Virus record (IMG/VR): IMGVR_UViG_2088090015_000152
Coordinates: 1-35,639 of that record
From: a virus
Length of the DNA: 35,639 nucleotides
Direction: 5' to 3' (one strand)
Shown piece by piece: positions 1-35,639 of the stretch (position 1 is the first letter of the stretch; each line of letters begins with the position of its first letter). The notes beneath the pieces are model-generated. The model had not been told where the DNA came from and searched no databases. It saw nothing but the letters and a program-made list of their open reading frames with translations. Both the position numbers and the translations under genes were made by a program.

Positions 1-174
1 TGCTACTTCATCAACACGAAGTTCATGAAGCTGCGCCCGATCAAGGGTCACTGGATGGTGTCGCGCAAGCCCCCGCGCGTGTACGACCGTTACATCCAGT
101 ACTTCGCCCTGACCAGCAAGGCCGCGCTGACGACCAACAAGCGCAACGCCCATGCGGTCCTGAGCATCGCGTAA
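1..174 (+). CDS. C-terminus of probable major capsid protein (partial, 5' end outside window)
   Basis: Frame 1 is open from the first base to a TAA at 172-174 and gives 57 residues. These include NTKFMKLRPIKGHW and end in TTNKRNAHAVLSIA. A C-terminal pattern of 'NTK..KLRP' followed by 'LT..NKR' resembles the ends of several podovirus and siphovirus major capsid proteins as I remember them. The gene stands at the head of a run of virion genes, directly before small structural-type proteins and the connector/tail genes, where the coat gene usually lies. A strong hairpin directly follows. The coat identity is inferred from position and faint similarity. The alternative is another abundant head protein. 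Confidence 0.5.
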   Translation, partial: CYFINTKFMKLRPIKGHWMVSRKPPRVYDRYIQYFALTSKAALTTNKRNAHAVLSIA

Positions 175-180
175 TGAATC

Positions 181-204
181 GGGGCCGGCGGCAACGCCGG
201 CCCC
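181..204 (+). terminator. Strong intercistronic hairpin with GNRA loop, no T-tract
   Basis: A perfect 10-bp stem GGGGCCGGCG/CGCCGGCCCC closes on the tetraloop GCAA, 7 bp after the capsid-type stop codon. No run of T follows, so it is probably not a simple intrinsic terminator. A very stable GNRA-capped stem at the 3' end of an abundant coat mRNA could instead protect the message or partly attenuate readthrough. The structure is seen in the sequence; the role is inferred. Confidence 0.7.
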
Positions 205-226
205 ACTGAACACAGGAGAATTGAAC

Positions 227-787
227 ATGACCATCGCAAAGTTTCCAGGCGTCCAGGGCGGTCCCGGTGTCCGCATCGGCAACTCGTCTTCGGCGCAGCA
301 GGCCCCGGCTGCGGCAACCCGCACGTACATCACAGGCTCGGCACTGCGCATCCCGCAGGGCGGCCTGAAGGTCGGCGACCGCTTCCGCTGGGTTTTCAAC
401 ATGGCGAAGACGGCCGCGGGCACCGCGACCAGCACCCTCGACATCGCTGTCGGCACCGCCGGCACGACTGCCGACACGGCGCGCGTCTCCTTCACGAAGC
501 CGGCTGGCACCGCCGTGGCTGACGAAGGCCGCGTGGTTGTCGAAGCCGTCGTGCGCGTGGTTGGCGCTGCGACCGGTATCGTGGTCGGCATCATGAACCT
601 GACGCACAATCTCGCGGCCACCGGCCATGCGCAGATCCCGTCGGTCAACGTGTACGCCACCAGCGCAGCGTTCGACAACACCGGCGACGAGCTGGTGGTC
701 GGCCTGTGCTTGACCAGTGGCGCAGCCGATGCGATCACCATCGAGTACGTCGATGCGGAGTACGAGCGCTCGGTTGTCGGCAGCTGA
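227..787 (+). CDS. Hypothetical virion-associated protein
   Basis: 186 aa from ATG 227. I prefer this over the TTG at 221 because the Shine-Dalgarno AGGAGA at 214-219 sits 7 nt before the ATG. The protein is rich in Ala, Gly, Thr and Val with alternating short beta-like stretches, no Cys cluster and no TM segment, which suits a small beta-sheet capsid decoration or head-associated protein. It lies between the coat-type gene and the connector-type genes and has its own terminator at 801-830, so it may be made in a different amount from its neighbours. I do not recognise a family. A virion role is inferred from position only. Confidence 0.7.
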   Translation: MTIAKFPGVQGGPGVRIGNSSSAQQAPAAATRTYITGSALRIPQGGLKVGDRFRWVFNMAKTAAGTATSTLDIAVGTAGTTADTARVSFTKPAGTAVADEGRVVVEAVVRVVGAATGIVVGIMNLTHNLAATGHAQIPSVNVYATSAAFDNTGDELVVGLCLTSGAADAITIEYVDAEYERSVVGS

Positions 788-800
788 TTCCTCGACCCCT

Positions 801-830
801 GAGAGCCGGGACTGCAGACCGGCTCTTTTT
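801..830 (+). terminator. Rho-independent terminator
   Basis: Perfect 8-bp stem AGAGCCGG (802-809) / CCGGCTCT (819-826) with a 9-nt loop, followed by an uninterrupted T5 (826-830). It lies 14 bp after the stop of the preceding gene. It probably reduces, rather than stops, late transcription into the downstream genes, since no promoter is visible before the next ORF. Confidence 0.8.
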
Positions 831-856
831 CCACACCACACCACAGGAGAACGAAT

Positions 857-1309
857 ATGCGAATCGCAGAAGTAATGGTCCGTCGTTCAGAGCACCACAG
901 CGCCAAAGTCGAAGTCGGCGCGTGGGAAATTCTCATGCTCCAGTACGAGCACTCACCGGAGAAAGTCGAAATTCTCGGCTTCAAGCGCATCGAAGGCCGC
1001 GGCTATCCGGACCCGCAGCAGGAATTCGAACGTCTCGGTCAGCGCTACGGTATCGACACCGAGAGCGGCGCGAGCAAGGTATCGCTCGTCTACGGCCAAG
1101 GCCAGATGGGCGTCATGAATCTGCGCAACCTGATCGAGCAGGAGCGCAAGCAAGAGGACGGCACGGAAGTCCTCGAAACTGTATCGAATGTCGTGGAGCT
1201 GCCGGCAGCCCCGACTCCGGCTGCGCCCGCCCCGGCGACCGAAGTCATCCCGTCGGTCAAGTCCTCGACTCTCAGCCTGCCGAAGGGCAAAGACGCCGCG
1301 GCAGCGTAA
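857..1309 (+). CDS. Hypothetical protein with Pro/Ala-rich linker C-terminus
   Basis: 150 aa. The start at ATG 857 is supported by AGGAGA at 845-850. Residues 1-100 look compact and globular (MRIAEVMVRRSEHHSAKVEV onward, mixed charge). Residues 112-130 form a low-complexity Ala/Pro linker, and the tail is Lys/Ala rich. The gene is flanked by terminator-like hairpins on both sides, like its upstream neighbour. I do not recognise the family. The position suggests a small head or virion protein. A regulatory or scaffolding-type role is equally possible. Confidence 0.65.
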   Translation: MRIAEVMVRRSEHHSAKVEVGAWEILMLQYEHSPEKVEILGFKRIEGRGYPDPQQEFERLGQRYGIDTESGASKVSLVYGQGQMGVMNLRNLIEQERKQEDGTEVLETVSNVVELPAAPTPAAPAPATEVIPSVKSSTLSLPKGKDAAAA

Positions 1310-1322
1310 CGAATGGTGTGGT

Positions 1323-1389
1323 CTCCCGTCTTTTCGGGAGTTGTAAGGGGCGGCGCGGTACGGTAATGTCCTCGTCGCCCCTTCTTTTT
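1323..1389 (+). terminator. Tandem hairpins, the second a likely intrinsic terminator
   Basis: The first stem is CTCCCG/CGGGAG (1323-1328 / 1335-1340) with loop TCTTTT. The second is AAGGGGCG/CGCCCCTT (1345-1352 / 1376-1383) with a 23-nt loop, followed by C and T5 (1385-1389). Together with the structures at 181-204 and 801-830, each of the first three gene boundaries in the window carries a hairpin. Confidence 0.7.
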
Positions 1390-1409
1390 GTTAGACGAGG
1401 AAACTGAAC

Positions 1410-1712
1410 ATGGCAGCAGCAGAAGTTTTGGCCCCGGGTAGCACAGCGGCAAGCTCCGCCGACATCGTCGTTGCGGCGCTTACGCTGCTTTGTTTGAAGG
1501 GCTCCGCCAACGGCGTCGGCCCTGGCGTCAACGCGGTCGTGCACGTCGAGCTGAAAGACGAGGACGGCTTTTACTGGCCGTTCGATACGCTCGCCACCAT
1601 CGGCAAACGCGCTATTCTGCTCGAAGCAGCCGCGACGTATCGCGTGACGCGAGTAGCCGCCGGTACAGTGGGCGTTGCGGCGGACTACAACTGCGGCGTC
1701 TTCACGGGCTAA
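1410..1712 (+). CDS. Small hypothetical virion-type protein
   Basis: 100 aa from ATG 1410, preceded by a GAGGAAA ribosome site. The composition is Ala, Val and Gly rich with a likely all-beta second half (VNAVVHVELKDEDGFYWPF around residues 40-58). It has no TM segment, Cys cluster or recognisable motif. The stop lies 4 bp before the ATG of the next gene, so the two are probably coupled. It could be a small head protein or a neck protein. The family is unknown to me. Confidence 0.65.
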   Translation: MAAAEVLAPGSTAASSADIVVAALTLLCLKGSANGVGPGVNAVVHVELKDEDGFYWPFDTLATIGKRAILLEAAATYRVTRVAAGTVGVAADYNCGVFTG

Positions 1713-1716
1713 GCCC

Positions 1717-2787
1717 ATGACGGTCACCAGCTATGATTTGACCGCAGCCGCACTCGGCTCCGGCATCATCGGGTTTCGCAGTGGCACAGGCGGCACGCTC
1801 GACCCGGCGAACTTCGACGGCGCCGCCGTGCTGCGGATCGAGCACGACCCCGCCGGATTGGCGGCGCTCAACGTTCGCATCACTGGCGCGCTCGCGCAAG
1901 ATGATTTCGAGTCGATCACTATCTCCGATACGCTACTCGGCGACGTGACATTCTTGACGGCGACGGCGACGTTCGCGCTCGTCAGCGGCAACGCTCAGTG
2001 GTCGTGGCCTACGGCGGCGCTGTTCGCAGCGGCCGGCGTCTACGGAGTCGAAATCGATACCGGCATCGGCTACAACTGCGAGTGTGACGACACCACAAAC
2101 TATGAGACGCTCGCTGAGCTGCGCGATCGACTTATGGTGCGGCTCGGCTACGCTGCGCAGGTCGATAACCCGCCGCCCGGCATGGAAGCGCTGCTCGGCG
2201 ACTTCTTGCGGAGCGCGCAGCGTTTGCTGTACATGAAGTACAAAGAGCTACGCACGGAGCGCGTATTCACCTGGACGCTCGAAGAGGGAACTCGGTTCTA
2301 TGACCTCGACGACAACGACGAGAGCTGCACGAAGCGCCTCAACGCGCTTAAGCTGTCGTGGGTCGGCGTCGAGGATTTGAACGGCGCGTGGATTCCGCTC
2401 GCTGCCGGCATTCCGCCGGAGTTCTACACCGGACTGCCGGTCGCGAACAGTCTGCCGCAACGCTACGAAATTCGGCAGTGCATAGAGGTATTCCCGCCGC
2501 CCGACGCCGCCGGCTACCGGCTGCGCGTCAAAGGACACTATCAGCTGCAAGCGTTCACGGCGGACGACGACCAGACCACAATCGACAGCGAACTGGTGTT
2601 CCTGTGGGCGCTTGCGACCGCGAAGGCGCATTACGGACACCCTGACGCGAACAACATCGCCGCGATGGCGAACGATTACCTCGGCCGCCTCGTCGGCGGC
2701 TCGCACGGCACTCGGCGCTATGTGCCCGGCACGGTCCCGCTGCCGCCGGCAGTGCGCCCCGCGATGCGAGACGGCTTCGATGCGTGA
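1717..2787 (+). CDS. Probable head-tail connector/adaptor protein with N-terminal beta domain
   Basis: 356 aa from ATG 1717, just after the upstream stop; the in-frame codons from 1675 overlap the previous gene and are not needed. Residues 1-125 look like a beta domain of their own. From about residue 128 the sequence becomes alpha/beta, with LAELRDRLMVRLGY, then a conserved-looking FLRSAQRLLYMKYKELR, then WTLEEGTRFYDLDDND. I have seen this arrangement in short-tail phage proteins annotated as adaptor or tail-completion proteins. The location directly before the tail-hub genes fits. It overlaps the next ORF by 8 bp. The function is inferred; the reading frame itself is secure. Confidence 0.6.
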   Translation: MTVTSYDLTAAALGSGIIGFRSGTGGTLDPANFDGAAVLRIEHDPAGLAALNVRITGALAQDDFESITISDTLLGDVTFLTATATFALVSGNAQWSWPTAALFAAAGVYGVEIDTGIGYNCECDDTTNYETLAELRDRLMVRLGYAAQVDNPPPGMEALLGDFLRSAQRLLYMKYKELRTERVFTWTLEEGTRFYDLDDNDESCTKRLNALKLSWVGVEDLNGAWIPLAAGIPPEFYTGLPVANSLPQRYEIRQCIEVFPPPDAAGYRLRVKGHYQLQAFTADDDQTTIDSELVFLWALATAKAHYGHPDANNIAAMANDYLGRLVGGSHGTRRYVPGTVPLPPAVRPAMRDGFDA

Positions 2788-3562
2788 TGCACCGCTTACT
2801 GTCCTGAAGGGCGGCATCAACCGTCTGCGCACCAAGGGCGGAGCCCGCGCAGACAACCTATACGACCTCCTGAACGGTTATCTGACCGAGGACGGAACTG
2901 TGCACGTCCGGCCGGGATCGTTCCTTGTGGCGACTCTGCCGGAGGCTACGTACGGCCTCGTCTACTTCAACGGCTCGCGGCACACGTTCGCAAGCTCGTC
3001 GGTAGCAGTGCCGACTGGTTACACGCTGCACGTCCTGTTTCATCCGGAATACGACCCGGACGATGACGACCCGACGCAGTTTGAGCTGGCGAAGGTTCAC
3101 TTCGCGGAGCCGTTTCTAGGCTTCCTGTATGTCGTCGCGGAGTTCGCCGACGGGCAGGTTTTCCACTACTGGTTGCAGACCGGCGGAACGTGGGAAGCGG
3201 ACACCGTCTACAACGACGGCGACGTTGTCGAGCCCACCGTGCCGAACGGCCTCGCATATCGCGCGACGCGTCTCGGGTCGCCGCTGCCAAGCTGGGCTCC
3301 GAACGTCGCGCGCACCGAAGGCCCGCCGCCGGATCAGATCGAGCCGACCGAGTACAACGGTTATTTCTACACCGTGGTTGACACCATCGGTTCGAACCCG
3401 CAATCCGGCACGACGGAGCCGGACTGGCCGACCGAGGAAGGCGCGCAGATTTTCGAGGACACCGAAGGCGTCGTCAGCGCGACTCCCGCTACCACCGCGC
3501 CCCCCAGCACGCAGACCCCGACATCCGACGTTGTGAATAGATACCGCAGGGACACCCGATGA
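2780..3562 (+). CDS. Tail hub / DNA-stabilisation-type protein, N-terminal part of a split gene
   Basis: 260 aa. ATG 2780 is chosen because it gives MRDAPLTVLKGGINRLRTKG, the typical start of P22 gp10-like hub proteins as I know them, and because it overlaps the preceding stop; the ORF is open further upstream only as a shadow. Residues 1-125 are the start of the hub fold. From about residue 131 there is a small module 'TWEADTVYNDGDVVEPTVPN', then a TTEPDWPT motif (about 216-223), then a Ser/Thr/Pro-rich end. The stop TGA overlaps the ATG of the next gene (ATGA at 3559-3562). In related phages the two parts are, from memory, often one polypeptide. Confidence 0.65.
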   Translation: MRDAPLTVLKGGINRLRTKGGARADNLYDLLNGYLTEDGTVHVRPGSFLVATLPEATYGLVYFNGSRHTFASSSVAVPTGYTLHVLFHPEYDPDDDDPTQFELAKVHFAEPFLGFLYVVAEFADGQVFHYWLQTGGTWEADTVYNDGDVVEPTVPNGLAYRATRLGSPLPSWAPNVARTEGPPPDQIEPTEYNGYFYTVVDTIGSNPQSGTTEPDWPTEEGAQIFEDTEGVVSATPATTAPPSTQTPTSDVVNRYRRDTR

Positions 3563-5415
3563 CGACACCCGCTTGGAGTCCAGGTACCCTCTACTCTCCG
3601 GGCGCGCTCGTGCGGCCGCGCTCCGCTTCGCCCGTAGACGTGGGGCAGCCCGACAACGCCGGATTCGAAGACGGCGATCTCAGCGATTGGGATTGGTCCA
3701 CCGCGGGCGGCGCGAACATCGACCCGACGGTGCAGAGCACGCACAAGTTCCAGGGCACGTATGCACTGCGCTGGGTCGGCGCTGCCGGCTCCGTCGAAGG
3801 CGGCCGCGCGCTCGACCTTGTGAGCGAGGAACGCGCCGTCGTCACTCCAGGGCAGAACATTCAGGGCGAGTGTTACATCATGTACAACCCCGGCGGCTTC
3901 ACGCCGGGCTCGTCTGGCTTCGCGCGAATCTACTGGTACGACGCGAGCAACGTTCTCATTTCCTCGACCGACGGCAGCGACGTAGACAATACCCTCGGCG
4001 CGAACCGCTGGGGCAACTCGCAGGTCATCGGCACCGCGCCGGCAAACGCTGCGTTCGCCTCACTCGGCGCACGCCTCCTGTCGAGCGGTGGCGACATCTA
4101 CATCGACAACCTCAGCTGGAACTACGCGTCGCAAGGCGTGCCGGACGGTCTAATTTTCAAGGCGGTCCAGGCGGCCGCCGGGTTCAGCGCGAACGTCGAA
4201 CCGACATGGCCGACTTCGCTCGGTAACACCGTCGTGGACAACGAAGTTACGTGGGAAGCCGTCGCGACCTCGCGCGTGACGTGGGAAGCTGAACCGATTC
4301 TGAAGTCTGGTTCGGTCGAGCCGACGTGGCCGACACTGCCGGGTGGCAATGTCGCCGACAACGGCAAAATCGCGTGGCTTGCGATAAGCCGGCGCATAGA
4401 GGACGAGAACTGCCCGAACTCAAAGGCGGTCGTCATCGCGGCGTCTAAAGTGTTCGCAGCGGACGAAGACATCATCAGATTCTGCGCAACCGTCAACCCG
4501 CTCGATTGGACAAGCGCCGACGACGCCGGCTATCTGCCGTTCGGTCTAAAAACCTACGGCTCGAATCCCGTCGCCGTGCTCGGGTTGTATCGCGCGAATC
4601 TCGTCGCGTTCAACTCGCAGGGCTTCCAAATGTGGCAGGTAGATGAAGACCCGGCAAACATGGCATTTCTCGACGCTGTGCCTGTCGGCAGCACGTACTA
4701 CCACGCGTGGGTTCCAGTAGCGAACGACCTCGTCGGCCTCACGGCGACCGGCGTGCGCAACCTGAGCATCGCGGGTGCGTCTACGAACCTGCAAGCCGAC
4801 GGTGTCGGCGAGCCAATCGACGCGCTCGTGCGCGCAGAAATCCGCGCGCTCACGAGTGACGACGATGTGTTCTCGTTGTTCTGGCCGGCGACCGGTCAGC
4901 ACTGGACGATTTTCGGAGACGAAGCGTTCGTACTCACCATCAACGGTGCGAAGAAAAAGAGCTGGAGCCGCTATGTGTTCCCGGAAGAAATCGTCGCATG
5001 GACGATCGACGGCAACACGCTCGTGCTGCGCATGGCATCCGGCAAGATCCTCGAAATGTCCGACGAAGCGTTGCAGGACGAAGTTGTAGACGGCGACGAC
5101 GGCGTCGATTTCTCCGGCATTGTGCAGTGGCCGTACCTCGACATGGGCGCGATCGGCGTCGAGAAAGGCTTGGTAGGACTCGACCTCGTCTGCGATGCGC
5201 CGGAAGGCGTCTCGGTCAGCATCGGCTACAACCAGAACAACCGCACGCAGCGCACGGCTGACTACGCTGTCGAGCCGGACGGTCTAACCGGTCAGATGAC
5301 ACCGTTCCCGGTGTCCGGCCCGTCGTTCGACCTGAAACTGACGTTCGAGCCCAACCAAGAGTGGGAGTGGTTCGCGGCAAACCTCTACGTAAACGATTGG
5401 AGGAAGGGTTCGTGA
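3559..5415 (+). CDS. Tail hub C-terminal part (P22 gp10-like) with inserted carbohydrate-binding-like domain
   Basis: 618 aa. Residues 3-17 (TPAWSPGTLYSPGAL) are the first half of a small 'W..GT.Y..G..V.P' tail module. The second half, 'GLIFKAVQAAAGF...EPTWPT', resumes only near residue 195. Between them sits a jelly-roll-like stretch (residues ~30-190: NAGFEDGDLSDWDW, GTYALRWVG, GDIYIDNLSWNY) that resembles carbohydrate-binding modules. A second EPTWPT copy follows near 255. The remainder (~285-618) has the repeating beta pattern of gp10-type propeller hubs, such as AASKVFAADEDIIRFCATVN and SQGFQMWQVDEDP. It ends 'LYVNDWRKGS' and overlaps the next start by GTGA. Confidence 0.7.
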   Translation: MTTPAWSPGTLYSPGALVRPRSASPVDVGQPDNAGFEDGDLSDWDWSTAGGANIDPTVQSTHKFQGTYALRWVGAAGSVEGGRALDLVSEERAVVTPGQNIQGECYIMYNPGGFTPGSSGFARIYWYDASNVLISSTDGSDVDNTLGANRWGNSQVIGTAPANAAFASLGARLLSSGGDIYIDNLSWNYASQGVPDGLIFKAVQAAAGFSANVEPTWPTSLGNTVVDNEVTWEAVATSRVTWEAEPILKSGSVEPTWPTLPGGNVADNGKIAWLAISRRIEDENCPNSKAVVIAASKVFAADEDIIRFCATVNPLDWTSADDAGYLPFGLKTYGSNPVAVLGLYRANLVAFNSQGFQMWQVDEDPANMAFLDAVPVGSTYYHAWVPVANDLVGLTATGVRNLSIAGASTNLQADGVGEPIDALVRAEIRALTSDDDVFSLFWPATGQHWTIFGDEAFVLTINGAKKKSWSRYVFPEEIVAWTIDGNTLVLRMASGKILEMSDEALQDEVVDGDDGVDFSGIVQWPYLDMGAIGVEKGLVGLDLVCDAPEGVSVSIGYNQNNRTQRTADYAVEPDGLTGQMTPFPVSGPSFDLKLTFEPNQEWEWFAANLYVNDWRKGS

Positions 5416-5936
5416 AATTCGAGCTGTTCAAGAAGCCGGCGCTATCAGACATCCTCCTGATTTGTGACCGGCTTCCGGAAGATGAGCGCGAGCAGTACGA
5501 GGCGTTTACCGGGGAGCCATACGACCGCGACCAGATGGCGCTCGGGATCGCGTCTAAGACCGGCCCGTCGTGGGTCCTGTGCGCCGACGGCAACCCTATT
5601 TGCGCCGCCGGATTCGACTACGTCCGGCCGGGGGTCTGGCAGGATTGGATGGTGAACACCCCCGAGTCGTTCGGCCAGCACTGGCGGACCACCACGAAGC
5701 ACGTTAGACGGGCCATGGACGCCATGCTTGACCAGACGGATACCCATCGTCTACAGTGCGTTTCGCTAGCGAGCCGGATACACGCGCATCGCTGGTATGC
5801 TGTTATCGGCCTCGCACCCGAAGGAACCCTCCGCGCTTACGGCGCGAACGGTGAAGACGCAATTATGTTCGCGAGGTTAAAAGATGGGCAGCGGCAGCAA
5901 CAGCGCACAGCGGGAAGCACAGAGAGCAGAAGCTGA
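5412..5936 (+). CDS. T7 gp13-like internal virion protein, GNAT-fold (DUF2833 type)
   Basis: 174 aa from GTG 5412. GGAGGAAGG at 5399-5407 lies just upstream and the start overlaps the previous stop as GTGA, which decides against the longer open frame. The motifs ICDRLPEDEREQYEAF, GVWQDWMVNTPESF, HRLQCVSLASRIHAHRWY and YGANGEDAIMFARL match the compact GNAT-like proteins that short-tail phages carry between tail and ejection genes (T7 gene 13 family). No clean acetyl-CoA-binding R-x-x-G-x-G/A loop is evident, so it is probably structural rather than enzymatic. The last 53 bp overlap the next gene, and the Gln/Arg-rich end may be a consequence of that overlap. Confidence 0.75.
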   Translation: MKFELFKKPALSDILLICDRLPEDEREQYEAFTGEPYDRDQMALGIASKTGPSWVLCADGNPICAAGFDYVRPGVWQDWMVNTPESFGQHWRTTTKHVRRAMDAMLDQTDTHRLQCVSLASRIHAHRWYAVIGLAPEGTLRAYGANGEDAIMFARLKDGQRQQQRTAGSTESRS

Positions 5937-6486
5937 GCGCCAACGGCGCATCGCAGCGACCACAGGTCAGATCAACGCCGCCTACGACGCTCCGGGACGG
6001 CAGTCTCAGTACGACGACTTCCTCAAAGCCGTTCGCCAGAACTACACAGACGACGCTACGCGCCAGAAACGCGACGTAGACCGTTCGCAGAAGTTCTCGC
6101 TCGCTCGCAGCGGTCTAACTGGCGGCTCCGCCGCGGTAGACGCTCGGCGTGCATCCGGCGAAGAGTTCCAGCGCGGCATCCTCCAGGCCGAAGACCGCGC
6201 GCAATCGGCGCTCGGCGACCTGAAAGCGTCCGACGAGCAGTCGCGGTTGCAGCTCATTCAGATGGCGCAGTCTGGACTCGACGCGACGACCGCGGCGGCT
6301 CGCGCGAACGCGGCCATCTCCGCCGGTGCACAGAGCGCTCTCGGCGACGCGAAGGCGAAAGGCCTCGGAGACATTTTCGGTTCAACCATCAAGACTATCG
6401 GCGCACAGCAAGAAGCAGCTGCACAGCGCCGCGGTCAAGTTTCTGCCGTCGGCTCGCTGTACGGCAATCAGACGTGGGGTAGATAA
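5884..6486 (+). CDS. Internal/ejection-type virion protein, helical
   Basis: 200 aa from ATG 5884 (AGGTTAA precedes it). The sequence is strongly helical and rich in Ala, Gln, Arg and Asp. The N-terminal stretch (QREAQRAEAERQRRIAATTG, residues ~9-28) looks like coiled coil, and long amphipathic stretches run to about residue 180. It has no Cys and no TM segment. Small Ala/Gln-rich helical proteins at this position, after gp13-like and before the large internal proteins, usually form the DNA-ejection apparatus (compare T7 gp14 and P22 gp7). The role is inferred from composition and order. Confidence 0.65.
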   Translation: MGSGSNSAQREAQRAEAERQRRIAATTGQINAAYDAPGRQSQYDDFLKAVRQNYTDDATRQKRDVDRSQKFSLARSGLTGGSAAVDARRASGEEFQRGILQAEDRAQSALGDLKASDEQSRLQLIQMAQSGLDATTAAARANAAISAGAQSALGDAKAKGLGDIFGSTIKTIGAQQEAAAQRRGQVSAVGSLYGNQTWGR

Positions 6487-6488
6487 CC

Positions 6489-7139
6489 ATGGGCACAGAA
6501 GCAATCTGGATTCCGGCAGTGCTCGCAGCCGTAGGCTCGGGCATCCAAGCGAACGAAACCGCTCGCACCGCGCGCCGCGCGGACGAGGAAGCCGCGCAAG
6601 GCATCCGCACGCAGAGCGGCCGGCAGCGCGAGGCTGATGCGCGCGTCGCGCAGGAAGTGAACAAGCTCCAGGGCTCGTCCCCGGAAGAGTCGCAGCGCGA
6701 AGCGACGGACGCGTTCCTTGGACAGCTGCGGCGCACTCGCTCGCAGGCTCACGGCGAGCAGCAGGTCGGCGCAGTCAGCGACGCGTTCAACACGGACTCC
6801 GCCCGCGCAAATGCCGACGTGGACCAGTACGGCGTGAATCGCGCCGGTGTGCTCGGTCGCATCAACGCGCCGGGCCTGCAGCGCACGGCAGAGAACGTCA
6901 GCCGTTCGCGCGCCGCGACCGACCTCGGTCTAATCGGTCGCGCCTCGGAAGGCGATCAGTTCCTCACGCAGCTCCGGCTGCAGAACGTGCGTGCAAACCC
7001 GTGGACGATGGCAGGCGGCCAAGTCATCGCCGGAGCCGGTAGCGGCATGGCGGCGAACGGCGGCTATGGTTACAAGCCTCCGAAGCCGGCACCGAGTGGC
7101 TACGGCACGCAGTACGGCAGCGCGAGGGGGTTCGCATGA
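6489..7139 (+). CDS. Internal/ejection-type virion protein with hydrophobic N-terminus
   Basis: 216 aa, starting 3 bp after the upstream stop. The N-terminus is hydrophobic (IWIPAVLAAVGSGIQA, residues ~6-21) and could insert into a membrane. The middle is Arg/Gln/Ala-rich and helical, and the C-terminal 35 residues are Gly/Tyr/Pro rich (GGYGYKPPKPAPSGYGTQYG). A membrane-active helix plus a helical body fits an ejection protein that helps bridge the cell envelope. The stop overlaps the next start by 4 bp (ATGA), so translation is coupled. I do not recognise a specific family. Confidence 0.65.
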   Translation: MGTEAIWIPAVLAAVGSGIQANETARTARRADEEAAQGIRTQSGRQREADARVAQEVNKLQGSSPEESQREATDAFLGQLRRTRSQAHGEQQVGAVSDAFNTDSARANADVDQYGVNRAGVLGRINAPGLQRTAENVSRSRAATDLGLIGRASEGDQFLTQLRLQNVRANPWTMAGGQVIAGAGSGMAANGGYGYKPPKPAPSGYGTQYGSARGFA

Positions 7140-8410
7140 GCGGCTTCGAAATGCTCGGCGACCTGCTCGGCGGCGGGCTCGAAGCACGCAAGGAAAACGC
7201 GTTTCAGCAGGGCCGGTATCGCAGCGCTCAGACTGAAGACGCGCTCACGAACGCGCGCGTCAATCAGGCGAAAGCAATGCAGGCAGAGGCGGAGAACAAC
7301 GCTCGCGCCGAACTCGCAGTGCTGCAGTCTCAAGGCGGCGGGATTGACTACTCGAATCCGTCTAGCGACGTGCTCACGCAGGCGCTGCTCGGTGGCGTCG
7401 CAAAAGACCTGCCGAACATCAGCCAGTTCCGTCTCGGCGGCCAGGAATATCGCAACCGAGAAACGCTCGGCAACACCGCCGCGCCAGCGCTCGACCGCTC
7501 GCGTGCAAGCGACGCGGTGCAGGGCAAGTTCGAAGGGGACCTGCAGGCTGTCGGCACGCACGGCTACTACGACCGCACGGACGACACGCCGGAGCTTTCG
7601 GTCATGGCAGGACTCGGTGGTCAAAGTGGCGTCAGCGGCCCGATTCAGAACTACAATTTCCGCACCAGTCTGCGCTCGCCAGAAGAACAGGCGCTGTTCG
7701 ATCAGCTCGTGCGTCAAGACAAGGTTTTCAGTGCCGGCGGTGTGCCGTACCTGCAGCCCGGCGTTAACCCGAACCCGACGGCCCCTGCGGCCCCGCGGCA
7801 ACTGGTGACGCCGGCCGAGACGGCGAACAACGCCGCACAGATCACTGGTGCAAAGACGACCGCAGTCACGCAGAGCAAGCTCGCCAGCGCGCTGCCGGGC
7901 GTCGAAGAATCGCTCGACACGTTCCAGTCGGGCATCGACGACTTTCTCGCGGCTCCGGGCTTCGATTCCGTCTACGGCAAGAGCGGCGCGCTCTACGGCA
8001 CGATGGGCGCGTTCGCGCCGGAAGACTACCGCAACGCGAAAGCTAAAATCGCTACCCTCGGCGGCGAAGCGTTCCTCAACTCCATTCAGAAAATGCGCGG
8101 CCTTGGTGCGCTGTCGAACGCGGAAGGCGAGAGGGTGCAGGTTGCACTCACCGCCGCGCTCGACCCGAACCAGGACGAGCAGCAAGCCAAAGTGCATTGG
8201 GCGCAGCTCGCGCAGCGGCTGGAGCGTTTCCGTCGCGTAGCGGAGACCGAAGCCGGTCTAAAGCAAATTCCCGGCATGAATGTCGCGCCCGGCGCTACGC
8301 CGCCGGCCGACCTCCCGCCGACCAACGCGAAGGGATGGCAACTGATGGAAGACGGAGCAGGCAACAAGGCGTACGTCGGTCCAAACGGCGAATTCGAAGA
8401 GGTACAGTAA
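7136..8410 (+). CDS. Internal/ejection-type virion protein, 424 aa
   Basis: It opens with MSGFEMLGDLLGGGLEARKE. Residues ~15-70 are helical with Gln/Ala-rich heptad-like spacing, a middle part (70-225) is mixed, and a helical block around residues 265-345 contains TFQSGIDDFLAAPGF, AKIATLGGEAFLNSIQKMRG and GALSNAEGERV. I associate that last block with phage DNA-transfer/ejection proteins. The final 60 residues are Pro/Gly rich and end in a small 'GPNGEFEEV' beta motif. Gene order (third of four consecutive internal proteins) supports the same role. The next ORF starts directly after its stop. Confidence 0.65.
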   Translation: MSGFEMLGDLLGGGLEARKENAFQQGRYRSAQTEDALTNARVNQAKAMQAEAENNARAELAVLQSQGGGIDYSNPSSDVLTQALLGGVAKDLPNISQFRLGGQEYRNRETLGNTAAPALDRSRASDAVQGKFEGDLQAVGTHGYYDRTDDTPELSVMAGLGGQSGVSGPIQNYNFRTSLRSPEEQALFDQLVRQDKVFSAGGVPYLQPGVNPNPTAPAAPRQLVTPAETANNAAQITGAKTTAVTQSKLASALPGVEESLDTFQSGIDDFLAAPGFDSVYGKSGALYGTMGAFAPEDYRNAKAKIATLGGEAFLNSIQKMRGLGALSNAEGERVQVALTAALDPNQDEQQAKVHWAQLAQRLERFRRVAETEAGLKQIPGMNVAPGATPPADLPPTNAKGWQLMEDGAGNKAYVGPNGEFEEVQ

Positions 8411-11098
8411 ATGGCGTTCGACCTGAGCACTGCGAAGCCCGTTGGTCAGTCGGCTCCGGCTGCGCCGCGCAAGTTCGATCTTGCGAGCGCGCGGCCGGTC
8501 GGCGAGCAGCCGCGTCCGCTCGATGTGAACCGCGATGGGATGCAGGATATGCCGTCGCTGCCGGGCGAGCCGTCTATGCCGTCCGCCCCGCTCGGCCAAC
8601 CTGAGAAGCCCGGCATTCTCGACTCGCTGGGTAAGCTAGGCGCGGCCAGACAGGATCAACCGTCTATTCTCGGCGTCACGCCGGGCATGGCCGAGACTGC
8701 ATTGTCGGCCGTCACCGGCGCAGTCGCGCCGTTTATCGCGTCGGCGCGCGGCCTCATCGGCGGCTACGAGCCGTCTAACGCTGAAATCGAAGAATCGACG
8801 TACCAGCCGCGCAGCGAAGAGGGGCAGGCCGGCAATGAGCTGCTTGGAGAGCTGTTCTCGGCGCTGCCGCAAGACACCGACCACGCGCTACTCGGCATGG
8901 TTCCCGAAGCTCCGGGCGGACTGCCGCACGGCCCGCGCGCTCCGAAAGCGCCGAAGCCCGCGCCGGTTCTCTCTGAGGGTCAGGCTACAGCTGCGCGCAT
9001 TCGCGAGCAGGGCCTGAAGCTCACTCCGAAAGAAGCGTCGCAAATCACTGGCGACAAGAATTATTTCGGCCGCGCGCTGCAGGCTATCGGCGGCGAGTCT
9101 CGCATCTCGAAAGACATCGCTGCGTCTAATCGCCCAGTCCTCAACAAGATGGGTCAGAAGGCCGTCGGTTCGGACAGCCTCACAGAGCAGGGACTGCAGC
9201 CGGTGAAAGAGCACGGCAACGCCGTCTACAACGAAATGTCTTCGCTCGGCACGATGCAGCCGACGCCGGAGCTACACTCGGCAGTCGAGCAGGCGCGCAG
9301 CGCGGCCGGCAAGAGCACGCAGCGCAACGTCGAAATCGACAAGTTTGTAGACGGCATCCTCAACGAGTTCGGCGGCGAAGTAGACGCCGGACAAGTGGTG
9401 AACCGCGTGCGCGAACTTCGCCGCGACGCGCAGAACGCCATGAAGGGTGAAGGCGACAAGCGCCCGACGATCCAGCAGGAAGCTCTCGGCCAAGCGCAGC
9501 GCACAGTCGCTGACGCGCTCGACGACTTCCTGGAATACAACGCGTCGCTTGCCGGCAAGCCGGATCTCGCTGCCAAGTACAAAGAGAACCGCGTCCGTCT
9601 CGCAAAGGTCGGCACGGTTGAAGGTGCAACGCGCGCCGGCAACCTCAACGCGAAGGAAGTCTTCGAGGCGAAGAAAAAAGGCGCACCGCTGAGCGGCAAG
9701 CTCAACGAGGTTGCTGTGGCGCACGAGTACGCGCCAGAATCGACCTCGCCGCTCGGCGCGGAGTCCGTCATGGAAGCTCCGGGCCGCAACCTCGGCCTCG
9801 GCGATTTGCTGGTGGCCGGCGTGCAGAACGTCGCGCGTCACATGGGCGTGAACAAGTTCCTGCAGTCCGACCTGTACCAGAACATGATCGGCGGCCGCGA
9901 GGGCGGTCCGCATCTCGCAGAGCACGACACGAACCCGAACGCGTTCCCGCCGGTTGCTCCGGCGAACGTCGGCCCGCCGCGTCCGCCGGCTCCGGTCCCG
10001 CGTCCCGGCGTCGATTTCGCAGGCGAACTCGGCCTTGCGCCGGATGCGCCGTACGAGACTCTGCCGGGCGGCGTCGGCGCACCGCGCAATGGTCGCAACC
10101 TCGCGGATGACGGCGGCCTGCGCCTCGTGGAAGACACGACTCCGGCCGGCGTCGCGCCGAACGCGCTCCGCAACGGCCCCGACGAAATCAATTTCGAGGC
10201 GGTCAACCCGGAAGACGTAGGCCCGTACCGCGTCAACACCGACCTGAATTTCAGCGACGCGCGCCCGGTCTCCGGCGTGCAACGCGGCGCTGCGCTCGAT
10301 ACCGGCGACTTGGAACTGCTCCCGGACGCCCCGACCGGCCCGCAGGACGTGATGCCCCCGAAACCGGCCAACAAGCCGCGCCAGGGCGGCGCTCCGAAAG
10401 AGCCGCGTCCGAAGCCTGCCCCGAAGGCACCCCAGGCTGCCGCGCAGCCCCCCGAAGGTCTGAGCGAGCTTGGCGCGATGATCGACCAAATGCTGAGCAC
10501 GAAGCGCGCCACGGCCCAGCAACAGCCGACCGCCAAGCCGTACTACACGGCTGCCGAGTCGCCGCCCCCGCTGCCGAAGCGCGCGGGCGACCGCCCGCCG
10601 CCGACGGAGTCCATCCTGGAACACATGCAGCGTGTCACCGGAAAAGAGCTGCCGATGGACTTCGCGAAGCAGCTCGGTCTGGCGGACGACGCCGGCCCGA
10701 AAGAGGCATTCGCTGACCGGTATCTTGTGCCGGGCTCGAAGCGTGTCGGTGTGTCGCCAAAAGAGGGCTACATCGCGTACGAGACGAAGAACGGCCGCCG
10801 GCAGATCAACGACGCGTACGTCGCAGAGAGTGCGCGCGGTAAGGGCCTCGGCCAGAAAAACCTGATGAAGCTGGCCAAAGAAGCCGCGGATGCCGGCGAG
10901 CCGCTCGATTCCGATTTCTCCATTACGCCAGCACAAGCTCGCGTCTACATCAGCGCCAAAAAGAAAGGGCTGATTGACTTCGACATCACGGACAAAGAAG
11001 CTTGGGACGAGGCACTCAAAGAGGGTACCATCGCCAAGGCCGGCGGCTCGCCGGTGATTCGAAACATCCGTCTCGTCGAGACTGCAGACGCGGAGTAG
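8411..11098 (+). CDS. Large internal/ejection protein with C-terminal GNAT-like segment
   Basis: 895 aa, ATG 8411 abutting the previous stop. The N-terminus carries two copies of a short motif, FDLSTAKPVG and FDLASARPVG, and a third, FSDARPVSG, lies near residue 615. Residues ~200-430 are mostly helical (AKYKENRVRLAKVGTVEG and similar). Residues 500-760 are Pro-rich and probably disordered. From ~770 to the end a compact alpha/beta segment appears, with GYIAYETKNG, then AYVAESARGKGLGQKNLMKL, then AQARVYISAKKKGLID. The R-G-K-G-L-G loop matches the acetyl-CoA-binding motif A of GNAT acetyltransferases. This is the last and largest of the four internal proteins and probably enters the host with the DNA. 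Whether the GNAT part is active is unknown. Confidence 0.65.
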   Translation: MAFDLSTAKPVGQSAPAAPRKFDLASARPVGEQPRPLDVNRDGMQDMPSLPGEPSMPSAPLGQPEKPGILDSLGKLGAARQDQPSILGVTPGMAETALSAVTGAVAPFIASARGLIGGYEPSNAEIEESTYQPRSEEGQAGNELLGELFSALPQDTDHALLGMVPEAPGGLPHGPRAPKAPKPAPVLSEGQATAARIREQGLKLTPKEASQITGDKNYFGRALQAIGGESRISKDIAASNRPVLNKMGQKAVGSDSLTEQGLQPVKEHGNAVYNEMSSLGTMQPTPELHSAVEQARSAAGKSTQRNVEIDKFVDGILNEFGGEVDAGQVVNRVRELRRDAQNAMKGEGDKRPTIQQEALGQAQRTVADALDDFLEYNASLAGKPDLAAKYKENRVRLAKVGTVEGATRAGNLNAKEVFEAKKKGAPLSGKLNEVAVAHEYAPESTSPLGAESVMEAPGRNLGLGDLLVAGVQNVARHMGVNKFLQSDLYQNMIGGREGGPHLAEHDTNPNAFPPVAPANVGPPRPPAPVPRPGVDFAGELGLAPDAPYETLPGGVGAPRNGRNLADDGGLRLVEDTTPAGVAPNALRNGPDEINFEAVNPEDVGPYRVNTDLNFSDARPVSGVQRGAALDTGDLELLPDAPTGPQDVMPPKPANKPRQGGAPKEPRPKPAPKAPQAAAQPPEGLSELGAMIDQMLSTKRATAQQQPTAKPYYTAAESPPPLPKRAGDRPPPTESILEHMQRVTGKELPMDFAKQLGLADDAGPKEAFADRYLVPGSKRVGVSPKEGYIAYETKNGRRQINDAYVAESARGKGLGQKNLMKLAKEAADAGEPLDSDFSITPAQARVYISAKKKGLIDFDITDKEAWDEALKEGTIAKAGGSPVIRNIRLVETADAE

Positions 11099-11101
11099 AC
11101 C

Positions 11102-13864
11102 GTGGCAAAGCAAAAGGTCCGTCTAGCGGACAACATCGCCCGGGTCATTTTCATTGACCCGGATGCGACGAAGGGCGCAACGCTCGACCGCAATCTGTTC
11201 ATGGCGAACGGAGCCGTTGCGACACCGGCGTTATTGCGCACGTATCTCGGGATCGGCAGCGGCGGCACGCTCAAGCACAGTGAGCTGCAAGGGTTGCAGC
11301 TAGGCGACGATCATCCGCAGTACACGATGTGGTACGCGCGCGAAACGATCAAAGGCCAGTGGGATTTCCAGACGGCTGTGTGGGGTGCGAACGGCGCAGC
11401 AGCGACGCCGGAGTTCACGTTCACCAGTGACATCGACACCGGCATCTATCGCGTGGCCGCGAACGATCTCGGCATCTCGACAAACGGCGTACTCCGCTGG
11501 GATGTGAGCACAACGCTCGTCGATCAGACGCTGCCGTTGCGCATCAAAAGCAACAGCGGCTTGCTCGTGCAGAACCAGGGCACCGGCGGCACTGGCGGTA
11601 TCGAGCTGCTGTCGATCAACGGATTCGACCCTTCGCAGGAGTGCGGCAACCAGCTAGCGTTTTGGGAAGACGGCATCCGCAAGTTCGGCTTCCGCTTCCG
11701 CCACGAAGGAGATGTCAACCTAACCGGCGATTTCATCGTCTACAGGCACGACAACGACACCATTGGCGTACCTGTGTTCGGCTTCGCACGCAGCGCGAGC
11801 CAAGTGTGGTTCGCTGACGGCACGCAGGCCGCTCCGACTATCTCGTTCTTCAGTGACACCGATTTGGGCATTTACCGTTCGGCGTCCGACACTCTCGGCT
11901 TCTCCATCGGGAACAATCTGCGCGTGTCGTTCTCGACTACTGCGCTGACGAGCACGATCCCGGGTCGCTTCGGCACCGGCAGCAACACCGCTCCATCGTA
12001 TTCGTTCAGCGGTGACACCAACACGGGCATGTACAACCCGTCGGCAAACACACTGAACTTCGCGACCGACGGAACGTCGCGCGTGTCTATCACCACAGCC
12101 GACCTCATCACAACGCTACCAGTTCATGCGTTAGACGGAGTCGTCGGCACTCCGGCGTACTCGTTCACCAGCGATCCCGATACGGGATTTTACAGCTCGG
12201 CCGCCAACACGATGGCGCTTGCTGCTGCAGGCGGCCTCGTGGCGTCGTGGTCTACGACGATCCACACGAGCGCGGTTGTGTGGCAAGGCCCGAACGGCTC
12301 CAACGGCACGCCGGCCGTGTCGTTCTCGTCCGATCCGGACACAGGCGTCTACCGCGTGGGCGCAGACGTGCTCGGCTTCGCGACAGCCGGCGCAGAACGC
12401 TTTCGCGTTGGTGCTACCGGCGAGCTTGGCATCGGCGGTGGGAACTTCGGCACGAGCGGCCAAGTGTTCACGTCGCAGGGTAGCGGCGCTCCGCCCGTAT
12501 GGGCCGACGCTAGCGGCGGTGGCGGAGGCGGCGCAACTGCGCTCGTCTACGTCAACACGACTATTCCGGCCGGCAACACCGTTGCCAACACAACGACGGA
12601 GACGGCGTTCGCGTCTACGTTCGACATCCCGGCGAACAGCCTCGCCGTCGGCTCCGTTATTCGGATCAAGTTGCTCGGTCGGTTCAGCACGACAGGCACT
12701 CCGACGCTGCGTCTACGCATCAAGCTCGACGCGACGACGTACATCGACACGACGGCGGTCACGACGGTCACAGCGACGAACTTCGGTTTCGTCACTGATG
12801 CGCAGCTCGTCGTTACGGCAATCGGCGCATCCGGCACCATCGACGCACAGGCGTTGACGGAGCTGGGCACGGCCGCGACGACCGGGCAGGTCGTTAACTC
12901 CGTGAACACCGCGGGCATCACGACGGACACGACACAGGCGCTCAGCGTCACAGTCACCGCGCAGTGGAGCGCAGCGTCAGCGTCTAACACCGTAACGCTG
13001 CATCAAATGGCGATTTGGATGGAAGAAGCCGACGACCCGAATCCTCCGGAAGTGCAGATTTTCACGTCCGGCGGAACTTGGACGAAGCCCAGCGGCGCGC
13101 AAGCCGTCGAGGTTATCTGCATTGGCGCGGGCGGCGGTGGCGCATCCGGTCGTCGCAGCGCCGCGAACACTACGCGCGCAGGCGGCGGTGGCGGCGGCAG
13201 CGGCGGGCTCTCGCGCTTCATTTTCGAGGCGTCTGCGCTCGGAGCAACAGAGACTGTTACGGTCGGCACCGGCGGCGCGGGCGGCGCGGCGCGCACCACG
13301 GACACGACAGACGGCGCGGTCGGCACCGGCGGCGGCTTGTCGTCTTTCGGTGTGTGGCTCCAGGCGACCGGCGGTGGCGGCGGACAAGCCGGCACCGGCA
13401 ACACGTGCCCCGGCGGAACGGCCGGCACCGGTCTTACTTCTGACGGCGCGGCCGGCGGCACCGGCGGCACCACGACGACCGGCACGAGCGGCAGCCAAGC
13501 TCGTTTCTCGGCTGGCGCGGGCGGCGGCGGCCACGGCATCTCCAGCGCGAACAACGCTGGCGGTGGCCTCAATGCGGGCGGCGCTCAGCCGACGTTCTAC
13601 GCCGGCACGGTCGCGGGCGGCACCGCAGGCGCTGTAAACGGCGGCGCAGGCGGCGCTGGCAACGCACTGGGCAGCGGGCTCCCCGGCACAGGCGGAGGCG
13701 GTGGTGGCGGCGGTAATCCGGCTGGTGGTGTTGGCGGCACGGGCGGCGCGGGCGGCAACTACGGCGCAGGCGGCGGTGGCGGTGGCGCATCGCTGAACGG
13801 CAGCAATTCTGGAGCGGGCGGCGCGGGGTCTGGCGGGCTCGTTGTGGTCATAACGCATCGGTAG
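11102..13864 (+). CDS. Modular tail fibre with five repeats and glycine-rich tip
   Basis: 920 aa from GTG 11102. Residues 1-90 form the probable attachment region (LKHSELQGLQLGDDHPQYTM). Five copies of an 'F.SD.DTGIYR....LGF...G' repeat follow at about 101-136, 243-280, 297-333, 350-386 and 402-438. A 'GQVFTSQGSGAPPVWADA' linker lies near 453-470, then a beta domain (480-645). The C-terminus starts with FTSGGTWTKPSGAQAVEV (~654-671) and runs into some 240 residues of Gly-rich sequence with poly-Gly runs. The 'TWTKP' plus poly-Gly pattern is the glycine-rich fibre-tip domain, which in adhesins of the S16 gp38 kind packs as polyglycine-II helices. Host receptor recognition is the expected role. 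The stop codon is embedded in the palindrome at 13862-13876. Confidence 0.8.
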   Translation: MAKQKVRLADNIARVIFIDPDATKGATLDRNLFMANGAVATPALLRTYLGIGSGGTLKHSELQGLQLGDDHPQYTMWYARETIKGQWDFQTAVWGANGAAATPEFTFTSDIDTGIYRVAANDLGISTNGVLRWDVSTTLVDQTLPLRIKSNSGLLVQNQGTGGTGGIELLSINGFDPSQECGNQLAFWEDGIRKFGFRFRHEGDVNLTGDFIVYRHDNDTIGVPVFGFARSASQVWFADGTQAAPTISFFSDTDLGIYRSASDTLGFSIGNNLRVSFSTTALTSTIPGRFGTGSNTAPSYSFSGDTNTGMYNPSANTLNFATDGTSRVSITTADLITTLPVHALDGVVGTPAYSFTSDPDTGFYSSAANTMALAAAGGLVASWSTTIHTSAVVWQGPNGSNGTPAVSFSSDPDTGVYRVGADVLGFATAGAERFRVGATGELGIGGGNFGTSGQVFTSQGSGAPPVWADASGGGGGGATALVYVNTTIPAGNTVANTTTETAFASTFDIPANSLAVGSVIRIKLLGRFSTTGTPTLRLRIKLDATTYIDTTAVTTVTATNFGFVTDAQLVVTAIGASGTIDAQALTELGTAATTGQVVNSVNTAGITTDTTQALSVTVTAQWSAASASNTVTLHQMAIWMEEADDPNPPEVQIFTSGGTWTKPSGAQAVEVICIGAGGGGASGRRSAANTTRAGGGGGGSGGLSRFIFEASALGATETVTVGTGGAGGAARTTDTTDGAVGTGGGLSSFGVWLQATGGGGGQAGTGNTCPGGTAGTGLTSDGAAGGTGGTTTTGTSGSQARFSAGAGGGGHGISSANNAGGGLNAGGAQPTFYAGTVAGGTAGAVNGGAGGAGNALGSGLPGTGGGGGGGGNPAGGVGGTGGAGGNYGAGGGGGGASLNGSNSGAGGAGSGGLVVVITHR

Positions 13865-13876
13865 TTCCGGGAACTA
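13862..13876 (+). repeat. Palindrome copy 1, TAGTTCCGGGAACTA
   Basis: A 15-bp odd palindrome centred on G. It overlaps the tail-fibre stop codon and opens the 82-bp gap before the lysis genes. Its 13-bp core AGTTCC-S-GGAACT recurs at 28341-28355 and 33642-33654. Confidence 0.75.
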
Positions 13877-13946
13877 TTGCGCATGTAGGCTGAGCTTGAT
13901 AGCCTCGCAGCGTCTTTTCCCACACCAACGTAACGGAGGAATTGAA

Positions 13947-14165
13947 ATGCAGCCAAAATTCGACACACAAGACGCCAAGAACCTGATTGCGCTCGCGCAG
14001 AACGCGCCGCTGCGCAATCTGCAGGAAGCCTCGCAGGTCTCCGACCTGCTGCAGCGCTTCAGTGCGTGGTTCGAAGCAGCCAGCAAGCCCGCTCCGGCAC
14101 CGCGCGCCGCGCGTAAGGGCACTAAGGCTACCCCCGATGTGAAGCCGGAGGACGTTACGGCATGA
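13947..14165 (+). CDS. Small hypothetical protein preceding the lysis genes
   Basis: 72 aa from ATG 13947, set by a good GGAGGA site at 13935-13940; the upstream in-frame codons to 13896 are not supported. The first 45 residues are helical (LIALAQNAPLRNLQEASQVS), and a Pro/Ala/Lys-rich tail follows. It has no TM segment. The stop overlaps the holin-candidate start (ATGA at 14162-14165). This could be an antiholin-like or chaperone-like partner, or simply a virion accessory. There is no recognisable family. Confidence 0.65.
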   Translation: MQPKFDTQDAKNLIALAQNAPLRNLQEASQVSDLLQRFSAWFEAASKPAPAPRAARKGTKATPDVKPEDVTA

Positions 14166-14377
14166 TCTCACGGACGCTCGAAGTGATTGCTCAGGAGGCG
14201 CATGACCGCGTCGGCCAAGCTTTGCTCGGCACGGCAGGAGGTTCGTTCGTTTTGGGCATGAGCATCGAGACCGTGAACAAGTACTTGCAGGCCGGCGCAT
14301 TCATCGTCTCGATGATCGCCGGCCTGTGTGCCGCCGTCTACTACGTCGTCAGCGTCATCAGGAATCGCTCGAAATGA
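14162..14377 (+). CDS. Holin candidate (small membrane protein)
   Basis: 71 aa, starting on the ATGA overlap. It has a weakly hydrophobic segment at residues ~20-38 (ALLGTAGGSFVLGMSI) and a strong TM helix at ~43-66 (AGAFIVSMIAGLCAAVYYVV), ending in the basic tail IRNRSK. Size, topology and the ATGA overlap with the lysozyme gene are typical of a phage holin, which would form the membrane lesion releasing the endolysin. A second membrane protein of holin type lies after the lysozyme, so which one triggers lysis is open. Confidence 0.75.
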   Translation: MISRTLEVIAQEAHDRVGQALLGTAGGSFVLGMSIETVNKYLQAGAFIVSMIAGLCAAVYYVVSVIRNRSK

Positions 14378-14811
14378 AAGTATCCGCAGCGGGCCTTGAT
14401 TGCATCAAAGGCCACGAAGGGTTGCGCCTGAAGGCGTACCTCGACACCGGCGGCGTGTGGACCATCGGTTACGGCCACACGGCTGGTGTGAAAGAGGGCG
14501 ACACCTGCACACCGGAGCAGGCGTATGCGTGGCTCGACGAAGACGCCGACATCGCGGAGCGCGCAATCAACCAGCTCGTCAAAGTTCCGCTCACGCAAAA
14601 CCAGTTCGACGCCTTGGTGAGCTTCGTCTACAACATCGGTCGGCCGGAGTTCTTCACGTCCACGCTGTTGCGCAAGCTCAACGCGGGCGACTACACCGGC
14701 GCGGCCGGGCAGTTCGGCCGTTGGATATACGACAACGGCAAGATCATCAACGGCCTCGTACTCCGCCGCTCTGACGAGCGCGACCTGTTCGTGACCGGCA
14801 TAGGAGACTGA
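14374..14811 (+). CDS. Endolysin, T4-type lysozyme (GH24 muramidase)
   Basis: 145 aa from ATG 14374, overlapping the holin-candidate stop. The catalytic triad of the T4 lysozyme family is present: Glu15 in KGHEGLRLKAY, Asp24 in YLDTGG, and Thr30 in VWTIGYGHT. The later conserved stretches LTQNQFDALVSFVYNIG (~74-90) and RRSDERDLF (~131-139) also match. The length is normal for the family. There is no signal peptide or SAR segment, so export should depend on a holin. It cleaves the N-acetylmuramic acid to N-acetylglucosamine bond of peptidoglycan at the end of infection. Confidence 0.93.
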   Translation: MKVSAAGLDCIKGHEGLRLKAYLDTGGVWTIGYGHTAGVKEGDTCTPEQAYAWLDEDADIAERAINQLVKVPLTQNQFDALVSFVYNIGRPEFFTSTLLRKLNAGDYTGAAGQFGRWIYDNGKIINGLVLRRSDERDLFVTGIGD

Positions 14812-14812
14812 C

Positions 14813-15235
14813 ATGGCATTCCCGCTCTCTGCTGTTTTCGATCTCGGCGGCAAACTCATCGACCGACTGTGGCCGGACCCCGCGAAGGCCGGCGAAGCCA
14901 AGTTCAAGCTTATGGAGATGGCGCAGAACGGCCAGCTCGCGCAGCTCGCTTCCGACACGAAGCTCGCCGAAGGCCAAATGGAAATCAACAAGGTCGAAGC
15001 TGCGAACCCGTCGCTGTGGGTCTCCGGTTGGCGGCCCGGCATGGGGTGGGCCTGCGTGTTGATATTTGTCGCGAACTACATCGGCGTCCCGCTCCTGGCG
15101 TGGCTCTCGACGATGTTCGACATTCCGCCGCCCCCGCGCCTCGACATCGCGGAAGTGCTCCCTGTGCTTCTTGGTATGCTCGGCCTCGGTGCGATGCGCA
15201 CGAGCGAGAAAATCAAGAGCGTCGCGTCCGTCTAA
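14813..15235 (+). CDS. 3-TM holin of the GTA-release type (PF11351-like)
   Basis: 140 aa, one base after the lysozyme stop. The N-terminal FDLGGKLIDRLWPDPAKAGE, the middle INKVEAANPSLWVSGWRPG and the following hydrophobic segments (~79-98 and ~113-125) match the family 'holin of 3TMs, for gene-transfer release' as I know it. It probably inserts in the inner membrane and either acts as the holin or cooperates with the smaller candidate upstream of the lysozyme. No Rz/Rz1-type spanin pair is visible in this block. Confidence 0.8.
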   Translation: MAFPLSAVFDLGGKLIDRLWPDPAKAGEAKFKLMEMAQNGQLAQLASDTKLAEGQMEINKVEAANPSLWVSGWRPGMGWACVLIFVANYIGVPLLAWLSTMFDIPPPPRLDIAEVLPVLLGMLGLGAMRTSEKIKSVASV

Positions 15236-15251
15236 TCCCGAAAAGGAATAC

Positions 15252-16835
15252 ATGACTCAGCAGTATCCGTGCCCGAATTGCGGCAAGCCGATGGTGCGCA
15301 ACTCAAAGGCTCAAAGCGGCAAACAACGTTGGGTGTGCAAGCGCTACGACAGAGGCGACAGCCGCGGAACGTACTGTTACTCAACCACCAACCCTGCCGG
15401 CGCAAAGACGGATCGCGCCGGCCGGCGCTCGAAGAAAGAGCCGGTGTTCCGACGCTCACTGGAGGGCACGGAGAGGTTCCTGGTTACGGCCGCGCAGAAC
15501 GCGACACCCGCGCACGAGGGTTTCATGCGCTCGCTCCAGCAAGCGTCTAAAGCGCTCGACGCGGAAATCCTGGTCATCCCCATCAGGTACAAGAACCCGA
15601 CGAGCGATTGGTCGGAAAGCCAGAAGAACGATGAGGTATGGTCGTCGGAGGTCAGCGATTATCTCTACAACGTGCGCCGCAACCTGAACCCGAATCTAAT
15701 CCTCATGGGCGACATCAAGACGCAGCCGACCGCGTCAGCGCCGCTCACCGGATTCGACGGCATAACTGGTGGCAGCTCCGGCATCTTCGGGCACACCAAG
15801 TTGCAGCTGCGCACCGTGCCTACGCCGCAAGGTCGTCTGCCAAAGATCCTGACGACGACTGGCGCATGCACGGTGCCGAATTACACCGACAGCCGCGCCG
15901 GCAAGCTCGGCGAATTCCACCACACGCTCGGCGCTGTGATGGTGGAGACCCGCGGCAAGGAATTCCACCTACGGCAGATCAACGCCGACAAGAGCGGCGC
16001 GTTCATCGACTTGGACAAGTGGTATACGCCGGACAGCGTGCAGAACGCACCGCCGGCACTCGCGCTGTCCATGGGCGACACGCATGTGCGTGCCGTGGAC
16101 CCGCAAGTCGTCGAGGCGACCTTCGGTCGGCTCGGCATTGTGGAAGTGCTGGACCCGCAGGTTCTCGCGTGGCACGACCTGTTAGACGGCGAGAGCATCA
16201 ATCACCATCACCGCGGCAACCCGTTCCTCGCTGCGCACAAACGAGCGTTCAACCTGGACGACGCGGAGCGCGAGGTTCAGGAAGCTATCGAGTTTCTCGG
16301 GAAGTACACGAAGGGACGCAAGTCCATCGTCGTGCCGTCTAACCATGACGACTTCCTGCAGCGTTGGTTGATGAGCGCCGATTGGAGGCAGGACCCAACC
16401 AACGCCGAGTTCTACCTGGAATCGGCGCTCGCCATGGTGCGGCAAGCGAAGCAGCGCGGCGCTGACGCAGAGCGCCTCAACGCGTTCACGTATTGGGTAC
16501 AGCGGCTGCTGAAAGGGCGGGGCGATATTCGGTGTCTGCAGAACGACGAGTCTTACAACGTCGGCGGCGTCGAGCTGAGCATGCACGGCGACCGCGGCCC
16601 GAACGGCGCTCGCGGCAGCATCAAGAATCTGCGCCGCATCGGCGTGAAGTCGATCATTGGTCACTCGCACAGTCCCGGCATCGACGAGGGCGCGTACCAG
16701 AACGGCACGAGCACGCGTCTGCGCCTCGGCTACAACGTCGGACCGTCGTCGTGGTTGAACGCGCACACGGTCGTCTACGCGAACGGCAAACGCTCGCTCA
16801 TCAACATCATTGACGGGAAGTGGAGGCTGGAATGA
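15252..16835 (+). CDS. Zinc-ribbon plus calcineurin-like metallophosphoesterase protein (probable nuclease)
   Basis: 527 aa from ATG 15252, after AAAAGGAA at 15240-15247. Residues 7-42 form a zinc-ribbon pattern: C7-P-N-C10, C29, C42. Residues ~75-260 contain VTAAQNATPAHEGF and LVIPIRYKNPTSDW. The C-terminal half has the metallophosphoesterase motifs in order: MGDTH (~274-278), a possible HDLLDGE second motif, SNHDDF (~363-368), MHGDRG (~444), and GHSHSPG (~471-477). Such domains in phages are usually Mn-dependent nucleases. The layout reminds me of the T5 A1 pre-early nuclease, but this is from memory and unverified. The gene lies between the holin and a membrane protein whose start it overlaps by ATGA. 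Confidence 0.7.
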   Translation: MTQQYPCPNCGKPMVRNSKAQSGKQRWVCKRYDRGDSRGTYCYSTTNPAGAKTDRAGRRSKKEPVFRRSLEGTERFLVTAAQNATPAHEGFMRSLQQASKALDAEILVIPIRYKNPTSDWSESQKNDEVWSSEVSDYLYNVRRNLNPNLILMGDIKTQPTASAPLTGFDGITGGSSGIFGHTKLQLRTVPTPQGRLPKILTTTGACTVPNYTDSRAGKLGEFHHTLGAVMVETRGKEFHLRQINADKSGAFIDLDKWYTPDSVQNAPPALALSMGDTHVRAVDPQVVEATFGRLGIVEVLDPQVLAWHDLLDGESINHHHRGNPFLAAHKRAFNLDDAEREVQEAIEFLGKYTKGRKSIVVPSNHDDFLQRWLMSADWRQDPTNAEFYLESALAMVRQAKQRGADAERLNAFTYWVQRLLKGRGDIRCLQNDESYNVGGVELSMHGDRGPNGARGSIKNLRRIGVKSIIGHSHSPGIDEGAYQNGTSTRLRLGYNVGPSSWLNAHTVVYANGKRSLINIIDGKWRLE

Positions 16836-17071
16836 GCACGTGGCTGCAGGCTGCAGCTGTGTTCACCGCGGTCGCGGTGGCAGACTTCGCATGGACGAAG
16901 TACATGATGCACGCGGCGGCCAAACACCCGCATCGTGCGGCGCTGTGGAACAGCGTCATTATCGCGCTCGGCTCCGTGAGCGTCGTATCGTACACGGAGA
17001 ACCACTGGATGCTTATTCCTGCGCTGCTTGGCGCATATGTGGGGACCTATGTCGCCGTACGTCGGGGATGA
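16832..17071 (+). CDS. Small membrane protein, 2-3 TM helices
   Basis: 79 aa from the ATGA overlap at 16832. The hydrophobic segments are AAAVFTAVAVADFAW (~7-21), VIIALGSVSVVSY (~42-54) and LIPALLGAYVGTYVAV (~61-76), with a His/Lys-rich loop between the first two (YMMHAAAKHPHRA). It is a polytopic inner-membrane protein. I have seen similar small 'FAWTKY' proteins in phages without an assigned function. It overlaps the next ORF. Possible roles are superinfection exclusion or lysis timing, but nothing in the sequence decides this. Confidence 0.7.
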   Translation: MSTWLQAAAVFTAVAVADFAWTKYMMHAAAKHPHRAALWNSVIIALGSVSVVSYTENHWMLIPALLGAYVGTYVAVRRG

Positions 17072-17525
17072 TCCGCAGAAGCAGGCTGTCTATCACATGG
17101 AAGACGACGATTTGCGCGGCCACTGCCGCCATCGTCTAAGCCTGCGGCTGCTTCGCAGATACGCGAACGAGCTGTGCGCTATGTACGAAGTGCCCGACGT
17201 GTCGATCAGCGTTTACGAGAACGGGTTGGGAGGGTCGTGTCTTGACGGCAAGATTCAGCTCGATCCGAAGTGCGGGATGAACGGTCTAACGCTCGCGCAC
17301 GAACTGGCGCATCACATTTGCGACGTGAAGTATCCGCGAGCGCAGAAGCACGGACCGATGTTTGCGTCCGTGTATGGCTGTCTGTTGAGCAGTCTTCGTC
17401 TTGTGCCGTTGCCGGGCTTCAGAGCTATCTGCAGGAAGCACGGCGTCCGGATCGCCCGGACGTGGCCGTTACCTCTGGAAAGCCCGAAAGCCCGGCTCCC
17501 TGTCCGGCCGCCCGCAGAATCCTGA
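17049..17525 (+). CDS. HExxH zinc metalloprotease-like protein (SprT/WLM-like)
   Basis: 158 aa with ATG 17049 as the preferred start (GGGGA just upstream). ATGs at 17028 and 17037 are also in frame, so the exact start is uncertain. The core is LTLAHELAHHICD, a clear HExxH zinc site, followed by AQKHGPMF, where the His may be the third ligand as in SprT-like and related small metallopeptidases. The N-terminal half is helical (RLSLRLLRRYANELCAMYEV). The last 25 residues are Pro/Arg rich. It is the last gene of the plus-strand block. A protease delivered or made late could mature virion proteins or cut a host protein; the substrate is unknown. Confidence 0.7.
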   Translation: MSPYVGDDPQKQAVYHMEDDDLRGHCRHRLSLRLLRRYANELCAMYEVPDVSISVYENGLGGSCLDGKIQLDPKCGMNGLTLAHELAHHICDVKYPRAQKHGPMFASVYGCLLSSLRLVPLPGFRAICRKHGVRIARTWPLPLESPKARLPVRPPAES

Positions 17526-17594
17526 CCCGCGCCGGTGCGGGAACCAGTACGAATCACACCAGCAGGGCGGGCCTAGACGCTGTCGTTGTTTTAG

Positions 17595-17627
17595 ACGGCG
17601 GCGCAGCTTCCGTTGCTGCGCCGCCGT
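17595..17627. terminator. 13-bp hairpin at the convergent gene boundary
   Basis: Perfect stem ACGGCGGCGCAGC (17595-17607) / GCTGCGCCGCCGT (17615-17627) with a 7-nt loop, between the last plus-strand gene (ends 17525) and the last minus-strand gene (ends 17645). There is no T-tract on either side, so it is not a textbook intrinsic terminator. Its place between converging units suggests it blocks or stabilises both transcripts. The gap 17526-17644 holds nothing else I can support. Confidence 0.7.
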
Positions 17628-17644
17628 TCGGTACCTAACGACTC

Positions 17645-18379
17645 TCAACCGCTGCCGCCGAGGCTGTAGCCGCCGTGCTCATCGTCCGCCGCCAGCTCTG
17701 TGTCCAGCAGCCTGCGCTGCATGGCCGCCACGCGGCGTTCTTCGATGACCTGCTCCGTCGCATCGACCTGACGCGGCACAGCATGTGCGGCCTCTGCGCG
17801 CTTCTCAGCGGCATTCGCCTCCCAGGAGGCCATGGCCCGCGCGTACGGGTCGAACGGTGGTTGGCCGAACACCAACGGTTGCGGCCCGTGGCCTATCGGG
17901 ATCAGCGCGCCCGGCCCGATATCCGCCGGGTTGAACTTGCCGTCGTGCGGCACGATGCTGAACTGCGGGGCAGGCAGCCGCGCGCCGGGTGCTAGCGGAG
18001 CACCGCAATACTTCTCGCGGAACTCTTGCGACGCCGCCAGCGAACGCCACGCGCGAGCGTCCAGCTCGTCGAGCGCCAACTGGATAAGCTCCGCGCGGAC
18101 CTTGCCGTCCGTCGTGTCGATCATGCCGGCCGGAGTACCGAGGCGCTCCAGGGCGGCGAGCACATCAGCGAGGTCTGTGCCGTGGCGTTCGATGCACTCT
18201 TCGTGGTCGGCCGACTTTGCGCGCGACCAGTGCATCGGCTGACCGGGGTTGTGCTTGTCGTTGTTCTTTTTAGACCAACGCGCGACGCCGGCCAGTGCCG
18301 CCGGGAAGTAGTCGCGGCAACCCGCCGCCATCGGCACGTCTTTGCGTGCGTTCGAATCAACTGGGAGTGTGTACTTCAT
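17645..18379 (-). CDS. dATP/dGTP diphosphohydrolase-like protein (MazZ type, DUF5664/PF18909-like)
   Basis: 244 aa from ATG 18379, overlapping the HD gene's stop by ATGA; the frame is open further upstream only as a shadow. The N-terminal half carries the family signature as I remember it: SNARKDVPMAAGCRDYFPAA, AGVARWSKKNNDKHNPGQPM, and the acidic block DHEECIERHGTDLADV (residues ~59-73), with Glu/Asp side chains suited to Mg2+. In phages with 2-aminoadenine DNA such proteins hydrolyse dGTP (and dATP) to the monophosphate to feed PurZ. The C-terminal half (~120-244) is Pro/Ala rich and unfamiliar. The DatZ-like neighbour strengthens the call. A general nucleotide-pool enzyme is the alternative. 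Confidence 0.65.
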   Translation of the reverse strand: MKYTLPVDSNARKDVPMAAGCRDYFPAALAGVARWSKKNNDKHNPGQPMHWSRAKSADHEECIERHGTDLADVLAALERLGTPAGMIDTTDGKVRAELIQLALDELDARAWRSLAASQEFREKYCGAPLAPGARLPAPQFSIVPHDGKFNPADIGPGALIPIGHGPQPLVFGQPPFDPYARAMASWEANAAEKRAEAAHAVPRQVDATEQVIEERRVAAMQRRLLDTELAADDEHGGYSLGGSG

Positions 18380-18957
18380 TCCGCGTCTCCTACGAGCTTC
18401 GAATAACGAACCAGAAACAGGCTCTGCGCTGTCACCGGGTCCAAGAACTGTGGTTTGAACCGTCCCGCAAGGCGCATCGCTTCTGGACGGAACTCGATGA
18501 TGGGCTCCCACAGCGCGCCGGCACCGCGCGACGGCAACAGCAGTGCCGCCTCGATGAACAAGGCTGTCATGTCGGCCTTGGCGCACGCCTGCGTCTTGCG
18601 CGGCGCGAGACGGTAGTGCTTGCGCATCGCTTCCTCGACGCGAGCGTCCATGGCTGACAGGTCGGGCAGGACGTGCTTGTACGGAGACGGCACATCGGGC
18701 AAGTACGCTTCCGACGCGTCGTGCAGCAACCCCTCTAACGGGTCGCCGCCGTACTCTTCCTGCATCAGCTTTGACACGAGCAACGAGTGCTCTGCGACGC
18801 TGTAATAGCGTGAGCACTGCCCGTTGAAGCGACACTTTCTGCTGAGACCGCCCGCGATGTCCTCGATATTGAACGTCGGCGCGAGCGGGTTGAAAGACGA
18901 ATTCTGCGTTTCGATGGTGCAGTGTTCGTCGTAGTACATCTCTGAACCAGACTTCAT
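18376..18957 (-). CDS. HD-domain phosphohydrolase, DatZ-like (dATP triphosphohydrolase candidate)
   Basis: 193 aa from ATG 18957, set by the ribosome site GGAGG on the minus strand (complement of ~18962-18966). The HD metal ligands are all visible: His57 in YYSVAEHS, His79-Asp80 in GLLHDASEAYLPDVPSP, and Asp129 in AKADMT. The stretches FNIEDIAGGLS and KCRFNGQCSRYYSVAEHS match the phage family that includes DatZ of cyanophage S-2L, which removes dATP so that A is replaced by 2-aminoadenine. Its length is close to DatZ. The start of the MazZ-like gene lies inside its stop, so the two are made together. Other HD 5'-nucleotidases (YfbR type) are the main alternative. Confidence 0.75.
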   Translation of the reverse strand: MKSGSEMYYDEHCTIETQNSSFNPLAPTFNIEDIAGGLSRKCRFNGQCSRYYSVAEHSLLVSKLMQEEYGGDPLEGLLHDASEAYLPDVPSPYKHVLPDLSAMDARVEEAMRKHYRLAPRKTQACAKADMTALFIEAALLLPSRGAGALWEPIIEFRPEAMRLAGRFKPQFLDPVTAQSLFLVRYSKLVGDAE

Positions 18958-18968
18958 GCAATCCTCCG

Positions 18969-19298
18969 TTAAGGTATATGACTTCGATCCCACACCAGCC
19001 AATCCTTGTCCGTGACTGGCTTCGGGGTCGGTCTTCGCTCGCGACGAATGTAGTAGAGCATCATTGAAATCCACAGCGTGTTCGCGAGCACGATTACCAC
19101 GCCGCCCGCAAAAGACAGCCACTGGTCTAAATGCGGATAGTAGTACAAGTTCCACCAGCCCCAAGCCGTGAAGAACGCCGTTGCGGCCCACGACGCTCCG
19201 CGAACTTGCTTATCTTTGTAGAGCTGTCTGCAGTGCGCGAGGATCGCGACACCGCCGAACAGCTCGAAAGCGCCGTTGACGAAGTCTTGCGGCGTCAT
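18969..19298 (-). CDS. Small membrane protein with PQ-loop-like appearance
   Basis: 109 aa from ATG 19298, overlapping the upstream stop (TGATG). Likely TM helices are FELFGGVAILAHCRQL (~11-26), ASWAATAFFTAWGWWNLYYY (~35-54) and LSFAGGVVIVLANTLWISMM (~61-80), with a basic cytoplasmic end RRERRPTPKPVTDKDW. The Trp/Tyr-rich second helix and the 'GGVAILAHCRQLYKDKQVRG' start resemble small PQ-loop-like phage proteins that I know only as hypothetical. It sits between the nucleotide-pool genes and the helicase. No function can be assigned. Confidence 0.7.
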   Translation of the reverse strand: MTPQDFVNGAFELFGGVAILAHCRQLYKDKQVRGASWAATAFFTAWGWWNLYYYPHLDQWLSFAGGVVIVLANTLWISMMLYYIRRERRPTPKPVTDKDWLVWDRSHIP

Positions 19299-19534
19299 CA
19301 GAAGCGCACCGGCTCAGCGCCTTCGACAACCTGCCAACGCAACACGCAGCCGTTCACGCCGGGCGCGGGCACGCAGTGGACAACGCCCCACGTGTCGAGG
19401 ATTCGATGCGTCGTGCCGCCGTCGCGAAAATACAGCTCTTTCGGAGCCAATATGCGATAGACGCGCCCGCCGAAATCGTACTCGCGCCAAACCTCGTCCG
19501 TCAAAAAGCCACGGAAACTTGCTTTCTCTGTCAT
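19298..19534 (-). CDS. Small hypothetical protein
   Basis: 78 aa from ATG 19534, overlapping the helicase stop (ATGA). The sequence is mostly beta-like, with FLTDEVWREYDFGGRVYRI (~10-28), TTHRILDTWGVVHCV and VLRWQVVEGAEPVRF. It resembles short 'R.Y.I..P..L..R.GGTTHR' accessory proteins found among phage replication genes, which have no known role. It has no TM segment or zinc motif. Coupling on both sides places it in the replication operon. Confidence 0.7.
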   Translation of the reverse strand: MTEKASFRGFLTDEVWREYDFGGRVYRILAPKELYFRDGGTTHRILDTWGVVHCVPAPGVNGCVLRWQVVEGAEPVRF

Positions 19535-20970
19535 GCTGCTCTCCTGTCGAAAATTCCGCGCGACGCCTTCATTGACTGCATCAGCAGGTCCTGAATATCA
19601 CGCTTCGTCTTGTGCCTCTCCAGCACCGTCTCGTCTACGGTGTCCTCTGCGATCAGGTCGTACACCAGCACCGGGCGCTTGTGCCCGGATTGCGCTTGGC
19701 GCGTCGGCCCGATGCGTTCAAGCATCTGCATTCTCTCTTCGAGGTTCCAGTCATGCCCAAATCGGATGAGCACGTTCGTCACGTCCTGTAGACCGTCTAC
19801 ACCGTGGCCGACCGACTTCGGGTGGGCGAGGCCGATGCGCGCCTGTCCAGCCTTGAAGCGCTTCATACCGGATTTCTCGCTGAGCACCGCGACCTCGTCG
19901 CCGAAGTGTTTCAGGATGCGGTCTTTGTCGCTGACGAAGTTGTACGCGACGAGCACCGGTCCGGCCGTCTCGTTGACGATGGACTCCAGGGCTTCGATTT
20001 TCTCGTCGTGGATATGCTGCACGTATTTCACTGGTGGCTGTGCCGTGTCGTCTCGGACGATGACCGCGCCGTTCGCGAGCTGCAGACACTTCATGGTGAG
20101 CGCCGCAGCGTTGAACGCTTCGATGTCCGGGCCTTCGCCTTCGAGTTCATGGAACATCTGCGATTCGAGGTCCTTATAGATCGCGCGGGCCTTCGGCGGC
20201 AAGTGGATTTTAACAGTTGTCGTCTGCGGTTGTTCCAACTCGAACCAGTCTGCCGGGTCTAACGACATTGTCACATCCTGCAGCCGGCCGATGATTTCGT
20301 CGTTCGAGTGCTTGAACGCTTTCAGCCGACCGAAGTGCGCTTGGCCGTTCTGCGCCTCGCGGTAGAACCAACGCTCTATGAAAGCTGCGAACGTGACGCC
20401 GAGGCGCTTGCCTTGGTCGATGAACCACTGCTGCCCCCACAGGTCCATTAGACCGTTCGGGGACGGAGTGCCGGTGAGGTTCACGAAGCGATCAACGCTC
20501 GGCAACCACGCGACTTTGCCCAGCATGCCGGCGCGACGGCCGCCCTGCTTTATCCGGAAGCTCTTGAGCTTCGTTGACTCGTCAGCGACGATCATCTGGA
20601 ACGGCCATTTCTCTTTGTAGTAGGCCACCAGCCACGGGATCTGCTCGTAATTCGCGGTGTAGACGGACGCGTCTTTACGCACGGCGGCGAGGCGCTCTTT
20701 CTCCGTGCCGACAATTGGCGACGTGATGAGATGCGAGAGATTCGACCACTTCCGCGCCTCGTCGCTCCACACGTCGCGCGCGACGCGCAACGGGCCGAGG
20801 ACCAGGATCGGGCGCTGAAGCTCGCTGGTCAGATACATGATGTCTACAGCGTTCAGCACCGTCGTTGTCTTGCCCATGCCCGGCGGAGCCCAAAGGTTGC
20901 AGCGCGGATTTCGGATGAGGAAATCCACGCATGCAGGTTGGTACTCTCTCGGGACCCAAAGCTTAGACAC
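19531..20970 (-). CDS. SNF2/superfamily 2 DNA helicase
   Basis: 479 aa from GTG 20970. AGGAG lies 9 nt upstream on the minus strand, and the start overlaps the VRR-NUC stop by 8 bp. The motifs in order are Walker A APPGMGKTTT (Lys34), Ia ILVLGPLRVARDVWSDE, Walker B IVADEST, motif III NLTGTPSPNG, and in the C-terminal lobe VLVAYNFVSDKDRI, then GHGVDGLQ, then the arginine-finger region RIGPTRQAQSGHKRPVLVYD. The short length and the neighbouring VRR-NUC and family A polymerase genes are typical of the phage replication module that uses this helicase for unwinding or recombination-linked DNA remodelling. Confidence 0.9.
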   Translation of the reverse strand: MSKLWVPREYQPACVDFLIRNPRCNLWAPPGMGKTTTVLNAVDIMYLTSELQRPILVLGPLRVARDVWSDEARKWSNLSHLITSPIVGTEKERLAAVRKDASVYTANYEQIPWLVAYYKEKWPFQMIVADESTKLKSFRIKQGGRRAGMLGKVAWLPSVDRFVNLTGTPSPNGLMDLWGQQWFIDQGKRLGVTFAAFIERWFYREAQNGQAHFGRLKAFKHSNDEIIGRLQDVTMSLDPADWFELEQPQTTTVKIHLPPKARAIYKDLESQMFHELEGEGPDIEAFNAAALTMKCLQLANGAVIVRDDTAQPPVKYVQHIHDEKIEALESIVNETAGPVLVAYNFVSDKDRILKHFGDEVAVLSEKSGMKRFKAGQARIGLAHPKSVGHGVDGLQDVTNVLIRFGHDWNLEERMQMLERIGPTRQAQSGHKRPVLVYDLIAEDTVDETVLERHKTKRDIQDLLMQSMKASRGIFDRRAA

Positions 20971-21262
20971 GTTCGGTCACTCCTAGTTGTTCACAGCCGG
21001 CGATGTACTGGTCCACCAGCTCTTTCGTGTTGATGACGTAGACGAAAACGTTGCGCTGTGCGCGGCGACGGTGGTCCCGCGCCTGCTGCGGCGTCGGCCC
21101 TTTCTTTGGGGCTTTCGTCTCGACGAGATGCATGACGCCGCGCGGCCATGTGATTAGACGATCCGGCACGCCGTTCAGCCCCGGCGAGACGTGCTTTTCG
21201 CACAGCCCGCCGCGCAGTTCGACCTGCTCGGTCAGATAGCTCTCTACGATGATTTCTCTCAC
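20963..21262 (-). CDS. VRR-NUC nuclease
   Basis: 99 aa from GTG 21262, within a GTGA overlap with the small ORF upstream. It is a PD-(D/E)XK-type minimal VRR-NUC domain: Glu in ESYLTEQVELRGG, then KHVSPGLNGVPDRL with the catalytic Asp, then HLVETKAPKKGPTPQQ with the E-x-K pair and following Gln. The size equals a bare VRR-NUC domain with no extra parts. Stand-alone phage members cut structured DNA such as junctions. It is translated just before the SNF2 helicase, with which it probably works during replication or recombination. Confidence 0.9.
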   Translation of the reverse strand: MREIIVESYLTEQVELRGGLCEKHVSPGLNGVPDRLITWPRGVMHLVETKAPKKGPTPQQARDHRRRAQRNVFVYVINTKELVDQYIAGCEQLGVTERV

Positions 21263-21348
21263 AACAGCACCATGCGCGCGATTATTTCAAGAACACAGAG
21301 CGCGATGGTGGCATACGAGATAAGAACGAACTTGCGTTGGTAAGTCAT
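21259..21348 (-). CDS. 29-aa single-TM peptide
   Basis: ATG 21348 to TGA 21259 gives MTYQRKFVLISYATIALCVL plus IIARMVLL-type hydrophobic sequence, essentially one TM helix with a basic N-terminus. It is linked to both neighbours by overlaps (ATGA with the gene upstream, GTGA with VRR-NUC), which is the main reason to believe it. A GGGGAT element lies upstream. The function is unknown; it may exist largely to couple translation. Confidence 0.5.
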   Translation of the reverse strand: MTYQRKFVLISYATIALCVLEIIARMVLL

Positions 21349-21512
21349 GGATAGATCCCCTGCATTGGGTCGAACGTTGCTGTCGCGGCCTTCGCGTTGT
21401 CCTGCTTCCGGCGCTCGATAAGCTCTTGCGCCATCAGCCGCGCCTCGCGCGTATACGCAATGCCTTTCTTGGCGATTTGTTCCAGGTCTTTATCGCTGAG
21501 GCGCTCGCTCAT
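21345..21512 (-). CDS. 55-aa hypothetical helical protein
   Basis: It runs from ATG 21512, within an ATGA overlap with the small TM gene upstream. The sequence MSERLSDKDLEQIAKKGIAY opens a charged amphipathic helix that continues through ARLMAQELIERRKQDN and ends in a short Pro/Gly tail. It could be a small DNA-binding or partner protein, but no motif supports this. The ORF extends further upstream in frame only over the polymerase-adjacent region and is not needed. Confidence 0.55.
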   Translation of the reverse strand: MSERLSDKDLEQIAKKGIAYTREARLMAQELIERRKQDNAKAATATFDPMQGIYP

Positions 21513-21652
21513 GCCGCCACCACGCACATGATGGTGACGATGACGGCGAACGCAGCAAGCACGACAATTGCGACTTTGAAGAACGGGGTGACGCAGTCTA
21601 TGGCGTCTAATGCGGCCTGCGCAGCGCGAACTGCTCTTTCGTTGTGGTCCAT
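21509..21652 (-). CDS. 47-aa single-TM protein
   Basis: ATG 21652 lies within a TAATG overlap with the polymerase stop; the ORF ends at TGA 21509. The N-terminal half is a charged helix (DHNERAVRAAQAALDAI). The C-terminal half is one TM helix (KVAIVVLAAFAVIVTIMCVV). The overlaps at both ends argue that it is real. It is one of several single-TM small proteins in the early block. No function can be assigned. Confidence 0.6.
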   Translation of the reverse strand: MDHNERAVRAAQAALDAIDCVTPFFKVAIVVLAAFAVIVTIMCVVAA

Positions 21653-23763
21653 TAATCCTTCCTGTATCGGTAGGTTTCGAAGCCCTTCGCGGCGAGCGGA
21701 AGCCCGACGTTCCAGGGGTCATTCGTGGCGAGGATCTTGCTCAGCTCCATGTGGTTGAAGCGCGGCTCGTCTTTCGTCTCCGCGACCAGCTCGTCGTGAA
21801 CTGTGAGGACGAGAGGATAGCCCGCCTGCTCGGCGCGCACCATACCCCACGCCATCTTGTCGCGGCTGCTGGCTTGGTCGATGTTTTCGACGATCTTGCC
21901 GCCGTAGGTGTACACGCGCTGCCACGACTTCGTGTAGACGCTCACGGCTGCGTAATGGATGGCGTTGCCGTCTATCTTGGGGTCGGGGTAGCTCAGGTAC
22001 CGACCGCTCGGCAGACGAATTCTGAGCCAGTTTCCGCGGCGGTCGAAAACCATCTTGCCGCCGCTTACCGGGAACTCTACGCCGGGGTTCAGGATCGCAT
22101 GGCGCGCGGCCACTTCGCACGCCTCCCACAGCGTAACAGTGTTAGGGTGCGCGTTCCGCCACAGCCAAGTCAACGCTGTGCAGACGACCCACACTTCGCG
22201 GCGCAACCCGAGGGTCTTGCGCTTCGACACGGCACGCGCCCACGCGGCCTCAGCCTCGCGCAGCGTCGCGGCGGGGATGGTTTCCCACGCCTTTGCGGCA
22301 AGCTCGTCCAGGTCGATGCCGTACGTCGCCACCATGGACACGAACGCGCCGACTCCACCCTGGTAGCCGAGAGCGAGTTCCATGACCTTGCCGATTTGCC
22401 GCTGGTCGTCGGTCACATCCTCCGGTCTAATGCCGAATGCGCGAGCGTAGGCGATGCGGTAGAGGTCCGCTCCGATGCCGGCGTCGAACTTGCGGAACGC
22501 TTCAAGTTTCCATTCCTCGTCCGCGAGCCAAGCGAGCTTGCGCCCTTCGATGTTCGCGAGGTCGGAGATAACGAGCTTCTTGCCCTTCGGCGCGATGATG
22601 ACGCCGCGCATGGCGTTGGCGGCGAGCCCCATCACGTTCGAGAACAGTAGGTCGGCGTCGTGGCGCTTGAGCGCGGCGATACCGGTCTCTAGGTACTCGA
22701 TAATGTGCGACTTCTTGACCGACTTTAGGTCGGGCAGGTTGAAGTGTTCGCGCACCAGCTCCGTGACGAGGCGCATGAGATTCTGCGGCTGAAAGATGCG
22801 GCCGCCCCAGCGGCCCGTGCGGTTCGCCGCGGCGAACTGCAGCGTACCGTACAGCCGGCCGCCGACTTCGGTCTCGGCGACTCGCTTGTATTTGCTCGTG
22901 CTCGACTTCGACGCCATTAGACGGATGCGCAGGAGTTCCTTCACAAACTCCGGCAGCTCCGGGTCGTCGAGTCGGTCTTCGATAGTCTTCGCTTTCAGGT
23001 CCGGCAGCGCGACGCCGTACTCGGTCAGCAGGAACTGCAGCAGCTTGTTCCGCTGCGTTGTGGACTCGACGGCACCGTTCGTAAGTTCCTCGGTGCGCTG
23101 CGCCAGCTCGTGCTTCGCGTTCGTCGTCATGAAAATGGCGGCGTGCGCCAGCTCCACGTCTACGGCAAAGCCGCGCGAGTTGATCGTCTGGTCGAGATGC
23201 CACAGGTCGCGCTCGAACGGTGTGCTGTTCCACTTCGGGCACGCCTTCGACACCGCGCGCATGGCGACGATGTCTAGCGTCGCGTATTGGAGGAACTCGC
23301 GCCATTCCGTAGGGTGCGTGTCGCGCCCGTTGCGTACTTTCTTCTTGCCCTGCGGTTTGCAGAACAGGTTCATGTACTTCTTGCCGTCCATTTTGGACGA
23401 CTCTTGTGGGATCTGAAAAATCTTGCACGCGAGCCCCAGTGAGCCCGGCAGGCCGTGGCTCAGCAGTTGCGCCATAACGCAACGCCACTTCGACAGTGGT
23501 GCGAACTCTCGCGGCCACCAGTCAGTGTGCTCAAGCAGTGTGCGGTCGAAATACGCGTTGTGGGCGAGAATGCGGTCGCACAGCATGACCGATTCATAGA
23601 GTGAGGACGGCATCGGCCGACCGCTGGTCACGTCCCAGCAGTGAGCTTCGCCGTCGTCTACTGCCCACGTGACGATCATCACGTCGGCCATAGTCGCGTA
23701 TCGCGCCGTGCCGTTGCGCAGCGCGATAGGCGAATACGTCTCTGTGTCGATCCACAGGTCCAA
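21652..23763 (-). CDS. Family A DNA polymerase with 3'-5' proofreading exonuclease
   Basis: 703 aa. The start is TTG 23763, chosen because AGGAG on the minus strand lies 7 nt upstream. Exonuclease motifs are intact: Asp6-x-Glu8 in WIDTETYS, Asn69...Asp73 in LAHNAYFD, and Tyr160...Asp164 in QYATLDIV. Polymerase motifs: A is ISDLANIEGRKLAWL (Asp ~401), B is RQIGKVMELALGYQGG (Arg ~452, Lys ~456), and C is LTVHDELV (His-Asp ~656-657). 'D-L-A/S-N-I-E-G-R' in motif A is typical of the phage subfamily encoded with DUF2815, DUF2800, VRR-NUC and VirE genes. It should replicate the phage genome. Because of the DatZ/MazZ-like genes, membership of the DpoZ clade is worth testing. Confidence 0.92.
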   Translation of the reverse strand: MDLWIDTETYSPIALRNGTARYATMADVMIVTWAVDDGEAHCWDVTSGRPMPSSLYESVMLCDRILAHNAYFDRTLLEHTDWWPREFAPLSKWRCVMAQLLSHGLPGSLGLACKIFQIPQESSKMDGKKYMNLFCKPQGKKKVRNGRDTHPTEWREFLQYATLDIVAMRAVSKACPKWNSTPFERDLWHLDQTINSRGFAVDVELAHAAIFMTTNAKHELAQRTEELTNGAVESTTQRNKLLQFLLTEYGVALPDLKAKTIEDRLDDPELPEFVKELLRIRLMASKSSTSKYKRVAETEVGGRLYGTLQFAAANRTGRWGGRIFQPQNLMRLVTELVREHFNLPDLKSVKKSHIIEYLETGIAALKRHDADLLFSNVMGLAANAMRGVIIAPKGKKLVISDLANIEGRKLAWLADEEWKLEAFRKFDAGIGADLYRIAYARAFGIRPEDVTDDQRQIGKVMELALGYQGGVGAFVSMVATYGIDLDELAAKAWETIPAATLREAEAAWARAVSKRKTLGLRREVWVVCTALTWLWRNAHPNTVTLWEACEVAARHAILNPGVEFPVSGGKMVFDRRGNWLRIRLPSGRYLSYPDPKIDGNAIHYAAVSVYTKSWQRVYTYGGKIVENIDQASSRDKMAWGMVRAEQAGYPLVLTVHDELVAETKDEPRFNHMELSKILATNDPWNVGLPLAAKGFETYRYRKD

Positions 23764-23772
23764 GACGGACTC

Positions 23773-24069
23773 CTAGCGGGGGCGGAGCGGGATGACGCCA
23801 GCCGGCACGACTTCGATGCGCGGTGCGTTCTCGGCGGTCGGGGTGAGAGCCTGAATCAACGCGCTGCTGAACGCCTGCGCGACCTGTGCCGGCGTGGCCT
23901 TCTCTGCCCGCAGAATGATCTCCGTCAGCGCCGCAGCATTGCCAAGCAGTGAGTTGACGACAAGGCGAGGGTCCGCGACTTGGATAAGGGTATTGATGAC
24001 GCTGGCGATACGCTCGTCCAGCACGGCCGGGTCGTTCATGTTCTCCCCGGTGTTGGTTTCGATGTTCAT
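23773..24069 (-). CDS. Small hypothetical protein between polymerase and ssDNA-binding genes
   Basis: 98 aa from ATG 24069, chosen for AGGAG on the minus strand 6 nt upstream. The TAG stop lies inside the ribosome site of the polymerase, so the two are coupled. The protein is helical (IASVINTLIQVADPRLVVNS, then LGNAAALTEIILRAEKATPA), with a beta/Pro tail VVPAGVIPLRP. It has no Cys or TM segment. It may be a polymerase partner by position. I do not know the family. Confidence 0.65.
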   Translation of the reverse strand: MNIETNTGENMNDPAVLDERIASVINTLIQVADPRLVVNSLLGNAAALTEIILRAEKATPAQVAQAFSSALIQALTPTAENAPRIEVVPAGVIPLRPR

Positions 24070-24104
24070 GGTGTGCTCCTGGAATTCTGGTGTGGCTGGA
24101 AGTT

Positions 24105-24139
24105 GAGCGGCGGGCAAGTATTAGACGAGCCCGCCGCTC
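24105..24139 (-). terminator. 11-bp hairpin downstream of DUF2815 gene
   Basis: Perfect stem GAGCGGCGGGC (24105-24115) / GCCCGCCGCTC (24129-24139) with a 13-nt loop in the 106-bp gap 24070-24175. No T-tract follows on the minus strand. A smaller GTGCA/TGCAC stem-loop lies beside it near 24143-24156. This is probably an attenuator or mRNA 3'-end stabiliser that separates the abundant ssDNA-binding protein from the polymerase genes. Confidence 0.65.
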
Positions 24140-24175
24140 CAGTGCATCCCTGCACCTGGACTAAAGACAGCCCGA

Positions 24176-24730
24176 TCAGGCCATCACGTCCTCTTCCTCG
24201 GTTGCGTCAAGCTTCTGGAACTCGTCGTCCGTCGCCGCGCCGCCGCCGGAGAAGCGCTCGTCGTCGGAGAAGAACTGGACACCGCGCAGCGTCGCGTTGA
24301 TACGCTTGCCGAACTGGTTGTCCTGAGTCCAGATTTCCAGCAGCGCGATGACACGACAGCCGGAGTAGACGATGCCCGACTCCTGCGTGATGTCGTTCGC
24401 GTTGCGGTCCACGACGCGCGGCTTCGTCTGGTTGCGCGCCGACACGTAGAGGTTCCCCGCGTAGCCCGCGTAGGTCTTCGTGTCGCCGTTGTGCAGACAG
24501 AGCTTGTCCGTCGCTTCGAGCGCCTTGAGCTGAGCCGGACCTTTCTGGCCCCACTGCTCGTTCGCCAGTTCCGCGAACAAAGCGCGGAGCTTGGCGACAG
24601 CGGGGTGCGTCGGTTGGATCAGGAAAGAGGCGGCGAACGCCGGCTTGCTGCCGTTGACCGACTTGGCGGTCCAGATGTCGTTCGCGAACGCGATGCGACA
24701 GTTTTCGATGTTGAATTTCTTCGATGCCAT
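24176..24730 (-). CDS. DUF2815 ssDNA-binding-type protein
   Basis: 184 aa from ATG 24730, with AGGAG 9 nt upstream. The sequence FNIENCRIAFANDIWTAKSV, then FAASFLIQPTHPAVAKLRAL, DGDTK-like LHNGDTKTYAGYAGNLYVSA and GCRVIALLEIWTQDNQFGKR match the DUF2815 family, which phages encode beside DUF2800 and a family A polymerase. The C-terminus is acidic (DDEFQKL..TEEEDV), as in single-strand DNA-binding proteins that use an acidic tail to recruit partners. The likely role is coating ssDNA during replication or recombination. The hairpin after it may set its expression apart. Confidence 0.87.
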   Translation of the reverse strand: MASKKFNIENCRIAFANDIWTAKSVNGSKPAFAASFLIQPTHPAVAKLRALFAELANEQWGQKGPAQLKALEATDKLCLHNGDTKTYAGYAGNLYVSARNQTKPRVVDRNANDITQESGIVYSGCRVIALLEIWTQDNQFGKRINATLRGVQFFSDDERFSGGGAATDDEFQKLDATEEEDVMA

Positions 24731-24800
24731 GTTAGAGACTCCTAGATATAGATTTCGATTTTACACAGTACCTCGCGGAATGGCCGCGCCCGTCCGGAAG

Positions 24801-25004
24801 CTACTCGTCTTCCTCTTCGTCGTCAAGCAAATCGTAGTCTTCGGCGGCTTCGTCGCGCTCGTCCATGCACGCGTCGCACAGGTCTTCACCCTGCGGGATG
24901 TCGATGCCGCAGTCCTCACACGAATCCGGCTCGCAATCGACGCAGTAGTCTTCGAATGGTCCGACTTCACAGCCGCAATCTTCACACTCGTTCGGTTCGC
25001 TCAT
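24801..25004 (-). CDS. Acidic Cys-rich double zinc-ribbon-like protein
   Basis: 67 aa from ATG 25004, overlapping the upstream stop, with GGAGGGG 7 nt before it on the minus strand. It has five C-x-x-C-type pairs: CEDCGC, CVDCE, CEDCG, CDAC, enough for two zinc ribbons. The body is strongly acidic and the end is nearly all Asp/Glu (YDLLDDEEEDE). A zinc-stabilised acidic protein may mimic DNA or bind a basic partner, or it may be a polymerase or transcription accessory. I recognise no family. The gap 24731-24800 contains only the DUF2815 ribosome site. Confidence 0.7.
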   Translation of the reverse strand: MSEPNECEDCGCEVGPFEDYCVDCEPDSCEDCGIDIPQGEDLCDACMDERDEAAEDYDLLDDEEEDE

Positions 25005-25123
25005 CGCTTACCCCTCCGCCATTGTTCCAAACACGTCTCGCACAGCGACAGCGTCAACGCATCGCCACGGTGATACTGGACATACGTGCTCCAGTAGAAA
25101 AACGCAAAGCCTTCGCCGTTCAT
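25001..25123 (-). CDS. 40-aa hypothetical protein with CxxC
   Basis: ATG 25123 lies in an ATGA overlap with the DUF2800 stop, and the ORF ends in an ATGA overlap with the acidic zinc protein. The sequence GEGFAFFYWSTYVQYHRGDA is aromatic-rich, and a SLCETCLEQWRRGKR end has one C-x-x-C and a basic tail. GGAGG precedes the start. It is too small for a full zinc ribbon alone; it could dimerise or be a fragment. It is probably translated in strict coupling with both neighbours. Confidence 0.6.
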   Translation of the reverse strand: MNGEGFAFFYWSTYVQYHRGDALTLSLCETCLEQWRRGKR

Positions 25124-26436
25124 GCTTCCTCCATCGTTGACAGGTCTACAAACTCGTTGTCTTGCACTTCGCCGGTCCAGGGTGTGCCCTGCGCGCTGCC
25201 CTCGACGACCTTGGGCTTGCCGGGAGCCTGCGAGATAATCGTCTCGAACTGCTCCCACTGAGCCTTGGTCTTTTTCTTGTCGAGAATCTTGGCGGCCTGC
25301 GACGGACTGATGATCTTGCGCGGCGAGTACGCCTTGTCCGGCGGCAACACGCCGACCAGCATCGCCTCGGCCTTCGTCTCATCGCGCCACTTGCGGTCGC
25401 CCTTGCGGCCCTCGATGAGCTTGAGCGGTAGGCCGTCTACGCCCATGACTTCCATGCCGGCGAAGACTTGCCGTTCGCACTCAGCGCGCACGGAGCGACA
25501 CCACTCTTCGATCATGTCGAGGTTCGCGAAAGCTTGGCCGAGACGCGACGGCTGCGGGGGTTTCGGTCCGTTCAGCATGATCTCTTCGTGTGCCTGCGGC
25601 AGTTTGTCGAGGTCTACGAAATCCTGCATGACTTCGTCGAGCACCATTTTCTCGTGCGCCTTGCAGTTCGGCTTGTGCTTGCACCACAGACACGTCTTGT
25701 AGCTCGGACTGTAGTTCAGCAGATTCTTGTCGATTGGAAAGCCGTCGATCTTGCGCGCGATATAAAGCGCGTTCTCAGCCGCGGCCGCTTTCATCTTGGC
25801 CGCGAACTCGATGATTTCAGCGCGCGTGTACGACCGCTCGGTTGCACCCTCGAAGTTCAGCCGCGGCTGGTGGACGCGCATGTCGAACGTCTCGAAGTCG
25901 CCCATTAGACCGTCGAACGTCTCCAGCACGCCGACCGCGTAGCACAGCATCTGGTGGTTGTTGTCCGGGTAGACCTTGTGCCCGCGCCCGTACTTCAGAT
26001 CCTCGACGCTGACGTGCTTGCCGTCCGGCGAAATAAGGATGATGTCCGCCGTGCCGAACTGGTTGGGGATGCCAATGAAGCCGGAGAAGTCAACGCGCTG
26101 CTCGACGAGCAGCGTCCAGCCCTGCTCTACCCGCGAGTTGACGGAATCGAGCACGACCTGGACGAAGCCGGCCATCTCTTCGTCTACTTTGAACTCGCGG
26201 CGGTCTAATTCCTCGCCGGTCTCTTCGTCGAGCGTGATGACAGGGATGACGCGACCAAGAAAATACACCGCGTTCATCCGCTGCAGCAGACAGTCCGCGA
26301 GCAGCGTGTGCGCAGCCGTACCCTCGTCCGCGAAGGCGCTAGAGCCCACGCGGATATAAGCGAGTTCTTCGGCCATGCTCGCCTTGCATTCCATCCAACG
26401 ATGCGCGCTAGACGGCGACCATTTTGCGTGTGCCAT
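25120..26436 (-). CDS. DUF2800 PD-(D/E)XK exonuclease (Cas4/RecB-like, Cys cluster)
   Basis: 438 aa from ATG 26436 (AGGAG on the minus strand, 6 nt upstream). The RecB/Cas4-like nuclease motifs are EGTAAHTLLADCL (~38-50), GTADIILI (Asp), VEDLKYGRG (E-x-K-type pair as ED-x-K) and NHQMLCYAVG (Gln). Cysteines at WMECKAS and CLWCKHKPNCKAH are placed like the four ligands of a Cas4/AddB-type iron-sulfur cluster. In this phage replication module DUF2800 always sits next to DUF2815. The expected role is resecting DNA ends for recombination-dependent replication. The C-terminal third is unassigned. Confidence 0.87.
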   Translation of the reverse strand: MAHAKWSPSSAHRWMECKASMAEELAYIRVGSSAFADEGTAAHTLLADCLLQRMNAVYFLGRVIPVITLDEETGEELDRREFKVDEEMAGFVQVVLDSVNSRVEQGWTLLVEQRVDFSGFIGIPNQFGTADIILISPDGKHVSVEDLKYGRGHKVYPDNNHQMLCYAVGVLETFDGLMGDFETFDMRVHQPRLNFEGATERSYTRAEIIEFAAKMKAAAAENALYIARKIDGFPIDKNLLNYSPSYKTCLWCKHKPNCKAHEKMVLDEVMQDFVDLDKLPQAHEEIMLNGPKPPQPSRLGQAFANLDMIEEWCRSVRAECERQVFAGMEVMGVDGLPLKLIEGRKGDRKWRDETKAEAMLVGVLPPDKAYSPRKIISPSQAAKILDKKKTKAQWEQFETIISQAPGKPKVVEGSAQGTPWTGEVQDNEFVDLSTMEEA

Positions 26437-26459
26437 GTGATTCTCCTAGTTGGTGTGTT

Positions 26460-26549
26460 CGCTCTTTCGCGATGCGCTCCGGGTCCACGGTTAGGCACCG
26501 TTCTCAGCGAGGACTAACTTTCTTCCCCGAAGCGCATCGCGAAAGAGCG
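26460..26549. repeat. Large inverted repeat in the main intergenic gap of the replication block
   Basis: Left arm CGCTCTTTCGCGATGCGCT (26460-26478) and right arm AGCGCATCGCGAAAGAGCG (26531-26549) are perfect 19-bp complements. After one mismatch they extend 4 bp further inward (CGGG/CCCG), leaving a 42-nt centre that contains GTTAG/CTAAC. A third partial copy, CGCTCTTTCG, is at 26562-26571. The gap 26437-26611 has no ORF and no clear promoter or T-tract. It could be a replication origin, a protein-binding array or a transcription attenuator. Confidence 0.8.
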
Positions 26550-26611
26550 GGGCGGGTAGGGCGCTCTTTCGATTCCTACCACTTTAACCCTATCCAGGGA
26601 CCCCTATTCGA

Positions 26612-27091
26612 TCAGGCAGCGACAGCAGCCGCGGCCAGCACTTCGTCGAACGCCTTCTTGGCGGCCGCGTAGTTCTCCGGCTTCAGGGTGCTGATGTTTT
26701 TCGCGCCGAACTTGTCGAGGATCTCCCGCGCCTTCGGCGCACCGCCGGCAGCGGCGTTCGTGGCGAGCTGACCGACGACGGCCTTGATGTCGGCCTCCGT
26801 GACCTTGGCCGGCTCCACTTCGACGACAACGACCTTCTCGACGACAACGACCTTCTCGGCCTTGGCGGGCTCCGCCGCGACGACAGGTTCGGGGTCGGCG
26901 ATGACGGGCGATTCGACGACCTTGGCGGGCTTGGCGGCCTTCGCCGGCTTAGCGGGCGCGGCCTCTTCGCCGAGGAACGCGGCGAACGCACCCGCCGTGG
27001 TCAGCACTTCGTTGGCCGACGCGGCGGCACTGGCAATACTCTGCGTGCGATGGAAGTCCAGGGCGAGTTCGAGGGCTCTGAGTTTCGACAT
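26612..27091 (-). CDS. Hypothetical protein with Lys/Ala/Pro/Val linker and C-terminal helical domain
   Basis: 159 aa from ATG 27091, with AGGAG upstream on the minus strand. Residues 1-40 are helical (MSKLRALELALDFHRTQSIA). Residues 42-95 are low complexity, with AKPAKAAKPAKVV and a near repeat of VVVVEKVVVVEVE. The C-terminal domain, EADIKAVVGQLATNAAAGG and then AREILDKFGAKNISTLKPEN, looks compact and helical. I have seen this last pattern in phage proteins near replication genes without assigned function. Its place beside the PrimPol-helicase and the inverted repeat hints at a DNA-binding accessory role. Confidence 0.7.
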   Translation of the reverse strand: MSKLRALELALDFHRTQSIASAAASANEVLTTAGAFAAFLGEEAAPAKPAKAAKPAKVVESPVIADPEPVVAAEPAKAEKVVVVEKVVVVEVEPAKVTEADIKAVVGQLATNAAAGGAPKAREILDKFGAKNISTLKPENYAAAKKAFDEVLAAAAVAA

Positions 27092-27120
27092 TGTGGTCTC
27101 CTGTGAGTTGGTGGGAAAAA

Positions 27121-29247
27121 TTAAGCTAGCAGCGTCGCTAGCTCAGTGTCAACAATCCAAACCTTGATGCTGCGGCCGGCGACGCGCTTTTGCATGCGCG
27201 TGTAGCCCAACGCACGCATCACGCGGCCGAGTCGCATTTCGTGGGCTTTGCTGACGTTGCGCGCGTCTATACCGACCGCGAGCGTCAACACATCGGCGGT
27301 CGTGTAGTGCTCCGCCTTTGTCTCGTCTAACCAGCGCGCGACGATGCCGGTCCAGTTGTCTTCCGACTCAAAGTCAGCGTGCGCGGCCTTGGCGAGCGTC
27401 TCCGCTTCTTTCCAGACGATGCCGTTGGCGAGCCACATTTCGTACGCCTCGGCCCACAGCTGCTCCATGTCACGCGCGATTTCCGCGGTCTTCACGCCGG
27501 TCGTGCGGACCGGGAGCCAGCGTCGGTTCTCGGTGTCGCTCAGAAACTCGTCTTCGTTGGTCGTGCCGATCATGATTAGGCGGCGCTCGAATGTCGTTGA
27601 GTGTTCCATGTACTTTGGTGTCCATTTCTCGTGCGTGCGCGTGATGAATGCTTTTATGCGGTCGGCGTCGGCGGTGCGCAAGCCGCGCAGCTCAGCCAGC
27701 TCGCCGATGAGACAGCCACGCATTTTGCGCGCAATCTCGTCGTCGTCTTCGTCCAGGCGAATCTCGACGAAGTAGGACGGGTCCGGAACCATGGCCTGAA
27801 TGCCGCGCGATTTGCCGATGCCCTGTCTGCCGACAAGGATAGGGCACATATCCGCCTGACAGCCCGGCTCCATCACGCGGCCGGCGAGCGCCGTCCACAA
27901 GTAGACACCGACGCTGCGCTCATAGGCAGCATCGAGCGTGCCCATGTAGCGCGGCATGAAGTCTTTTATTCGTTCGACGCCGTCCCACTTCAGGGACAGC
28001 AGCCAGTCTTGCGCGGAGTCCATTTTGTTCGCCTCTCCGATGTAATGAACGGTATCGCGGACAAGTTCCTTCGACACCGGATGAAAAAGCGCCTCGTTCT
28101 CAAGCCACAGTCGCGCGGCCGTATAGTCGGTGTCGCGGATCGGGCGCAGCAAGCCGTCGTCTTCCGGTGTGCTAATCATCAGCTCGTGCTTGAACGAATC
28201 GAACACAATCTTAGACTGGCACAGCTCCGGAATTTGCATGACCGTTAGCACGTTCGGCAGCGTCGCGTACGCGAAGCCGGCTTTGTCTCGGTCCATCGCA
28301 GCGAGTTGCTCAGCCGTAGACGCCGCCATCTGCGTGCGCTTAGTTCCCGGAACTATCGGTGCCGGCAGCTGCTTCATCGCCGCATCTACTTCGTCCTGCG
28401 TGATGACGCGGAACTCGTCGCCGCTCGCAGCAGTGTCAACGCGCAGGCTGTTACCCGTAACCGGGTTTTGTCCGTCTACGCGGAACGAGCGCCAGTGCGA
28501 CGCGAGGTCGTCGATGCTCTTGTATTTCGCACCGTCTTTAGACCACTCGTCCCACAGCTCCAGACCTTCGTCGTCGCCGTCGGTTTCGTAGTGGATCGCC
28601 ATGCCGACGCGTACCCACGAGTCGTAGTCGCTGTCCGGGTCGTGCTGGAACACCTTGTCGCGCAGCTCCGAGAGCTTCATGCGCGTCTCGCGCTCTGCGC
28701 GCGGAACTTTGTTGTCGGGCTTCACCATGCCCTGCCAAATCGTCAGCAGTTCCGCCGGCATCTGCGGGATTTTGCGCCAGTCGCCGAGTCCGGCCCACTC
28801 GTACGGCTTGCCGGTGTCGGGGTGAATAGACGGCGGCAGCACGTCCTGGACAGTCGTGCCGCGCTGGTTGCCGCAGCGAAGCTCGAAGCCGTGAGGCTTC
28901 AGATTGAATGTCGGGAGTATCGGGCCGCGATACAGCAGCTTGCCGCGCCCGGCGCGACCGCTGGAGATGCCGACCGTGTCGTTAGCGTTCAGCCACGTTG
29001 ACAGGTCAACGCCGCGCTCCGCGAACCAAGCCGCGGCTTTTTCCATGTCGTCGATGTCAAGGCACACCGTCCCTGAGTACGCATGGGCTAGACCCACGTT
29101 GCCGTCTAGGAATTCGGCAATCTCCGGGTCTGTGATGCACCGGCTGCGCTCTTGCCACCCTGCTAAGACCGGGCTCTTGAGCCCGGCGGGGATCGGAACA
29201 AGGACGAGCCCGGCGCGGCAATAGTCGCCGAGAATTTGTCGGGTCAT
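27121..29247 (-). CDS. PrimPol - PriCT - VirE/VapE-type primase-helicase
   Basis: 708 aa. N-terminal bifunctional primase-polymerase-like domain: VCLDIDDME (Asp64, Asp66), SGRAGRGKLLYR (~95-106) and QDVLPPSIHPDTGKPYEW. The usual His of the second AEP motif appears to be Lys here. Residues ~190-260 (DPDSDYDSWVRVGMAIHYET, LASHWRSF) look like a PriCT-2 primase C-terminal domain. The C-terminal VirE-like ATPase has LKWDGVERIKDF, Walker A LVGRQGIGKS (~Lys477), Walker B LIGELAEL, and IGTTNEDEFLSDTENRRWLP. It is the likely replication-initiating primase-helicase. The start at 29247 has no clear ribosome site and probably relies on the stop codon of the gene just upstream. Confidence 0.88.
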   Translation of the reverse strand: MTRQILGDYCRAGLVLVPIPAGLKSPVLAGWQERSRCITDPEIAEFLDGNVGLAHAYSGTVCLDIDDMEKAAAWFAERGVDLSTWLNANDTVGISSGRAGRGKLLYRGPILPTFNLKPHGFELRCGNQRGTTVQDVLPPSIHPDTGKPYEWAGLGDWRKIPQMPAELLTIWQGMVKPDNKVPRAERETRMKLSELRDKVFQHDPDSDYDSWVRVGMAIHYETDGDDEGLELWDEWSKDGAKYKSIDDLASHWRSFRVDGQNPVTGNSLRVDTAASGDEFRVITQDEVDAAMKQLPAPIVPGTKRTQMAASTAEQLAAMDRDKAGFAYATLPNVLTVMQIPELCQSKIVFDSFKHELMISTPEDDGLLRPIRDTDYTAARLWLENEALFHPVSKELVRDTVHYIGEANKMDSAQDWLLSLKWDGVERIKDFMPRYMGTLDAAYERSVGVYLWTALAGRVMEPGCQADMCPILVGRQGIGKSRGIQAMVPDPSYFVEIRLDEDDDEIARKMRGCLIGELAELRGLRTADADRIKAFITRTHEKWTPKYMEHSTTFERRLIMIGTTNEDEFLSDTENRRWLPVRTTGVKTAEIARDMEQLWAEAYEMWLANGIVWKEAETLAKAAHADFESEDNWTGIVARWLDETKAEHYTTADVLTLAVGIDARNVSKAHEMRLGRVMRALGYTRMQKRVAGRSIKVWIVDTELATLLA
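28341..28355 (-). repeat. Palindrome copy 2 inside the primase-helicase gene
   Basis: On the minus strand TAGTTCCGGGAACTA is identical to the copy at 13862-13876. Here it is coding and is read as part of I-V-P-G-T in the sequence PAPIVPGTKRT. Confidence 0.75.
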
Positions 29248-29250
29248 TCG

Positions 29251-29469
29251 TTAATCGCGAGCTGCGAATTCGTATGTCGGGCCGAACGAAACGTGGTTGC
29301 CGTTGCCGCGCAAGTACTTGGCGTGGTCGGCTACGTCTGCATGACGGCAGACGTACAGGATTTCCTCGTCGTGCGCCATGTAGGCGCGGAATTCTGGTGA
29401 GAGGTTCAGGTCGATTCTAGCGGGTTCCCCGTCGTATTCGTGTGAGGGGATCAATCGGTAGTCGGTCAT
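29251..29469 (-). CDS. Small hypothetical protein upstream of the primase-helicase
   Basis: 72 aa from ATG 29469 with GGAGA 5-6 nt upstream. The sequence is mixed alpha/beta (YRLIPSHEYDGEPARIDLNL, then AYMAHDEEILYVCRHADVAD, then GNHVSFGPTYEFAARD). It has no TM segment or clear motif. It is the first gene after the terminator at 29518-29550, and its stop lies 3 bp before the primase-helicase start. A regulatory or partner role is possible; the family is unknown. Confidence 0.65.
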   Translation of the reverse strand: MTDYRLIPSHEYDGEPARIDLNLSPEFRAYMAHDEEILYVCRHADVADHAKYLRGNGNHVSFGPTYEFAARD

Positions 29470-29484
29470 GTGTTCTCCGATGGT

Positions 29485-29550
29485 GCGGGTCCGCGAAACG
29501 GCCCGCAGAGTGCCATGTAAAAGAGGGGGCCGTCAAGCGACGACCCCCTC
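29485..29550 (-). terminator. Intrinsic terminator followed by a second hairpin
   Basis: On the minus strand GAGGGGG-U-CGUC / GACG-G-CCCCCUC (29523-29550, one U-G pair) is followed by TTTTA (29522-29518), a good rho-independent terminator. About 12 nt further a second hairpin, GCGGGCCG...CGGACCCGC (29485-29506), precedes the next start codon. The gap 29470-29556 contains no recognisable promoter, so the downstream primase-helicase probably needs readthrough. Confidence 0.75.
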
Positions 29551-29556
29551 AACCCG

Positions 29557-29769
29557 CTACGTCGGATCGCTGCATACGATTAGACCGTCGCGGACCGCGC
29601 GAAAGACGACCTCTATCGCAGCGTCGTGGGGCAAGATGATTATGTCCCCACCCTCGTGCGTATCGAAGTTCATCCACGCTCGACCGCGCGGGCTGTTCGC
29701 CCGCAGCTCCCAGGTTTTCACGCCGGACGCATGTAGCAAGATGTCCGGGCGCTTCCACCAGAGGACCAT
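29557..29769 (-). CDS. Small hypothetical protein
   Basis: 70 aa from ATG 29769 in a TAATG overlap with the upstream stop. MVLWWKRPDILLHASGVKTW, then ELRANSPRGRAWMNFDTHEG and DIIILPHDAAIEVVFRAVRD form a plausible small alpha/beta protein. The alternative ORF 29549-29782 on the same strand is a frame-shifted shadow: it lacks the overlap and has an unlikely composition. It is the last gene before the terminator at 29518-29550. No family recognised. Confidence 0.65.
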   Translation of the reverse strand: MVLWWKRPDILLHASGVKTWELRANSPRGRAWMNFDTHEGGDIIILPHDAAIEVVFRAVRDGLIVCSDPT

Positions 29770-30413
29770 TATTGTTCAGCATGCAGCGTGATGTTCCCGA
29801 CCTTGCGCGAGCCGCGCATTTGCTTCGGTGGCGTCACGATTGCATGCAGCTCCACGCTCAGTGCCTCGACGATTTCGCGAGCCGTCTCCGGGTCTTCCTC
29901 CTGCAGCTGTTTTACCAGTGCTTCGAGGCGCTCGACCGTAGACCGTACCCGGTCCGGCAAAGCCGCGGGGCCTTCGCGAGCCGCGCGAGCGAATCGCGTG
30001 AGCGCGTCCCTCGTCACGTCCTCGGGAACAAGGGTGATGAGACGACCGCCGGCTTTGACGAACGCCGTGAGCGCCGCCTTGCTCGTCCTGGCGAACGTGG
30101 TGCGACGATTGCGCTCCTTGGTCCTGCGGTCGCGTTCCTCCGTCGAGGCGTCCGGGTCCGGCTTCACGTCCGGAGTCAGAACGGCCTCCACGATGACCGC
30201 GTAGAGATGCGCGTGCGCCGCCTCGACCGCACCGAGCGACTCGGCCTGCGTGTGGCGTTTGTGGGAGCCCTTCTGCAGCTCGCGCAGCGAGTGCGCGACC
30301 AAGATGCGCAGGTAGGTCCCGCGCGCCTTGTCGGCTCCGTCCGCGTTCGTGACGTACTCTTTGGCGAGGGTTGCGACCTGTGCGTCGGTCGCGAGATACG
30401 CTTTCTGTGCCAT
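29769..30413 (-). CDS. Hypothetical helical protein, 214 aa
   Basis: ATG 30413 with GGAGG about 9 nt upstream. It is highly charged and helical: AYLATDAQVATLAKEYVTNA at the start, a basic Arg/Glu stretch around residues 88-108 (STEERDRRTKERNRRTTFAR), then AALTAFVKAGGRLITLVPED, and a long helical end ERLEALVKQLQEEDPETARE. It looks like a nucleic-acid-associated or structural helical protein, but I recognise no domain. It begins the unit that lies between the inverted repeats at 30436-30490 and the terminator at 29518-29550. Confidence 0.7.
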   Translation of the reverse strand: MAQKAYLATDAQVATLAKEYVTNADGADKARGTYLRILVAHSLRELQKGSHKRHTQAESLGAVEAAHAHLYAVIVEAVLTPDVKPDPDASTEERDRRTKERNRRTTFARTSKAALTAFVKAGGRLITLVPEDVTRDALTRFARAAREGPAALPDRVRSTVERLEALVKQLQEEDPETAREIVEALSVELHAIVTPPKQMRGSRKVGNITLHAEQ

Positions 30414-30435
30414 GGTGTGATCCTCCTATCTTATG

Positions 30436-30490
30436 GCAAGCGGAATTGCTTGCGGGGAGGTAAACACGCAGGAACCGTCCGTGGTTCCTG
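30436..30490. repeat. Two inverted repeats between early genes
   Basis: GCAAGC-GGAATT-GCTTGC (30436-30453) and CAGGAACC-GTCCGT-GGTTCCTG (30469-30490) lie in the 120-bp gap 30414-30533. Next to them is an A/T-rich patch (AACAAAAAGTTTTG at ~30495-30508). The pair could terminate the glycoside-hydrolase-like gene on the minus strand or form an operator for the gene starting at 30413. No convincing -35/-10 pair was found. Confidence 0.6.
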
Positions 30491-30533
30491 TCATAACAAA
30501 AAGTTTTGCGGTCTTTCGACTTAAGGGAAAACC

Positions 30534-31673
30534 TTATCCGAGAGCTGAGCGAGCCGCATTGATCTTCGCTTGCAGGCTGTATGCTGCCGCAGCCGCCGCA
30601 GCCTCTCGGTCTAACGCACCCTGGTACTGCCGGAGAACCTCTTCGAGTTCAGCGGCAGCAACGTCGCGTTCGGCCGCCGCCTTGTCATACATGCTCGTGG
30701 CGGTGTTGCGCTGCTCGATCGCGGCGTCACGTTCGTTACGCGCTTCGACTACCGCAGTTTCCGCCAGCGCGAACAGCGAATCGTATCTCGCCTTCTGGTC
30801 TGCAATCTGTGCGCGCAACGACGCGATGTATGCTTCGTTCTCAACAGAGCGCAGGTCCTCGTACGGCACGACCGGCGGCGTCGGAGCCTTGTACATTGCA
30901 GCGGTGTAAGCAGACCCGACATGGGTTGCACCCGGAACGGTTGCCCACGCCGCAGCGTCAGCGTCGCTCAGCGCGAGGATGAGGTTTCGCTTCGGAACCC
31001 CCGGCGCGAAATCTCGACCGACGTACTTCGCATGGAACGACGGCGCACCATTCACGATAGCCGCCTTGTGCTCGATGCAAACGCCGTTGCAGTATTTTTC
31101 TCCGCCTACCGGCGCAGACTTCGCGCTCTGCTGCCAGACGTTGTTGTGGACGATCTCGAAGCGCGGGTCTAACTGCATGCGCTTCTCGTGCGTGCGCCGC
31201 GCGAAGTCCACCGAACCGCTCGTCCAGTCCTGACGTTCAGCCTCCGGCCACGTATCCCACTGCAGTGTCACACCCCACGGGCGAACACCAAGCACGTCGT
31301 AGAACACGCCGTCCCACAGCTTTTGGTCTATGAGCATCGGCAGAAGCTCGTTCACGTGCCAGTCGGTCCACGCGGAGCCTACGCGGATGTCCGTGAGCAA
31401 TGCGGTGGCGCTGTTGCGGCGGTCGTTACCCCACAACGGGACCTTGGCGATGTCTCCCATGAACTGCTCCGCCTGCACGGCCGCGCTGCCAGCATTCAGC
31501 GCGCTGACGACAGAAATCGGGATGATGTAGCGGTAGACCTTGCCGCCCTTGTCGCGGAAGCGCTGGAACTCCGGCGCGTATGGGTTGCCCTGCCCTGTCA
31601 CAACGATAGCGGACGGGCCGGCGTAGGCGTCGAGGTTAGCGAGCCCGGAATAGGCTAGGAAAAGGGGGTTCAT
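30534..31673 (-). CDS. Glycoside-hydrolase-like TIM-barrel protein with C-terminal coiled coil
   Basis: 379 aa from ATG 31673 (AGGAG 7-8 nt upstream). Residues 1-260 look like a small TIM-barrel hydrolase of the 'putative glycosyl hydrolase' kind. It opens LFLAYSGLANLDAYAGPSAI, then GKVYRYIIPISVV, WHVNELLPMLIDQKLWDGVF followed by YDVLG (Asp121 and Asp126 are possible catalytic acids), IVHNNVWQ and NGVCIEH. Residues ~275-375 form a long heptad-rich coiled coil (NERDAAIEQRNTATSMYDKA). Barrel plus coiled coil suggests a trimer or virion-associated enzyme acting on a surface glycan, yet it sits in the early block. There is no signal peptide. A strong terminator lies just upstream. Confidence 0.65.
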   Translation of the reverse strand: MNPLFLAYSGLANLDAYAGPSAIVVTGQGNPYAPEFQRFRDKGGKVYRYIIPISVVSALNAGSAAVQAEQFMGDIAKVPLWGNDRRNSATALLTDIRVGSAWTDWHVNELLPMLIDQKLWDGVFYDVLGVRPWGVTLQWDTWPEAERQDWTSGSVDFARRTHEKRMQLDPRFEIVHNNVWQQSAKSAPVGGEKYCNGVCIEHKAAIVNGAPSFHAKYVGRDFAPGVPKRNLILALSDADAAAWATVPGATHVGSAYTAAMYKAPTPPVVPYEDLRSVENEAYIASLRAQIADQKARYDSLFALAETAVVEARNERDAAIEQRNTATSMYDKAAAERDVAAAELEEVLRQYQGALDREAAAAAAAYSLQAKINAARSALG

Positions 31674-31688
31674 GGTTTGCTCCTATGT

Positions 31689-31733
31689 AAATAAAAGACG
31701 GGCGATCATCGTCGCAGCGATGACCGCCCGTCT
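31689..31733 (-). terminator. Strong intrinsic terminator on the minus strand
   Basis: In minus-strand RNA, AGACGGGCG-G-UCAUCG pairs with CGAUGA-U-CGCCCGUCU (31696-31711 with 31718-31733; a 16-bp stem with one G-U), with loop CUGCGA and then UUUAUUU (T-tract 31695-31689). It ends only about 16 nt before the start codon of the glycoside-hydrolase-like gene, leaving no room for a promoter. That gene must therefore be reached by readthrough or antitermination. Confidence 0.88.
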
Positions 31734-31746
31734 AGTCGGCACTTTC

Positions 31747-31971
31747 CTACTTAGCGTCCGAGACCGTTGACGCAAGCCGTTCGAGCTGCACGATGTAGCG
31801 CCGCAACTTCTCGAACGCCTTCTGATGTTCGAGTGCCGCGCCGTCTACTTCGGACTGCACGTACCCCTGGTCCCGCTGCCATCCGTGCCGCTGAGCGGCC
31901 TCGTCGAAGGCTGCGATAAGTTTCTCGGCCTTCTTGCTGAGTGTGTTACGAATTGACTGGGGTTTGCTCAC
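31747..31971 (-). CDS. Small basic helical protein
   Basis: 74 aa from GTG 31971, supported by AGGAG 7 nt upstream on the minus strand. The sequence is helical and charged: KPQSIRNTLSKKAEKLIAAF, RHGWQRDQGYVQSEVDGAAL, and a C-terminal amphipathic helix LEHQKAFEKLRRYIVQLERL. There is no Cys or TM segment. It ends 14 bp before the strong terminator and is therefore the last gene of the right-hand early unit. Family unknown. Confidence 0.65.
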   Translation of the reverse strand: MSKPQSIRNTLSKKAEKLIAAFDEAAQRHGWQRDQGYVQSEVDGAALEHQKAFEKLRRYIVQLERLASTVSDAK

Positions 31972-31974
31972 GGT

Positions 31975-32100
31975 CTACTCCTGTGGTGTGGTGAATGACG
32001 AGATGAATGTTGCGAGCCCTGCGAGTATGCCGCCGGTCGCTAGAACAACGATAGCGACGATCATCAAAGCCCGCGATGTGATCTTGATTGCGATTGTCAT
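31975..32100 (-). CDS. 41-aa single-TM protein
   Basis: ATG 32100 in an ATGA overlap with the gene upstream; ends TAG 31975, inside the ribosome site of the next gene. The N-terminus is basic (TIAIKITSRA), followed by one strong TM helix (LMIVAIVVLATGGILAGLAT) and a short polar tail. The coupling at both ends supports a real gene. It may be an inner-membrane peptide acting on the host envelope; nothing more can be said. Confidence 0.6.
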   Translation of the reverse strand: MTIAIKITSRALMIVAIVVLATGGILAGLATFISSFTTPQE

Positions 32101-32255
32101 GAGAGCAGGTCGTCTAATTCTTTCATGTGTTTGCGTTCAGCGGCCCAGCGTTCGTGCGTCTCGCGCCACTCCGCTTCGTGTTGCGGGCAGAGCTGTACCC
32201 ACCGCTCACCGCGATGAGTACAGCCGCACTTCTCCCGCTGTTGTTTGTCACTCAC
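32097..32255 (-). CDS. 52-aa Cys/His small protein
   Basis: GTG 32255 to TGA 32097, overlapping the next start by ATGA. The sequence SDKQQREKCGCTHRGERWVQ contains C-G-C-x-H, followed by LCPQHEAEW with C-x-x-H, together a possible CCCH or CCHH zinc site. The second half is a charged helix (RETHERWAAERKHMKELDDL). The gene starts 5 bp after the preceding stop. It resembles small zinc-binding early phage proteins, but no family is recognised. Confidence 0.6.
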   Translation of the reverse strand: MSDKQQREKCGCTHRGERWVQLCPQHEAEWRETHERWAAERKHMKELDDLLS

Positions 32256-32259
32256 GGCC

Positions 32260-32394
32260 TCAATAGTAGCCGTGCTTCGGCAGTTGCTGCAACGGCCGGC
32301 GGTAGTTGTCGTAGACGCAGCCGCGCTCGTCTACGAAGCCGCGCGACACGTTGATCCACGCGCCGCCCTGTCCACTTGTGTCGGTAGTGCTCAA
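32260..32394 (-). CDS. 44-aa hypothetical protein, TTG start
   Basis: TTG 32394 is chosen because it forms a TTGA overlap with the stop of the gene upstream and follows GGGAGAG; an in-frame TTG at 32454 would run through that upstream gene. The sequence STTDTSGQGGAWINVSRGFV, then DERGCVYDNYRRPLQQLP, is beta-like and polar, with one Cys. It is too short to classify. The TTGA coupling is the main support. Confidence 0.55.
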   Translation of the reverse strand: MSTTDTSGQGGAWINVSRGFVDERGCVYDNYRRPLQQLPKHGYY

Positions 32395-32561
32395 ACATCG
32401 TTGCTCTCCCTCTTGCCCGTAGGTACTCCAGCTCGATGCGTAGGGAAGGTGCAATCCTTCACAGGCTTGCCTTCCTGTTTACATCGACATGGCCAGCACG
32501 AAAGGATCTGCTCGGGCGCGTAGCCCGCAGCGATCAACTCGAAGTAGTGCGAATCATTCAC
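32391..32561 (-). CDS. 56-aa Cys-rich small protein
   Basis: GTG 32561 to TGA 32391. The sequence begins NDSHYFELIAAGYAPEQILS, followed by a cluster CWPCRCKQEGK and a later VKDC, four Cys in a spacing that could hold one zinc. The tail is basic and polar (THRAGVPTGKRESN). It lies 12 bp after the preceding stop and overlaps the next start. The composition is unlike a random frame, and the tight packing supports it. Function unknown. Confidence 0.55.
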   Translation of the reverse strand: MNDSHYFELIAAGYAPEQILSCWPCRCKQEGKPVKDCTFPTHRAGVPTGKRESNDV

Positions 32562-32573
32562 TCGCGTTCTCGC

Positions 32574-32813
32574 TCAACGTTGCTTCTTGGCCCGAGCTTC
32601 AGCCTCGGAGCGCTTCAGTTCGTCACGTGCCTTGAAGGCATCGCTGAATCCCTCCAGCTCTTTACGGGCTCCAGCGTTCGCCATGTCAGCCGCTGATGTC
32701 TCGTCAGCGCCTGGATCGGCGGGGGCCGCGAACTCTAGCCGCTCGACTAAGATCGCTTCTTGCAGTTGCGGAGCGCACTTGCAACAACAGACGGGTTCGA
32801 GCGTGTTACACAT
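32574..32813 (-). CDS. Cys-cluster protein with charged helical tail
   Basis: 79 aa from ATG 32813 (GGAGGA ~9 nt upstream), overlapping the preceding stop by 8 bp. The N-terminus carries CNTLEPVCCCKCAPQ, five cysteines within 13 residues, which suggests a metal site. The second half is a charged helix rich in Lys, Arg, Glu and Ala (ARKELEGFSDAFKARDELKR). No family recognised. It is one of a run of small, Cys-bearing early proteins. Confidence 0.6.
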   Translation of the reverse strand: MCNTLEPVCCCKCAPQLQEAILVERLEFAAPADPGADETSAADMANAGARKELEGFSDAFKARDELKRSEAEARAKKQR

Positions 32814-33150
32814 TGGCGAGTTCCTCCGCATAGTAGACGCGCACGATGGCGTCGTAAATGTCGCTGCGATAGTCCTCAGCGTTCAACAGGTCGCGCATCA
32901 GCTCGCGCGGCTCGAAGAAATCAACAGCGCCCGGGAAATCGAGCGGAACGTCCGTGTATTCGTTCAGCAGCTGCTCGATGCGCGGATGCGGACCGAGCGT
33001 CTCGATGAAACCGACCACACCCGTCGGACTGGTAAGCGCATAACCCTTGCGTTTGCGGCCTTTCACCCTGACCGTAGCGGCGTGCCAGCCGGTCACCTTG
33101 CGCAGGCTAGTGTTCCAACCTGCGTTGTCGAGCTTTACTTGTGCGTTCAT
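32806..33150 (-). CDS. Hypothetical early protein, 114 aa
   Basis: ATG 33150, with GAGG somewhat distant upstream. The N-terminal part is basic and beta-like (WNTSLRKVTGWHAATVRVKG, RKRKGYALTSPTGVVGFIET). The C-terminal half is acidic and helical (FFEPRELMRDLLNAEDYRSD). A basic sheet followed by an acidic helix may be a small nucleic-acid or protein-binding domain, but I recognise nothing. It overlaps the next gene by 8 bp. Confidence 0.65.
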   Translation of the reverse strand: MNAQVKLDNAGWNTSLRKVTGWHAATVRVKGRKRKGYALTSPTGVVGFIETLGPHPRIEQLLNEYTDVPLDFPGAVDFFEPRELMRDLLNAEDYRSDIYDAIVRVYYAEELANV

Positions 33151-33181
33151 GTGTCGTCTAACCTCGTCGTGTTGTGAAAAA

Positions 33182-33478
33182 TCAATAGTCGGTCGGAAGC
33201 AGAATCGAAGTTCGCTTTCTGTCGGCCTCCGTGATGATCCAGAATTCTGATGTTGGCGTTATCTCGTAAGCTGAAAACAAACGACCGCCCGCTTCGAGCG
33301 CAGCATCGTTCGTTTTCAGCCCGTTCGCGTTGAGGTCGCCCCAGTCGCCCGCGACGTGGCGCGCGAGCATCCCTGCGAGGCGGCCTTGCCAGCCGAGTTC
33401 ACCAAACAGTTTACGTGCTTCCCCTTCGGCTGCCTTTGTGATTTCGAGCTTGCCGATTTCGAATTTTGCGGCGGTCAT
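33182..33478 (-). CDS. Conserved plasmid/phage protein with GDWGD...ITEADR motif
   Basis: 98 aa from ATG 33478 (GAGGAA upstream). The pattern LLARHVAGDWGDLNANGLKTN-type core (here ARHVAGDWGDL, then NDAALEAGGRLFSAYEI), followed by FWIITEADRKRTSILLP and a final DY, is a well-marked family common on plasmids, integrative elements and phages. It is usually annotated only as hypothetical or, probably wrongly, as a restriction-related subunit. The conservation is clear; the function is not known to me. Confidence 0.75.
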   Translation of the reverse strand: MTAAKFEIGKLEITKAAEGEARKLFGELGWQGRLAGMLARHVAGDWGDLNANGLKTNDAALEAGGRLFSAYEITPTSEFWIITEADRKRTSILLPTDY

Positions 33479-33671
33479 GACTACGTTCCTCTTTCGTTGT
33501 CAAGTTGTCGAGCCCTGAGACGTACGGTACCCACCTACGTCCGTCGAAATATTCTTGTGCGAGCATTAGACCGATTGCGTAGCCCTGCTCGCCGGGCTTC
33601 GCGTAGAGCCACCGCGGCGATTCCTCGCCGCGATAGCGAACAGTTCCGGGAACTATGCGCCCTTTCTTCAT
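33411..33671 (-). CDS. Hypothetical protein overlapping the next gene
   Basis: 86 aa from ATG 33671 in an ATGA overlap with the gene upstream. Residues 1-60 look real (MKKGRIVPGTVRYRGEESPR, then PGEQGYAIGLMLAQEYFDGR and RWVPYVSGL). The last ~25 residues are Arg/Lys-rich and overlap the next gene by 68 bp in another frame, so the end may be tolerated overlap or the frame may be shifted. The third palindrome copy is in its codons 6-10 (IVPGT). Confidence 0.55.
   Translation of the reverse strand: MKKGRIVPGTVRYRGEESPRWLYAKPGEQGYAIGLMLAQEYFDGRRWVPYVSGLDNLTTKEERSHDRRKIRNRQARNHKGSRRGST
33642..33654 (+). repeat. Palindrome copy 3, AGTTCCGGGAACT
   Basis: 13-bp core identical to the copies at 13862-13876 and 28341-28355. 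It is coding on the minus strand and is again read as I-V-P-G-T. All three copies are followed by AT or A on the same side. Confidence 0.7.
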
Positions 33672-34129
33672 TCTGCACCCCCTGCTCCGCGCAGACGCTG
33701 ATGCGCGACATACCCGAAAGCCTGCTGGCAAAGCTCGCGCTCTTTCTCCAGTCCCTTGGCGGCCAGCATCCTGTCGAGCGTGGACAGCGGCACGGCCGCT
33801 AGGCTCATGGTGTTCGCCGCGTTGCCGGCCGCCGTCGCGCGGTTGGCCATCTCGTCGGCGATCTCTTTGTAGCTCACGCCGTCAGCGTTGCGCGCTGGCG
33901 GTTGGGTTGCTCGTAGCTTCGCGATGACTTCGAGCAGGTCATCGTTGCTGTCTCGATGCAGGCCGAGCGCTGTCCGCACCTGTAGCAGCGCACGCTGGCA
34001 TCGTTCAAGCTCGTCGATCTCTGGAGGCGTCGCGAAATTGAATCCGCACGCCACACAGTGCGTGCGCGGCAACAGAACGATGGACACCCACGGATGGGCA
34101 CACTCATTCGATGAACTGGTGTTACTCAT
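33668..34129 (-). CDS. Hypothetical early protein with N-terminal Cys/His site
   Basis: 153 aa from ATG 34129, with GGAGGG ~8 nt upstream. The N-terminus holds ECAHPWVSIVLLPRTHCVAC (Cys, His, His, Cys-x-x-Cys), a probable small zinc site of the type seen in phage proteins that begin 'CxHPW'. Residues ~40-153 are helical (IDELERCQRALLQVRTALGL, YKEIADEMANRATAAG, LAAKGLEKERELCQQAFGYV). No enzymatic motif. The frame is open further upstream as a shadow only. Confidence 0.65.
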   Translation of the reverse strand: MSNTSSSNECAHPWVSIVLLPRTHCVACGFNFATPPEIDELERCQRALLQVRTALGLHRDSNDDLLEVIAKLRATQPPARNADGVSYKEIADEMANRATAAGNAANTMSLAAVPLSTLDRMLAAKGLEKERELCQQAFGYVAHQRLRGAGGAE

Positions 34130-34299
34130 TGGTCGTCCCTCCGCGGCATGGTGCCGCATCTGTAGCAAGGCGTGTAGCACCAGCGTTCCGTCGAACGCGC
34201 GTAGCCGATATAGAATCCGACCGCGTAGCCGATGAGCATGCCGAAGAAAACTCCGGCCGCCGCTATCAGCGTCCACAGGATCGGAAGTAGGTCGCTCAC
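34126..34299 (-). CDS. 57-aa TM protein with Cys-rich tail
   Basis: GTG 34299 in a GTGA overlap with the stop of the gene upstream; ends in ATGA with the next gene. There are one or two TM segments (LLPILWTLIAAAGVFFGMLI, then GYAVGFYIGYA), followed by a polar tail with three cysteines, WCYTPCYRCGTM. Two couplings support the short GTG start over the longer open frame. The function is unknown. Confidence 0.6.
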   Translation of the reverse strand: MSDLLPILWTLIAAAGVFFGMLIGYAVGFYIGYARSTERWCYTPCYRCGTMPRRDDQ

Positions 34300-34484
34300 A
34301 GCGGCACCGACGGACCGCCGTCGCCCCCGTTCTTGAGCATGCAGTCCGTGTCGGTGTCGCACGCGATGACAGCAGCGCGCACACACTGACGAGGTTGCTG
34401 CACTTCGGCGCGCATCTCGTGCATGAACTGCCATTGACGGATCAACAGAAACGTCACTAGCAGTGCGATGTATGTTAGACGCAT
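34296..34484 (-). CDS. 62-aa protein with N-terminal signal-anchor
   Basis: ATG 34484 with AGGAG ~7 nt upstream. The N-terminus MRLTYIALLVTFLLIRQWQF is a signal anchor or signal peptide without a lipobox. The remainder is polar with three Cys (QQPRQCVRAAVIACDTDTDC), which could form disulfides if the tail is periplasmic. This differs from an Rz1-type lipoprotein. A role at the host envelope is possible. Confidence 0.6.
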   Translation of the reverse strand: MRLTYIALLVTFLLIRQWQFMHEMRAEVQQPRQCVRAAVIACDTDTDCMLKNGGDGGPSVPL

Positions 34485-34487
34485 GGT

Positions 34488-34670
34488 CTACTCCTGGAGT
34501 GTGAGGGGGAGCTTCGCATTCAGCAGCTGCAGCGGTTGCCAGCCGTTGATGCGTGTAAGGTGCTCGCGGATTCTATACGCGAGCTGGTCTACCGTGTGCG
34601 CGTCGCGCCAGACTTGCGCGGCGGTTTGCGGTCGGCCGTTCGGGGTGTCGTGCAGATAGTACTCGTTCAT
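34488..34670 (-). CDS. 60-aa hypothetical protein
   Basis: ATG 34670 in an ATGA overlap with the upstream stop. MNEYYLHDTPNGRPQTAAQV, then DQLAYRIREHLTRINGWQPL and a hydrophobic end LNAKLPLTLQE. The open frame further upstream is not needed. It is helical and polar with no recognisable motif. Confidence 0.6.
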   Translation of the reverse strand: MNEYYLHDTPNGRPQTAAQVWRDAHTVDQLAYRIREHLTRINGWQPLQLLNAKLPLTLQE

Positions 34671-34882
34671 AGCTTCGCCCTCGTCGGTGCATACTGCTCC
34701 AGTTCCGCTATGTACGCGAGCAGGTTCGTGCGCGTGTTGTCCACGTTGTCTTTGTTCGGCCATTCATGGCTGTCGCTGACTTCGCTAGCGAAGGCTTGAA
34801 CAAGCTCGACAGCGGTAGCTGAAGCGAGTTCGGCGGCTTGCCGTTCCGCGCGCGTCGGGCGTCTGGTGAAAGTTGCGTTCAT
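34667..34882 (-). CDS. 71-aa hypothetical helical protein
   Basis: ATG 34882 with AGGAGAG ~6 nt upstream. The N-terminus is basic (NATFTRRPTRAERQAAELAS), followed by a helical body (AVELVQAFASEVSDSHEW) and TRTNLLAYIAELEQYAPTR. It is the first gene after the strong stem at 34913-34949. Family unknown. Confidence 0.6.
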   Translation of the reverse strand: MNATFTRRPTRAERQAAELASATAVELVQAFASEVSDSHEWPNKDNVDNTRTNLLAYIAELEQYAPTRAKL

Positions 34883-34912
34883 GGTTCTCTCCTGTTTGAA
34901 CTGTCACTCAAG

Positions 34913-34949
34913 CTGTCACACTGCGCGTGCTAATAGCGCAGTGTGACAG
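34913..34949. terminator. 14-bp hairpin in an early intergenic gap
   Basis: Perfect stem CTGTCACACTGCGC (34913-34926) / GCGCAGTGTGACAG (34936-34949) with loop GTGCTAATA. A further CTGTCAC occurs at 34901-34907, and TTGAA flanks both sides as near-inverted sequence. There is no T-tract on either strand. The repeated CTGTCAC half-site makes an operator or binding site as likely as a terminator. Confidence 0.7.
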
Positions 34950-34958
34950 GTTCAATGC

Positions 34959-35294
34959 TCAGTTAGACGCGGAAGCCGTCTCCTGCTGCTCGCGAGCCGC
35001 ACGCTGGAACGCCAGCATCTTGCGATTCTGCTCGACGACAGCATCGAACGCCGCCTTACCCTGACCGTCATCATCGTTGATGATGTTGTAGGTCGCGATG
35101 GCGACGCGGCCCTTGCCGGTCTCGATGAGCGTCGCTTCCGAGCCCACCGCGACAGCCTCAGCACAGCTCTTGAGGACTTCGATCAGTCCAAGCTGAGCGA
35201 TAATGCCGCGGTCCGCGAAGGCCGGATGCGAGAGGTCCACGAGAATCGTCAGGATGTGGTTGGACTTCTTGCTGGTCTGGTTCTGGTCAGTCAT
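34959..35294 (-). CDS. Hypothetical early protein, 111 aa
   Basis: ATG 35294, with AGGAG ~8 nt upstream. The sequence is alpha/beta (NHILTILVDLSHPAFADRGI, GLIEVLKSCAEAVAVGSEAT, GRVAIATYNIINDDDGQGKA), with a Gln/Ala-rich helical end. It looks like a complete small soluble protein. I recognise no family. It is separated from the gene upstream by 42 bp and from the one downstream by the 14-bp stem. Confidence 0.65.
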   Translation of the reverse strand: MTDQNQTSKKSNHILTILVDLSHPAFADRGIIAQLGLIEVLKSCAEAVAVGSEATLIETGKGRVAIATYNIINDDDGQGKAAFDAVVEQNRKMLAFQRAAREQQETASASN

Positions 35295-35336
35295 GTTTTC
35301 AAACTCCTGTGTTGGTTAGTCAACGTCTACGAAAAA

Positions 35337-35621
35337 TCACTTGCGATACCGTCTATTTCTCTTGGCTTCTTTCTCCCGTAAGTGGTCTATTGATCGTTTC
35401 GGAGGACCGTCTTCGCTATCCAAGTCGATCTTGTCTTCCGGCTTCGCCTGCAGATACTTCTGTCGCTGCGCGCGGTCATCTTCGTGCCGCTGTTTCAGTT
35501 GTGCGTGGAGTGTCTCGCCGCGCAATTTGAAACTTTTGGCGGCCTCTTTGTCTCCGGCCTCCTTGGCTTCCGCATAGTTCACGAGCGCATCCTGAAACAG
35601 GCGATAAAGCTCTGTCGCCAT
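35337..35621 (-). CDS. Basic helical hypothetical protein
   Basis: 94 aa from ATG 35621, 18 bp from the window edge, so upstream signals cannot be judged. It is almost entirely helical and charged: YRLFQDALVNYAEAKEAGDK, LRGETLHAQLKQRHEDDRAQ, and a Lys/Arg-rich end REKEAKRNRRYRK. It could bind nucleic acid. No family recognised. Confidence 0.6.
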   Translation of the reverse strand: MATELYRLFQDALVNYAEAKEAGDKEAAKSFKLRGETLHAQLKQRHEDDRAQRQKYLQAKPEDKIDLDSEDGPPKRSIDHLREKEAKRNRRYRK

Positions 35622-35639
35622 CAGCCCTGTAGACCAACC

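Follow-up and report, generated by a model that had tools for sequence, protein, structure and literature searches.

The strongest inverted repeat, or hairpin, of the window (the whole 35,639-nucleotide stretch of viral DNA analysed here, some 35.6 kb) lies in a 175-nt gap at positions 26437-26611, and its most likely role is that of an mRNA signal for processing or stability, rather than of a replication origin. Specifically, we propose, with a probability of about 0.4, that the early transcript of the minus strand folds here into an intercistronic hairpin, which would serve as an RNase III-type processing site. The duplex, its coding-strand polarity, its position and its recurrence in relatives are supported by the observations below, while the mechanism in the window (transcription through the gap, cleavage and an effect on expression) is suggested by likeness to lambda sib. 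The initial annotation had offered an origin, a binding array or an attenuator for this site; an attenuator- or processing-type cis-acting RNA element came closest to the evidence, and the origin was disfavoured.

The arms at 26460-26478 and 26531-26549 are perfect complements over 19 bp and extend to 26460-26483 and 26526-26549 (24 nt, 96% complementary, one mismatch), with 42 nt between them. A third copy, CGCTCTTTCG at 26562-26571 (CGAAAGAGCG in the minus-strand transcript), is an exact 10-bp match to the arm, and this decamer has three exact occurrences in the window, all inside the gap. We thus reproduced the coordinates and complementarity that the initial annotation had given for the arms, their extension and the partial copy. 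In 200 dinucleotide shuffles of the whole window the longest perfect arm was 15 nt (arms within 150 nt), and the analytic chance expectation of a perfect arm of at least 19 nt was about 4e-5. The repeat is known from one assembly; a second contig (L018/G001), 100% identical, ends short of the site. An identity as an intrinsic terminator was rejected, since no T-tract follows the stem on either strand (as had been noted before) and the stem is absent from a terminator scan of the window. A transposon or MITE was likewise rejected, as the ends have no evident target-site duplication and the arms vary between phages.

In agreement with the earlier placement, the gap, plausibly the largest gene-free one of the minus-strand block, is bounded by two minus-strand open reading frames, the DUF2800 exonuclease gene (25120..26436, 438 aa) downstream of the hairpin and a 159-aa gene (26612..27091, phrog_408) upstream. 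One gene further upstream is the primase-helicase gene (27121..29247, minus strand; Prim-Pol, PriCT_2 and VapE domains), and the minus-strand block, in which gene calls are heuristic, also holds a Gp2.5/DUF2815-type SSB (24176-24730, minus strand), DNA polymerase I and a helicase. In RNA of the minus strand, the coding strand here, the sole mismatch becomes a G-U wobble, a point absent from the initial annotation, and such RNA can therefore pair at all 24 positions of the stem. The 5' arm (CGCTCTTTCGCGATGCGCTTCGGG, 26526..26549, minus strand) has the U-run CUCUUUC at its outer end, the 42-nt loop (26484..26525, minus strand) contains an inner 5-bp helix GTTAG/CTAAC, and the 3' arm (CCCGGAGCGCATCGCGAAAGAGCG, 26460..26483, minus strand) ends 23 nt before the exonuclease ATG. 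Between the stem end and this ATG stands the Shine-Dalgarno sequence AGGAG (26443..26447, minus strand), read directly from the sequence, and on the other side an upstream folded domain (GGGGTCCC...CCTACCCGCCCC, 26550..26604, minus strand) is predicted to abut the long stem. The minus-strand RNA of the gap has a predicted folding energy of -78 kcal/mol (z -5.8), compared with z -4.6 for the plus strand. In Rfam searches of the window and relatives, no score reached the gathering threshold; with the limit relaxed to E<=10, the gap hit generic long-hairpin microRNA models only, with scores below that threshold.

Among the hairpin-bearing junctions of the minus-strand block, the exonuclease leader has the most extreme fold (z -6.3). 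The other such junctions are just before the starts at 31673, 29469 and 27091 and after the SSB gene, and three of them have U-tracts. Directly after the SSB gene lies a smaller tandem-hairpin element (24105..24159, minus strand, z -4.8), in which CCAGGTGCA-ggga-TGCACTGG abuts an 11-bp stem, GAGCGGCGGGC/GCCCGCCGCTC. Intrinsic terminator-like hairpins with U-tracts were seen directly before early-block genes at 31696-31733, 29523-29550 and 27122-27145 (minus strand). Elsewhere in the window, a 14-bp perfect hairpin (CTGTCACACTGCGC / GCGCAGTGTGACAG, 34905-34957) stands just before the gene starting at 34882, with an extra GTGACAG copy beside it, and is a possible operator; within the 159-aa gene, positions 26773-26970 form a repetitive coding stretch of CGACGAC and related units.

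If the hairpin is a processing site, transcripts from upstream would fold the gap into the 24-bp duplex that ends close before the exonuclease start codon, and an RNase III-type cut at the duplex would split the polycistronic mRNA, leaving hairpin-protected ends, so that the neighbouring replication and recombination genes would be expressed at different levels. PMC5371410 puts the minimum RNase III target at a duplex of about 22 nt, which the stem of 24 bp (one G-U) exceeds, and cites a retroregulation paper for lambda sib as an RNase III target. RNase III cleavage can leave stabilising hairpins on both products (PMC5371410). In relatives, a hairpin of this design lies directly behind a terminator whose U-run is the stem base, so that terminated RNAs would be free of the duplex and read-through RNAs would carry it. 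A bare long duplex may have many roles, and pairing at the DNA level may be compatible with covariation too; strand-specific features are the terminator-like hairpin that precedes the stem, the U-run with which the 5' arm opens, and the spacing from the start codon. Against the RNA-element reading we count that the window has no clean upstream terminator and that the relative G002 lacks the repeat in its orthologous gap.

The three copies could also form a cis-regulatory switch, in which the third copy (A), the 5' arm (B) and the 3' arm (C) would pair as A:B or B:C in a mutually exclusive manner and control transcription or exonuclease translation, possibly with the help of a trans factor, for instance the phage SSB. 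The window and G002 each have a third copy complementary to the 5' arm, BPP-1 has a partial one, and in L096, L098 and L101 the 3' arm contains a Shine-Dalgarno-like sequence or ends with it. However, the possible pairing of the third copy with the 5' arm in the window (10 bp, -13.5 kcal/mol) is outcompeted by the much more stable long stem (-56.7 kcal/mol), neither hairpin has a U-tract after it, and L104, L105 and L109 have no obvious third copy. The GG of the window's Shine-Dalgarno sequence is predicted to be mostly paired with upstream sequence, but this pairing is weak. We consider such a switch unlikely.

When about 190 related loci and a set of named phages were surveyed for hairpins, two classes of long inverted repeat emerged among the relatives. 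In the iteron type, the arms are tandem 7-10-bp repeats around an AT-rich loop of 39-104 nt (17 percentage points more AT than the genome), and in the loci checked the primase-helicase gene has the repeat at its 3' end; the tandem run had a mean of 9.5 and a range of 6-16 in 15 such repeats. The terminator-linked type consists of a 16-32-bp stem directly preceded by a short, GC-rich hairpin that often has a UUCG loop. The 5' arm of this stem opens with a U-run, the end of the stem usually lies 7-28 nt before a start codon, and the near-perfect stems have loops of 13-60 nt. This architecture was found in G002, BPP-1, SR18, Jess A, L006, L056, L058, L104, L105, L109 and others. The classes are separated by tandem-repeat content (mean 9.5 in the iteron type vs 3.3) and by loop AT (+0.17 vs -0.03). 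Hairpins at L096:867-949, L098:42-126 and L101:9892-9984, in L145 and in SR18/Jess A have CUUUCUGGCGAGG or CUUUGGCGAG as a common motif of their stems, in which a C-A mismatch recurs; the 3' arm includes the Shine-Dalgarno sequence in L096 and L098.

The window repeat, with a longest tandem run of 4 and a loop of 48% AT vs 38% for the window (+0.10), resembles the terminator-linked type. It has the long stem, the U-run and the 23-nt distance of that class; the place of the GC-rich terminator-like hairpin is occupied by the predicted upstream domain, which is not a clean or GC-rich terminator and is without the UUCG hairpin of relatives; a terminator hairpin in front of the stem is not clear. 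The outer 10 nt of the 5' arm held 87 U vs 11 A in 18 listed elements, the selection of which relied in part on visual inspection and on a CTTT anchor, and 4 U and no A in the window. In L104, L105, L109, L205 and L215, the terminator U-tract enters the read-through duplex.

The iteron-type repeats by the primase-helicase gene are plausible replication origins with fast-changing iteron sequence (L115:10149-10280, L126/L144:10631-10732, L031:12644-12753, L042:2006-2100, L058:1381-1488, L069:2395-2506, L109:506-625 and others). In BPP-1 (AY029185.2), the repeat of TTGCCTCGTTTGCCTCGTTT and its complement at record positions 26607-26710 (L284:108-211), downstream of bbp29 and past bbp28, is a candidate origin of that phage. 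Several observations would suit a replication origin at the window repeat, recognised by the primase-helicase. Relatives carry inverted repeats where their primase-helicase gene ends (3' end), the BPP-1 repeat is one small gene (bbp28) away, a spacing as in the window, the AT content of the window loop somewhat exceeds that of the genome, and the rest of the window yielded no iteron array. However, both classes coexist in L058, L069, L109 and BPP-1, each of which has a U-run hairpin apart from its iteron repeat (between bbp40 and bbp41 in BPP-1). The terminator-linked type is thus not simply an origin, and the early idea of an iteron origin in the window was dropped once both classes had been seen in single phages. 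Since the origin-like repeats of relatives are iteron arrays with AT-rich loops, and the window arms are without tandem iterons and match the second, coexisting class, an origin is disfavoured and in our view rather improbable. The block is also missing in G002 despite a 58% identical helicase, and GC skew, which is uninformative overall, shows no turn at the site.

The initial annotation had counted a loss of the arms in close relatives among the findings that would speak against its proposals, and at the level of sequence such a loss is what G002 shows. The closest relative, G002 (IMG/VR 3300021090_000003, 48 kb), is syntenic with the window, with identities of 57-58% for the helicase, 48% for the exonuclease and 61-63% for the polymerase. 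Its orthologous gap aligns to the window at both ends, upstream at the start (TGATCGAATAGGGGTC) and downstream at the Shine-Dalgarno sequence, but is without the repeat block; it has a weaker predicted hairpin (z -1.9). Two genes downstream of this gap, after the SSB gene, a stem of 21 perfect base pairs stands in G002, 24 nt ahead of the following ATG and with CTCTTTC at its 5' base as in the window. G002 also has a gene-poor stretch (16500-17340, L028) in which the motifs GGAGGGACCC and GGTAGCA recur and a 20-bp inverted repeat lies at 17268-17332; this stretch is a possible control or origin region. An exact scan of IMG/VR with the arm sequence and a BLAST search of the gap against plasmids gave no match, BLAST matches of the 1.5-kb region to phages were confined to part of the exonuclease gene, and a profile search of genome contigs with a helicase alignment gave a single distant match of no use.

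Across relatives, then, only the architecture recurs, mostly at gene junctions other than that of the window. When stems with a score of at least 13 were counted in non-redundant relatives, 12 of 79 regions that follow the SSB gene had one, compared with 7 of 486 other flanks (Fisher p 6e-7); L115 and L148 among the 12 are iteron-type, and without them the count is 10/79. The other flanks gave 0/76 upstream of the SSB gene, 0/79 inside its coding end, 0/91 downstream of the exonuclease gene, 3/74 before and 1/77 after the polymerase gene, and 3/89 before the exonuclease gene (the window, L145 and L147, the last grouped with L146).

In BPP-1-like phages, whose SSBs share 87-99% identity among themselves, three parts are mostly conserved, namely the terminator hairpin, the stem base CGCUUUG/CAAAGCG and the downstream flank AACAC..., and the inner stem differs in sequence yet remains paired. 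Inner stem positions 8-16 formed 8.4 of 9 Watson-Crick pairs within a phage and 3.6 of 9 when the arms were crossed between phages, in a comparison of seven sequences that are related because the search was seeded with the BPP-1 group, with kinship uncorrected. L210 differs entirely from L208/L211 in hairpin stem and loop, with SSBs 98-99% identical and flanks nearly the same, as if the hairpin had been exchanged as a cassette; L206 has a short version of the hairpin only. Such replacement of the inner stem with pairing kept would suggest diversifying selection or cassette exchange. Together these elements may represent an undescribed class of phage RNA, a terminator plus a hypervariable hairpin at SSB, exonuclease and polymerase operon junctions with the window hairpin as its largest member, a grouping that we put forward tentatively and hold to be doubtful.

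The repeat might instead be a functionless inverted duplication left by template switching, a process by which long repeats can arise and be homogenised, and at this gap it was seen in one phage only. The recurrence at preferred junctions and the retained pairing in relatives speak against such a by-product, to which we assign little probability. Least probable is an operator array in which an early regulator binds the three CGCTCTTTCG copies: exactly three exact decamers, all in the gap, would fit, but the complementarity reaches 24 bp, past the decamer, no further exact copy exists in the genome, and the gap has no promoter-like site.

If the RNA-element reading is true, a common phage group that includes the model phage BPP-1 has an uncatalogued structured RNA between its recombination and replication genes. 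The swapping of stems between near-identical phages then raises the question of what drives fast change with pairing kept, and separating these hairpins from origin-like iteron repeats should aid the annotation of phage origins.

Several known systems resemble the element in part. A motif survey by Weinberg in 2017 reportedly included DUF2800 and DUF2815 RNA motifs, that is to say RNA elements that accompany these two families of genes; unlike these, the gap has no Rfam match beyond the sub-threshold microRNA models, and the literature searched yielded no paper on the DUF2800 RNA motif. Iteron origins of the SaPI and P4 type likewise follow a primase-helicase gene and have inverted repeats of comparable length, but the window has neither tandem iterons nor a clearly AT-rich loop, and it has a strand-polarised U-run and a start codon close by. 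The RNase III sites between the early genes of T7 are, like the present hairpins, intercistronic within one transcript; they are irregular with bulges, whereas the stems here are near-perfect with loops of 13-60 nt. In the sib / tI retroregulator of lambda int, the duplex forms only in RNA that has read through the terminator, and in the relatives a terminator-like hairpin is likewise followed at once by an RNA duplex possible only in read-through transcripts. Unlike in sib, the duplex here is a separate long hairpin before the Shine-Dalgarno sequence of the next gene, and the terminator part in the window is weak.
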